Source of the DNA: Rubellimicrobium rubrum
Lineage (GTDB): Bacteria; Pseudomonadota; Alphaproteobacteria; Rhodobacterales; Rhodobacteraceae
Direction: 5' to 3'
NCBI RefSeq assembly: GCF_006152115.1
Contig: NZ_VDFU01000031.1
Coordinates: forward strand, 1-41,393
DNA length: 41,393 nucleotides
Part shown: positions 1-41,393 of the stretch, piece after piece
Numbering within the stretch: position 1 is the first letter of the stretch
How the letters are laid out: each line of letters begins with the position of its first letter
Made by a program: the position numbers and the translations under genes
Notes under the pieces: generated by a model
What the model was told of the DNA's origin: nothing
The model's input: the letters and a program-made list of their open reading frames with translations, nothing else
Database searches by the model: none

Positions 1-185
1 AAAGAATGGCAGTCCAGGCCCGAGCTTTTCCACGAGGAGCCGTGCCACTTGATGGCGGGACTAAACACCTAAACATCGCTCACCTTCGCAGCCTCGGCGC
101 GCCGAGCTTCCGAGCCCCTGCCGACGTCTGGCTCTGTGCCGGCTGTGGCGGCCTGACCGGCGCGACAGGGCCTGGCCACTCGGCT

Positions 186-1337
186 TCAGGGCCCTACCAG
201 GATCTCCTGCATCCGCGCATCGAACATCCCGGACGAGAAGCGCCGCCGCGCCATCGTGGCGGCTTCACTGAGGAGCTCTGCCCGCGCTTCGCGCTCGGCC
301 AGCGCCACGGCGAGAGCGCCGGCCACTGTGGCAGGCCACGCGTCGGGGAGCACCCGGGCAGGGTAGCCCGCCGCGGTTGCCCGCAAAGCCGGTGTGTCGA
401 GCACCAGGACCTCTTTGGCACGGCACATCGCTTGGATGAGAGCGAGCGGCTGGCATTCGCTGGCGTATCGTGAGGGAAGGGCCACGAGATCCGACTGGTC
501 CACAAGGTCGCTGGCGGCCTCGGGCCGGACGGGGCCGAGGTACTCGAACCAAGGCTCGGCCCGCAGCGCCGCGAGCCGCGCCTCGACTTGGGGCAGGTCC
601 ATCTCGGGATCAGCTAGCGGCGCCCCAACCGCGACTAGCCGGACGGGCGTGCCGGCTGCCACCGCGGCGCGAACGCCCTCGGCCACGTCGAAGAAACCCT
701 TGCTAGCGAGGATGTTGGAGTTCCATGCTACCCGAAGCGGGCCTCCCGTCGCGTGGAGTGGCTCGGGACCGGGATAGCCGGGCAGGAAGTTCTCGCACAT
801 GTGCAGGGCCTGGAACGGCAGGCCAGCTAGCGCTTCAACTACATGTGCCGATGGGACGATTATCTCGCACCGGCGGTAGAACCACCGCGCCAGGGGCGAC
901 ACCTGACGCGCGACCAGCAGATCCGCAATATCGGAGCCGTGGACGTGCACGACCGTCCGCCAGCCCAGGAGTGCCGGCAGGAGAGCCGGCACGTCGCGCA
1001 GGAAACCAGCGTTGGAGCGCGAGCAGACCACGTAGGTGACCGAGGCTCGGCCCCGCAGCAATGCGGACCAGAGCCGGGCAGCCGCTACGGCGACGCTTGC
1101 CATGGCGCAGCCACGCCCGCCGGCCACATAAATCGCTGGCGTCCACTCTACGCTCTCCTGTGCGGCCATGACACGGCGGGTCACGATCGCTTGGCCGTTG
1201 GCCGCCTCAATCCCGGAACTCCAGACGGCGATGCCGACCTTGCGCTGCCGCACCGTGCGTCCGGGGTTTGTGCCGGCCTTCCGGTCGGCGGACGGCATGG
1301 GGGACGACGACGCCTTGGCCGCCGCGAACGGGCTCAC
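186..1337 (-). CDS. GT4-type glycosyltransferase
   Basis: Predicted cytoplasmic retaining glycosyltransferase of the GT-B fold, family GT4, adding one sugar to the lipid-linked exopolysaccharide repeat unit. The 383-residue protein has an N-terminal Rossmann half with VVHVHGSD around residue 130. Its C-terminal nucleotide-sugar half carries SRYASECQPLALIQAM around residues 290-305, which matches the GT4 E-x7-E region only loosely. The start is GTG, overlapping the stop of the upstream glycosyltransferase as GTGA, with GAGGAG about 9 bases before it. An internal ATG at 1298 is an alternative. It is the last gene of the minus-strand run from gmd. Donor and acceptor cannot be read from the sequence. 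The 185 bases beyond its stop, up to the window edge, show nothing I recognise. Confidence 0.82.
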   Translation of the reverse strand: MSPFAAAKASSSPMPSADRKAGTNPGRTVRQRKVGIAVWSSGIEAANGQAIVTRRVMAAQESVEWTPAIYVAGGRGCAMASVAVAAARLWSALLRGRASVTYVVCSRSNAGFLRDVPALLPALLGWRTVVHVHGSDIADLLVARQVSPLARWFYRRCEIIVPSAHVVEALAGLPFQALHMCENFLPGYPGPEPLHATGGPLRVAWNSNILASKGFFDVAEGVRAAVAAGTPVRLVAVGAPLADPEMDLPQVEARLAALRAEPWFEYLGPVRPEAASDLVDQSDLVALPSRYASECQPLALIQAMCRAKEVLVLDTPALRATAAGYPARVLPDAWPATVAGALAVALAEREARAELLSEAATMARRRFSSGMFDARMQEILVGP

Positions 1338-2494
1338 GAGGCCAACTCCTCAAGGCCTCGGATCGCGGCCAAGAACCGCTCGGTCATCTGGGCTGTGTTG
1401 AAACCGTCGCGCACCGTCGACAGGCTGGCCGCCGACATCCGGTCCAGCGTTCCCGGAAGGTCAATTAGGCTGGCGATCGCCGCCGCGAGCCCGGCTTCCT
1501 CGTTTGGAGGGAAGGATCGTCCGGTCGTCTCGTTCGAGAAGGCGGCGATCTCGGGCATGTGGGTCCAACGGTCCGAATGGACGACGGCGGGAAGTCCATA
1601 GGCCATGCCATGCACCAAACTCAGGCCTACCTCGCCGGGATAGACGAACAGCCGGCAGGCGTTGGCCGCCGCAGCAATGGTGGCTTCGTCGGTCGTGCCG
1701 CCATGCCAGTGGACGCGTCTGTCGAGATCCAGCTCGCGCGACAAGCCGCGCAATGACCCGACCATGGAGCCGTCACCCACCACCCGCAGTTCCACGCCTT
1801 CAAGCTCCGGCCGGGCGAGGCTCCGCAGTAGCAGGTCGAGACGCGCCTTTGGCTCAATCCGCCCGACGAAGAATAAGGCCCGCGGCCGGTCGGCGGCCAG
1901 ATAGGGTGCGCGGCAGGCTTCAATAGGGTCGGTGTTCAGTCCGTTGTTCAGGGCCGACACGCGGCTCCCGGGGTTGTAGCCCAGCTCTGCGCTGTACTCG
2001 CGCACCTCGGCATCGGTATAGAAGATCTGGGCGTTGCCGAGCCGCATCATCGGCAGCCGTAGCGCCAATCGCCAGCTTCGGCTGGTGGAGCTCCAATAGT
2101 GGCCCCACCACACGGTCCGCGCTCCCACGAGTCGGGCCTTGGCCAACAGCAGGAGGTTTGTCAGGCAGCGTGGCGCTCCGCAGACAACGACGATATCGCC
2201 GCGCCTCACCTTGACGCCCAGCGCGCCCGTCTGCCAGTGGGCACGGCCACGCAGCAAGGGGCGCATCGGACCGAGGTGGCTGAACCAGCTGGGCATCCGT
2301 TCGTGCCGGGTGAGGGCACCCATGTCTGCCGGAGAGGCATAGACCCGGAAACGGTCGCCAAGGATGGCGGCCATCCGGTCGAAAAGATCAACCCTGTAGC
2401 TCGGCAGGGCCGGCTGGACAATCGTCACTCGCTCGGCGATCCGCGAGATCGTTGGGCGAGCAGCACGGTCATCGACGTCGGACGACGTTGCCAT
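1334..2494 (-). CDS. GT4-type glycosyltransferase
   Basis: A 386-residue GT-B glycosyltransferase, probably acting in exopolysaccharide repeat-unit assembly at the inner membrane. The C-terminal half opens with ALFFVGRIEPKARLDLLL, the usual start of the GT4 donor-binding domain, followed by LRVVGDGS and HWHGG. The segment YPGEVGLSLVHGMAYGLP occupies the E-x7-E position but has His where the second Glu is usual. The start is supported by AGGAGG eight bases upstream, and this ribosome site includes the TAG stop of the flippase gene, so the two are translationally coupled. The stop overlaps the next glycosyltransferase by four bases. Sugar specificity is unknown. Confidence 0.83.
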   Translation of the reverse strand: MATSSDVDDRAARPTISRIAERVTIVQPALPSYRVDLFDRMAAILGDRFRVYASPADMGALTRHERMPSWFSHLGPMRPLLRGRAHWQTGALGVKVRRGDIVVVCGAPRCLTNLLLLAKARLVGARTVWWGHYWSSTSRSWRLALRLPMMRLGNAQIFYTDAEVREYSAELGYNPGSRVSALNNGLNTDPIEACRAPYLAADRPRALFFVGRIEPKARLDLLLRSLARPELEGVELRVVGDGSMVGSLRGLSRELDLDRRVHWHGGTTDEATIAAAANACRLFVYPGEVGLSLVHGMAYGLPAVVHSDRWTHMPEIAAFSNETTGRSFPPNEEAGLAAAIASLIDLPGTLDRMSAASLSTVRDGFNTAQMTERFLAAIRGLEELAS

Positions 2495-2506
2495 CGGCAG
2501 AACCTC

Positions 2507-3997
2507 CTACAAGGTGGCCCGGGGGCGCCCACGCGCGAGCGCCCCAGTAAGGGTGCCGAAACCCTCTCGGTTCAGCAGCCAGCTCGATCCTATAAGCGTC
2601 AGGAGGGCAAGGGCTGTTGCCGGCACTGCCAGTGCTGTGGCGGCGGGAAGAGCCCAGGCCACCGAACCGCCCGAGACCATGGACGACGCCAAACCTAGGA
2701 TCGCAATCCCGAGGACCAGAGGCAGGAAGGCGCGTCCGAGCCGCGCCGCCTGTTCCCGGTGGCTTATGCCTATACGCTGCGCAGCCACGGTGTAGCTCAA
2801 GAGCCCGATAAAGCCTTGCTGGGCCGCCACGCAGACGGCAGCGCCGGTGAGCCCTCCGGCATAGCCGCCCACCGCTGCCGCGGTCATGAGCGACCCGGCA
2901 TCAATTATCATCAGCACGGCCCGAAGCCGCCAGCGGCCCCGCGCCTCCAAGACAGAGAAGCCGACGGCTTGGTGAAGGCGGAGCGGCAGCGTAATAGCGA
3001 TGACGGTCCCGACCAGCGCCGCCTCGTCCCATTTGCCGCTCCAGACCAAGTGGGTGACGAGCGGCAGCAGGCCCAGCAGGCCCAGCGACAGCAGGGAACT
3101 GAGGCAGGCCATGCCACTGCACATGGTATGAAATTGGTCGCGAAGCTCCGCCGGGCTGTTCTGAAGCCGGGCAAAAATCGGCATGGATGCCTGCCCAACG
3201 CTGGAGGTGAGGAGCACGCCTAGGTTCGCCGTCAAGAGAAAGCCGAAGTAATACTGCCCGAGGTCGTGCTCGGGCAGCACGAGGCCCAGCACGATATAGT
3301 CGCCGTTCTGGGTCAGCCCAAAGACCATCCCAGTGCCGATGATCCAGCGCAGGCTCCAGAAGATCTCGCAGAAGCGGTGCGCGTCAATGGCAAGGCCAAC
3401 CGCCGTGTCCAGCACCTCGCGGCGCAGCAGCCAGACTTGGAACAGCACCGACAGCGAAAGGGCGGCGGCAATGCTGATCGTCTCGGCCCCGGCCAGGGCG
3501 ATGACCAAGATAGCGATATAGTAGAACGTCGCCTGCGCCATGCTGTTGAGCGAGATGGTCCGAAACCGCAGGTCCAGCGACAGCGCGCTCAGATAAATGT
3601 TCTTGACCGCGGTCAGGGGCACGCTCAGCGCGGTCAGGAGGATCACGGTCATGAGGGCTGGCATGTCGTAGATCCGGGCAAGCATTACGCTCGCCGCCGC
3701 CATGAGGACCACCCCGATAAGACTGAGCTGGATCGCGAAGGCGGAGTAGTCGCGCGACAGCTGATGGAACTCATCCTGCCGCTGGATTAGCGACTTGCCG
3801 ATGCCGGTGCTGTAGAAGCCCGAAGTCAGGGCTAGCGCCGCCGCGCCAATGGCGAAGACGGCGTATGTTTCGGGCGAGGCAATGTGCCCGAGCAAGACTT
3901 GGTTCGCAAACGACATAACCTTGATGCCGATGGCGGCCAAGGAAAGCCAGGCGATACCCTTAAGGGCGATCGTCCGTTCGGTTGCTAAGTTAGCCAT
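2507..3997 (-). CDS. Wzx-like polysaccharide flippase (MOP superfamily)
   Basis: Integral inner-membrane protein of 496 residues, predicted to flip the undecaprenyl-linked repeat unit to the periplasm in a Wzx/Wzy-dependent pathway. It is hydrophobic over its whole length with about 12 to 14 helices. The N-terminal part (ALKGIAWLSLAAIGIKVMSF, residues 9-28) matches the opening of polysaccharide_synt/MATE-like flippases, and FGLTQNGDYIVLGLVLP is the typical segment near helix 7. I start it at ATG 3997. The open frame continues upstream, but only as a low-complexity, Arg/Pro-rich reading inside manC. It sits between manC (95-base gap) and a glycosyltransferase (12-base gap). No polymerase gene is found beside it. 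Confidence 0.85.
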   Translation of the reverse strand: MANLATERTIALKGIAWLSLAAIGIKVMSFANQVLLGHIASPETYAVFAIGAAALALTSGFYSTGIGKSLIQRQDEFHQLSRDYSAFAIQLSLIGVVLMAAASVMLARIYDMPALMTVILLTALSVPLTAVKNIYLSALSLDLRFRTISLNSMAQATFYYIAILVIALAGAETISIAAALSLSVLFQVWLLRREVLDTAVGLAIDAHRFCEIFWSLRWIIGTGMVFGLTQNGDYIVLGLVLPEHDLGQYYFGFLLTANLGVLLTSSVGQASMPIFARLQNSPAELRDQFHTMCSGMACLSSLLSLGLLGLLPLVTHLVWSGKWDEAALVGTVIAITLPLRLHQAVGFSVLEARGRWRLRAVLMIIDAGSLMTAAAVGGYAGGLTGAAVCVAAQQGFIGLLSYTVAAQRIGISHREQAARLGRAFLPLVLGIAILGLASSMVSGGSVAWALPAATALAVPATALALLTLIGSSWLLNREGFGTLTGALARGRPRATL

Positions 3998-4092
3998 CGT
4001 GGCGTGCCTGCCTGTCGTCAAAATCGGAAGCGGGAGGGAGTCTCTGGCCGGGAGGACCAAGGACAACGTACCGAGGTTGTTTGGGGCGATGA

Positions 4093-5514
4093 TCAGGTCC
4101 GGGCGTAGACGTCCTCGTAGCGGACTATGTCGTCCTCGCCCAGATAGGGACCGGTCTGCACCTCTATGAGAACCATGGGCAGCTTGCCCGGGTTCTCCAT
4201 TCGGTGCTTGGCTCCCAGCGGGATGTAGATCGACTGGTTCTCGGTCACAAGCCGGACGTCGTCGTTCACCGTGACCCGCGCGGTGCCCTGGACCACGATC
4301 CAGTGTTCCGAGCGGTGGTGGTGGCTTTGCAGGCTCAGCGCCGCCCCCGGGTGGACTACGATGCGCTTCACCTGGAAGCGGTCGCCCATGGCAAGGCTCT
4401 CGAACCAGCCCCAGGGGCGGTGGTCGCGCGGGAAGGTCTCGGCTTGCCGCGCGCCCTCTTGCTTCAGGGCGGCGACGGCGGCCTTCACGTCCTGCGCGCG
4501 GTCCTTGTGGGCGACCAGAACGGCGTCCGGCATAGCCACGGCGACGATGTCCTGCAGCCCGATCCCGACGATCCGCTGGCCCGGCGCCTCGGACCGCAGC
4601 AGCGTGCCCTCGCAGTCGATGGCGGTAGTCGCGCCGGAGGTGGCGGACCCGTCCTCCTGGGTTTCGCGCCAGACCGAGGCCCAGTCGCCTAGGTCCGACC
4701 AGCGCCCGGTGTAGGGCATCACGGACAGGTTGTCGGCCTTTTCCATGATCGCGTAGTCGATCGAGATGGCAGGGGCCTTGGCCCAGGCCACCGCATCGAG
4801 GCGGCAGAAGCCCAGGTCGCGCTTGGCCCCGCCTAGCGCGGCCTCGACCGCGGTCAGGAGATCCGGGGCATGGCGGCGGGCCGCGTCGATCATGACGTCG
4901 GCCCGGAACAGGAACAGGCCGCCGTTCCACAGGTGCCGCCCGTCCGCGAGCATGGCCTTGGCGCGTTCCGCATTCGGCTTTTCGACGAAGGCCACGAGAG
5001 GCAGGGGCTCGGGGGTCTCCCCCGAGGGCGGAGCCGCAAGTTCGAGATAGCCGTAGCCGGTCTCGGGTCGGTCGGGGGTGATCCCGAAGGTCACGATGCG
5101 CCTGGCCTCGGCCGTGGGTGCGGCGGCTGCGACCGTGTCGCGGAAGCCTTGCGCGTCCGGGATGACGTGGTCGGACGGGGCGACCAGGATCAGCGCCCGG
5201 GAATCGTCATGGGCGACCTGAAGCGTCGCGGCCAGGATCGCGGCGGCGGTGTCGCGCCCCTCGGGCTCGATGAGAAGGGCGGAGGGCATGATGCCGGTCT
5301 CGTCCAGCTGCTCGGCCGCGATGAAGCGAAAGGCATCGGCCGTGACCACCACAGGGGCCGCGAAGAGCGCGCCCGACAGACGCCGGGCCGAAGCCTGGAA
5401 CAGGCTCTCCTCGCCCAGAAGGGCCGCGAACTGCTTGGGGTAGCTCTTGCGGCTGAGCGGCCAGAGACGGGTGCCCGAGCCGCCACACAGGAGGACAGGG
5501 TGGATCGTGGCCAT
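4093..5514 (-). CDS. manC: mannose-1-phosphate guanylyltransferase / mannose-6-phosphate isomerase
   Basis: Bifunctional cytosolic enzyme of GDP-mannose synthesis. The N-terminal nucleotidyltransferase domain shows the signature GGSGTRLWPLSR at residues 11-22, then APSDHVI and VAFVEKPNAERA. The C-terminal cupin (type II phosphomannose isomerase) has SHHHRSEHWIVVQGTARV and the ending HRMENPGKLPMVLIEVQTG. I use ATG 5514 because it places the signature where the family has it, gives a usual length (473 residues) and is preceded by GGAG. A longer start at ATG 5586 (497 residues) is possible, but its upstream bases are a poorer ribosome site. It lies in an operon with gmd and fcl, which consume its product. 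No phosphomannomutase gene is present in the window. Confidence 0.93.
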   Translation of the reverse strand: MATIHPVLLCGGSGTRLWPLSRKSYPKQFAALLGEESLFQASARRLSGALFAAPVVVTADAFRFIAAEQLDETGIMPSALLIEPEGRDTAAAILAATLQVAHDDSRALILVAPSDHVIPDAQGFRDTVAAAAPTAEARRIVTFGITPDRPETGYGYLELAAPPSGETPEPLPLVAFVEKPNAERAKAMLADGRHLWNGGLFLFRADVMIDAARRHAPDLLTAVEAALGGAKRDLGFCRLDAVAWAKAPAISIDYAIMEKADNLSVMPYTGRWSDLGDWASVWRETQEDGSATSGATTAIDCEGTLLRSEAPGQRIVGIGLQDIVAVAMPDAVLVAHKDRAQDVKAAVAALKQEGARQAETFPRDHRPWGWFESLAMGDRFQVKRIVVHPGAALSLQSHHHRSEHWIVVQGTARVTVNDDVRLVTENQSIYIPLGAKHRMENPGKLPMVLIEVQTGPYLGEDDIVRYEDVYART

Positions 5515-5643
5515 CGGCGTCTCCGCGGTCGTGGGGCGTCGGTCAGCGACGTCGGATTGGGGCGGGGTCAGGACGGTCTTGTTCATGATCTCATCGGATC
5601 CGGCTGGGGAAGGACGGCCCGGCGGGCCAGGTTCTGCGCCCGG

Positions 5644-6603
5644 TCACTGCCGGATATCTCCCGCTCCTTGCTTGAACCATTCGTAAGTCTCGGCGAGGCC
5701 GTCGCGCAATGGGGTCCTTGCCCGCCAGCCCATGGAGGCAAGACGGCCCACATCCATCAGCTTGCGCGGGGTGCCGTCGGGCTTGGCCGTGTCAAAGCCG
5801 ATGCGGCCCCCGAACCCCGTCACCTCGGCCACCATCCGCGCGAGATCGGCGATGGAGATGTCCTCGCCCGTCCCGACGTTGATGTGCGACAGCATCGCCC
5901 GGGTGTTCGCCTCGTAGGTGGCCCGGTCCAGCCCCATCACGAAAAGCGAGGCCTCGGCCATGTCATCCACATGGAGGAACTCGCGACGGGGGGTGCCCGT
6001 GCCCCAGATGGTGACCTCATCGCGCCCGTCCCGCGCCGCCTCGTGGAAGCGGCGGATCAGGGCGGGGAGGACATGAGAGTTCTCGGGATGGAAGTTGTCG
6101 CCCGGCCCGTAAAGGTTCGTGGGCATGACCGAGCGGTAGTCGCGCCCGTGCTGCCGCGCGAAGCTTTCGCACAGCTTGATCCCGGCGATCTTGGCGATCG
6201 CGTAGGGCTCGTTGGTGGGCTCAAGCGTTCCGGTCAGAAGCGCGTCCTCGGCCATCGGCTGGGGCGCCTCGCGCGGGTAGATGCAGGACGAGCCCAGGAA
6301 CAGGAGTTGCTGGACCCCCGCCGCATGGGCCTGCCCGATCACGTTCGCCTCGATCAGCAGGTTGTCGTAGATGAAGTCGGCCGGGTAGGTGTTGTTGGCA
6401 TGGATGCCGCCGACCTTGGCCGCAGCCAGGATCACTGCGTCGGGCCGCTCGGCCCGCATGAAGTCACGGACGGCCGCCTGATCCGTCAGGTCCAGTTCCG
6501 CATGGGTGCGGGTGATGGGCTCGTCGCGCCCTTCGGCCTGGATGCGCCGCAGGATCGCGCCGCCCACCATGCCGCGGTGCCCTGCCACGAAGATTCGCGC
6601 CAT
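5644..6603 (-). CDS. fcl: GDP-L-fucose synthase
   Basis: NADPH-dependent epimerase/reductase that converts GDP-4-keto-6-deoxymannose to GDP-L-fucose in the cytosol. It is a short-chain dehydrogenase of 319 residues with the cofactor motif GHRGMVG at 8-14, the SSC triplet at 105-107 and the catalytic YxxxK at Y134/K138 (NEPYAIAK). [25 protein letters not shown] is the family's substrate-binding block. The ATG at 6603 is preceded by GAGGAGC, and the sequence before it has no family match. It follows gmd by 22 bases, so the two consecutive pathway steps are co-transcribed. Confidence 0.94.
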
Positions 6604-6625
6604 TCTGGTCTGCTCCTCGGGGCCG

Positions 6626-7744
6626 TCAGTTCTCGACGCTGATAGGCAGGTCGAGCCCATGCGTCTTGAGCAGCGCCTGCCGCCGGGCGGAGAGGTGGTC
6701 CGCCGCGACCATCTCGCGGCACATCTCGCGCGCGGTGATCTCGGGCACCCAGCCCAGCTTCTGCTTGGCCTTGGCGGGGTTGCCCAGCAGCGTTTCGACC
6801 TCGGCGGGGCGGAAGTAGCGCGGGTCGATCCGCATCACGACCTGACCTTCCTTGACCATCGGCGCGTGTTTGCCCTCGACCCGGTCCACGACCGCGACCT
6901 CCTCCACGCCGCTGCCCATGAACTTGAGGGTCATGCCTAGGTCATGCGCGGCCCAGGTGATGAACTCGCGGACCGAGTATTGGACACCGGTGGCGATCAC
7001 GTAATCCTCGGGCTCGTCCTGCTGGAGCATCATCCACTGCATCCGGACATAGTCCTTGGCGTGGCCCCAGTCGCGGAGGGAGTCGATGTTGCCCATGTAA
7101 AGGCACTTCTCGAGGCCCATCGCGATGTTGGACAACCCGCGCGTGATCTTGCGGGTCACGAACGTCTCGCCGCGGCGGGGGCTCTCGTGGTTGAAGAGGA
7201 TGCCGTTGCAGGCGTACATCCCATAAGCCTCGCGGTAGTTCACCGTGATCCAATAGGCGTACATCTTGGCGACGGCATAGGGACTGCGCGGGTGGAACGG
7301 CGTCCGCTCGGTCTGCGGCGTTTCCTGCACGAGGCCGTAAAGCTCGGAGGTCGAGGCCTGGTAGAACCGGGTGGTCTTCTCCATGCCCAGGAAGCGGATC
7401 GCTTCCAGAAGGCGCAGCGTGCCCACGGCATCGACGTCGGCGGTGTACTCGGGGGCCTCGAAGCTGACCGCCACATGCGACTGCGCGCCCAGATTATAGA
7501 CCTCGTCCGGTCGGATCTCGGACAGGATGCGCGTCAGGTTCGAGGTATCGGTGAGGTCGCCGTAATGCAGGCGAAAGCGCCCGTTCTCGTGGGGATCCTC
7601 ATAGATGTGGTCCACGCGCTGCGTGTTGAACAGGGAGGCCCGGCGCTTGAGGCCGTGGACCTCGTAGCCTTTCTCGAGCAGGAACTCGGCAAGGTAGGAG
7701 CCGTCTTGGCCGGTGACACCTGTGATCAGGGCTCGCTTGGTCAC
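6626..7744 (-). CDS. gmd: GDP-mannose 4,6-dehydratase
   Basis: First committed enzyme of GDP-fucose synthesis, dehydrating GDP-mannose to the 4-keto-6-deoxy sugar. The 372-residue protein starts [17 protein letters not shown], with the NADP motif GVTGQDG at 9-15. It contains the near-invariant blocks [43 protein letters not shown] and [16 protein letters not shown]. No ATG lies near the family start. I choose GTG at 7744, which has AAGGAG nine bases before it. It is the first gene of the gmd-fcl-manC-flippase-GT-GT run. The 211 bases upstream, as far as the sugar-transferase remnant, should hold a promoter, but I see no convincing one. Confidence 0.94.
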
Positions 7745-7955
7745 TTCGTAGGGCTCCTTGTCCGTGTCGTGGCCGCGCCCGGGCGGCTGGCGGTGCGAGA
7801 CCGGTCGCGATATGTGACGTCGGTCTAATCGATATGGCCGGCGACAGGGAAACAACCGTACGGTCCAGCGTGTCGTCGTAGGGGCGCGCATGACACGGAG
7901 CGCCTCGACTGTCCACCGCAGGGGAACAATGGATCGGCAATCACTCGCCTATAAC

Positions 7956-8178
7956 GTGCATAGATCAAGCGCCTTTGGCGCCTAGGACGACGCGGAGGGT
8001 TCGGCAGGCGATCCACAGGTCGAGGCGGAGGGAGGCGTGGCGCTCGCGGTAGCCCGGCACCTGTTCGGCGTACACGCGGGCGTGGTCGAAGAAGTCGGGC
8101 CGGGGCCCGATCAGGCTCATCTCGCCCTGGAGCACATTGAGCACCTGCGGCAACTCGTCCAACCGCGTGCGACGCAAA
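7956..8178. repeat. direct repeat, copy A, of sugar transferase 3' region
   Basis: This 223-base stretch matches 15394-15724 in the same orientation, with only two substitutions that I can find. The first begins the block CCTAGGACG versus CCCAGGACG, and the second is AGCCCGG versus AACCCGG. It lacks 108 bases that are present in the other copy. Similarity stops sharply on both sides: just before GTGCATAGATC, and just after GCGACGCAAA. Together the two copies bracket the lasso peptide genes. Confidence 0.92.
7965..8177 (-). pseudogene. truncated, internally deleted sugar transferase remnant
   Basis: A 70-residue open frame that is a fragment of the intact initiating sugar transferase at 15403-16098. 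It keeps [13 protein letters not shown]...[28 protein letters not shown] and then jumps to [24 protein letters not shown] 36-residue block is missing in frame, including the conserved RPGISGLAQV element of bacterial sugar transferases (PF02397). The membrane anchor and the KFRSM region are also absent. The missing DNA lies between two GTGGCG hexamers in the intact copy, which suggests slippage or short-repeat deletion. It starts 12 bases beyond the leader peptidase stop. I regard it as non-functional. Confidence 0.85.
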
Positions 8179-8189
8179 GCCCCTTGGGA

Positions 8190-8639
8190 TCAAAGGTCGC
8201 GGTCGGGCGTGACGAGTGGGACGAAGCCGCTGACATCGCCGCCGGTGACGATCCTGTCCCCATGCCGCAACCACGCATGGGCCTCGAAGCCGGGGGCCCG
8301 GTCCTGTCGGACGCCGATAAGGATGTCGCTCGGGACCCCGGTGCGGGCGAGCCAGGATTGTGCCGCAAGGGCTTGGACGAAGCAGTCGGCGCGCCAGGGA
8401 ACATGGCCGGCCACGCGCGGCACGGCAAAGGCCACGCGATCCACCATAGTGCTGTCCGTCAGCCCTGCCTTGGGGTTCGTAGGGTTGCCCTGGCGCGCCA
8501 TCCGCATCAGGGCCCGCCCCGAGTGGCGGCCCAGGCGCCAGCGCGCGCGGCCGAGCTCAAGGGCCGCGCGACCGAGGTCGAACCAAGTCCGTGGCCCGAG
8601 GTACAGCAGGTGAACCGCGACGAGCTTCCGCCTAGCCAT
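8190..8639 (-). CDS. lasso peptide leader peptidase B2 (transglutaminase-like)
   Basis: Predicted cysteine protease that removes the leader from the lasso precursor so that the cyclase can close the ring. The 149-residue length is typical for free-standing B2 proteins. The family's Cys-His arrangement is visible as RADCFVQALAAQSWLARTGV (C86) and FEAHAWLRHGD (H121), with D135 or D128 as the likely third residue. The leading part contains LGPRTWFDLGRAALELGRARWRLGR, a basic amphipathic segment common in these proteins. Its ATG overlaps the end of the B1 gene by eight bases, as expected for partners that act as one complex. Immediately beyond its stop is the sugar-transferase remnant, so the lasso operon ends here. 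Confidence 0.9.
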   Translation of the reverse strand: MARRKLVAVHLLYLGPRTWFDLGRAALELGRARWRLGRHSGRALMRMARQGNPTNPKAGLTDSTMVDRVAFAVPRVAGHVPWRADCFVQALAAQSWLARTGVPSDILIGVRQDRAPGFEAHAWLRHGDRIVTGGDVSGFVPLVTPDRDL

Positions 8640-8910
8640 GCACCAGGAGGCCGTTTCGCATGAGATCGTCGAGGAAGCGCACCATGTCGGCTTCGATGGT
8701 CGCCGCGCTCACGCCGTAGTCGGCGGCCAGACGGTCGCGGATCTCGGTCAGCGGAACCCGTTCCTTGAGAAGGCCCCAGATCTCAGTGCCCAGCGTATCG
8801 AGCCCGTAATAGGTGTCGTTGCCGAGATGGAGGATCACCGTCTCATCTCCGACGCGGCTCTCGAGGGCCTCGGGGGAGGGGGACAGGTCCAAAGGGTAGG
8901 CGTCGATCAT
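8632..8910 (-). CDS. lasso peptide B1 / PqqD-like leader-recognition protein
   Basis: Small (92-residue) RiPP recognition element that binds the precursor leader and delivers it to the B2 peptidase. The sequence has the PqqD fold pattern: a beta stretch ETVILHLGNDTYYGLDTLGTEIWGLL (near residues 23-48), then helices with LTEIRDRLAADYGVSAATIEADMVRFLDDLMRNGLL. The phrase YYGLDTLGTEIW is characteristic of lasso B1 proteins. ATG 8910 is preceded by GAGGAG; an in-frame TTG at 8958 is less likely. It overlaps B2 by eight bases and lies 171 bases after the kinase gene. Its expected ligand is the YxxPxLxxxG motif in the precursor encoded at 10354-10500. Confidence 0.88.
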   Translation of the reverse strand: MIDAYPLDLSPSPEALESRVGDETVILHLGNDTYYGLDTLGTEIWGLLKERVPLTEIRDRLAADYGVSAATIEADMVRFLDDLMRNGLLVHG

Positions 8911-9081
8911 CAGCTCCTCACGAATCCACCCAAAACCGTGCGCGGCGACAGGATGCAAATGACCCGCATTGCTCTACCGCTGTCCGGTTCAAGTAGGGCG
9001 ATATTGGCGAGATCACCGTCCGACCTCGTGGCGATTCCATAGCAACCTGGGTGCGGGCCACCGATTTCGGCCAAGCATGGC

Positions 9082-9987
9082 TTATCGGGGGCCCTCCAAG
9101 CCGATCGTCTCGGCGATCATGGCGCGCACCAGGGGCAGTTCGTCGAAGGTTCGGGGATAGGTCAAGGCATAGCCCGGCACCGCATTGGCCACCAGACTCG
9201 CGAGGCGCATCCGCTGTCCGGCCTTCATCCGATCAGCGGGATCGAGGGCAAAGCTGCTGCGGAGGAGTTCGATGCACACCTCGGACGGAGGAAGCCGGGC
9301 GATCCGACGCTTCCCGGCTTGGCAAGGGTCGGACAGGAAGAAGAGCCCCTGCAGCCTGAGGTCCGCCGGAGTGGAGGCCGCGTTGCCGACTGCCACGCTG
9401 ATCTTGCGCCCTGTGGGCCGCGAGTCCGCCCCGGCCTGCGAATAAAGCTGAGCCCAAGCGTCGGGCAGCAGCTTGAGCCGGGTATAAAGCGCTCGTGCCA
9501 GGACGGTCTCGTCCTCGTGGCGCAGGTCGACCGCGTCGTCCCCGAGCAGCGGCCATCCGGTCTGGTGCAGGTATCCGGTCAGCGTCGACTTGCCGTGGCC
9601 AGATGGCGCGACGAACAGCACGGCCGAGTTGGGTGCCGGAGCGACCGCGCCGGCATGGATCACCAGATGCCCCAGATGGGACAGGATCCGTGGCGCGACA
9701 TGATCGCCGACCCACTGCGCCACCAGTTCGTCCTCGGCCTCTGGGTCCACGTCATGAACCAGCACGGAGCGGGTTTCAAAGGACACGCGGGCGGAGGCAA
9801 TGCCTTCGGTGCGGACGAGCCTGTCGGGGCCGTCCTCGGCCTTGCCTGTTTCGGTGCCGCACCCGTCATTCCAGGTCCAGGACGAAGCCCGGGCTGGCGC
9901 TGCCTCGCCACGGCGGAAGCTCCAGCCCGGCAAGCCGAACGGGTCGAGGTCACGAGACGCGGAGGGATGATCAAAGGCTTGAACCAT
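9082..9987 (-). CDS. HPr-kinase-like lasso peptide kinase
   Basis: A 301-residue protein related to the C-terminal domain of HPr Ser kinase/phosphorylase. The P-loop APSGHGKST (P128-T135) is preceded by HLVIHAGAVAP and followed by WPLLGDDAVDL (D150/D151), the usual order in this family. Such kinases in lasso clusters, for example paeninodin, phosphorylate a Ser on the precursor's C-terminus, so I infer a tailoring kinase here. The predicted core encoded upstream has no C-terminal Ser, so the acceptor is unclear. The first 50 residues match nothing I recognise, and its ribosome site is weak. ATG 9987 overlaps the stop of a possible 56-residue frame as TGATG. Confidence 0.82.
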   Translation of the reverse strand: MVQAFDHPSASRDLDPFGLPGWSFRRGEAAPARASSWTWNDGCGTETGKAEDGPDRLVRTEGIASARVSFETRSVLVHDVDPEAEDELVAQWVGDHVAPRILSHLGHLVIHAGAVAPAPNSAVLFVAPSGHGKSTLTGYLHQTGWPLLGDDAVDLRHEDETVLARALYTRLKLLPDAWAQLYSQAGADSRPTGRKISVAVGNAASTPADLRLQGLFFLSDPCQAGKRRIARLPPSEVCIELLRSSFALDPADRMKAGQRMRLASLVANAVPGYALTYPRTFDELPLVRAMIAETIGLEGPR

Positions 9988-10157
9988 CAGCGATGCCTAA
10001 TCCGGCCATCCCGATCAGGGCTGCTGGACCCCCTCGGAACGATAGACCCTGTTCTCCGATGCTCCGAGATCGGTGCAGGAGACCTGGTTCCGGCCGCCTG
10101 GGCCATGTCGGCCAGAAGGCTGGCGCCCGACGGACGTTCCACAAGGACATCCGCCAT
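9987..10157 (-). CDS. possible 56-residue protein, unrecognised
   Basis: An open frame starting MADVLVERPSGASLLADMAQ with AAGGTGGG just before its ATG. Its stop overlaps the kinase start as TGATG, which would allow translational coupling. The C-terminal half is rich in Ser, Arg and Pro and resembles no family I know. It lacks the YxxPxLxxxG leader motif, so I do not consider it a second lasso precursor. It lies within the roughly 365-base stretch between precursor and kinase, which otherwise would be untranslated. It may be a chance frame or the decayed end of another gene. Confidence 0.25.
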   Translation of the reverse strand: MADVLVERPSGASLLADMAQAAGTRSPAPISEHRRTGSIVPRGSSSPDRDGRIRHR

Positions 10158-10353
10158 GCCCACCTTGGCACGATCGCGACAGCCCGTGCGCTTGGGACGT
10201 GACGCTTTGGTCATCACATCCAAGGGTCACTGGCTTTCAGGTGACTTGGGCCAGATGCGAATCGCAGGGCTGGTTCTCAACCCCGATCCTCGGACGAGCA
10301 CAGGGCGAAATACGCCAGTTGAACCTAGGCCGGCGTCCCAGGCCTGGGCGGCT
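10158..10353. other. spacer between lasso precursor and kinase
   Basis: Together with the doubtful frame at 9987-10157, this forms an unusually long gap in an otherwise tightly packed operon. Apart from the stem-loop right behind the precursor stop, I see no convincing gene, promoter or terminator in it. Confidence 0.5.
10324..10348 (-). promoter_or_regulatory. stem-loop just downstream of the lasso precursor
   Basis: The arms CCTAGGCC (10324-10331) and GGCCTGGG (10341-10348) pair over eight positions, with one G-T wobble or C-A mismatch depending on strand, around a nine-base loop. The 12-base perfect palindrome CCCAGGCCTGGG lies within it at 10337-10348. It begins five bases after the precursor stop codon. 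Placement suggests an mRNA-stabilising or partly terminating hairpin that keeps precursor transcript above enzyme transcript, as is common in RiPP operons. There is no T-run, so it is not a classical terminator. Confidence 0.35.
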
Positions 10354-10500
10354 TCAGGGCCGGATGCGGCCCCGTTCCTGGCCTTTGTTGCTTTCCTTGG
10401 TGCCCTTGGTGCCGGAAGCCGTCAGGGCCGTGACCGTACCATGCACCGTCAGCGTGGGAGCGGCGTACTTCTTGGCGGCACTCTGCTCTTGATTGTTCAT
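10354..10500 (-). CDS. lasso peptide precursor (A)
   Basis: A 48-residue peptide that I read as the precursor of this lasso cluster. The leader contains YAAPTLTVHGTVTALTA (residues 12-28), which fits the B1-recognition pattern YxxPxLxxxG followed by the LTx that precedes the cleavage site. Thr at the penultimate leader position is the hallmark of lasso precursors. Cleavage after residue 28 gives a 20-residue core beginning SGTKGTKE. Its first residue is Ser and Glu is at position 8, so an eight-membered macrolactam ring Ser1-Glu8 is predicted, with the tail SNKGQERGRIRP. The core is strongly basic (three Lys, three Arg). AAGGAC precedes ATG 10500, 37 bases after the cyclase stop. Ring register and maturation are inference. 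Confidence 0.85.
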   Translation of the reverse strand: MNNQEQSAAKKYAAPTLTVHGTVTALTASGTKGTKESNKGQERGRIRP

Positions 10501-10537
10501 CGCTTCGTCCTTGTTGCTTCCTAGGAGTGTCTGGTGG

Positions 10538-12421
10538 TCATGGCTTCGGTCCGTATGCCGAATTCGACCAAAGCGCCAAGACCGTCCTGTCCCAGCGTAG
10601 GTCGTCTACTAATGGTCTGCTCAGTGGCTGTCCATAGGGCAGGTTCAATGCCTGGTTGAGCAGGGTTGCAGTTGTGTCGCTGGGGCCCGGCATTGCGCCA
10701 TGCTTGTCGGCGGACCGGATCAGCAATTGGGTCAGTGTCCACCCGAGATGGGTTCGCCCCGCACGCCAAAGCACCTCCTCGGGTAGCAGGCCCCGAAGCG
10801 CGCGTCGCAGCAGCACCTTGGGCCAGCCGTCCGTCTTCATCTGCGAGGACGGGCAGCGAAGGCAGAACTCGATGACGCGGAGGTCCATGAAGGGGTCGCG
10901 CGGCTCGATCCCGTGCCCCGCCGCGACGCGGTCATAGCGCTCCCGCCCCACCAGCAGGACCGGACCGCTGATGCTGGCCGCGCGCCACGCGGCCTGGGAT
11001 GGCGCCGGGGCGAAACTGTTCCGCCGCCACCGCGCAACGCGCGACCGAAGATCAACCTGCCGGGCGAAGTCGGGATGGAGGAGGGCGCCCTTCGGACGGG
11101 CATCGTCCAGGCCGCTCCAGCGACGCCGAGCGCGGCGAAGCCAGTCCGGAACCGCCGCTTGCCGGAGAGCCTCTCCCATGAACCGCCAGCGCGTGTGCTC
11201 CCCGCTCCAGTACCGTTCCTCGGCCACCGCCTCGTTCCAGGCCGTCGTCCATCGGCCCGCGCGGATCAACTGCCCCATCCGGTTCCCGTCGGTCAGAACG
11301 ATGTCCCCGGCCACGCCATCCAGCACGACCCGCACGCCTGCGCGCTCTGCGGCGATATAGGCGCTGCGCACGAGGTTCATCTGACCGTCGAATGGCTCCT
11401 TCAGGGACCGGAGAGCCTCGTGCAGGTCGTCCATGTAGGGGGACAGGTCCGCCACATCCACCAGATGCGGGTCCAGGCCCGGAATGGTAAGGCTGGCCCG
11501 GATGGCCCGTGTCTCGGCGCAATCGGGGTCCGCCGAATGGATCACGGAAAACGTGGGGAGAGGCCCGCGGCCCTCGGCCGCGAGGAGGCGCGTCGCGACG
11601 GCGACCGCCGAGCCCGAGTCGAGCCCTCCGGACAGCATCGAGCCGACCGGGCCGTCGCTTCGCAGGCGGCATCGCACCGCTTCGGTGAACACGTCGAGGA
11701 AGGCGTCCGCATAGGCTTGGTCGCTTCCAAGGCGCATCTCGGGGCCCGGGACCAGGGACCAGTAGCGCCGGACGGTCAGGCCCCTGGCATCCGCCACGAG
11801 CCAATGGGCCGGCGGCAGACGGCGGACATGCTGGAAGAAGGTCGACTCGACGTCGATGGCCTCGAGGTAATCCTCAAGATAGTCTGCGATCCGACCCGTA
11901 TCCAGGTCGGGCGGAACCCCCTGAGCCTCGAGCACGGCCCGAGGCTCGGTCGCAAAGGCCAGCAGGCGGTTCTCGCGGTGCGCATAAGCGAGCTGCCGCA
12001 TCCCCATAGGGTCGCGCGCCGCAATGATCTGCTCAGCGCGCGGATCCCATATGGCAAAGGCGAAGTCGCCCAGCAGGCGGGTGAGGCAACCCTCGCCCCA
12101 GGCCAGCCAGGCCCGGAGGATGATCTCCCCGTCGCCGATCACGCGGCCGGTCCCGAGGAGGTCCAGTGCAGCCAGCAGCTCTGCCCGGTTGTCGAGCCGG
12201 ACATCCGCAGTGATCGTGCAGCCCGTCGCGGGATCGGTCAGCGGCATGACCTCGTGCCGTGCTTCCGGCGTGGTGGCGAGCAGCGTGTGGCCCAAGGCGA
12301 CCTGGCCTTCCCGATGGATCCGGGTCGCGTTGGGGCCGCGCCGTTCCAGAAGGGCGGCCATGGCCTCGATGCCGTCAGGCGGCCCACCATCGAGCCTAAG
12401 GATGCCACAAATGCCGCTCAT
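10538..12421 (-). CDS. lasso peptide cyclase C (asparagine synthetase-like)
   Basis: A 627-residue AsnB homologue predicted to adenylate the Glu8 side chain of the core and close the isopeptide ring onto the N-terminal amine. The N-terminal glutaminase-like domain starts MSGICGILRLDGG. The nucleophilic Cys2 of true asparagine synthetases is Ser here, which agrees with an enzyme that needs no ammonia. The ATP pyrophosphatase motif SGGLDS is at 264-269, and the C-terminal block (YDRVAAGHGIEPRDPFMDLRVIEFCL) is typical of the synthetase domain. ATG overlaps the exporter stop as ATGA. The precursor follows 37 bases after its stop. An ordinary asparagine synthetase is unlikely given Ser2 and the neighbours. 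Confidence 0.93.
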   Translation of the reverse strand: MSGICGILRLDGGPPDGIEAMAALLERRGPNATRIHREGQVALGHTLLATTPEARHEVMPLTDPATGCTITADVRLDNRAELLAALDLLGTGRVIGDGEIILRAWLAWGEGCLTRLLGDFAFAIWDPRAEQIIAARDPMGMRQLAYAHRENRLLAFATEPRAVLEAQGVPPDLDTGRIADYLEDYLEAIDVESTFFQHVRRLPPAHWLVADARGLTVRRYWSLVPGPEMRLGSDQAYADAFLDVFTEAVRCRLRSDGPVGSMLSGGLDSGSAVAVATRLLAAEGRGPLPTFSVIHSADPDCAETRAIRASLTIPGLDPHLVDVADLSPYMDDLHEALRSLKEPFDGQMNLVRSAYIAAERAGVRVVLDGVAGDIVLTDGNRMGQLIRAGRWTTAWNEAVAEERYWSGEHTRWRFMGEALRQAAVPDWLRRARRRWSGLDDARPKGALLHPDFARQVDLRSRVARWRRNSFAPAPSQAAWRAASISGPVLLVGRERYDRVAAGHGIEPRDPFMDLRVIEFCLRCPSSQMKTDGWPKVLLRRALRGLLPEEVLWRAGRTHLGWTLTQLLIRSADKHGAMPGPSDTTATLLNQALNLPYGQPLSRPLVDDLRWDRTVLALWSNSAYGPKP

Positions 12422-14073
12422 GCCGCGCTCCGGTCGGCGACGATCCGGCCCGCATCCAGCCGGACCACACGGTCCGCGAGGGCTAGCGTCGCGGGCCGGT
12501 GGGTGATAACGACAACGGTTCGATTCTTGAGGGCCGAGGCCGCGGCGGCCACAAAGGCGCTTTCTCCGTCGAGATCGTACATCGACGTCGCCTCGTCCAA
12601 GATGAGGATGGGTGGATCCTTCAGGATCGCCCGCGCGAGCGCGATCCGCTGCCCCTGACCGCCCGACAGCCGGACACCATTCTCTCCGATGCGCGTGTCG
12701 TAGCCTTCGGGCAGGTCGAGGATGAAGTCATGCGCTTGGGCGAGGCGTGCGGCGGCCTCGATCTCGGCCACGGTCGCGCCGTCCCGGCCGAAGCCGATGT
12801 TGTCGCGCACCGTGCCGTGAAACAGGAGCGGCCGCTGGGGCACGAGGCCGATCTGTCGGCGCAGGTCGCGCAGCGCGATGGCGCGAAGGTCCATGCCATC
12901 GAGCCGGACCGTGCCCTGTTGCGGATCCTCGAACCGCAGGAGGAGTGAGGTCATCGTCGTTTTGCCCGCGCCATTCGCGCCGGTCAGGGCCAGTGTCTCG
13001 CCGGGGCGGATGGACAGGGTCACTCCTCGGAGAGCCGATTCGCGCCCCGGATAAGCAAAGTAGACGTCTTCGAAGGCGATCGCACCCTTGGCCCGGTGCA
13101 GTCGCGGCGCATGGACAGGCTGCGGCTCGGGCGGCGTGTCGAGGATCTCGGACAGGCGGGCGAGGGTGCCGCGCGCCGACTGGACGCGTCCATAGACATG
13201 GGCCAGTTCCGCCACGGGGCGGGTCAGGAGGGCCGCATAAAGGAGAAGGCTGACCATCTCGGACGGCGACATCGCCCCTGCTTGCAGGCGCTGACCGGCC
13301 AGAGCCAGAAGAAGGACCGCGCCGATCCCGGCCACGAGGCTCGTGGCTGGGCCGAAGACCGCATAGATCTCGGCTTCGCGGATCGCGAGGTCGCGCGCGG
13401 TCCCGGCCTGTTGGCCAAAGCGCCGGGTTGCCTGATCCTCTCGGGTGAAGGCCTTGATGGCGGGCAGCATCGCCAGATCTTCCGAGGCAGTGGCCACCAC
13501 CTGCGCCTCGGCTTCCTGTATGGACTGGGCGAGGCCCCGCAGGCGGCGACCCACGACCTTGAGGGCCAGGTAGAACACGGGCACGATTAGCGGCACCGCC
13601 AGGGCCAAGGCCATGTCGATCCGCGCCATGAGGATCACCGCGCCCAAGGCCGTCACCGCCTGCGCCGGCAGGCCTGCCAGCGTTTCGGTCATGAGACGTC
13701 CCAGACGCTCGATCTCGTAGGTCGAAAGCGCCAGCAGGTCCCCCTGGGTGTGCCGCTGGTGAAAGGACAGTGGCAGCGCCTGGAGGTGATCGTGGACTTG
13801 GGTTCGCATCTCGGCCAGCAGCCGGGCCGTCGCACGACCCGACACTATCCCCAAGGCGGCGCGCAGAACTGCCGCGAGGGTTAGGACCAGAACGAGCAAC
13901 GCCGCCACTGGCGCAAGCGCAACACCCGCCGTTTCCAGGATCGCACCGGCCATTCGTCCAGCCAACGCGGGCAGCAGCAGCATGGCGCCGGACTCGGCCA
14001 GCATCAAGACCGCCAGGAGCGCAAGGGCCCCGGTATGAGGTCGGGCCAGGTGACGGAGCCGGGTGAGGGTCAG
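12418..14073 (-). CDS. lasso peptide ABC exporter (D)
   Basis: A type I ABC exporter half-transporter, predicted to secrete the mature lasso peptide and confer self-immunity. The transmembrane domain fills roughly residues 12-300 (GALALLAVLMLAESGAMLLLP, then VALAPVAALLVLVLTLAAVL). The ATPase domain has Walker A GANGAGKTT (about 360), signature LSGGQGQRIALARA (about 465) and Walker B ILILDEAT. No N-terminal C39 peptidase is present, as expected where B2 does the cleavage. There is no in-frame ATG, GTG or TTG near the expected start. The first is inside helix 1 (ATG 14004). A CTG at 14073 overlaps the nucleotidyltransferase stop as CTGA and follows GAGGGAGGGG, so I start it there tentatively (551 residues). 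Confidence 0.88.
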   Translation of the reverse strand: MTLTRLRHLARPHTGALALLAVLMLAESGAMLLLPALAGRMAGAILETAGVALAPVAALLVLVLTLAAVLRAALGIVSGRATARLLAEMRTQVHDHLQALPLSFHQRHTQGDLLALSTYEIERLGRLMTETLAGLPAQAVTALGAVILMARIDMALALAVPLIVPVFYLALKVVGRRLRGLAQSIQEAEAQVVATASEDLAMLPAIKAFTREDQATRRFGQQAGTARDLAIREAEIYAVFGPATSLVAGIGAVLLLALAGQRLQAGAMSPSEMVSLLLYAALLTRPVAELAHVYGRVQSARGTLARLSEILDTPPEPQPVHAPRLHRAKGAIAFEDVYFAYPGRESALRGVTLSIRPGETLALTGANGAGKTTMTSLLLRFEDPQQGTVRLDGMDLRAIALRDLRRQIGLVPQRPLLFHGTVRDNIGFGRDGATVAEIEAAARLAQAHDFILDLPEGYDTRIGENGVRLSGGQGQRIALARAILKDPPILILDEATSMYDLDGESAFVAAAASALKNRTVVVITHRPATLALADRVVRLDAGRIVADRSAA

Positions 14074-15224
14074 GTGCCCCTCCCTCGCGGACGCGGCCTC
14101 AGGAAAGCCGCGATGCGGCGGAGATGGAGAACGGGCAGGGGCTCCTTGGAGCGGTCCGGGTACTTGGCCCGCATGAAGCTGGCAGGGGGCACCAGCCGAC
14201 CCCAGAGGAACCCGATCTTCCGGCCCAAGCCCGGCACCGCGCGGAGATCCCGCAAAGCGCGTCCGGCCTGATGGCTGCCCAGCAGGTAGCGCGTCTCGGG
14301 GGTGTCCTGGGGTGCGGCAGACAAGCGGCCGACCGTTCCGGCCGGCACAGGCGTGCCCAGTTGCCGCGCGGCGATCGCCAGCCCGTCCAGCGCCACGCGC
14401 GCCAGCCCAGCCTTGGCAGCGGCGGCCTCGAAGTCCTGCCACTCGGCGGGCTCTATGACGCGCGCCAAAAGGTCGATGTCGCGGAGCCAGATCAGCCGGT
14501 CGCCGCTGTAGTGGACTTGGCCGTCCACGTAGTACGGGTTGACGATGTGCTGGGCCCGATGCGCGCAGGCCAGCAGGAGCGCGCCATCCCGAGGCAAGCC
14601 GAAGGCTGCTTGGCACAGCCGAGGCAAGGGGTGCCGGCGGGCCCACACAGCATCGAACTGGAGCGCATGGGCGAGCAGGGGCGAGTTGAGGGCCTGCCAG
14701 TGGAGGTCCACATCGTGAACCAGCCCGTCGGGCGTCTGCTTGGTCCAGGTTTCCTGAAGCCGGACGGCCTCGTCCCCGGTCGGATCGTCATAAAAGTGAG
14801 CAAACCCCTGGGCCGCCAAAACTCGGCGCGCGGTGTCGCGGTCGGCGGGCGCGATCAGGATGTCGCTGTCCCCGCGCGCACGCGCAGCGGAAGGCTCGTA
14901 AAGGTCATAGGCCAGCGCCGATCCCTTGAGTACCAGCACTCGGACTTCGGAGGCGGCCATGACCGACAGGAGGTTGGACAGCACCAGCCTGTGCCGCATC
15001 TCCCACATCGCCTGCGCCATGGCGGCACGGCGCAACGCTTCGGCCGCTTCGGATGGCCAGCCCTCGACGGTCCCGGTCAGGCATCCGGCAACGCCGTGAT
15101 AGAGTGCGCGCCGAACGACGACTTCGGGCCGAACCTGCGGCGGGCAGGCGACCGGCCCGCAAAGCGCGCGGGCCAGGACTGCGTCGGCGGCGCCATCCTC
15201 ATCTGTGGTGATCGCTGGTGCCAT
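14070..15224 (-). CDS. lasso-cluster nucleotidyltransferase family protein
   Basis: A 384-residue protein of the uncharacterised nucleotidyltransferase family (NTP_transf_5-like). The diagnostic stretch is LVLKGSALAYDLYEPSAARARGDSDILI (K100-G101 and GDSD at 118-121), where the acidic pair should hold the metal. Proteins of this kind occur in lasso clusters together with HPr-like kinases. In the pseudomycoidin system such a protein is reported, as I recall it, to act on the phosphorylated peptide. I infer a tailoring role, but an unrelated role is possible. The ATG at 15224 is my choice; ATG 15290 and TTG 15314 are in-frame alternatives and none has a clear ribosome site. Its end overlaps the exporter gene. 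Confidence 0.78.
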   Translation of the reverse strand: MAPAITTDEDGAADAVLARALCGPVACPPQVRPEVVVRRALYHGVAGCLTGTVEGWPSEAAEALRRAAMAQAMWEMRHRLVLSNLLSVMAASEVRVLVLKGSALAYDLYEPSAARARGDSDILIAPADRDTARRVLAAQGFAHFYDDPTGDEAVRLQETWTKQTPDGLVHDVDLHWQALNSPLLAHALQFDAVWARRHPLPRLCQAAFGLPRDGALLLACAHRAQHIVNPYYVDGQVHYSGDRLIWLRDIDLLARVIEPAEWQDFEAAAAKAGLARVALDGLAIAARQLGTPVPAGTVGRLSAAPQDTPETRYLLGSHQAGRALRDLRAVPGLGRKIGFLWGRLVPPASFMRAKYPDRSKEPLPVLHLRRIAAFLRPRPRGRGT

Positions 15225-15393
15225 GGCAGGAAGCTTGGTCCGGGAAGCTGGGACGGATACGCCGCGGTCAACTCGCGCGCGTTCCCGCATGGCGTCGCCG
15301 ACGAACGGAATCAAGTCCCTGTGCGACCGGCATCCAGCGCAGCCGAACGAAGCCCCTGAAGGCGCCCCTTCGGGCTTCGTCCGGGGCCACGCT

Positions 15394-15724
15394 GTGCATA
15401 GATCAAGCGCCTTTGGCGCCCAGGACGACGCGGAGGGTTCGGCAGGCGATCCACAGGTCGAGGCGGAGGGAGGCGTGGCGGACGTAGTGGAGGTCGGCGG
15501 CCACCTTGGCGTGCAGGCCGTCGAGGCCGTCCACGTAGCCCACCTCGACCTGCGCGAGGCCCGAGATGCCGGGGCGCACGGTGTGGCGCTCGCGGTAACC
15601 CGGCACCTGTTCGGCGTACACGCGGGCGTGGTCGAAGAAGTCGGGCCGGGGCCCGATCAGGCTCATCTCGCCCTGGAGCACATTGAGCACCTGCGGCAAC
15701 TCGTCCAACCGCGTGCGACGCAAA
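15394..15724. repeat. direct repeat, copy B, in the intact sugar transferase gene
   Basis: Counterpart of 7956-8178, in the same orientation about 7.4 kb away. It includes the 108 bases missing from copy A: GTGGCG occurs at 15475-15480 and again at 15583-15588, and the deletion spans one hexamer to the other. It extends from just outside the stop codon of the sugar transferase to the codons for RRTRLDELP. Confidence 0.92.
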
Positions 15725-16098
15725 AGGCCGCCCAGGGGAGTGATGCGGTGACGGTCGAGAGCATCGAACGCGCCACGTGCCACCTGGGTGGCGTCCGTCA
15801 TCGAGCGGAACTTCCAGGCCTGGAACGGCTGTCCTCCCTGGCCCATGCGAGTTTGCACGAAGAAAAGCCCGCCGCGGTTGAACCACGGGTTCAGCACGAC
15901 CAGCAGCAGCGCCACCAGCCCCAGGGGCGCCAGCAGCACCAAAGCGCCCAGCACGTCCCCGGCACGCTTGACCCATAGATAACCGGCACGCGAGCGGCCC
16001 GACCCGATCTGGCCCGACCCGACCTGGCCCGACCCGACCTGGCCCGACGCAATCTGGCCCGTTTCGCCCCAGCCGCCCTCGGCCAGAATGTTCGCCAT
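15403..16098 (-). CDS. initiating sugar phosphotransferase (bacterial sugar transferase family)
   Basis: Predicted polyisoprenyl-phosphate sugar-1-phosphate transferase (PF02397, ExoY/WcaJ-like), the first step of repeat-unit assembly on undecaprenyl phosphate. The 231-residue protein has one N-terminal membrane segment (AGDVLGALVLLAPLGLVALL). It then shows the family blocks [32 protein letters not shown] and RPGISGLAQVEVGY. Before the helix lies a Gly/Ser/Gln repeat linker encoded by a 15-base tandem repeat. ATG 16098 is preceded by GGAGCGG; longer starts at ATG 16143 or TTG 16170 remain possible. The nucleotidyltransferase of the lasso set follows 178 bases downstream on the same strand. 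It is divergent from the Wzc-like gene, and its 3' part is duplicated at 7956-8178. Confidence 0.9.
   Translation of the reverse strand: MANILAEGGWGETGQIASGQVGSGQVGSGQIGSGRSRAGYLWVKRAGDVLGALVLLAPLGLVALLLVVLNPWFNRGGLFFVQTRMGQGGQPFQAWKFRSMTDATQVARGAFDALDRHRITPLGGLLRRTRLDELPQVLNVLQGEMSLIGPRPDFFDHARVYAEQVPGYRERHTVRPGISGLAQVEVGYVDGLDGLHAKVAADLHYVRHASLRLDLWIACRTLRVVLGAKGA
15996..16055 (-). repeat. 15-base tandem repeat, four units
   Basis: Four consecutive 15-mers of the form GGCCCGACCCGAYCT start at 15996, 16011, 16026 and 16041. The last is degenerate (GGCCCGACGCAATCT), and a partial fifth copy follows. The unit is a multiple of three, so length changes would alter the GSGQV/GSGQI linker of the sugar transferase without frameshift. 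Confidence 0.9.
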
Positions 16099-16613
16099 CG
16101 CCGCTCCGCCTCCGCGCGGCGCGTCTCCAGTCCTGCCCAGCATCCGTGTCCCTCGTCGTCCCTGCTTCAAGACAGGTTAAACAGGCCATTAAGGTGACAG
16201 GCGTGCGATGGAAAGCCAAAAGAGGCGAAGTCGACAAATTCCTGCAACCTTGAGGTGTAGATGCCGCGCGACCCGGGGGTGTGGTGACCTCTCGGCGAGC
16301 AATCGTACCCGAAGTCGATCTGGACCCGGCAGGTTGGCTGTGGATACGCTGCGCTGGCCGCAACATCCGGTCAGTCAGCCGTCAGGTCTACACGTCCAAG
16401 TGTAGCCACGTAAGCATCAAACCGCTCAATGGCGAGTCAGCCACCGAGCCCGTCGATCCAGGGTGGGGCAACTTTATGTATGTAAGGCAGTAGTTTACTG
16501 GAGAGATGAAACCTCGTGGGATCGTGAGTCTCAGGGTTAAGTTTAATACTTATCCAATCGGCGAACCTGGTCTAATAGAGCCCGGATGCTCCGAGGCGAG
16601 AGACAAGGCCGTG
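16099..16613. other. intergenic region between divergent sugar transferase and Wzc-like genes
   Basis: About 515 bases of somewhat lower GC, especially 16470-16560. It must hold the promoters for the minus-strand sugar transferase/lasso genes and the plus-strand Wzc-like gene. Apart from the inverted repeat at 16388-16405 I can pick out no confident promoter or operator. An in-frame extension of the Wzc-like gene back to ATG 16506 exists, but its GGAG is only two bases from that ATG, too close for good initiation. Confidence 0.5.
16388..16405. promoter_or_regulatory. inverted repeat, possible operator
   Basis: CTACAC and GTGTAG form a perfect 6-base inverted repeat around the 6-base centre GTCCAA. 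It sits roughly midway in the divergent promoter region of the export genes, where a regulator could act on both sides. No regulator gene lies next to it, and the arms are short, so it could be chance. Confidence 0.3.
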
Positions 16614-18773
16614 ATGCAAAAACCCGTGCCAGCTTATGAGCTGCAGCCCGCCGTCCGTCACGCCGAGGCCGGGGACGAAGTCGATCTTCTGGAGGTGATG
16701 CGCACGCTCTGGCGCGGTAAGCACTCCATCGCGCTCTGCGCCGCGCTAACCCTGTCCTATGGGGGGTACAAGGCCTTCGTCACGGCCCAGCCACTTTACA
16801 CGGCGACGGCGCAGATGGCTTTGGAGGTCAGCACCCCGTCAGTGATGAACGTCGAGGCGGTTGTCTTGGGCTTTGCGGGCGACGAAGCCAGCATCAACAC
16901 GGAAATGGCTGTCATCACCTCCGGTGATCTCATCGGCCGCCTGGTGGACGAGCTGCAACTGACCCAGGACCCCGAGTTCAACGGCGCCATCGAGACATCC
17001 GATGACCAGCCTGGCCTGATCGCGCGGGCCAAGGACGTCGTCCGGGGTTGGCTTAATCGCGAAACCGCCACTGTGGAGGACCCCGTTCTGCCCGAGGAGG
17101 AGCGGCGCGACGTCATTGACGCTGTGCGCGGTGCCATCGAGACGGGCAGCAGCTGGGATACCTATGTCTTCACGATCTCGGCCACGACCGAGGATCCTGA
17201 CAAGTCGGCCCTGCTGGCCAACACGCTTGCTCGGGTTTATCGCGATGATCAGGCCCGCATGAAGATCGAGGCCACGGAGCAGGCTGCGGAATGGTTGTCT
17301 GGTCGTGTCAGCGAGCTTCGGTCCGAACTCGACACCCATGAACGGCGGATCTCTGACCTGCGCGCAAGCAGTTCTCTGGTCAGTGCGGAAGGCCTTGATG
17401 CTCTCAACGGGCAGGCCATCGAGTTGCGGAGCCAGCTTCAGCAAGTCCGAGGCCAACTCGAGCGGATCAACGAACGCCTGCAGGCCCTGCGGGCGGCCGA
17501 ATTCTCGGACGACATCCAGATCAAGCTGGACGCGGCGCAAGACGGACAGCTCGAATCCGCTGCAGGTGCCGTCGCGTCCTCCGAGCCGGGCGCACAGGCT
17601 CGGTTCGACCGTCGCTTCGTACAGGTCATCCTGCAGACCGAAGCCGAACAGCAGCGGGCCGAGGCCCTCATCACCGAGCTTCAGCGCCGGGTGGACGAGT
17701 TGTCTACCCAGTTCGAGGGGCAGTCGGTCGATTTCCAGGAACTCCAGCAGTTGGAGCAGGAAGCCGAGGCCACGCGCGTGCTTTACGAGAGCTTCCTGAC
17801 CCGTCTCAAGGAAACGACCGTCCAGGAGAGCGTCCACCAGTCCGACAGCCGCATCCTGACCGAAGCCCGCCCGGGCGAGCAGGTAGCGCCGCGGCGTTCG
17901 CTCATGCTGGTCATGGCGCTGATGGCCGGCCTTCTGCTGGGTTCGGCGCTCGTTCTGCTGCGAGAGTTCCTGCAGAACACCTTCCGCAGCGCGGAAGAAT
18001 TGGAGCAGTACACCGGTCGGACCGTGCTGGGGCAGATCCCCCGGATTCCCACCCGTGCCCGCGTCGACACCATCAAGTATCTCCTGTCGAAGCCGACCTC
18101 GGCTGCGGCCGAAGCGATCAGGAACCTTCGGACCTCGCTCCTCCTGTCGAACGTGGACCGGCCGCCCCAGGTCATCATGGCAACCTCCTCGGTTCCGAAC
18201 GAGGGCAAGACGACTCTGACCATCGCGCTGGCCCAGAACCTGGCCGGCCTGGACAAGCGGGTCCTGCTGATCGAGGGCGACATCCGCCGTCGCACCTTTG
18301 CGGCGTACTTCCGGCAGGCTCCGGGCAAGGGCGGCATCCTGTCGGTGATCGCCGGACGGGACAGCCTGGAGGGCGCGGTGTTCCGGCCTGAAGGTTTGGA
18401 CATCGACGTCTTGGCTGGCGAGCAGCGGTCCAACGTCAATGCCGCCGACCTGTTCTCGTCCGACAGCTTCCAGCGCCTGATCGAGCAGGCGCGAGGGGCC
18501 TACGATTACATCGTCATCGACACGCCGCCGGTGCTGGTCGTGCCGGATGCTCGGGTGATCGGCCAACTGGCCGACGCCGTCGTTTATGTGGTGCATTGGG
18601 ACCATACGCCCAAGGGCCAGGTCGAAGACGGGCTCCGGCAGTTCCGGTCGGTCAATGTGCCCGTCACCGGGCTGGTGCTGTCCCGCGTCGATCCCAAGGG
18701 GATGAAGCGCTATGGCTACGGCGGCCGCTATGGGGCCTATGCCCGCTATGGCCGCAGCTATTACGAGGCCTGA
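16614..18773 (+). CDS. Wzc-like polysaccharide co-polymerase with BY-kinase domain
   Basis: Inner-membrane chain-length/export protein of 719 residues with a fused cytoplasmic bacterial tyrosine kinase. Order: a Wzz-type domain starting DLLEVMRTLWRGKHSIALCAALTLSYGGYKAF (TM1 near 38), a periplasmic coiled-coil region (roughly 220-410), TM2 (SLMLVMALMAGLLLGSALVLL, near 430), then the kinase. Walker A is SSVPNEGKTT (about 526), Walker A' is VLLIEGDIRRR with Glu where Asp is usual, and Walker B is YIVIDTPPVLV. The tail KRYGYGGRYGAYARYGRSYY holds seven tyrosines, the expected autophosphorylation cluster. I start at ATG 16614 (AAGG upstream). A strong terminator follows the stop. Its partner is the Wza-like gene, which is convergent. 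Confidence 0.9.
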   Translation: MQKPVPAYELQPAVRHAEAGDEVDLLEVMRTLWRGKHSIALCAALTLSYGGYKAFVTAQPLYTATAQMALEVSTPSVMNVEAVVLGFAGDEASINTEMAVITSGDLIGRLVDELQLTQDPEFNGAIETSDDQPGLIARAKDVVRGWLNRETATVEDPVLPEEERRDVIDAVRGAIETGSSWDTYVFTISATTEDPDKSALLANTLARVYRDDQARMKIEATEQAAEWLSGRVSELRSELDTHERRISDLRASSSLVSAEGLDALNGQAIELRSQLQQVRGQLERINERLQALRAAEFSDDIQIKLDAAQDGQLESAAGAVASSEPGAQARFDRRFVQVILQTEAEQQRAEALITELQRRVDELSTQFEGQSVDFQELQQLEQEAEATRVLYESFLTRLKETTVQESVHQSDSRILTEARPGEQVAPRRSLMLVMALMAGLLLGSALVLLREFLQNTFRSAEELEQYTGRTVLGQIPRIPTRARVDTIKYLLSKPTSAAAEAIRNLRTSLLLSNVDRPPQVIMATSSVPNEGKTTLTIALAQNLAGLDKRVLLIEGDIRRRTFAAYFRQAPGKGGILSVIAGRDSLEGAVFRPEGLDIDVLAGEQRSNVNAADLFSSDSFQRLIEQARGAYDYIVIDTPPVLVVPDARVIGQLADAVVYVVHWDHTPKGQVEDGLRQFRSVNVPVTGLVLSRVDPKGMKRYGYGGRYGAYARYGRSYYEA

Positions 18774-18800
18774 GCCAGGACCTCATGGCCCGGAATGCGA

Positions 18801-18833
18801 ACGGCCGGTCAGTGGACCGGCCGTTTTCTTTTG
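18801..18833 (+). terminator. Rho-independent terminator after the Wzc-like gene
   Basis: Perfect 10-base stem ACGGCCGGTC / GACCGGCCGT with loop AGTG, followed by TTTCTTTT. It starts 27 bases after the stop codon. Confidence 0.92.
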
Positions 18834-19068
18834 CTGAGCAGGCCAAGTCGGCCGAGAGGACGTCCCCGGGATGTCGGGATGTGTCAGCCGACCCCGTATC
18901 AGGACCAGAGCGGTCGGCATGTTCCGATGGTATCGCCAAGACAAGGGGCGAAGCCGGGCAAGTTCGGGTGAGGTTAAGCGTCCCCAGTGCGGGCCGCCGA
19001 TCCGCGCTTTTGCGCCGTGGTGTTCCGGGCCACCCCCGGAAGGGATGGCCTGATGGGACGCGTCGCCG

Positions 19069-20436
19069 TCAGTCCGCGGCTGACGAGGCTTCGGACAAGA
19101 TCGTCGGGAAGAACTGCTGGAAGGCGCGGTTCCACCGGGTGATCGGCTGTTCCTCGACGAAGATGATGTCGTTGGGCCGAAGCTCGAACTGGGTGGCCAG
19201 GATCAGGTTGCCCGCGTTGCGGGCGTCCAGGTGCCATGCGATCACGGGCTCGGCCAGTCGCGGATCGGTGGACTGGCGAAGGACGTAGATCTGCGACGGG
19301 TTGCCGGTCTCGGTCTGGAAGCCCCCGGTTTCGAACAGCGCATCGGCAAGAGAGGCCTGCTGGTCGTAGGGCAGGGGATAGCGCGTCTGCTCGGACACTT
19401 CGCCGGCGAGGTAGACGTAATCCCGATCCTCGGCGCCAAGGTCCGAACGGCTCTCGAAGACGGAGCGTACCTCGTCGAGCTGGGCCCGACGGATCCCGAT
19501 TTCCGCGGACAGCTCGGTCAGGGCGGCGGTGCGATCATCACGCCGCAGGCTCGATGCGGTAATCTGACGCTCGAAGTACTCGAACGCCCGGTCGAGGTCG
19601 TAGCTCGTGTCCACGAAGACCGAATCACCCGGGAGGAGTTGCACAGACTGGAGGTCGCCGCGGTTGAGGTAGTCTTCGACGGGCACCTGGTACAGCGTAC
19701 CACCCCGGTAGATGCGGATCGACGCGTATTCGGGCGTGTCCACGTCAAGGCCGCCCGCCGCAGCCAGCGCCTGATCCAGCGTGGGAACGTTGAGGGTGAC
19801 GGGCACGGCGCCCGGCGCGCCCACATCGCCGCCCACGGTGATCGACTGGGAATTGAACTCCGCGATCTGAAGGCTGAAGTTCGGATCGATTCCTGTCTCG
19901 ATGAAACGCTCGAACAGGCGCTGCTCGGCGTCCTCGATGGTCATGTCGCCGACTTGGACGGTGCCGACTTCGGGCACCGCGATCGCGCCGTCATCGCGGA
20001 CGGTGTATTCCTGTCTGACCTCGCCTCCGGAGATCGAGCCGGTCACGGCCTCGGCGCCGCTGGTGGGGGTGCGCGTCGCCAGTTCGACCACGTCGCCGAC
20101 CCCAAGCCGGTAAGGCTCGGGCGTTGCCGGCGGCGGCACCCGCAGTTCCAGGGTGCCGGGTTCGAGGTTCGGGACTTCGGGCGTCGGCGGGAGTGCGCCG
20201 GCCCCGCGTGGGGTTCCTCCGCCAGCAGTCTGCGAGAACGCGGCGGGCAGGCTGCGCGGCGTGTAGGGCGCGCCGTTGTTGGCGGTGAACACGCTTTCCC
20301 GGGTGACCGGGATCACCGTCACGCCGTCGTTCTGGTCTCTCTGGTTCACCAGCGGGCTCACATAGGTGACGCCGCAGCCCCCGAGTCCCAACGCCGAGGC
20401 GAGAAGGAGACTCCGGAGTGTAGGTAGGTTGCGCAT
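19069..20436 (-). CDS. Wza-like polysaccharide export outer-membrane lipoprotein
   Basis: Predicted outer-membrane export channel subunit of 455 residues. The N-terminal signal MRNLPTLRSLLLASALGLGGC ends in a lipobox (LGGC, lipidated Cys21). After a Pro-rich linker comes the Poly_export domain (PEPYRLGVGDVVELATRT, then IAVPEVGTVQVGDMTIEDAEQ). Two SLBB-like domains follow, ITVGGDVGAPGAVPVTL and VYLAGEVSEQTRYPL, and a C-terminal part ELRPNDIIFVEEQPITRWNR. ATG 20436 has AGAGGA before it; longer in-frame starts lack a signal peptide. It is convergent with the Wzc-like gene rather than in an operon with it, and 295 bases separate their stops. Confidence 0.92.
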   Translation of the reverse strand: MRNLPTLRSLLLASALGLGGCGVTYVSPLVNQRDQNDGVTVIPVTRESVFTANNGAPYTPRSLPAAFSQTAGGGTPRGAGALPPTPEVPNLEPGTLELRVPPPATPEPYRLGVGDVVELATRTPTSGAEAVTGSISGGEVRQEYTVRDDGAIAVPEVGTVQVGDMTIEDAEQRLFERFIETGIDPNFSLQIAEFNSQSITVGGDVGAPGAVPVTLNVPTLDQALAAAGGLDVDTPEYASIRIYRGGTLYQVPVEDYLNRGDLQSVQLLPGDSVFVDTSYDLDRAFEYFERQITASSLRRDDRTAALTELSAEIGIRRAQLDEVRSVFESRSDLGAEDRDYVYLAGEVSEQTRYPLPYDQQASLADALFETGGFQTETGNPSQIYVLRQSTDPRLAEPVIAWHLDARNAGNLILATQFELRPNDIIFVEEQPITRWNRAFQQFFPTILSEASSAAD

Positions 20437-20870
20437 TCTTGTCCTCTTACCGTCCACCCGGGCCTCTTGCGGGATCCAACCCCGAGCCCAACGCGCTTTG
20501 CGTCTGGTCCCAGCTTGGTCCCGATCATGGCCCTGTTGTTCACTCGTTCCGTCCGGGCTGGTGCCCGTGTCGTCATTCACCCGCACAAGAGCACGATCCT
20601 TCGCCACAGTTCCAGTGACCGGATCATCCTGATCGCGGTGTGCGGATCAGGAGTGTTGCAGCTTTGCCTTGTCAATGCGGGCGTGTCACGGGATCCGCTG
20701 CCGATTATCCTCAGACATCCCGGCTGACCGGCGATCCTCTGCCGACCCGAACAGCGGGCCCGAGTGTCGGCATCCCCATGAGGATGGCTGACAAGCGAGT
20801 ACGTCGACGTGCAAGTCATCACGCCGTTCTTATCAGGATCGGGGACTCGGCCCAGGGGCCACGCGAGGAG
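20437..20870. other. intergenic region upstream of the Wza-like gene
   Basis: 434 bases between divergent genes. It should contain the promoter of the Wza-like gene and perhaps one for the small membrane protein. A TTGACA hexamer occurs on the minus strand at 20675-20670, but no credible -10 element follows it. I see no other structure. Confidence 0.4.
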
Positions 20871-21122
20871 ATGGCGCTACCTCCCCCTGAGGAGATGGCG
20901 GAGACCCCATTGAACGAGGATGGAAGAAACGGCTTAGAGAGTTCCGCGCCGATCCAGGAGCCTTCGACCGGACGGGATCCATCCCCTGACGATGTCCCTT
21001 TGGTCGGCCGTTTGCCAAGCCCCGAGCCCGAGAACGACCGAACCCTGGCCCTTATGGTGGCTCTGGCCTTTCTGGTTGGGCTCGCCATCTGGGGAGGGCT
21101 TGCGCTGCTCGTGCTATGGTGA
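20871..21122 (+). CDS. small single-span membrane protein
   Basis: An 83-residue protein with an acidic, Pro-rich N-terminal part (MALPPPEEMAETPLNEDG) and one strong C-terminal membrane helix, TLALMVALAFLVGLAIWGG, ending in LALLVLW. No family is recognised. The hydrophobic end in a clean frame is the main reason to believe it. The start is uncertain: ATG 20871 and ATG 20895 both have GAGGAG directly abutting the start codon, and the frame stays open upstream to 20640. It stands between the Wza-like gene and the GH1 gene, on the opposite strand to both. Confidence 0.5.
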   Translation: MALPPPEEMAETPLNEDGRNGLESSAPIQEPSTGRDPSPDDVPLVGRLPSPEPENDRTLALMVALAFLVGLAIWGGLALLVLW

Positions 21123-21219
21123 GGGGGGAACCGTGCCGGACATCGGCCAAGTATGCCAGATCAGGGACGCGCTCGTGCCCGTCAATGGAAATGCGGCTGG
21201 TTGCGGGACGCGAGGGGCC

Positions 21220-22572
21220 CTACCAGCCGCCCGGCGGCCCTGGCGACCGGTCGGGCCCCGGACCGGGCCCACGCCGCGCTCCGCCGGTCCGACCGATGTT
21301 GCGTACCGCGTGGCGGCGGAGCCGCTCGGCCTTGCTGTCGGGTTCGGCGTTATCCCCGTCGGGCATGTCGAGGGGCAGCACGAGGCAGTGGCTTTGGGCA
21401 GGCAGCACGGTCGACCAGTCCTTGATCAGCTGCTTATAGCACTTGCCCACAGGACGGATGTTGCGATCGAGATCGAACAACCCGAGCGGATTCACGGTGC
21501 CATTGTCCTCGCGCAGGGCGGAGTCCCAGTCCACCTGGTCTGTGATCGAATACCAGGTGAAGCCCAGGATCGGGATGCCGATGTTCCTGACGCGCAGGAC
21601 GTTCGCCCACTGCTTCCAGAGCCAGTCCACGGCCTCCTGTCCGGTCGGTCCTTCCCAGAGATTCGTCTCGGTGTGCATGACGGGCAGTTGGTATCTGTCG
21701 TGGTATTGCCGCGTGATCTCGTCGTAGCCGAAGACCTCACCCGAGGCGGTCACGCGGCCGTCGGCGTAGACCCGATGCTCGTTGGTGAAGTAGTAGTCCG
21801 TCCCCATGATGCAGTGACGGCGCAGATGCTGGTTGAGGAAGAAGTGGTACTCGTCCCGCGTCATGCCGTTGTCCATCAGGAACTCGTACATGTCGCTGTT
21901 GACGCGCTGGCCGTAGTTCAGGTCCAGCGTCAGGAAGCGCTGCTGGTTGTAGGTTTCCGCAAGCTTGATCGCGGCGGGGGAGGAGGCGTGGAAGTATTCC
22001 GACGACTCGCTTTGGATGAAGAGAGCGTCGGGCCGCACCTCCAGGATCGCCTGCATGGCAAGGACATTGGCCTTCACAAGGTGCTTGAGCGCGGTGACGA
22101 AGCCCTGGTCGGACGTCATCTGCTCGTTCCACCAGCCATTCCTCCCAGAGAAGGTGGCGCAGATGAACATCTCGTTCACCGGCGTATAGAGCTGCACCCA
22201 AGGAAAGCGGGCGGCGAAATCGCGGGCGTAAATGGCGAAGAGGTCCGGAAAATCGCCGTTCTGGAAGTTTCCGATCCAGTCCGGGACGCCGAAGTGGCAC
22301 AGGTCCACCATCGGCATGATCCTGAGCCGCTTCATCTCGGCAAAGGTGAGGTCCGCGAATTCCCAATCGTAGCGGCCCGGCCCGAGCCATGTCGTGTGGA
22401 TGGGGGGCCCGTAACGGAGGAACTCGATCCCGAGTTCCACCACGCATTCGAAGTCGCGCTTCCAATGCGTGTAGTGGCCGCACTTCTCCATCTCGTCCAC
22501 GCGATGGGTGCCGGAGCGAATGGTCGGGTAGCTGTTCTCGACCCCCGTCGCGAAGATGAAGCCCGCCGCCAT
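21220..22572 (-). CDS. GH1-family glycoside hydrolase (beta-glucosidase-like)
   Basis: A 450-residue retaining glycosidase of the TIM-barrel GH1 family. The acid/base pair is TPVNEMF (N133-E134) and the nucleophile is VMHTETN (E302). WYSITDQVDWD is the aglycone-side block, and the opening FIFATGVENSYPTI matches the family start. No signal peptide is visible, so it probably acts in the cytoplasm on imported oligosaccharides. The last 40 residues are Arg/Gly/Pro-rich (ending SPGPPGGW) and are not part of the fold. ATG 22572 follows AGGGGGACAGG. It lies 67 bases after an aldo/keto reductase gene on the same strand, so the two may be co-transcribed. Confidence 0.85.
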   Translation of the reverse strand: MAAGFIFATGVENSYPTIRSGTHRVDEMEKCGHYTHWKRDFECVVELGIEFLRYGPPIHTTWLGPGRYDWEFADLTFAEMKRLRIMPMVDLCHFGVPDWIGNFQNGDFPDLFAIYARDFAARFPWVQLYTPVNEMFICATFSGRNGWWNEQMTSDQGFVTALKHLVKANVLAMQAILEVRPDALFIQSESSEYFHASSPAAIKLAETYNQQRFLTLDLNYGQRVNSDMYEFLMDNGMTRDEYHFFLNQHLRRHCIMGTDYYFTNEHRVYADGRVTASGEVFGYDEITRQYHDRYQLPVMHTETNLWEGPTGQEAVDWLWKQWANVLRVRNIGIPILGFTWYSITDQVDWDSALREDNGTVNPLGLFDLDRNIRPVGKCYKQLIKDWSTVLPAQSHCLVLPLDMPDGDNAEPDSKAERLRRHAVRNIGRTGGARRGPGPGPDRSPGPPGGW

Positions 22573-22639
22573 GTCCTGTCCCCCTGGCCTAGTCGGCCCG
22601 TCCCGCCGCAACGTCAGCGGAACGGGCCGGTTCCTGCGG

Positions 22640-23671
22640 CTAGCGACCGCCCTCGATGCGGCGATGCCGCTGCGCGATGCCCTTGGCGCCGTAAGGGTAA
22701 TCACCGACGATCGGTTCGCTGGCCGCGTCCAGGCGGGACATTTCTTCGGATGCGAGGGTCAGGTTCGCGGCCTTCAGGTTCTCGGCCAGTTGCTCGGGCG
22801 TGCGTGCGCCCAGGATCACCGACGTGACGGCAGGTTTCTGCACGAGCCAGGCCAGGGCCACCTCAGCCATGCTGACGCCGCGCGTCGTCCCGATCTCCTC
22901 CAGGGCGGCGATGATGTTCCAGGTCCGCTCCTGTGCGTTGCGGGGTCCGAAAGCCTCAACCCCACGATTCGGGTCCTCGCCCAGACGGGTCGTTCCCGTG
23001 GGCGTCTGGTCGCGCCTGTACTTGCCGGTCAACCAGCCGCCGCCCAAAGGCGACCAGGGCAGCAACCCGATCCCGGCATCGAGGCAGGCGGGCACGATCT
23101 CGTGCTCGATGTCGCGGGCCAGCAGGTTGTACTGCGGCTGGAGCGTCACCGGCGGCGCCCAGTGGTGCGCCTTGGCGAGGTGGACCGCCTTGGTGATCTG
23201 CCAGCCCAGGTAGTTCGAGACGCCGTAGGCGCCGATCTTGCCCGCGCGGATCGCGTCATCGAGGAAGCGAAGAGTCTCCTCCAGGGGGGTCAGGGCGTCC
23301 CAGGCATGGACCTGGTACAGGTCCACATGATCCACCCCGATCCGACGGAGGGAGTCGTCCAGCGCCCGCGTCAGGTGGCGGCGCGACAGGCCGAGATCAT
23401 TCGGGCCGGAGCCCATCGGGAAGCGGCCCTTGGTGGCCACGACCATCTGCGCCGCCTCGGTCGGGCGGGCCTTCAGCCACCGGCCGACGATCTGCTCGGA
23501 CAATCCGGCCGAGTAGACGTCGGCAGTGTCGATGAAGTTGCCGCCCGCCGCCGCGTAGTCGTCCATCATCCGGAACGACGCCTCCTCGGAGGACTCCGCT
23601 CCGAAGGTCATCGTCCCAAGGCACAGCGTGGTCACCGCCGTGCCGCTGTGGCCCATTTGCCTGAGTTGCAT
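22640..23671 (-). CDS. aldo/keto reductase
   Basis: NADPH-dependent oxidoreductase of 343 residues with the complete aldo/keto reductase tetrad: D48 and Y53 (FIDTADVYSAGLSE), K81 (VATKGR) and H122 (YQVHAWD). The C-terminal cofactor block SVILGARTPEQLAENLKA is present. It resembles the YajO/tas-like general subgroup. ATG 23671 has GGGAGG six bases upstream. It is divergent from a second aldo/keto reductase, with 166 bases between the two starts, and precedes the GH1 gene. Together these suggest sugar or sugar-derived carbonyl metabolism, but the substrate is unknown. Confidence 0.88.
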   Translation of the reverse strand: MQLRQMGHSGTAVTTLCLGTMTFGAESSEEASFRMMDDYAAAGGNFIDTADVYSAGLSEQIVGRWLKARPTEAAQMVVATKGRFPMGSGPNDLGLSRRHLTRALDDSLRRIGVDHVDLYQVHAWDALTPLEETLRFLDDAIRAGKIGAYGVSNYLGWQITKAVHLAKAHHWAPPVTLQPQYNLLARDIEHEIVPACLDAGIGLLPWSPLGGGWLTGKYRRDQTPTGTTRLGEDPNRGVEAFGPRNAQERTWNIIAALEEIGTTRGVSMAEVALAWLVQKPAVTSVILGARTPEQLAENLKAANLTLASEEMSRLDAASEPIVGDYPYGAKGIAQRHRRIEGGR

Positions 23672-23837
23672 CCTGTCCTCCCTTGCGCTGATCTCGCCGG
23701 TCGGGTCCCGGGCCCGTCCGCCGGCCTGACACGCACATAGCGCCCAAGGCTGGTCGGCCAGCCCGGAAGCTCCGGCCCGGCCTTGCCCCCCCGTGACCGC
23801 CGCTAGGTCATGGCCTGCGCAAACCAGGAGCCCGCCC

Positions 23838-24665
23838 ATGACCCCGCACGTGCCTGCTCTCACCCTCAACGACGGCCGGAGCATCCCCCAGATGGGCTTT
23901 GGCCTGTGGCAGGTCCCGGCGGGCCGCACGGCCGAGCTGGTGGCCGAGGCCACGGAGGTCGGCTACCGCCAGTTCGACGGCGCCGCGCTTTATGGCAATG
24001 AGGAAGGTCTGGGCGAGGGCGTCCGGCGTTGCGGCCTCCCGCGCGAGGAGGTGTTCGTCACCACAAAGATATGGAACGACCGCCACGGCTTCGACAGCAC
24101 CCTTCGAGCCGCCGAGGAAAGCTTTGCCCGGCTCGGTCTCGACCGGCTCGACCTCCTGCTGATCCACTGGCCCGCCCCGGCGCGCAACAAGTATGTCGAG
24201 ACCTGGAAGGCGCTGATCCGCCTGCGGGAGGAGGGGCGCGTCACCTCGATTGGCGTGTCCAACTTCGCCCCCGAGCATCTTGACCGCATCGTCGGCGAAA
24301 CTGGGGTGGTTCCGGTCCTCAACCAGATCGAGCTCCATCCCGAACTGCCCCAGGCCACCCTCCGCCGGAAGCATGCGGAACTGGGCATCGTGACCCAAAG
24401 CTGGACCCCATTGGGCCAGTCGAGGACGTTCGATTCCCAACCAGTGCGCCGCGCGGCGGAGCGGACCGGCGCCACATCCGCGCAGGTCATCCTCGCCTGG
24501 CATGTCGCGCTGGGCTGCGCGGTCATCCCTCGCTCCACCAAGGCCGAGCGGCTGGCCGAGAACCTGGCGGCCCTGGAGATCCGGCTGACCCCCGAGGAGG
24601 TGGCGGACATCGAACGGCTGGAAAACGGCCACCGCACCGGGCCGGATCCGCTGACCTTCTCCTGA
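23838..24665 (+). CDS. aldo/keto reductase (2,5-diketogluconate reductase-like)
   Basis: A 275-residue aldo/keto reductase of the AKR5-type subgroup. The tetrad is D47 and Y52 (FDGAALYGNEEGLGE), K77 (TTKIWN) and H110 (LLIHWP). Gly48 stands where Thr or Ser is usual. The C-terminal NADPH block AVIPRSTKAERLAENLAAL is intact. ATG 23838 has CCAGGAG seven bases upstream. It is divergent from the other reductase and is followed after 60 bases by a Cys-rich microprotein. Substrates in this subgroup include diketogluconate and small aldehydes; here it is undetermined. Confidence 0.88.
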   Translation: MTPHVPALTLNDGRSIPQMGFGLWQVPAGRTAELVAEATEVGYRQFDGAALYGNEEGLGEGVRRCGLPREEVFVTTKIWNDRHGFDSTLRAAEESFARLGLDRLDLLLIHWPAPARNKYVETWKALIRLREEGRVTSIGVSNFAPEHLDRIVGETGVVPVLNQIELHPELPQATLRRKHAELGIVTQSWTPLGQSRTFDSQPVRRAAERTGATSAQVILAWHVALGCAVIPRSTKAERLAENLAALEIRLTPEEVADIERLENGHRTGPDPLTFS

Positions 24666-24725
24666 CTGTGGGAACAAGCGGCGCGCGCGCGCGGTTGACG
24701 GTCGGTCAGGACAGGGAGGCGCATC

Positions 24726-24884
24726 ATGGCCAGCGACGAAACGCCTGAGGAGGTGCCGCCGGGCACCGTGGGTTCGGGCGAGAACACCTGCCGCAAGTGC
24801 GAAGGCACCGGAAAGATCGACGGAAAGGATTGCCCCGATTGTGCGGGCACCGGCGTGGTCAACACGCCCATCGGCGGCGCCTGA
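24726..24884 (+). CDS. 52-residue CXXCXGXG zinc-finger-like microprotein
   Basis: A very short gene with a good ribosome site (AGGGAGG before ATG). It encodes two CXXCXGXG motifs, CRKCEGTG and CPDCAGTG, separated by eight residues (KIDGKDCP region). This is the zinc-binding repeat of the DnaJ central domain, here as a free-standing pair without a J-domain. The N-terminal 20 residues are acidic and probably disordered. Proteins of this kind are annotated only as hypothetical or as DnaJ-like zinc fingers. It lies between the reductase and the ribbon-helix-helix gene, all on the same strand. Confidence 0.75.
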   Translation: MASDETPEEVPPGTVGSGENTCRKCEGTGKIDGKDCPDCAGTGVVNTPIGGA

Positions 24885-24997
24885 ACGCGCCCGCCGCCTG
24901 ACCGTCCAAGGGCGGCAGCGGCAAGGACGGCGGGTTTTCAATTGCATCAAGGCCCTCTTTGTGTGTTGGAATGACCAGCCCACAGGGAGGACCCGTC

Positions 24998-25291
24998 ATG
25001 TGCCGCATCTTCTCCGGCCAGCCCCCCGAGCGCTACGAGCCCATCACCCGGCGGCTCCGGCTGAACGGGCATTCCACCAGCATCCGGCTCGAACGCGGCT
25101 TTTGGGACATCCTGGACCGCATGGCTGCGCGCGAAGGGGTGACGACGCCCGTCTTCATCTCGCGCTTGCACGACGAGGTGCTGGACCTGCACGGGGCCGC
25201 CAACAACTTTGCCTCGCTCCTGCGCTGCGCCTGCCTGACCGACGTCACGCAGCAGTCAACGGCGCCCGCCTACGCCATGGCCGCCGAGTAG
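24998..25291 (+). CDS. ribbon-helix-helix domain protein
   Basis: A 97-residue protein of the RHH_4-type family common in alphaproteobacteria. It begins MCRIFSGQPPERYEP. The ribbon strand is STSIRLERGFWDILDRMAAREG, followed by helix TPVFISRLHDEVLDLHG. These proteins are presumed DNA-binding dimers, but targets are not established. ATG 24998 is preceded by AGGGAGGACCC; an in-frame upstream start has no comparable site. There is no adjacent toxin gene, so a toxin-antitoxin role is not indicated. Confidence 0.82.
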   Translation: MCRIFSGQPPERYEPITRRLRLNGHSTSIRLERGFWDILDRMAAREGVTTPVFISRLHDEVLDLHGAANNFASLLRCACLTDVTQQSTAPAYAMAAE

Positions 25292-25391
25292 GTCACATTT
25301 CGGTCATGTAGTAGCGCGCTACTACCACCGGTTGCCCCAGCTCGCGCAACCTGCCCCGACAAGTCCGAACGGACGCCAGAGGAGGGGTTAA

Positions 25392-25790
25392 GTGGCCAAG
25401 GCAATCCATTCGATGATCCGGGTGCTCGAGGAAGCGCGCTCGGTGGCCTTCTATGACACGGCCTTCGGCCTCAAGGTGGAGACGCGCCTTGATTTCGAGA
25501 GCTTCACCCTCGTCTACCTGCGCAATCCCGAGGCCGACTTCGAGGTCGAGCTGACGGTCAACAAGGGCCGGACCGAGCCCTATGACCTGGGCGACGGCTA
25601 CGGGCACCTGGCCTTTGTCGTGGACGACCTCGAGGCCGAGCACGCGCGCCTGAGCGAGGCGGGCCTCGAGCCCCGCAAGCTGGTGAGCTTCGCGCCGGAC
25701 GGAGGCGAGCCCATCGCTCGCTTCTTCTTCATCGCCGATCCGGATGGCTACCAGATCGAGGTGCTGCAGAAGGCCGGACGCTACCGCTGA
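25392..25790 (+). CDS. glyoxalase I-like VOC protein
   Basis: A 132-residue vicinal-oxygen-chelate protein close to lactoylglutathione lyase. All four metal-ligand positions of GloA are visible: H6 (KAIHSMIRV), E53 (EVELTVN), H72 (GYGHLAFVV) and E123 (QIEVLQ). The body FYDTAFGLKVETR...DPDGYQIEVLQKAGRY is typical. The start is GTG 25392, supported by GGAGGGG upstream. It probably detoxifies methylglyoxal or a related aldehyde. It precedes the Tat/GMC pair by 25 bases, on the same strand. Confidence 0.88.
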   Translation: MAKAIHSMIRVLEEARSVAFYDTAFGLKVETRLDFESFTLVYLRNPEADFEVELTVNKGRTEPYDLGDGYGHLAFVVDDLEAEHARLSEAGLEPRKLVSFAPDGGEPIARFFFIADPDGYQIEVLQKAGRYR

Positions 25791-25815
25791 GAACGAACGA
25801 TCCTGGGAGGAGATC

Positions 25816-26337
25816 ATGACGACGTCGAACCATCGCGGCCTCACGCGCCGCGAACTGCTTTCGCGCAGCCTTGTCGCTGGCGGGAGCTTCCTTGTGGGGT
25901 CAAGCTGGATCACCAGCGGCTCCGCCGCCTGGGCTGTCGAGGTGACGGCCCTCAAGCCCGAGACCATGGCCACACTGGTCCAGATGGCCCGGGACATCTA
26001 CCCGCACGACCGGCTCCGGGACGAGTTCTACGTCGTGGCGGTCAAGGGTCACGACACCGCCGAGCAGGCCCCCATGGTGGAGGAGGGGATCGCCGCGCTT
26101 GATGGGGCCGCGCGCGGCAAGGGCCACTCCGGTTATCTGGGCGTGGGCTGGGAGGCCGACCGCGTCGAGATCCTTAGGGCCATGGAGGAAAGCGCGTTCT
26201 TCCAGACCATCCGCGCCGGCCTCGTGACCGGTCTCTACAATCAGAAGGAGGTCTGGCCGCTCTTTGGCTACGAGGGAGAGAGCTACAGCCAAGGCGGCTA
26301 CATCAACCGCGGATTCAACGACATCAACTGGCTCTGA
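25816..26337 (+). CDS. Tat-exported small subunit of GMC dehydrogenase
   Basis: A 173-residue protein with a twin-arginine signal (TRRELLSRS, then the hydrophobic LVAGGSFLVGSSWI) and a mature part of the gluconate 2-dehydrogenase subunit 3 type (ALKPETMATLVQMARDIYPHDRL). Small subunits of this kind carry the Tat signal for their FAD partner, which is exported by hitchhiking. ATG 25816 follows GGGAGGAG. The GMC gene starts 15 bases after its stop. No cytochrome c subunit gene follows, so the electron acceptor of the complex is not apparent. Confidence 0.82.
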   Translation: MTTSNHRGLTRRELLSRSLVAGGSFLVGSSWITSGSAAWAVEVTALKPETMATLVQMARDIYPHDRLRDEFYVVAVKGHDTAEQAPMVEEGIAALDGAARGKGHSGYLGVGWEADRVEILRAMEESAFFQTIRAGLVTGLYNQKEVWPLFGYEGESYSQGGYINRGFNDINWL

Positions 26338-26352
26338 CGCGGGGAGGCTTAG

Positions 26353-27924
26353 ATGGTTGCGAAGTACGACCTGAGCGACGACAGCGTCGTGGTCATCATC
26401 GGCACGGGCGCGGGCGGCGGCACGCTGGCCAACGAGCTGGCGCAAAAGGGCATCAAGGTGGTGTCACTGGAGGCCGGGGGCCGCTACCTGCCTCAGGACT
26501 TTATCAACGACGAATGGGAAAGCTTCGGCCAGCTGGCTTGGCTCGACAAGCGGACGACCAGCGGCGACTGGCGCGTGGCGCGCGACTTCTCGGGGCTTCC
26601 AGCATGGATTGTAAAGGCCGTGGGCGGCACCACGACCCACTGGGCGGGCGCCTCGCTGCGCTTCCAGGAGCATGAGTGGAAGACGCTGACCCATTACGGT
26701 CGCGTGGACGGGGCGAACCTTCTCGATTGGCCGATCGACGCCGCCGAGATGGAGCCCTGGTACGCCTTGGCCGAAACCAAGATGGGGGTGACCCGCACCG
26801 GCGGCCGTCCGGGGCTGCCGGGGAACAGCAACTTCCTCGTCCTCGAGAAAGGGGCCAAGTCGCTGGGCTACCAGGACGTCCACACCGGCAACATGGCCAT
26901 CAACTCGATCGAGTATGATGGTCGGATGTCCTGCCAGCAGACCGGCTTCTGCTTCCAGGGCTGCAAGTGGGGCGCCAAGTGGTCCACCGCCTACACCGAG
27001 ATCCCCCTAGGGGAGGAGACCGGCTTCCTTGAGGTTCGCGAGCGGTCCCACGTGGCGCGGATCGAGCATGATGCCCAAGGCAAGGTCACGGCCGTCGTCT
27101 ACTTCGATGCGGACGGACAGGAGCAGCGCCAGGCGGCGCGGATCGTCGCCGTGGCCGGCAACTCGATCGAGTCGCCCCGTCTCTTGCTGAATTCGGCCTC
27201 GTCGATGTTCCCCGACGGGCTCGCCAACTCCTCGGGGCAGGTCGGGCGGAACTACATGCGGCACGTGACAGGCTCGGTCTATGGCGTGTTCGACAAGCCC
27301 GTCCGGATGTGGCGTGGCACGACCATGGCCGGGATCGTCCGGGACGAGGCGCGCCATGATCCCGCCCGCGGCTTCGTGGGTGGCTTCGAGCTTGAGACGC
27401 TGTCGCTGGGACTGCCGTTCATGGCGGCCTTCCTCAACCCCGGCGCCTGGGGGCGCGAGTTCACCTCGGCTCTCGACAACTACGAGAACATGGCCGGCAT
27501 GTGGATCGTGGGCGAGGACATGCCGCAGGAAACGAACCGGATCACGGTCAACTCGGACGACGTGGACCAGTTCGGGCTGCCCACGCCCAACGTCAACTTC
27601 GACGACCATCCGAACGACGTGGCCATGCGCAACTACGCCTACGCCAAGGGGGCGGAGATCTACAGGGCTGTCGGAGCGACGCAGGCCTACCCGACGCCAC
27701 CCTATCCTTCGACGCACAACCTGGGCACCAACCGAATGTCCGAGAACCCGCGGGACGGCGTCGTCAACCGCTGGGGCCAGACGCACGATATCCCGAACCT
27801 ATTCGTATCGGATGGATCCCAGTTCACGACCGGGGCCGCCGAGAACCCGACGCTCACCATCGTGGCCCTAGCGATCCGTCAGGCCGATCACATCGCCCGC
27901 GAGATGGCGGCCGGCACGATCTGA
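26353..27924 (+). CDS. GMC-family FAD oxidoreductase, large subunit
   Basis: A 523-residue flavoprotein dehydrogenase related to gluconate/sorbitol dehydrogenase large subunits. The FAD motif VVIIGTGAGGGTLANELA is at about 13-30. The block GGTTTHWAGASLRF follows near 90. The C-terminal active-site region has STHNLGTNRMS, then NLFVSDGSQFTTGAAENPTLTI with the conserved Asn-Pro. It has no signal peptide of its own, consistent with co-export with the upstream Tat subunit. It likely oxidises a sugar or sugar acid in the periplasm; the substrate is unknown. A strong hairpin follows its stop. Confidence 0.9.
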   Translation: MVAKYDLSDDSVVVIIGTGAGGGTLANELAQKGIKVVSLEAGGRYLPQDFINDEWESFGQLAWLDKRTTSGDWRVARDFSGLPAWIVKAVGGTTTHWAGASLRFQEHEWKTLTHYGRVDGANLLDWPIDAAEMEPWYALAETKMGVTRTGGRPGLPGNSNFLVLEKGAKSLGYQDVHTGNMAINSIEYDGRMSCQQTGFCFQGCKWGAKWSTAYTEIPLGEETGFLEVRERSHVARIEHDAQGKVTAVVYFDADGQEQRQAARIVAVAGNSIESPRLLLNSASSMFPDGLANSSGQVGRNYMRHVTGSVYGVFDKPVRMWRGTTMAGIVRDEARHDPARGFVGGFELETLSLGLPFMAAFLNPGAWGREFTSALDNYENMAGMWIVGEDMPQETNRITVNSDDVDQFGLPTPNVNFDDHPNDVAMRNYAYAKGAEIYRAVGATQAYPTPPYPSTHNLGTNRMSENPRDGVVNRWGQTHDIPNLFVSDGSQFTTGAAENPTLTIVALAIRQADHIAREMAAGTI

Positions 27925-27944
27925 TCCGGGCGGTCGGAGCAGGG

Positions 27945-27973
27945 AAGGGGGAGCGGGCGACCGCTCCCCCTTT
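27945..27973 (+). terminator. hairpin terminator after the GMC gene
   Basis: Ten-base perfect GC stem GGGGGAGCGG / CCGCTCCCCC with loop GCGA. A flanking AA/TT extends the pairing to 12, and a short T-run follows. It lies about 20 bases after the GMC stop. Confidence 0.82.
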
Positions 27974-28022
27974 CCACGTTTCGGCGCAGGCCAAGGCCCA
28001 AAGCCATCCGCCCCGAAACGCG

Positions 28023-28050
28023 AAAGGGGCGCAGCCTCCTGCGCCCCTTT
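28023..28050. terminator. bidirectional hairpin between convergent GMC and GH2 genes
   Basis: Perfect 12-base stem AAAGGGGCGCAG / CTGCGCCCCTTT with loop CCTC. The A-run on one side and T-run on the other let it work for both strands. It is 24 bases past the GH2 stop on the minus strand and probably terminates that gene. Confidence 0.82.
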
Positions 28051-28073
28051 GCCGACGGTCCTGTGCAGACCGT

Positions 28074-29954
28074 TCAGATGTTCTTGGCCCAGCTTTCCCG
28101 CGCCCGCTGGTTCGCGAGGCGCACGGCATCGCCCGCATACTTGGGCAGGCCATGCCCGTCGAGGATGCCGTTGATCTCTCCCATGGAGGTCTCGTCCTCG
28201 GGGTCGTTGCCGGCGTCACGGGTCTGGGTCAGGACATAGCCGCCGCGAAGGACGGGCATGTCGCCCATGATCTCGATCAGGTCCGACAACTCGGCCGCCC
28301 AGGTTTCCGGCTCGCGGTGGATGCGGCCATAGGCAAAGACGCCCTTGGACGGCCGGTTCAACAGCGCCCGGCCGCCGACCTCGGAGAGCACGAGCGGGGT
28401 GCGGCCGTCATACGTGTAGCCGTTCGGGTGGAACACGTGCCTAGGGTTCTTGCCCCAGGCGCCGGGCTCGGGCCACTGCGGGATGCGCCCGTAGATGGCC
28501 TTCACCTTGGCGTTCTCGGCGTATTCGTGAATGTTGAACATCAGCCGGTTCGGATCGAGCCGGTTCTGCAGATGGGTGTTCTTGCGAATCGTGACGCAGC
28601 GCCAGCCATCGTTGGCGGCGTATGGCATTCCCGGAGGCGCGATCGCCTCGGTCAACTCGCCCAGTTCGTACTGGTATTCCTCGCGGTCGTCATGCGTCGC
28701 GTTCACCTCGTGGTGGGCGTGCTCCAGCAGGCCCCAGTCCTCGTTGCCCGGGACGAGGAAGAACACCGACGGGTGGTTCCAGGCATAGGCCCGGACGATG
28801 CGCCGCCATTCCTCCAGAGCCTGCGCGCGGTCGGCCCGGTCAAGCAGGTTGCGCGCCGAGGGCATCTCCACCGACAGCCAGTAGCCCATCTTGTCCGCGA
28901 GCCACAGGTCGCGGTGGCGCGGGGTGGTCTGGTGACGCCGCTCGCCGTTGAAGCCCTGGTTCAGCGTATGCTCGAAATCGGTGAGCGTGTGCTTGTCGGT
29001 GGGGGTATAAAGCGTGTCCGGGTAGATCGCCTGGTTCAGCAGTCCCTGCAGGTAGAACGCTTCGCCGTTCAGGCGGTAGTAGCCGTCCTGCATGACGAAG
29101 TCGCGAAAGCCCGCATAGGTCTCGATCTCGTCAACGATCCGGCCCTTGCTGTCGAGCAGGGTCAACGTCCCGAAATACAGGTTCGGCGTGGCGGGCGACC
29201 ACGCAAGCACGTCGGCCATGCGGCCGGCCAGGACAGCCTGCCCATCGAGGACCGGAGCCCGCAATTCCAGGCCGCCCCCGTCTTCGTGGGCGAGCCTCAG
29301 GACCACGAAGTGCGTCTCGCTCCTGCCCGAAACGTCCACCGTGGCCGACAAGTCGCCCGAGGCCCGCGCAGTCAGGAAGAAGTCGCCCAGGCGCGTCTCG
29401 CCCGCGTGCTCGATCCAGGTGGATTTCCAGAGGCCGGACATGTTGGCGTAGAAGATCGCGCCTTCCTTGTCCTTGCGCTCCTGCTTGCCGGACAGAATGG
29501 TCCGGGCGTGCGAGGAATCGGTCACCGCCACCTCGAGCTTGTGGAGCGAGGTGCCCTCGGCTTCGAGGCCCAGACAGAGGACGGAACGGGGCACGAAGAC
29601 TTCGCACGGGTCCCAGGCCCCGCGGTGACGAGCGAGCGAGACGCCGTTCACCAGCACCTCGGCTTCGTGGTCCACGCCTTCCAAGTGGAGCATCGCACCT
29701 GTCCAACCGCAAGGCAGCTCGAAGGTGGTGGCATAGCGAAGCGCCACCTCGCCCTCCGGAACCTGAATGCCGTTCAACTTTGATTGCGGCACGTAGGGAA
29801 CCACGACAGGCTGAGCGGGTTCTCCATTCACAGAGAGCGCCCAGACCCCGTCCAGGGGCAAGGTTTCGCGCCGTATGCGCGCGGGATTCGGAGCCGTGTC
29901 CCTTGTGAGGATCGGCAGGGGATTCAGACCGAAGTCTAGGGCCTGGTTCTTCAT
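28074..29954 (-). CDS. GH2-family glycoside hydrolase
   Basis: A 626-residue retaining glycosidase of the beta-galactosidase/beta-glucuronidase family. The N-terminal jelly-roll domain includes LPLDGVWALSVNGEP (33-47) and LVNGVSLARHRGAWDPCEV (101-119). An immunoglobulin-like domain follows, then a TIM barrel. The acid/base is in VPGNEDWG (N404-E405) and the nucleophile is in LVLSEVGG (E525). There is no signal peptide. Specificity is not readable. ATG 29954 follows GAGGCGAG. It stands alone between a hairpin and a 440-base upstream region containing a possible operator. Confidence 0.85.
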   Translation of the reverse strand: MKNQALDFGLNPLPILTRDTAPNPARIRRETLPLDGVWALSVNGEPAQPVVVPYVPQSKLNGIQVPEGEVALRYATTFELPCGWTGAMLHLEGVDHEAEVLVNGVSLARHRGAWDPCEVFVPRSVLCLGLEAEGTSLHKLEVAVTDSSHARTILSGKQERKDKEGAIFYANMSGLWKSTWIEHAGETRLGDFFLTARASGDLSATVDVSGRSETHFVVLRLAHEDGGGLELRAPVLDGQAVLAGRMADVLAWSPATPNLYFGTLTLLDSKGRIVDEIETYAGFRDFVMQDGYYRLNGEAFYLQGLLNQAIYPDTLYTPTDKHTLTDFEHTLNQGFNGERRHQTTPRHRDLWLADKMGYWLSVEMPSARNLLDRADRAQALEEWRRIVRAYAWNHPSVFFLVPGNEDWGLLEHAHHEVNATHDDREEYQYELGELTEAIAPPGMPYAANDGWRCVTIRKNTHLQNRLDPNRLMFNIHEYAENAKVKAIYGRIPQWPEPGAWGKNPRHVFHPNGYTYDGRTPLVLSEVGGRALLNRPSKGVFAYGRIHREPETWAAELSDLIEIMGDMPVLRGGYVLTQTRDAGNDPEDETSMGEINGILDGHGLPKYAGDAVRLANQRARESWAKNI

Positions 29955-30396
29955 CGCTCGCCTCGCTCGACTGGGGACTTCTGTCCCCTCCCGCTTCTCA
30001 TTGTGGCGGTTAAAAGTAAGTTAACTTTGGATAGGGGTAGGCTGGTCGGCAAGTGCCGATAACATCACTTTTCCCGGCTCGCTGTGATATGTTAGCATCA
30101 GTAGCCGAGTCATCATGATCCTGCGTCCCCGCGATTTGTCCCGGGCCAAGATCAATGCCGTTTTAGCGCTGCCCGCCATGCGCTTAGCGTCCCTGTTCAT
30201 CGCCTGTCGAGACACTTTCATGGAAAGCGGACAGTGAGATGCTCACGACTTCGTGAGCCGGTTTCCGGTCCTTGAAAACGATCAGTTTCCTTGATGGGCG
30301 GAATGGAGCCCTGCGACTCGCCCGCTCCCGACATCCTCTGGAGGACCGGCTCTCAGCCGCATTAATGCAAGCCTAAGGCCGTGAACGCTTGAACCC
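29955..30396. other. intergenic region upstream of the GH2 gene
   Basis: 442 bases of lower GC than the surroundings. A 66-residue minus-strand frame at 30021-30221 has no family resemblance or good ribosome site, and I do not accept it. The only structure I note is the AAAGT...ACTTT repeat near the GH2 start. Confidence 0.5.
30013..30028. promoter_or_regulatory. possible operator upstream of the GH2 gene
   Basis: AAAGT and ACTTT arms are separated by six bases and include the perfect 10-base palindrome AAGTTAACTT at 30018-30027. It lies about 60 bases before the GH2 start, the right place for a repressor site of a sugar-responsive regulator. No regulator gene is adjacent. Confidence 0.3.
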
Positions 30397-30981
30397 TCAG
30401 CGGTCTGGGTCGCTGGCCTCGGTCGCTTCGATCCGGTCGAGAACGGCCTCAGGGGACACGTTTTGCCGGATCTCCGCCATCTCTGGCTCTTGCGCGGCGC
30501 GAATATCCAGGCGCTCGGCCATGGCGGCGATGAGGCCGGCCATCTTCGTGATCTCGTGTTCAGCCAGGAGGCTGATCTGGAGGTCCAGGTCCGCCCGCTT
30601 GTCGGCTGCCGCGGCCATGCGGTTCTGGCTGATCAGCACGAAGGTCGACAGGAAGATGGCCTCGACCGACGCCCACATGGCCAGGACCACGAATGATTCG
30701 TCCCATTTGGGCACCCCGGGCACCCAGCCCAGGTTGGCCACGATCCAGAATCCGAAGAACACGAGATGGATGTAGACGAAAAGCATGGACCCGGTGAACC
30801 GGGTCACCCCGTCCGCGATGCGTTCCTGCAGCGTTGCCTCGGCCGTCTCGCGCTGCCGGCGCGCGTGGAGTGTCTCGATATTCCGTTCCAACACAGTGCT
30901 GAGCCCCGGCGAGGGGGGCGGTGGGTAGGTGGGGCTCCGCAGCAGGTCAGCGTGGCGCGCGGTCTCGGAAGTGGCCGTCAT
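30397..30981 (-). CDS. DUF1003 membrane protein
   Basis: A 194-residue protein of the DUF1003 family. The signature runs from RFTGSMLFVYIHLVFFGFWIVANLG through WDESFVVLAMWASVEAIFLSTFVLISQNRMA to DKRADLDLQISLLAEHEITKM, giving two membrane helices and a cytoplasmic amphipathic stretch. The function of the family is unknown. ATG 30981 is preceded by AAGGATCG; the open frame continues far upstream, antisense to the ZIP gene, without any family match. It is divergent from the ZIP transporter, with 222 bases between their starts. Confidence 0.88.
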   Translation of the reverse strand: MTATSETARHADLLRSPTYPPPPSPGLSTVLERNIETLHARRQRETAEATLQERIADGVTRFTGSMLFVYIHLVFFGFWIVANLGWVPGVPKWDESFVVLAMWASVEAIFLSTFVLISQNRMAAAADKRADLDLQISLLAEHEITKMAGLIAAMAERLDIRAAQEPEMAEIRQNVSPEAVLDRIEATEASDPDR

Positions 30982-31203
30982 CAATCGATCCTTGCCTTGG
31001 GGCCTGGGCCGGCTGCGGCCATCCCGTGTTCCTAAACCATCGTCCTTTGCTGGATGTTCCCCTGGGACCCTTACCCGGAACAAGCTTTGGGTCAGGCTGT
31101 TGAAGGGGGCCATGCGCTCCATGGCGGCAAAGGCTAAGCTCATGATGACCACGAACGTCCGCTTGAATCGGGTGCGGCCCAGGGCGCCGTTTCTGGGCGC
31201 CGC

Positions 31204-31977
31204 ATGAGCGACTGGCCCATCTGGGCCATGGCCGGAGCCTGGGGGCTGCTGGGCGGCTCGGGGCTCCTGCTCGGCGTTGCCATTGCTTACCTCGTCCGGC
31301 TGCCGCCGCGCGTCACGGCCAGCATCATGGCCTTTGGCTGCGGCGTGCTCGTCTCGGCCGTTGCCTATGACCTGATCCTCGAATCCTATGAACTGGCGAG
31401 CTTTCGGCCCATTGCGATCGGTGCCGTGCTGGGGTCCATCGCCTATACCGCCGCGAACTGGCTGGTGGTCCATGGCGGCCTGTCGGGCGGGGCTCGGCAC
31501 CGCAAGCGGTCCGGTGGCCAGCAGCCCCATGTGAGCGAGGGCGGAGGTCTTGCCATCGCGGTAGGTTCGCTCTTGGACGGCATCCCCGAGTCCGTGGTCT
31601 TGGGCGTGGGTCTGCTGGACGGTGGAGGCGTCAGCCTGGCCATGCTGGCGGCCATCCTCCTGTCGAACCTTCCCGAAGGGCTCTCCAGCGCGGTTGGTAT
31701 GCGGCAGGCTGGGCGAAGCCGGACCTACGTGTTCGGGTTGTGGGGCGGAATCGCGCTGATGTCGGGGCTTGCGGCCGCTCTCGGGGCGGGGCTGCTCGGG
31801 GGTGCCTCGGCCGAACTTCTGGCGGTCGTGAGCGCGGTGGCGGCAGGGGCGCTGCTCACGATGGTGACGGACACCATGATTCCCGAGGCCGTCGATGGCG
31901 ATGGCGGGCTTGCGGGCCTGTTCGTGGTGCTGGGCCTCTTGGCCGCCTTCGGCCTGTCGCAAGGTCTTGCCGCCTGA
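31204..31977 (+). CDS. ZIP-family metal transporter
   Basis: Inner-membrane protein of 257 residues with about seven or eight helices, predicted to import divalent metal such as zinc. The two metal-binding helices are recognisable: GSLLDGIPESVVLGVGLL and LSNLPEGLSSAVGM. The loop between helices 3 and 4 is short and basic (GGARHRKRSGGQQPH), unlike the His-rich loop of some ZIPs. The ATG at 31204 puts the first helix at WAMAGAWGLLGGSGLLLG. The gene appears monocistronic. The channel gene converges on it, 63 bases away. Confidence 0.85.
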   Translation: MSDWPIWAMAGAWGLLGGSGLLLGVAIAYLVRLPPRVTASIMAFGCGVLVSAVAYDLILESYELASFRPIAIGAVLGSIAYTAANWLVVHGGLSGGARHRKRSGGQQPHVSEGGGLAIAVGSLLDGIPESVVLGVGLLDGGGVSLAMLAAILLSNLPEGLSSAVGMRQAGRSRTYVFGLWGGIALMSGLAAALGAGLLGGASAELLAVVSAVAAGALLTMVTDTMIPEAVDGDGGLAGLFVVLGLLAAFGLSQGLAA

Positions 31978-32040
31978 CGGCGGTCCGCCCAGCCTTTGGG
32001 GCCGTCCCTGTCCCTCTTGCGGCACCTTTCGCTGACCGCG

Positions 32041-32802
32041 TTAACCGCCCTCGTCGTTCGGGATGTTGAGGAGAGTGCCGCAGGCCTTGCAGTGAACCGC
32101 ATCGGGATCGTGCCGAAGAAGCCCGCAGGTGGGACAGCAGAAGCGGACCTTGTTCGGCCTGAACAGCACCTGCGCCAACCGCAGGAACAGCGTGACCCCG
32201 AAGATCATGATGAGGACGGTCAGCATCCGTCCGGTGGTTCCCGGCAGGGTGATGTCACCAAAGCCAGTCGTCGTGAGCGCCGTCACCGTGAAGTAGAGGG
32301 CGTCGGCGTAGTTGCTGATCTCGGGGTTGGTCCGGTGCTGCGTCTCGTAGACGATGGCCGTCATGATGAAGATGAAGACCCCAAGGTTCGCAGCCGCTAG
32401 GATGATCTCCTCGTTCCGCGTGATCGGACTGTCCGATCCCCTCACCTTGTTGAGGGTCGTGTAGGCATGCAGGATCCGAAGGGTCCTGAGCACCCGAAGG
32501 AAGCCTGCGGCCTCGCCGGTCAGAGGGGCCAGGAACGACGCGATCGCAATCAGGTCGGTCCAGGTGCTCAGACGAAGGAACTCGCGGCCCCTGTGCCGGC
32601 TGATGGCCAGACGTGCCCCGAGATCCAACGTGATCAAGATGCCCAGAACGACGTCGATGGTCTCGATCCAGGCCGCCCGCTCGACAAAGGAGGTGGCCAC
32701 GATGAAGACAAGGGTGGCAACGTCGAAGACGAGAAGGCCCGTGCGGAACCGGTGCGCCCGATCGGTCTGGCCCTCGTAGATCTCTCGGAGAAAGTTCATC
32801 AT
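32041..32802 (-). CDS. voltage-gated-type ion channel with C-terminal zinc ribbon
   Basis: A 253-residue six-helix channel subunit. It has helices S1-S3 in residues 22-95, a short S4-like segment RVLRTLRILHAY (R103, R106, R109), and the pore loop with selectivity filter TTTGFGD (178-183 region). TGFGD is the potassium-type sequence with Phe for Tyr. After S6 comes a four-Cys knuckle, C223/C226 (CPTCG) and C238/C241 (CKACG), a rubredoxin-like zinc ribbon. ATG 32802 is adjacent to a second ATG at 32799; neither has a clear ribosome site. It is placed between the ZIP gene and the second glycan locus. Confidence 0.87.
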   Translation of the reverse strand: MMNFLREIYEGQTDRAHRFRTGLLVFDVATLVFIVATSFVERAAWIETIDVVLGILITLDLGARLAISRHRGREFLRLSTWTDLIAIASFLAPLTGEAAGFLRVLRTLRILHAYTTLNKVRGSDSPITRNEEIILAAANLGVFIFIMTAIVYETQHRTNPEISNYADALYFTVTALTTTGFGDITLPGTTGRMLTVLIMIFGVTLFLRLAQVLFRPNKVRFCCPTCGLLRHDPDAVHCKACGTLLNIPNDEGG

Positions 32803-32834
32803 GAGGGGCACCCTAGCGCATCCTGCGGGCGCGT

Positions 32835-33929
32835 TCAGGTTCCTGTTGCGGCAACGGCTTCGGGACCGGGCCAAAGCGCCTGCGCCAGTTCCCTGGCCCG
32901 TGCCCGACCCGTATGGCCTGCCAGCACCCGCGTGCGTCCGGCAGATCCGATGGCGCGGCGGCGCGGCTCGGAAAGGTCGAGGGTGCGCAGCACGTCGTCG
33001 GTCCCGTGGGCGATGATGATGGCCTGGTCCGGAGGCAAGAGGTCCGAGATGCCACGCCAGGGATCGGAGATGATCGGAGTCGCGCAGGCTGCCGCCTCGA
33101 ACAGCCGGACCGACGGAGACCAGCCCATCCGGCGCATCGCGGCGCGCGTGACATTGAGGGTGAACCGCTGGGCGTTGTAGAACGCCGCGTGATCGGCGGG
33201 GGGCAGATGCTCGATCCGCTCCACGTTTGAAGGCCAGTCGATGTGGTCGGGATACTGCGGTCCGGCGACGACGAAGCGTAGGTCGGGCCGCTGCCTCGCA
33301 GGTTCGAGCAGGAGCGCGTCGAGCGTCGGCTGCCGGTCGTCGCTATAGGTTCCAAGATAGCCCAGATCCCACCGCTTGGCCGCCTCCGGGTCCGACGGAT
33401 AGGCTCCGGCATCGACCGAGCAGTACAGAGCCTCGGCCCGTCTTGCCCTGCGCACCAGCTCCAGGTGGTCCAGCACCTCGCCGCCGGAGAAGGAGAAGTA
33501 GATGTCGAACAGGGGCACCTGCCGGGCCGCAATGTATTCCTCATGCCCCTCGTCAAGAGCGGCGAGCGTCACTGGCGTATCGATGTCATAGAAACAAAGA
33601 TGCCTGAGGGTCATCTGCGACAGTCTGTCGATGAGCTGAACCCCTTCGGGCACGTAGGAGCCGACAATCACCGCATCCGCCGTTCGCAGCCGCCCGCCGT
33701 GACGCGACAGCATCGCCTCCATGTCGTCGTAAAGCTCGAACTCGCAGAAGTCGGGCTGGGGCAGATCGCGCTCGGAGGCGTACCAGGGCCGGTCGCGTTC
33801 CAGGAACAGGACGCGGTGGCCCTCCTCGTGCAGGCCGCGGATCAGGGCGCGGAAGGTGGTCGCGTGCCCGTTCCCCCATGAGGAGGACAGCGTCAGCCCC
33901 AGGATGACGATGTCGAGCGGCCGGGTCAC
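32835..33929 (-). CDS. CgeB-like glycosyltransferase
   Basis: A 364-residue GT-B protein with a CgeB-type C-terminal domain (Glyco_trans_1_2). YDIDTPVTLAALDEG and YFSFSGGEVLDHLE lie in the N-terminal half. The C-terminal half has LGYLGTYSDDRQ, NVTRAAMRRMGWSPSVRLFEAAACATPIISDPWRGI. It is clearly paralogous to its upstream neighbour. The start is GTG 33929, overlapping that gene's stop as GTGA. It is the last gene of a six-gene coupled run. The sugar it transfers is unknown. Confidence 0.85.
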   Translation of the reverse strand: MTRPLDIVILGLTLSSSWGNGHATTFRALIRGLHEEGHRVLFLERDRPWYASERDLPQPDFCEFELYDDMEAMLSRHGGRLRTADAVIVGSYVPEGVQLIDRLSQMTLRHLCFYDIDTPVTLAALDEGHEEYIAARQVPLFDIYFSFSGGEVLDHLELVRRARRAEALYCSVDAGAYPSDPEAAKRWDLGYLGTYSDDRQPTLDALLLEPARQRPDLRFVVAGPQYPDHIDWPSNVERIEHLPPADHAAFYNAQRFTLNVTRAAMRRMGWSPSVRLFEAAACATPIISDPWRGISDLLPPDQAIIIAHGTDDVLRTLDLSEPRRRAIGSAGRTRVLAGHTGRARARELAQALWPGPEAVAATGT

Positions 33930-35020
33930 TCCGCCGCCTCCATGCGCGCGGCATGGAGCCTGAACAACTCGTCGGTCTGGGCGGCTCGCTGGTCGTAGGT
34001 GTGGTGGGCCAGAACGCGCCGCAACGCCGCCTGACCGATCCGCTGCGCCTGCTCGGGCGTGACGGAGCGGACGAACTCGGCCACGTCGGCGCCGTCGCGG
34101 GCTACGAGGACCTCCTCGTTGGGGGTCAGGAACAGTTCGATCCCCTCCCACGCGTCGGTGACCAGGCAGGCTCCCGCACCGGCCGCCTCGAACACGCGGG
34201 TTGCGGGGGAGAAGCCGTTCACGGCCATGCTGTCGCGGGCGACGTTCAGCACCATGCGCGGCGAGCAGTTCAGCGCGTTGTGCTGGGCCGTGGGGACATG
34301 GCCGAGCTTCTGGACGTTCCCAGGCATTGCGACGTCATGCCAGCCATTGCCGCCCAAGATGAAGTGCTGGTCGGGAAGGAGGGCGGCCGCGCGGGTGAAG
34401 AATTCCGCCACCCGCTTGTCCCGGTCGGGAAGGCGGTTGCCCAGAAAGGCCATGTCGCAGGCGAAGCGCGGCTCGGGCGGGACGGGGTGATGGGTCGACG
34501 GATCGAGCGCGTTGTAGACCGGCACGCAGGCCTTGGCTCCAAAGCCCTGGTAGGCCGCGATCACCGGCTCCCCACCGCCATAGGTGAGCACCATGTCGAG
34601 GTCGGGGAGCCAGCGGCGCAGCGCGTGGTCAGGCGCGCCCCTCATTTCGGCCAAGGTGGCCGGTGCATCCACGTCCCAGAAGATCCGCAGCGCGCCCGGT
34701 CGGGCGGCAGCCATCACCTCGGACAGGATCAGGTCGTCCTCGAAGCCCACACCCGATGCCTTGACGACGATGTCGTACTGCGCGGCCTCGGCGGCCACCT
34801 TCCGCAGCGCCTCTACCGTGCCGTCATAGACCACGACGCGCGCCCAGTCCGGCGGGTCGATGTCCCGGTTCTTCTGCCGGTCATAGACGTCGGGCTCGTA
34901 GAAGGTGGTCTGGTAGCCCCTCGCGTGCAGCGCTCGGATGATCCCCCGGTAATAGGTCGCGGCCCCGTTCCAGTAGGCCGACAGGAGGCTCGATCCGTAA
35001 AAGGCGATGGTCTTGGTCAT
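33926..35020 (-). CDS. CgeB-like glycosyltransferase
   Basis: A 364-residue protein of the same type as its downstream neighbour. It shows FWDVDAPATLAEMRG, VLTYGGGEPVIAAYQGFGA, DMAFLGNRLPDRDKRV and LNVARDSMAVNGFSPATRVFEAAGAGACLVTDAWEGIE, which align block by block with that protein, so tandem duplication and divergence are likely. ATG 35020 overlaps the upstream gene by four bases. Predicted cytosolic glycosyltransferase of the second glycan locus; substrates are not determinable. Confidence 0.86.
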   Translation of the reverse strand: MTKTIAFYGSSLLSAYWNGAATYYRGIIRALHARGYQTTFYEPDVYDRQKNRDIDPPDWARVVVYDGTVEALRKVAAEAAQYDIVVKASGVGFEDDLILSEVMAAARPGALRIFWDVDAPATLAEMRGAPDHALRRWLPDLDMVLTYGGGEPVIAAYQGFGAKACVPVYNALDPSTHHPVPPEPRFACDMAFLGNRLPDRDKRVAEFFTRAAALLPDQHFILGGNGWHDVAMPGNVQKLGHVPTAQHNALNCSPRMVLNVARDSMAVNGFSPATRVFEAAGAGACLVTDAWEGIELFLTPNEEVLVARDGADVAEFVRSVTPEQAQRIGQAALRRVLAHHTYDQRAAQTDELFRLHAARMEAAE

Positions 35021-36120
35021 GCGGTCTTCCTTGCGGGCGCACGGAACTGGTCCAGGGTGCGCATCAGCTCATCCACGCGATGGCGGCAGGTGTGGCGGGC
35101 CTGGATGGTCTCCAGCCCACGCTGGGCCTGCTCGGCCCGGGCGGCGGGGTCGTTCACCAGGGTACGAAGCTGGGTCCGCATCTCGTCCCCGTTCCGCGCC
35201 CAAAGAAAGTCACCGGGGCGGAACAGCCCTTCGACGTCGTCCCAGGGCGCGCTGACGAGGGGGATGCCGCAAGCCAGCGCCTCGAAGGGGCGGATGGTCG
35301 GGATGCCGGGAAGCTGCTCCACATAAGGCCGCCGGGGGACATGGACGGTGACGCGGTAGCGGGCAAAGGCGCGGGGCACCTCGGCGTTGGGGATCCAGCC
35401 GCCATAATCAATCTCGGCGGCATCGAGCTTGGCCAGAGCTTCGGCGGGGTAACGGACGCCGCGCACGGTGCTGCGGAGCCCCAGGTCGCGCGCGGGTTCG
35501 ATCAGGAACTCCGACAGTTCGGCACTCCGTTCGTCGTCCCCCCAATTGCCGATCCAGACGAGGTCGCCGTCCTCGGGCTCGCCGGGGATGGGGTGGAACA
35601 GCGCGTCATCTGCTGCCTCGTGCCAGGCAAAGACCTGACGGCCCCAACCGGCCTTGAGGTACCGCTCGCGCAGCGCCTCGCCAAAGGCGAGGATGCCGTC
35701 GTAGCCGGACAGGTCCATCGCCCCAATCTCGCCCTCCGCGCTCACCGCGCGGTGGTGCGTGTCGTGGAAAAGCAGCGTGAAGCGTCCGCCGCGGGTCCGG
35801 GCTGCCCCGATCCGTGCCACGAGCGCGGGCTCGCTCCATTCGTGGACGATGACCACGTCGGCCGCATCCAAGGCCGCCTCATGGTCGAAACTCGCGTCGT
35901 AGATGCTCGCAGTCAGTCCCGGAAAGTCACGGTGGAACGATGCCAATGCCCCCTGGCCCTGATCGGCCAGCAGGTTGTCGCGGCTCCAGGACTCCTGCGG
36001 CTCCAGGGCCAGCGTCTCATGGCCGCGCCGGTTCAGGTCACGCATCACGCCGCGCAGGAAATGCGCGTTGCCGTGGTTCCAGTCCGAGATCAACGAATGG
36101 GTATAGAACAGGAAGCGCAT
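35017..36120 (-). CDS. glycosyltransferase, CgeB-related
   Basis: A 367-residue GT-B protein starting MRFLFYTHSLISDWNHGNAHFLRGVMRDL. That opening matches the pattern of its two downstream neighbours (WNG/WGNGH plus helix). The C-terminal half has LVWIGNWGDDERSAEL, DYGGWIPNAEVPRAFARYRVTVHVPRR and IPTIRPFEALACGIPLVSAPWDDVEGLF, again a Glyco_trans_1_2-like domain. It overlaps the next gene by ATGA and starts one base after the stop of the upstream gene. Acceptor and donor are unknown. Confidence 0.84.
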   Translation of the reverse strand: MRFLFYTHSLISDWNHGNAHFLRGVMRDLNRRGHETLALEPQESWSRDNLLADQGQGALASFHRDFPGLTASIYDASFDHEAALDAADVVIVHEWSEPALVARIGAARTRGGRFTLLFHDTHHRAVSAEGEIGAMDLSGYDGILAFGEALRERYLKAGWGRQVFAWHEAADDALFHPIPGEPEDGDLVWIGNWGDDERSAELSEFLIEPARDLGLRSTVRGVRYPAEALAKLDAAEIDYGGWIPNAEVPRAFARYRVTVHVPRRPYVEQLPGIPTIRPFEALACGIPLVSAPWDDVEGLFRPGDFLWARNGDEMRTQLRTLVNDPAARAEQAQRGLETIQARHTCRHRVDELMRTLDQFRAPARKTA

Positions 36121-36121
36121 C

Positions 36122-37210
36122 TCACCTCGTGGGGAGGGGTTGGCGGACAAGGTCCATGTAAAGCGACAGCATCGCCGTGGCCTGGGCCTCGGGAGTGAAG
36201 CGGCGCGAACGCAGACGCGCAGCCTCGCCCAACCGTCTCCGCTCGGGCGGATCGGCGGCAAGCCGGTCCAGCATGACCGCCAGGGCCTCGGCGTCGCGGG
36301 GCGGAAAGAACATCGCGGCCTCTGACCAGAGCTCCCGGAACGTCGGGATGTCCGACAGGACCAGCGGCAGCCCCATGCGGGCCGCCTCGGCTACGGCAAG
36401 GCCGAACGGCTCGTAGATCGATGGCGAAACGAAGATCCCCGCTTCGCTCATCAAGGCCACGGCCTCGGCATGCGGACGCTCGCCCTTGGCGATCGCGTTC
36501 CGCGCCGTGAAGATCGTGCCGTTCGGACCCTGCGTCGGGCCGAGCAGATGGATGGGCAGGTTGGTGTGTTCGGCGGCGGCGTCGAGCGTTGCGCCGTTCT
36601 TGCCCTCATCCCACCAGCGCCCCGATGCCACCACCATCGGCTTGCCGAGGGTCTTACCCAAAGGGGCCGCCGTAGAGTTCGGAACAACGCGAAGGGTGGG
36701 AAGCTGGCCATAGCAGGCCGTCAGCGCGGCCCCGTGGGAGCGGGATGGGGCCACGACCGCGTCGGCTCGGCTCAGGCCCTGGGCATTCAGCGCGCCGTGC
36801 CATTCCCAGCCGGGCGGCAGGCCGCTGCCCCGGACGGCCCGGAACCATGTGGTCACACAGGAATGAGATACGACGACCACCGGCCGGTCCGTCTTAAGCC
36901 CTGCGGCCTGCGTGGGCAGATTGAGATGCAGGAGATCCGCGCCGTGCCTTTGCGCGGCCCCCGCGATCAGGTCGGGAATGGCCCGCAGGTCGGCTGCGTC
37001 CTCGGCCAGCCAGTCGAGCGGCGCGTCGATCCAGTCGAGCAGTCCCTTGGCCTCCGCCTCGGCCCGTTGCTGGTCCGAGGGCGAGGGTCCAAAGCCCAGG
37101 AACACCGTGTCCACTCCACGGGGACGCAGGGCCACGGCCAGGTCCATCGCATAGCGCCAGACCCCGCCGACGGCATCGAGCGTCATCAGGAGCCTGATGC
37201 GCTCCGTCAT
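36122..37210 (-). CDS. GT4 glycosyltransferase
   Basis: A 362-residue retaining glycosyltransferase. The glycine-rich opening is LDAVGGVWRYAMDLA. The donor-binding half has VVASGRWWDEGKN and the classical GT4 motif FVSPSIYEPFGLAVAEAARMGLPLVLSDIP, with the E-x7-E pair intact. ATG 37210 overlaps the epimerase stop as ATGA. The long open frame upstream of that ATG is an out-of-phase reading of the epimerase gene. It belongs to the coupled six-gene run of the second glycan locus. Confidence 0.88.
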   Translation of the reverse strand: MTERIRLLMTLDAVGGVWRYAMDLAVALRPRGVDTVFLGFGPSPSDQQRAEAEAKGLLDWIDAPLDWLAEDAADLRAIPDLIAGAAQRHGADLLHLNLPTQAAGLKTDRPVVVVSHSCVTTWFRAVRGSGLPPGWEWHGALNAQGLSRADAVVAPSRSHGAALTACYGQLPTLRVVPNSTAAPLGKTLGKPMVVASGRWWDEGKNGATLDAAAEHTNLPIHLLGPTQGPNGTIFTARNAIAKGERPHAEAVALMSEAGIFVSPSIYEPFGLAVAEAARMGLPLVLSDIPTFRELWSEAAMFFPPRDAEALAVMLDRLAADPPERRRLGEAARLRSRRFTPEAQATAMLSLYMDLVRQPLPTR

Positions 37211-38259
37211 GCGCGGATGCGCTCGGGCGCGGCCGGCAGGGACCGATTGGCCCGCAGCCAGGCCGCGAGATCGGCCAGCCCGTCGCGCCAGCCCATCCTC
37301 GGCTGCCATCCCGTTCGTGCCAATAACCGGGAGGTGTTTGCCACGAAGTAGTGCTGGTCGCCTTGCCGCCACTCGCCATGTGTGACGGGAAGACGCCGCT
37401 CCACGAGGCGCTCGATCTCGCGCAGGACGGCAAGGAGGCTCACCGCGTTCATGGGCCCGCCGCCCAGGTTGAAGGCCTGGCCCGACAGGCGATCGATGTC
37501 CTTCAGCACCGCGCGGTAGGCGGCCACGGCATCGGCCACATGGAGAATGTCGCGCACCTGCTTGCCGTCGCCATAAACCGAGATCGGCTTGCCTTCGAGG
37601 GCACGGATCAGGAAATGGGCGACCCAACCCTGGTCCTCGGTCCCGAACTGGCGCGGGCCGTAGATGCAGCTCATCCGCAGCACGGCGGCCGGAAGGCCGT
37701 AGGACCGGGCGTAGTCCAGCACGTACTGATCCGCGACCCCCTTGGAACATCCGTAGGGCGTATGGAAATCGAGCGGCTGGTCCTCTCCGATCCCGCTGGC
37801 GCGGATGCTCTCGTCGGCCGGGACGTAGCGGTCGGTAGCCTCGGCCATCTCGAGGGCTTCCAGGCAGCCGTAGACCTTGTTGGTGGACGCGAACAGGACC
37901 GGGATCCGGCGACCGGTCGCGCGAACCGCCTCCAGCAGGTTGATCGTGCCGCGTGCGTTGACCTCGAAGTCGTCGATCGGGTTCGTGAGGCTCGTGGTGA
38001 CTGCCGTCTGTGCGGCGAGGTGGATCACTGCGGATGCGTCCCGCACCGCTTCGCGCAGGCTGGCCTCGTCCCTCAGGTCGGCCTGCATCGCCCTGACCCG
38101 CGATCCATGTCGCCCTTCCAGCCAGCGGAGGTTCTGCTCCACGCCCGGTCGGCTCAGGTTGTCGAAGACGACGACCTCGTGCCCATCCGCAAGGAAGCTG
38201 TCGGCAATGTTGGACCCGATGAAGCCCGACCCTCCCGTGATGAGGACCGGTTCCTTCAC
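37207..38259 (-). CDS. NAD-dependent epimerase, CDP-paratose 2-epimerase-like
   Basis: A 350-residue extended short-chain dehydrogenase acting on a nucleotide sugar. The cofactor motif is VLITGGSGFIGSNIAD (5-20). The catalytic region reads FASTNKVYG and later TPYGCSKGVADQYVLDYARSYGLPAAVLRMSCIYGPRQ. STNKVYG and YGCSKG-ADQYVLDYAR are features of CDP-paratose/CDP-tyvelose 2-epimerases, so a dideoxyhexose role is possible. None of the other CDP-dideoxysugar genes is in the window, however, so the substrate could differ. The start is GTG 38259, overlapping the upstream gene as GTGA. Confidence 0.86.
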   Translation of the reverse strand: MKEPVLITGGSGFIGSNIADSFLADGHEVVVFDNLSRPGVEQNLRWLEGRHGSRVRAMQADLRDEASLREAVRDASAVIHLAAQTAVTTSLTNPIDDFEVNARGTINLLEAVRATGRRIPVLFASTNKVYGCLEALEMAEATDRYVPADESIRASGIGEDQPLDFHTPYGCSKGVADQYVLDYARSYGLPAAVLRMSCIYGPRQFGTEDQGWVAHFLIRALEGKPISVYGDGKQVRDILHVADAVAAYRAVLKDIDRLSGQAFNLGGGPMNAVSLLAVLREIERLVERRLPVTHGEWRQGDQHYFVANTSRLLARTGWQPRMGWRDGLADLAAWLRANRSLPAAPERIRA

Positions 38260-39362
38260 GACACGAGCCTCCGTTCCTCGAGTTGCTTGCGCATCTCGGC
38301 CCCGCGGTCGATCACGACCTCGCCGCGCACCCATTCCACGAACTCATCCAGGGAGTCCTCGAGCCGGTGCTGCGGCTCAAAGCCCAGGAGCTCGCGCGCC
38401 TTGGTGATGTCCGAGAAGCAGTTGCGGATATCGCCCGAGCGCGACTTGCCCAGGATCTCGGGCCCGAGATGAGGCAGGTTCATCGCCCCGGCCAGAAGCC
38501 GTGCGACGCCCGACACGGTGTAGGCCTGGCCCGAGCCGATGTTGAACAGCTCGCCCGCGGCGCGGTCGCTTTCGTAGGCTAGACGGAAGGCGCGGGCGAC
38601 ATCGCGGACATGGACGAAGTCGCGCTTCTGCTCCCCGTCCTCGAAGATCGTGGGACGCTCGCCGCTCGCCAGACGCGAAGCGAAGTTCGCCAGCACGCCA
38701 GTATAGGGGTTTGACAGGGCCTGGCCCGCGCCAAAGACGTTGAACAGCCGAAGCGCCACGGCCGGCACGTCGTAGGCTTCGCCGAAGATCAGGACAGCGC
38801 GCTCCTGCGCATACTTCGTGAGAGCATAGATGGACGCCAGATCGACGCGCTTGCGTTCGTCGGTGGGATGCGGGGTCAGGGGCTCGCCATTCGGTCCCAG
38901 GGCGCTCCATTGCCCGGTCTTGATGTCGGCCGGTCTGCGCCGGACCGTTTCGAGCAGCGTCCCGTCCGGCATGGCATAGTAGCCCTCGCCGTAGACGCTC
39001 ATGGAGGACGCGACGACGATGCGCCCGACCGGGTTCGCCAGCATCGCTTCCAGAAGCACCGCGGTGCCGAGGTCGTTCGCGCCGACATAGCGGGCGATCT
39101 CGTACATGGACTGGCCCACGCCCACCTCGGCCGCGAGATGGATCACGCCATCGCAGCCGCTCAGGGCAGGGCGGAGCCGGTCAGCATCGCGCATGTCGCC
39201 GCGAACGACCTCAGCCCCTTTGGGAAGCGCCACTTCGGCTGCGCCGTGCACCTGGTCGATCATGGCGTCGTAGAGACGCACCTCGTAGCCATGGGCCAGA
39301 AGCTCCTCGGCGACGTGCCGCCCGATGAAGCCGCAGCCGCCGGTGATCAGTACTTTCGTCAT
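38256..39362 (-). CDS. NAD-dependent nucleotide-sugar epimerase/dehydratase
   Basis: A 368-residue extended short-chain dehydrogenase. MTKVLITGGCGFIGRHVAEELL carries the Rossmann motif. SSMSVYGEG and SIYALTKYAQE hold the Ser/Tyr/Lys catalytic set, and ALRLFNVFGAGQALSNPYTGV is the substrate-binding block. It resembles dTDP/UDP-sugar 4-epimerases. An insert of about 30 residues (ETVRRRPADIKTGQWSALGP...) lies between the catalytic Ser and Tyr. ATG 39362 has GGGGGA upstream. It is the first gene of the minus-strand run and is divergent from the medium-chain dehydrogenase, with about 300 bases between their starts. Confidence 0.85.
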   Translation of the reverse strand: MTKVLITGGCGFIGRHVAEELLAHGYEVRLYDAMIDQVHGAAEVALPKGAEVVRGDMRDADRLRPALSGCDGVIHLAAEVGVGQSMYEIARYVGANDLGTAVLLEAMLANPVGRIVVASSMSVYGEGYYAMPDGTLLETVRRRPADIKTGQWSALGPNGEPLTPHPTDERKRVDLASIYALTKYAQERAVLIFGEAYDVPAVALRLFNVFGAGQALSNPYTGVLANFASRLASGERPTIFEDGEQKRDFVHVRDVARAFRLAYESDRAAGELFNIGSGQAYTVSGVARLLAGAMNLPHLGPEILGKSRSGDIRNCFSDITKARELLGFEPQHRLEDSLDEFVEWVRGEVVIDRGAEMRKQLEERRLVS

Positions 39363-39590
39363 CAGTCCCCCTGCGCATCCCGAACTGGCGCCAGTCGAGC
39401 GGGAACGCTCTTCATCTACAAAGGTTCCTGAAAACGTGATCGCGACCGGGTGTCGGCGCATTTCCGCGTTGCGCCCTGACGTTGTGAGCCGTTGCCAAGA
39501 CGGGGTTGCCTCTTGTTCCCTTTCTGTCGTGCCCTAGGCTGGAACGCAGTCGGCGTGGCGGCTGTTGAGTTCCTTCTGGAACGCCGCGCC

Positions 39591-39619
39591 TTGATCATAG
39601 GACGGCCCATGCTTCTAAT
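39591..39619 (+). promoter_or_regulatory. predicted sigma70-type promoter for the dehydrogenase gene
   Basis: TTGATC (39591-39596) and TCTAAT (39614-39619) are separated by 17 bases. They match the -35 consensus at four and the -10 consensus at five of six positions. Transcription would begin near 39626, about 40 bases before the dehydrogenase ATG. The rest of the roughly 300-base divergent region shows nothing else I can name. Confidence 0.45.
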
Positions 39620-39664
39620 AAACCATCGTTCGACCCAGCTTATCGCTTGTCCGGAGATCCTGGC

Positions 39665-40648
39665 ATGACGGCCGATGCGGGGCTCCTCCACGCTGCCCGT
39701 GTCGTCGGCCCCGGGCAGGTCGAGATCGTGACCCTCCCACTGCCCGAGCCCGGGCCCGACGAAGTCCGGGTCAAGCTGGAAGGTTGCGGCGTATGCGCCT
39801 CCAACCTGGAGCCATGGGCAGGACCCGACTGGATGACCTTCCCGACCGAGCCGGGTGGCCTGGGCCATGAAGGCTGGGGTGTCATCGATGCCGTGGGCCC
39901 CAAGGTGGACGGCCTGAAGCCCGGCCAGCGCGTCGCGTTGCTGGGGCAGCATGGCTATGCGTCCCATGATGTGGCTAAGGCAGGCCAAGTGGTGCCCTTG
40001 CCGCCCGAACTCGATGGGCTGCCCTTCCCCGGCGAGGCGTTCGGCTGTGTCATGAACATCTTCCGCCGCAGTGCCATTGCACCGGGCGACACGGTCGCGA
40101 TCGTCGGGATCGGCTTCATCGGGGCCGCCCTGACCCGCTTGGCGGCGCGGATTGGAGCCAAGGTCATCGCCATCTCGCGCCGGGACAGTTCCCTTGATCT
40201 TGCCCGAGACATGGGGGCGGCGCATGTCGTGCCGATGCACGATCACTGGGCCATCATCGAAGAGGTGCGGAACCTGACGGATGGTCGCTTCTGCGATGTC
40301 GTGATCGAAGCGGTGGGCAAGCAATGGCCTCTCGATCTTGCGGGGGAAATCGTTGCGGAAGGTGGGCGGCTGGTCATCGCCGGATACCATCAGGACGGGC
40401 CACGTCAAATCAACATGCAAAATTGGAACTGGCGGGGGATCGACGTCATAAATGCCCATGAACGCGATCCGGCCCGCTACGTGTCGGGGCTCCGCCAAGC
40501 CGTGGAAGCGGTAGCAACGGGGCAACTCGACCCGACGCCGCTCCTGACCCACCGCTTTCCTCTGGATCACCTGGCGGAGGCGTTGGATGCGACCCGGGAC
40601 AAGCCGGACGGCTTTGTAAAGGCCTACGTGGCGTGGGAGGAGTCCTGA
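39665..40648 (+). CDS. medium-chain (zinc-type) alcohol dehydrogenase-like protein
   Basis: A 327-residue medium-chain dehydrogenase. The N-terminal catalytic domain has GCGVCASN (catalytic-zinc Cys position) and GLGHEGWGV (His position). The nucleotide-binding domain has VAIVGIGFIGAALTRLAARIGAKVIAIS. There is no four-Cys structural zinc lobe between them, so it belongs to the shorter subgroup that includes polyol and inositol-type dehydrogenases. ATG 39665 follows GGAG. A role in making or oxidising a sugar precursor for the neighbouring glycan locus is plausible but inferred from position only. Confidence 0.85.
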   Translation: MTADAGLLHAARVVGPGQVEIVTLPLPEPGPDEVRVKLEGCGVCASNLEPWAGPDWMTFPTEPGGLGHEGWGVIDAVGPKVDGLKPGQRVALLGQHGYASHDVAKAGQVVPLPPELDGLPFPGEAFGCVMNIFRRSAIAPGDTVAIVGIGFIGAALTRLAARIGAKVIAISRRDSSLDLARDMGAAHVVPMHDHWAIIEEVRNLTDGRFCDVVIEAVGKQWPLDLAGEIVAEGGRLVIAGYHQDGPRQINMQNWNWRGIDVINAHERDPARYVSGLRQAVEAVATGQLDPTPLLTHRFPLDHLAEALDATRDKPDGFVKAYVAWEES

Positions 40649-41019
40649 CCTCCTGGAGCGTCGATCCGACATCCCTGACCCTCCATCGGCGTTCCGGCGG
40701 GGCAGTGTTCGTGCCTAGGGCGGCGATTCACCCGGCCCGCCGGCCTTCCCTGTTCAGGGCACCAAGCCGGCTGGTGTCGATGGAGGGGTTGCATGTGCTC
40801 CTGACTGTTGCGGCAGGGCGACAAGGTGCGGCAAGGATCAGCCGTGCCTGTTTCGCCCCTCACATCAAGAGGTTGACGGAGCGAACCGCGCCCTAGGTTC
40901 GTAGAAGAAGCTTCTGTGTTCCTCCGTGTGCGTTGTCGGTCCACGGGCGGCGCAGGGCCGAACCGCCGTGACGCGCGGACCATGCGACCGCGCGTGCTGC
41001 GCCGCAAGAAAGGTGCTGA
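40649..41019. other. intergenic region before the decarboxylase-like gene
   Basis: 371 bases with no gene I can support. TTGACG (40873-40878) and TAGGTT (40894-40899) with 15-base spacing could be a weak promoter for the gene starting at 41020. No terminator is obvious after the dehydrogenase. Confidence 0.4.
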
Positions 41020-41393
41020 ATGCCTCGTACAGAGCAACTCAATGGCCAATCCGCCACATCCCGTCCACGCCGGATCCTTCTGGCGGGGGGTGCGGGGTTC
41101 GTGGGCTCCCATTTGGCCGAACGGCTGGTCGGAGCGGGGCACGAGGTCATCTGCGTGGACAGCCTGCAAACGGGCCGGCTGTCGAACTTGGCTCCCTTGA
41201 TGCGGGAGCCGCGGTTTTCCTTCCTTCGCCACGACATCGGGCTTCCCCTGAGCGTGGATGGGCCGTTGGACGAGATCTGGAACCTGGCCTGCGCGGCCTC
41301 CCCGCCGCAGTACCAGCGCGACCCCCTGCACACGATGCGCACCTGCCTGCAGGGTAGCTGGAACCTGCTGGAACTGGCTCGGGAGAAGCGCGC
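41020..41393 (+). CDS. UDP-glucuronate decarboxylase-like protein, 5' part only
   Basis: Start of an extended short-chain dehydrogenase gene that runs off the window (124 codons visible). After a 17-residue lead it shows RILLAGGAGFVGSHLAERL (cofactor motif), then the block DEIWNLACAASPPQYQRDPLHTMRTC. The ASPP-YQ-DP--T pattern is typical of UDP-glucuronate decarboxylases (UDP-xylose synthases). Ala and Cys placements (ACAASPP for ACPASPP) deviate slightly. The ATG has AAGG seven bases before it. The catalytic Tyr-Lys lies beyond the window. The product would supply UDP-xylose or a related sugar to the second glycan locus. Confidence 0.82.
   Translation, partial: MPRTEQLNGQSATSRPRRILLAGGAGFVGSHLAERLVGAGHEVICVDSLQTGRLSNLAPLMREPRFSFLRHDIGLPLSVDGPLDEIWNLACAASPPQYQRDPLHTMRTCLQGSWNLLELAREKR

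Follow-up and report, generated by a model that had tools for sequence, protein, structure and literature searches.

The window, meaning the whole stretch of 41,393 nucleotides of Rubellimicrobium rubrum DNA analysed here, encodes a lasso peptide that, judged from its sequence, is a new addition to a recognisable branch of these peptides. As read from its genes, the cluster around the precursor is complete and intact, and it is class II-like, since the window core contains no Cys. The reading that best explains the locus as a whole, to which we assign a probability of roughly 70%, is a modified lasso peptide with a Ser1-Glu8 ring, a phosphate on Thr3 and perhaps a sugar, in an envelope or matrix setting. 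This reading joins three loose ends: kinase-bearing clusters without a C-terminal Ser in the precursor, a near-invariant Ser/Thr in the ring, and a recurrent placement in polysaccharide loci. The peptide is of interest chiefly for the probable phosphorylation of residue 3 and for its polysaccharide setting, and not for its charge.

The lasso cluster and its precursor gene

The cluster is transcribed from the minus strand in the order N, D, C, A, K, B1, B2 (Table 1). Genes for B1, B2 and C, the combination by which a lasso cluster is recognised, stand beside the precursor. Two of the proteins also match further models at scores below the cut-offs: the cyclase reaches 474.6 bits against NF033535 (cut-off 525), and the kinase matches both TIGR04352 and Pfam Hpr_kinase_C below their cut-offs. 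The start of D was set from the length of its R. aerolatum relative, and the open frame continues to 14646. One B2 locus is present in the window's own genome of 4.6 Mb.

Table 1 Features of the lasso cluster and the adjoining polysaccharide locus in the window.
Feature	Coordinates	Strand	Evidence or remarks
Lasso precursor gene A	10354..10500	(-)	48 codons; ATG at 10500, stop at 10356-10354
Leader, 28 residues, MNNQEQSAAKKYAAPTLTVHGTVTALTA	10417..10500	(-)	Tyr(-17), Pro(-14), Leu(-12), Thr(-2)
Core, 20 residues, SGTKGTKESNKGQERGRIRP	10357..10416	(-)	predicted Ser1-Glu8 ring; Thr3 predicted phosphorylation site
Likely ribosome binding site AAGGA	10508..10512	(-)	7 nt before precursor ATG; read from sequence
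C, asparagine-synthase-like lasso cyclase, 627 aa	10538..12421	(-)	Pfam Asn_synthase 138.6 bits, cut-off 21
D, MsbA-like ABC exporter	12418..14073	(-)	matched in NCBIfam/Pfam-type domain scans
N, NTP_transf_5 nucleotidyltransferase, 414 aa	14070..15314	(-)	Pfam 103.6 bits, cut-off 31.2
K, HprK-like kinase, 301 aa	9082..9987	(-)	H111, K133, D150, D151 present
B1, PqqD-like leader-binding protein, 108 aa	8632..8958	(-)	Pfam PqqD 60.4 bits, cut-off 23.4
B2, transglutaminase-like leader peptidase, 149 aa	8190..8639	(-)	NF033537 71.4 bits, cut-off 33
Initiating sugar transferase, polysaccharide locus	15403..16170	(-)	Pfam Bac_transf
Wzc-like chain-length/tyrosine kinase protein, polysaccharide locus	16506..18773	(+)	Pfam Wzz, GNVR, AAA_31
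GDP-mannose 4,6-dehydratase, polysaccharide locus	6626..7891	(-)	Pfam GDP_Man_Dehyd

The precursor is a real gene and not a chance open reading frame (ORF), as judged from its leader domain match, the TbiA matches of its profile, its position in the cluster and the related precursors in the genus. The lasso leader domain NF033521 of NCBIfam passes its cut-off (20.3 bits, cut-off 19), and the longer NCBIfam model NF033528 stays below its own (24.5 bits, cut-off 33). When a profile of 27 related precursors was compared with the PDB, the top two matches were TbiA leader peptide chains (E 0.0021 and 0.0026), followed by antibody chains at E 0.026. The gene is placed between the cyclase gene and the genes for the kinase, B1 and B2, and related precursors occur in the corresponding clusters of three other Rubellimicrobium genomes. 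No ORF with a YxxPxL leader is among those listed for the gap between the precursor and the kinase.

The translation, read on the minus strand from 10500 to 10354, divides into leader and core at the Ser that we take as the core start, which places Tyr12, Pro15, Leu17 and Thr27 of the precursor at leader positions -17, -14, -12 and -2. This is the register given for B1 recognition and leader cleavage in the relevant passages of PMC10368454. The preliminary description of this DNA had named a YxxPxL leader as the B1 ligand together with a penultimate Thr, and this register bears it out. Its coordinates, 10354-10500, and its length of 48 residues are exact; it gave no strand, and the gene lies on the minus strand. 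It had also counted homologous clusters with a different precursor gene as evidence against its reading. No such cluster was seen in the genus, where the precursor lies between the cyclase and the kinase or between the kinase and B1.

Distribution of related clusters

B2 was found in 21 of the 195 genomes searched as relatives and in four of eight Rubellimicrobium genomes, the window's own included. The clusters of the four lasso-bearing genomes of the genus all begin with N-D-C and end with B1-B2, with A and K between them in either order; the genus genome G006 has two precursors. Searches with a precursor profile gave matches at E 0.01 or better in 15 of 390 genomes of the order and 7 of 385 genomes of the class. 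An E of 1.5e-9 or better was reached by only four genomes in the search of the order, one of them the window's own, and the occurrence of the branch is therefore patchy.

A contig scan with four cyclases gave at least 78 loci, counted within the best 80 of 539 matches. In a tree of these 80 cyclases, made like the kinase tree with FastTree only, the window's cyclase belongs to a branch of 20 rows with support 98, 19 of which group at 99. Among these best 80 of 539 matches, the branch consists mostly of Alphaproteobacteria, with four Gammaproteobacteria and one Acidobacteria MAG, and the other 60 rows are mostly cyanobacterial. Cyclases of relatives are 55-62% identical to that of the window, and the core motif is kept there. 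Our literature searches, which covered a minor part of the subscription papers, returned no lasso peptide paper for Rubellimicrobium, no title about a lasso peptide with Rhodobacter or Paracoccus, and no sign of the window's lasso branch.

Lasso-type cyclases related to that of the window (34-36% identity) were also seen in three archaeal records. Two of these, L118 and L120, are Euryarchaeota MAGs. The third, L133, is a plasmid of Halopiger xanaduensis with genes for B1, B2 and a nucleotidyltransferase nearby (6200-11305), on which the pattern used identified no precursor.

Predicted ring and related cores

We compared 31 related cores, hand-picked from loci of the cyclase branch (among the best 80 of 539 cyclase matches) and from L047, L134, L135, L136 and L148. 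The cyclase-branch loci and L047 together account for 27 cores; the last four loci were added through a precursor profile that includes the core, which makes their agreement slightly circular. The piece fetched for L047 carries no cyclase, and L047 and the four added loci are placed by the kinase tree only. L065 belongs to the cyclase branch, and it stands outside the 31 cores because its short contig gave no precursor.

These cores agree with the lasso precursor and Ser1-Glu8 ring that had been predicted at the outset, together with the suggestion that precursors of related genomes be compared. Position 8 is Glu in 27 of the 31 cores, and in the four exceptions (the first precursor of L066, L132, L134 and L057) a Glu stands at position 7 or 9, so that all 31 have Glu at 7-9. 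Gly occupies position 2 throughout (31/31) and Ser or Thr position 3 in 30 (Ser 22, Thr 8). Positions 4-7 are variable, with Gly frequent at 4 (13/31) and 5 (9/31). The leader/core register and the conservation of positions 2, 3 and 8 are evident in the aligned precursors, and closure of the Ser1-Glu8 ring in the window core is highly probable by this comparison. Ser1 had been considered less common than Gly; in the branch the reverse holds, Ser being the commonest first residue (15 of 31), ahead of Ala (9), Gly (6) and Asn (1). Lasso peptides beginning with Ser or Ala are reportedly known from a 2014 study of the caulonodins.

For the outgroup, 61 cores of kinase-bearing loci were prefiltered for a YxxPxL-type motif, Thr(-2) and an acid at 7-9, which leaves the kind of acid, residues 2 and 3 and the C-terminus as the fair points of comparison; at least one of the 61 (L114, IQLP) resembles a chance ORF. 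At 7-9 one of these cores has Glu and the rest have Asp, and Gly2 and Ser/Thr3 occur in 7 and 4 of them, respectively.

The preliminary description had called the product a cationic lasso with a basic tail. This holds for the window core, whose net charge is predicted to be +4 once the ring has closed, and for the five Rubellimicrobium cores (+2 to +4), and fails as a description of the branch, whose 31 cores range from -3 to +5. From these values strong basicity is a trait of the lineage and not of the branch, and the basic tail is ruled out as a family trait.

Two gammaproteobacterial MAGs of the branch carry precursors in tandem, three in L068 (4810-5472) and two in L080 (9009-9372), with methionine-rich tails very unlike the basic tails of Rubellimicrobium. 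Furthermore, 8 of the 31 cores have a C-terminal Cys and at least one further Cys (L056, L047, L132, L134, the second precursor of L058, and L068), and the branch may therefore include disulfide-bearing lasso peptides.

Kinase and candidate phosphorylation site

The H-K-D-D motif of K is invariant in all 21 aligned kinases (those of L059 and L062 were omitted, since one runs into a contig end and the reading of the other began at a late start), and it is described as needed in lasso kinases (PMC9266682; PMC10368454). An AlphaFold model of K has a pLDDT of 89.6. Sequence searches for solved relatives of K gave weak matches only, and it was the fold comparison that placed the superfamily, with PEP carboxykinases as the best matches and HPr kinases lower in the ranking. 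These two kinds of enzyme share an ATP-dependent fold.

Three published systems bear on the residue that K may modify. The kinases of paeninodin and pseudomycoidin (PMC8498205; PMC9266682) are HprK-like with the H-K-D-D motif, and pseudomycoidin also has a nucleotidyltransferase, but these kinases target a C-terminal Ser, whereas the window core ends in Pro and a C-terminal Ser occurs in 3 of the 31 branch cores. Closer in gene content is the BsfA/BsfK cluster of Bradymonas sediminis, which, according to the passages that describe it (PMC10368454), shares A, B1, B2, C, D, the kinase and the nucleotidyltransferase with the window, as well as an 8-residue ring and a precursor without a C-terminal Ser. 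BsfK phosphorylates Ser3 of the core of this precursor and accepts Thr there. BsfA differs in having a Gly1-Asp8 ring and Ile(-2) where the window has Ser1-Glu8 and Thr(-2), and BsfK, although homologous to the window kinase (profile E 9.8e-26), belongs to a different branch; in the kinase tree its long, unsure branch falls among the outgroup kinases and away from the kinase of the window. LppK likewise phosphorylates core Ser3, and the linear polyphosphorylated peptides to which it belongs (PMC13381572) resemble the window system in having an RRE, an HprK-like kinase, an NTP transferase, an MsbA-like exporter and glycosyltransferase-rich loci; they differ in being linear, without a cyclase, with a signal-peptidase-like leader peptidase, in Bacillota, and in that Thr3 is not accepted.

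The combination of Ser/Thr3 with a kinase in the cluster is present in the window (Thr3) and in 30 of the 31 branch cores, compared with 4 of the 61 kinase-bearing outgroup cores. Thr3 is the best candidate because Ser/Thr3 is near-invariant in the branch and both BsfK and LppK act on residue 3. By comparison and analogy, Thr3 appears a likelier target than the C-terminus, and we consider its phosphorylation rather probable; the peptides of the branch are probably phosphorylated on ring residue 3.

The kinase might instead act on another core hydroxyl (Thr6 or Ser9) or on something other than the precursor, with Ser/Thr3 being kept for the structure of the ring. In keeping with this, 57 of the 61 outgroup cores from kinase clusters lack Ser/Thr3, and three outgroup cores combine a C-terminal Ser with Ser/Thr3. 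Both features are absent from 44 of the 61, so such kinases must also act elsewhere. Within the branch, however, position 3 is conserved and Thr6 and Ser9 are not, and two published kinases, BsfK and LppK, act on residue 3 in the accounts available (PMC10368454; PMC13381572). We regard a target elsewhere as a possibility of some weight, and phosphorylation of Thr3 as the reading to prefer. Among the cyanobacterial outgroup, loci such as L104, L112 and L077 have an HprK-like kinase though their precursors lack both a C-terminal Ser and Ser/Thr3.

Polysaccharide neighbourhood

The window cluster is surrounded by genes for glycosyltransferases, a Polysacc_synt flippase-like protein, GDP-mannose dehydratase, an initiating sugar transferase, and Wzc-like and Wza-like proteins (Pfam). 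Polysaccharide genes were also found by phmmer around the clusters of the three other lasso-bearing genomes of the genus, in which the lasso cluster directly adjoins Wzc, whereas the window has a sugar transferase gene between the two. Wzc is present in five of the eight genus genomes, and the fifth, G002, has it beside a sugar transferase and without lasso genes. G001, G003 and G005 have neither Wzc nor B2, and two of them are only 85-88% complete.

Outside the genus, polysaccharide-type genes were found at 11 of 15 loci scanned (some flanking ORFs, Pfam; among the matches listed), a count that rests partly on phmmer and on record annotation and leaves out L047, L059, L064, L065, L134 and L148 (short or unscanned contigs). 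The 11 loci are L056, L057, L061, L062, L063, L066, L067, L068, L069, L080 and L132, the evidence being one dehydratase-family gene at L063 and one WecA-type gene at L069. At L058, L060, L160 and L161 no polysaccharide genes were found among the flanking ORFs scanned. With one phmmer query set, polysaccharide neighbours were seen at 7 of 17 branch loci outside the genus, compared with 15 of 61 outgroup loci for Wzc alone and at most 18 for any query (both among the matches listed), and the link is thus not peculiar to the branch. For Wzx and GMD this set used trimmed pieces as queries; the Wza query was out of frame, with 5 stops, and its counts were disregarded.

Lasso clusters inside capsule loci have already been published for Bacilli by Popov et al. 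(PMC13381572), who called a biofilm role "tempting" and left it untested; the setting is seen here in Proteobacteria. It occurs in the named strains R. aerolatum DSM 19297 and R. roseum YIM 48858, where it can be tested by gene deletion.

Proposed product and its role

In the route that we propose, K would phosphorylate the precursor, most likely at core Thr3 and not at the C-terminus, and B2 would cleave after Ala(-1) with Thr(-2) as a guide. C would activate the side chain of Glu8 and link it to the amine of Ser1, leaving a basic tail of 12 residues behind an 8-residue ring, and export of the lasso product would fall to the ABC protein D. N may attach a sugar to the phosphate, by analogy with pseudomycoidin, in which a nucleotidyltransferase adds a hexose to the phosphate (PMC8498205); we put this step forward tentatively. 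A search for the mass of the core minus one water, as first proposed for detecting the product, is incomplete, since genes for a kinase and a nucleotidyltransferase are part of the cluster, and a mass-based hunt should include phosphate and sugar adducts. The calculated mass is 2167.157 Da for the lasso without modification ([M+2H]2+ 1084.586, [M+3H]3+ 723.393), about 2247.12 Da for the form carrying one phosphate and about 2409.18 Da if a hexose is added to that.

The product may have its role in the envelope or the matrix. We propose this from the placement of the cluster within a locus for polysaccharide assembly and hold it as one possibility among others, more likely than ribosome inhibition of the lariocidin kind. 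A wider reading would have the whole branch ([S/A/G]-Gly-[Ser/Thr]-x4-Glu, mostly Proteobacteria) work in surface polysaccharide and not in killing, with a residue-3 phosphate, a sugar added by the nucleotidyltransferase, and the peptide decorated with or tied into polysaccharide; we consider this unlikely as a general rule.

A narrow-spectrum bacteriocin against relatives would have the same chemistry, and its polysaccharide neighbourhood would be incidental. Many lasso peptides of Proteobacteria are antibacterial. In favour of this reading, cores vary among close relatives (the precursor is 45-48% identical to those of two genus members), the occurrence is patchy, and at 4 of the 15 scanned loci no polysaccharide genes were found nearby. 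On the other hand, apart from the exporter no gene was recognised as serving dedicated immunity, and the polysaccharide setting is kept in all four genus genomes that have the cluster. A bacteriocin is thus plausible without being the reading we favour.

That the cluster is silent or decaying and makes no product seems improbable. The adjoining partial copy of a sugar transferase is broken, the related bsf cluster yielded no product in several hosts according to the passages concerned (PMC10368454), and a scan for promoters and terminators near the precursor gave nothing above chance, with no sigma-70-like match. However, that scan covered one promoter type and expected just 0.1 chance matches, all seven genes are open with the kinase motif and leader residues intact, and the relatives with 55-62% identical cyclases keep the core motif.

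A cationic antibiotic like lariocidin or triculamin, which enters cells by its charge and binds the 30S ribosome, is the least probable reading: the window core has Ser1, an 8-residue ring and many Lys/Arg (net +4), and lrc-like clusters are reported in Alphaproteobacteria (PMC11451635), but of the eight residues named there (Ser1, Lys2, Pro6, Gly7, Asp8, Phe11, Arg17, Gly18) it shares only Ser1 and Arg17, the lrc cluster passages name no kinase or nucleotidyltransferase, both of which the window has, and charge is not conserved across the branch. Membership of the lariocidin/triculamin family is ruled out by Glu8 in place of Asp8, the 2 of 8 shared residues and the lack of an acetyltransferase among the 27 window ORFs scanned with Pfam.

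Minor features of the locus

The RNA just 3' of the precursor (window 10180-10356, minus strand) is predicted to fold more stably than shuffled sequences (z -2.36), 3 of 200 shuffles being equally good; it is perhaps a processing or attenuation element between the precursor and the kinase.

The partial sugar transferase copy lies just downstream of B2 (window 7956-8178), and the full gene flanks the cluster at its other end (compared region 15394-15724). Two segments, of 87 and 145 nt, make up the partial copy; both match the full gene at about 99% identity, and in the full gene a further 108 nt separate them. At the site of the partial copy, downstream of B2, R. aerolatum and R. roseum both carry a sugar transferase gene, and the lasso-free G002 has one beside Wzc, which weakens the idea that these repeats are the footprint of an insertion. 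Both of these places are filled in the window, one of them by the partial copy, so copying followed by decay fits the two copies better than an insertion footprint.
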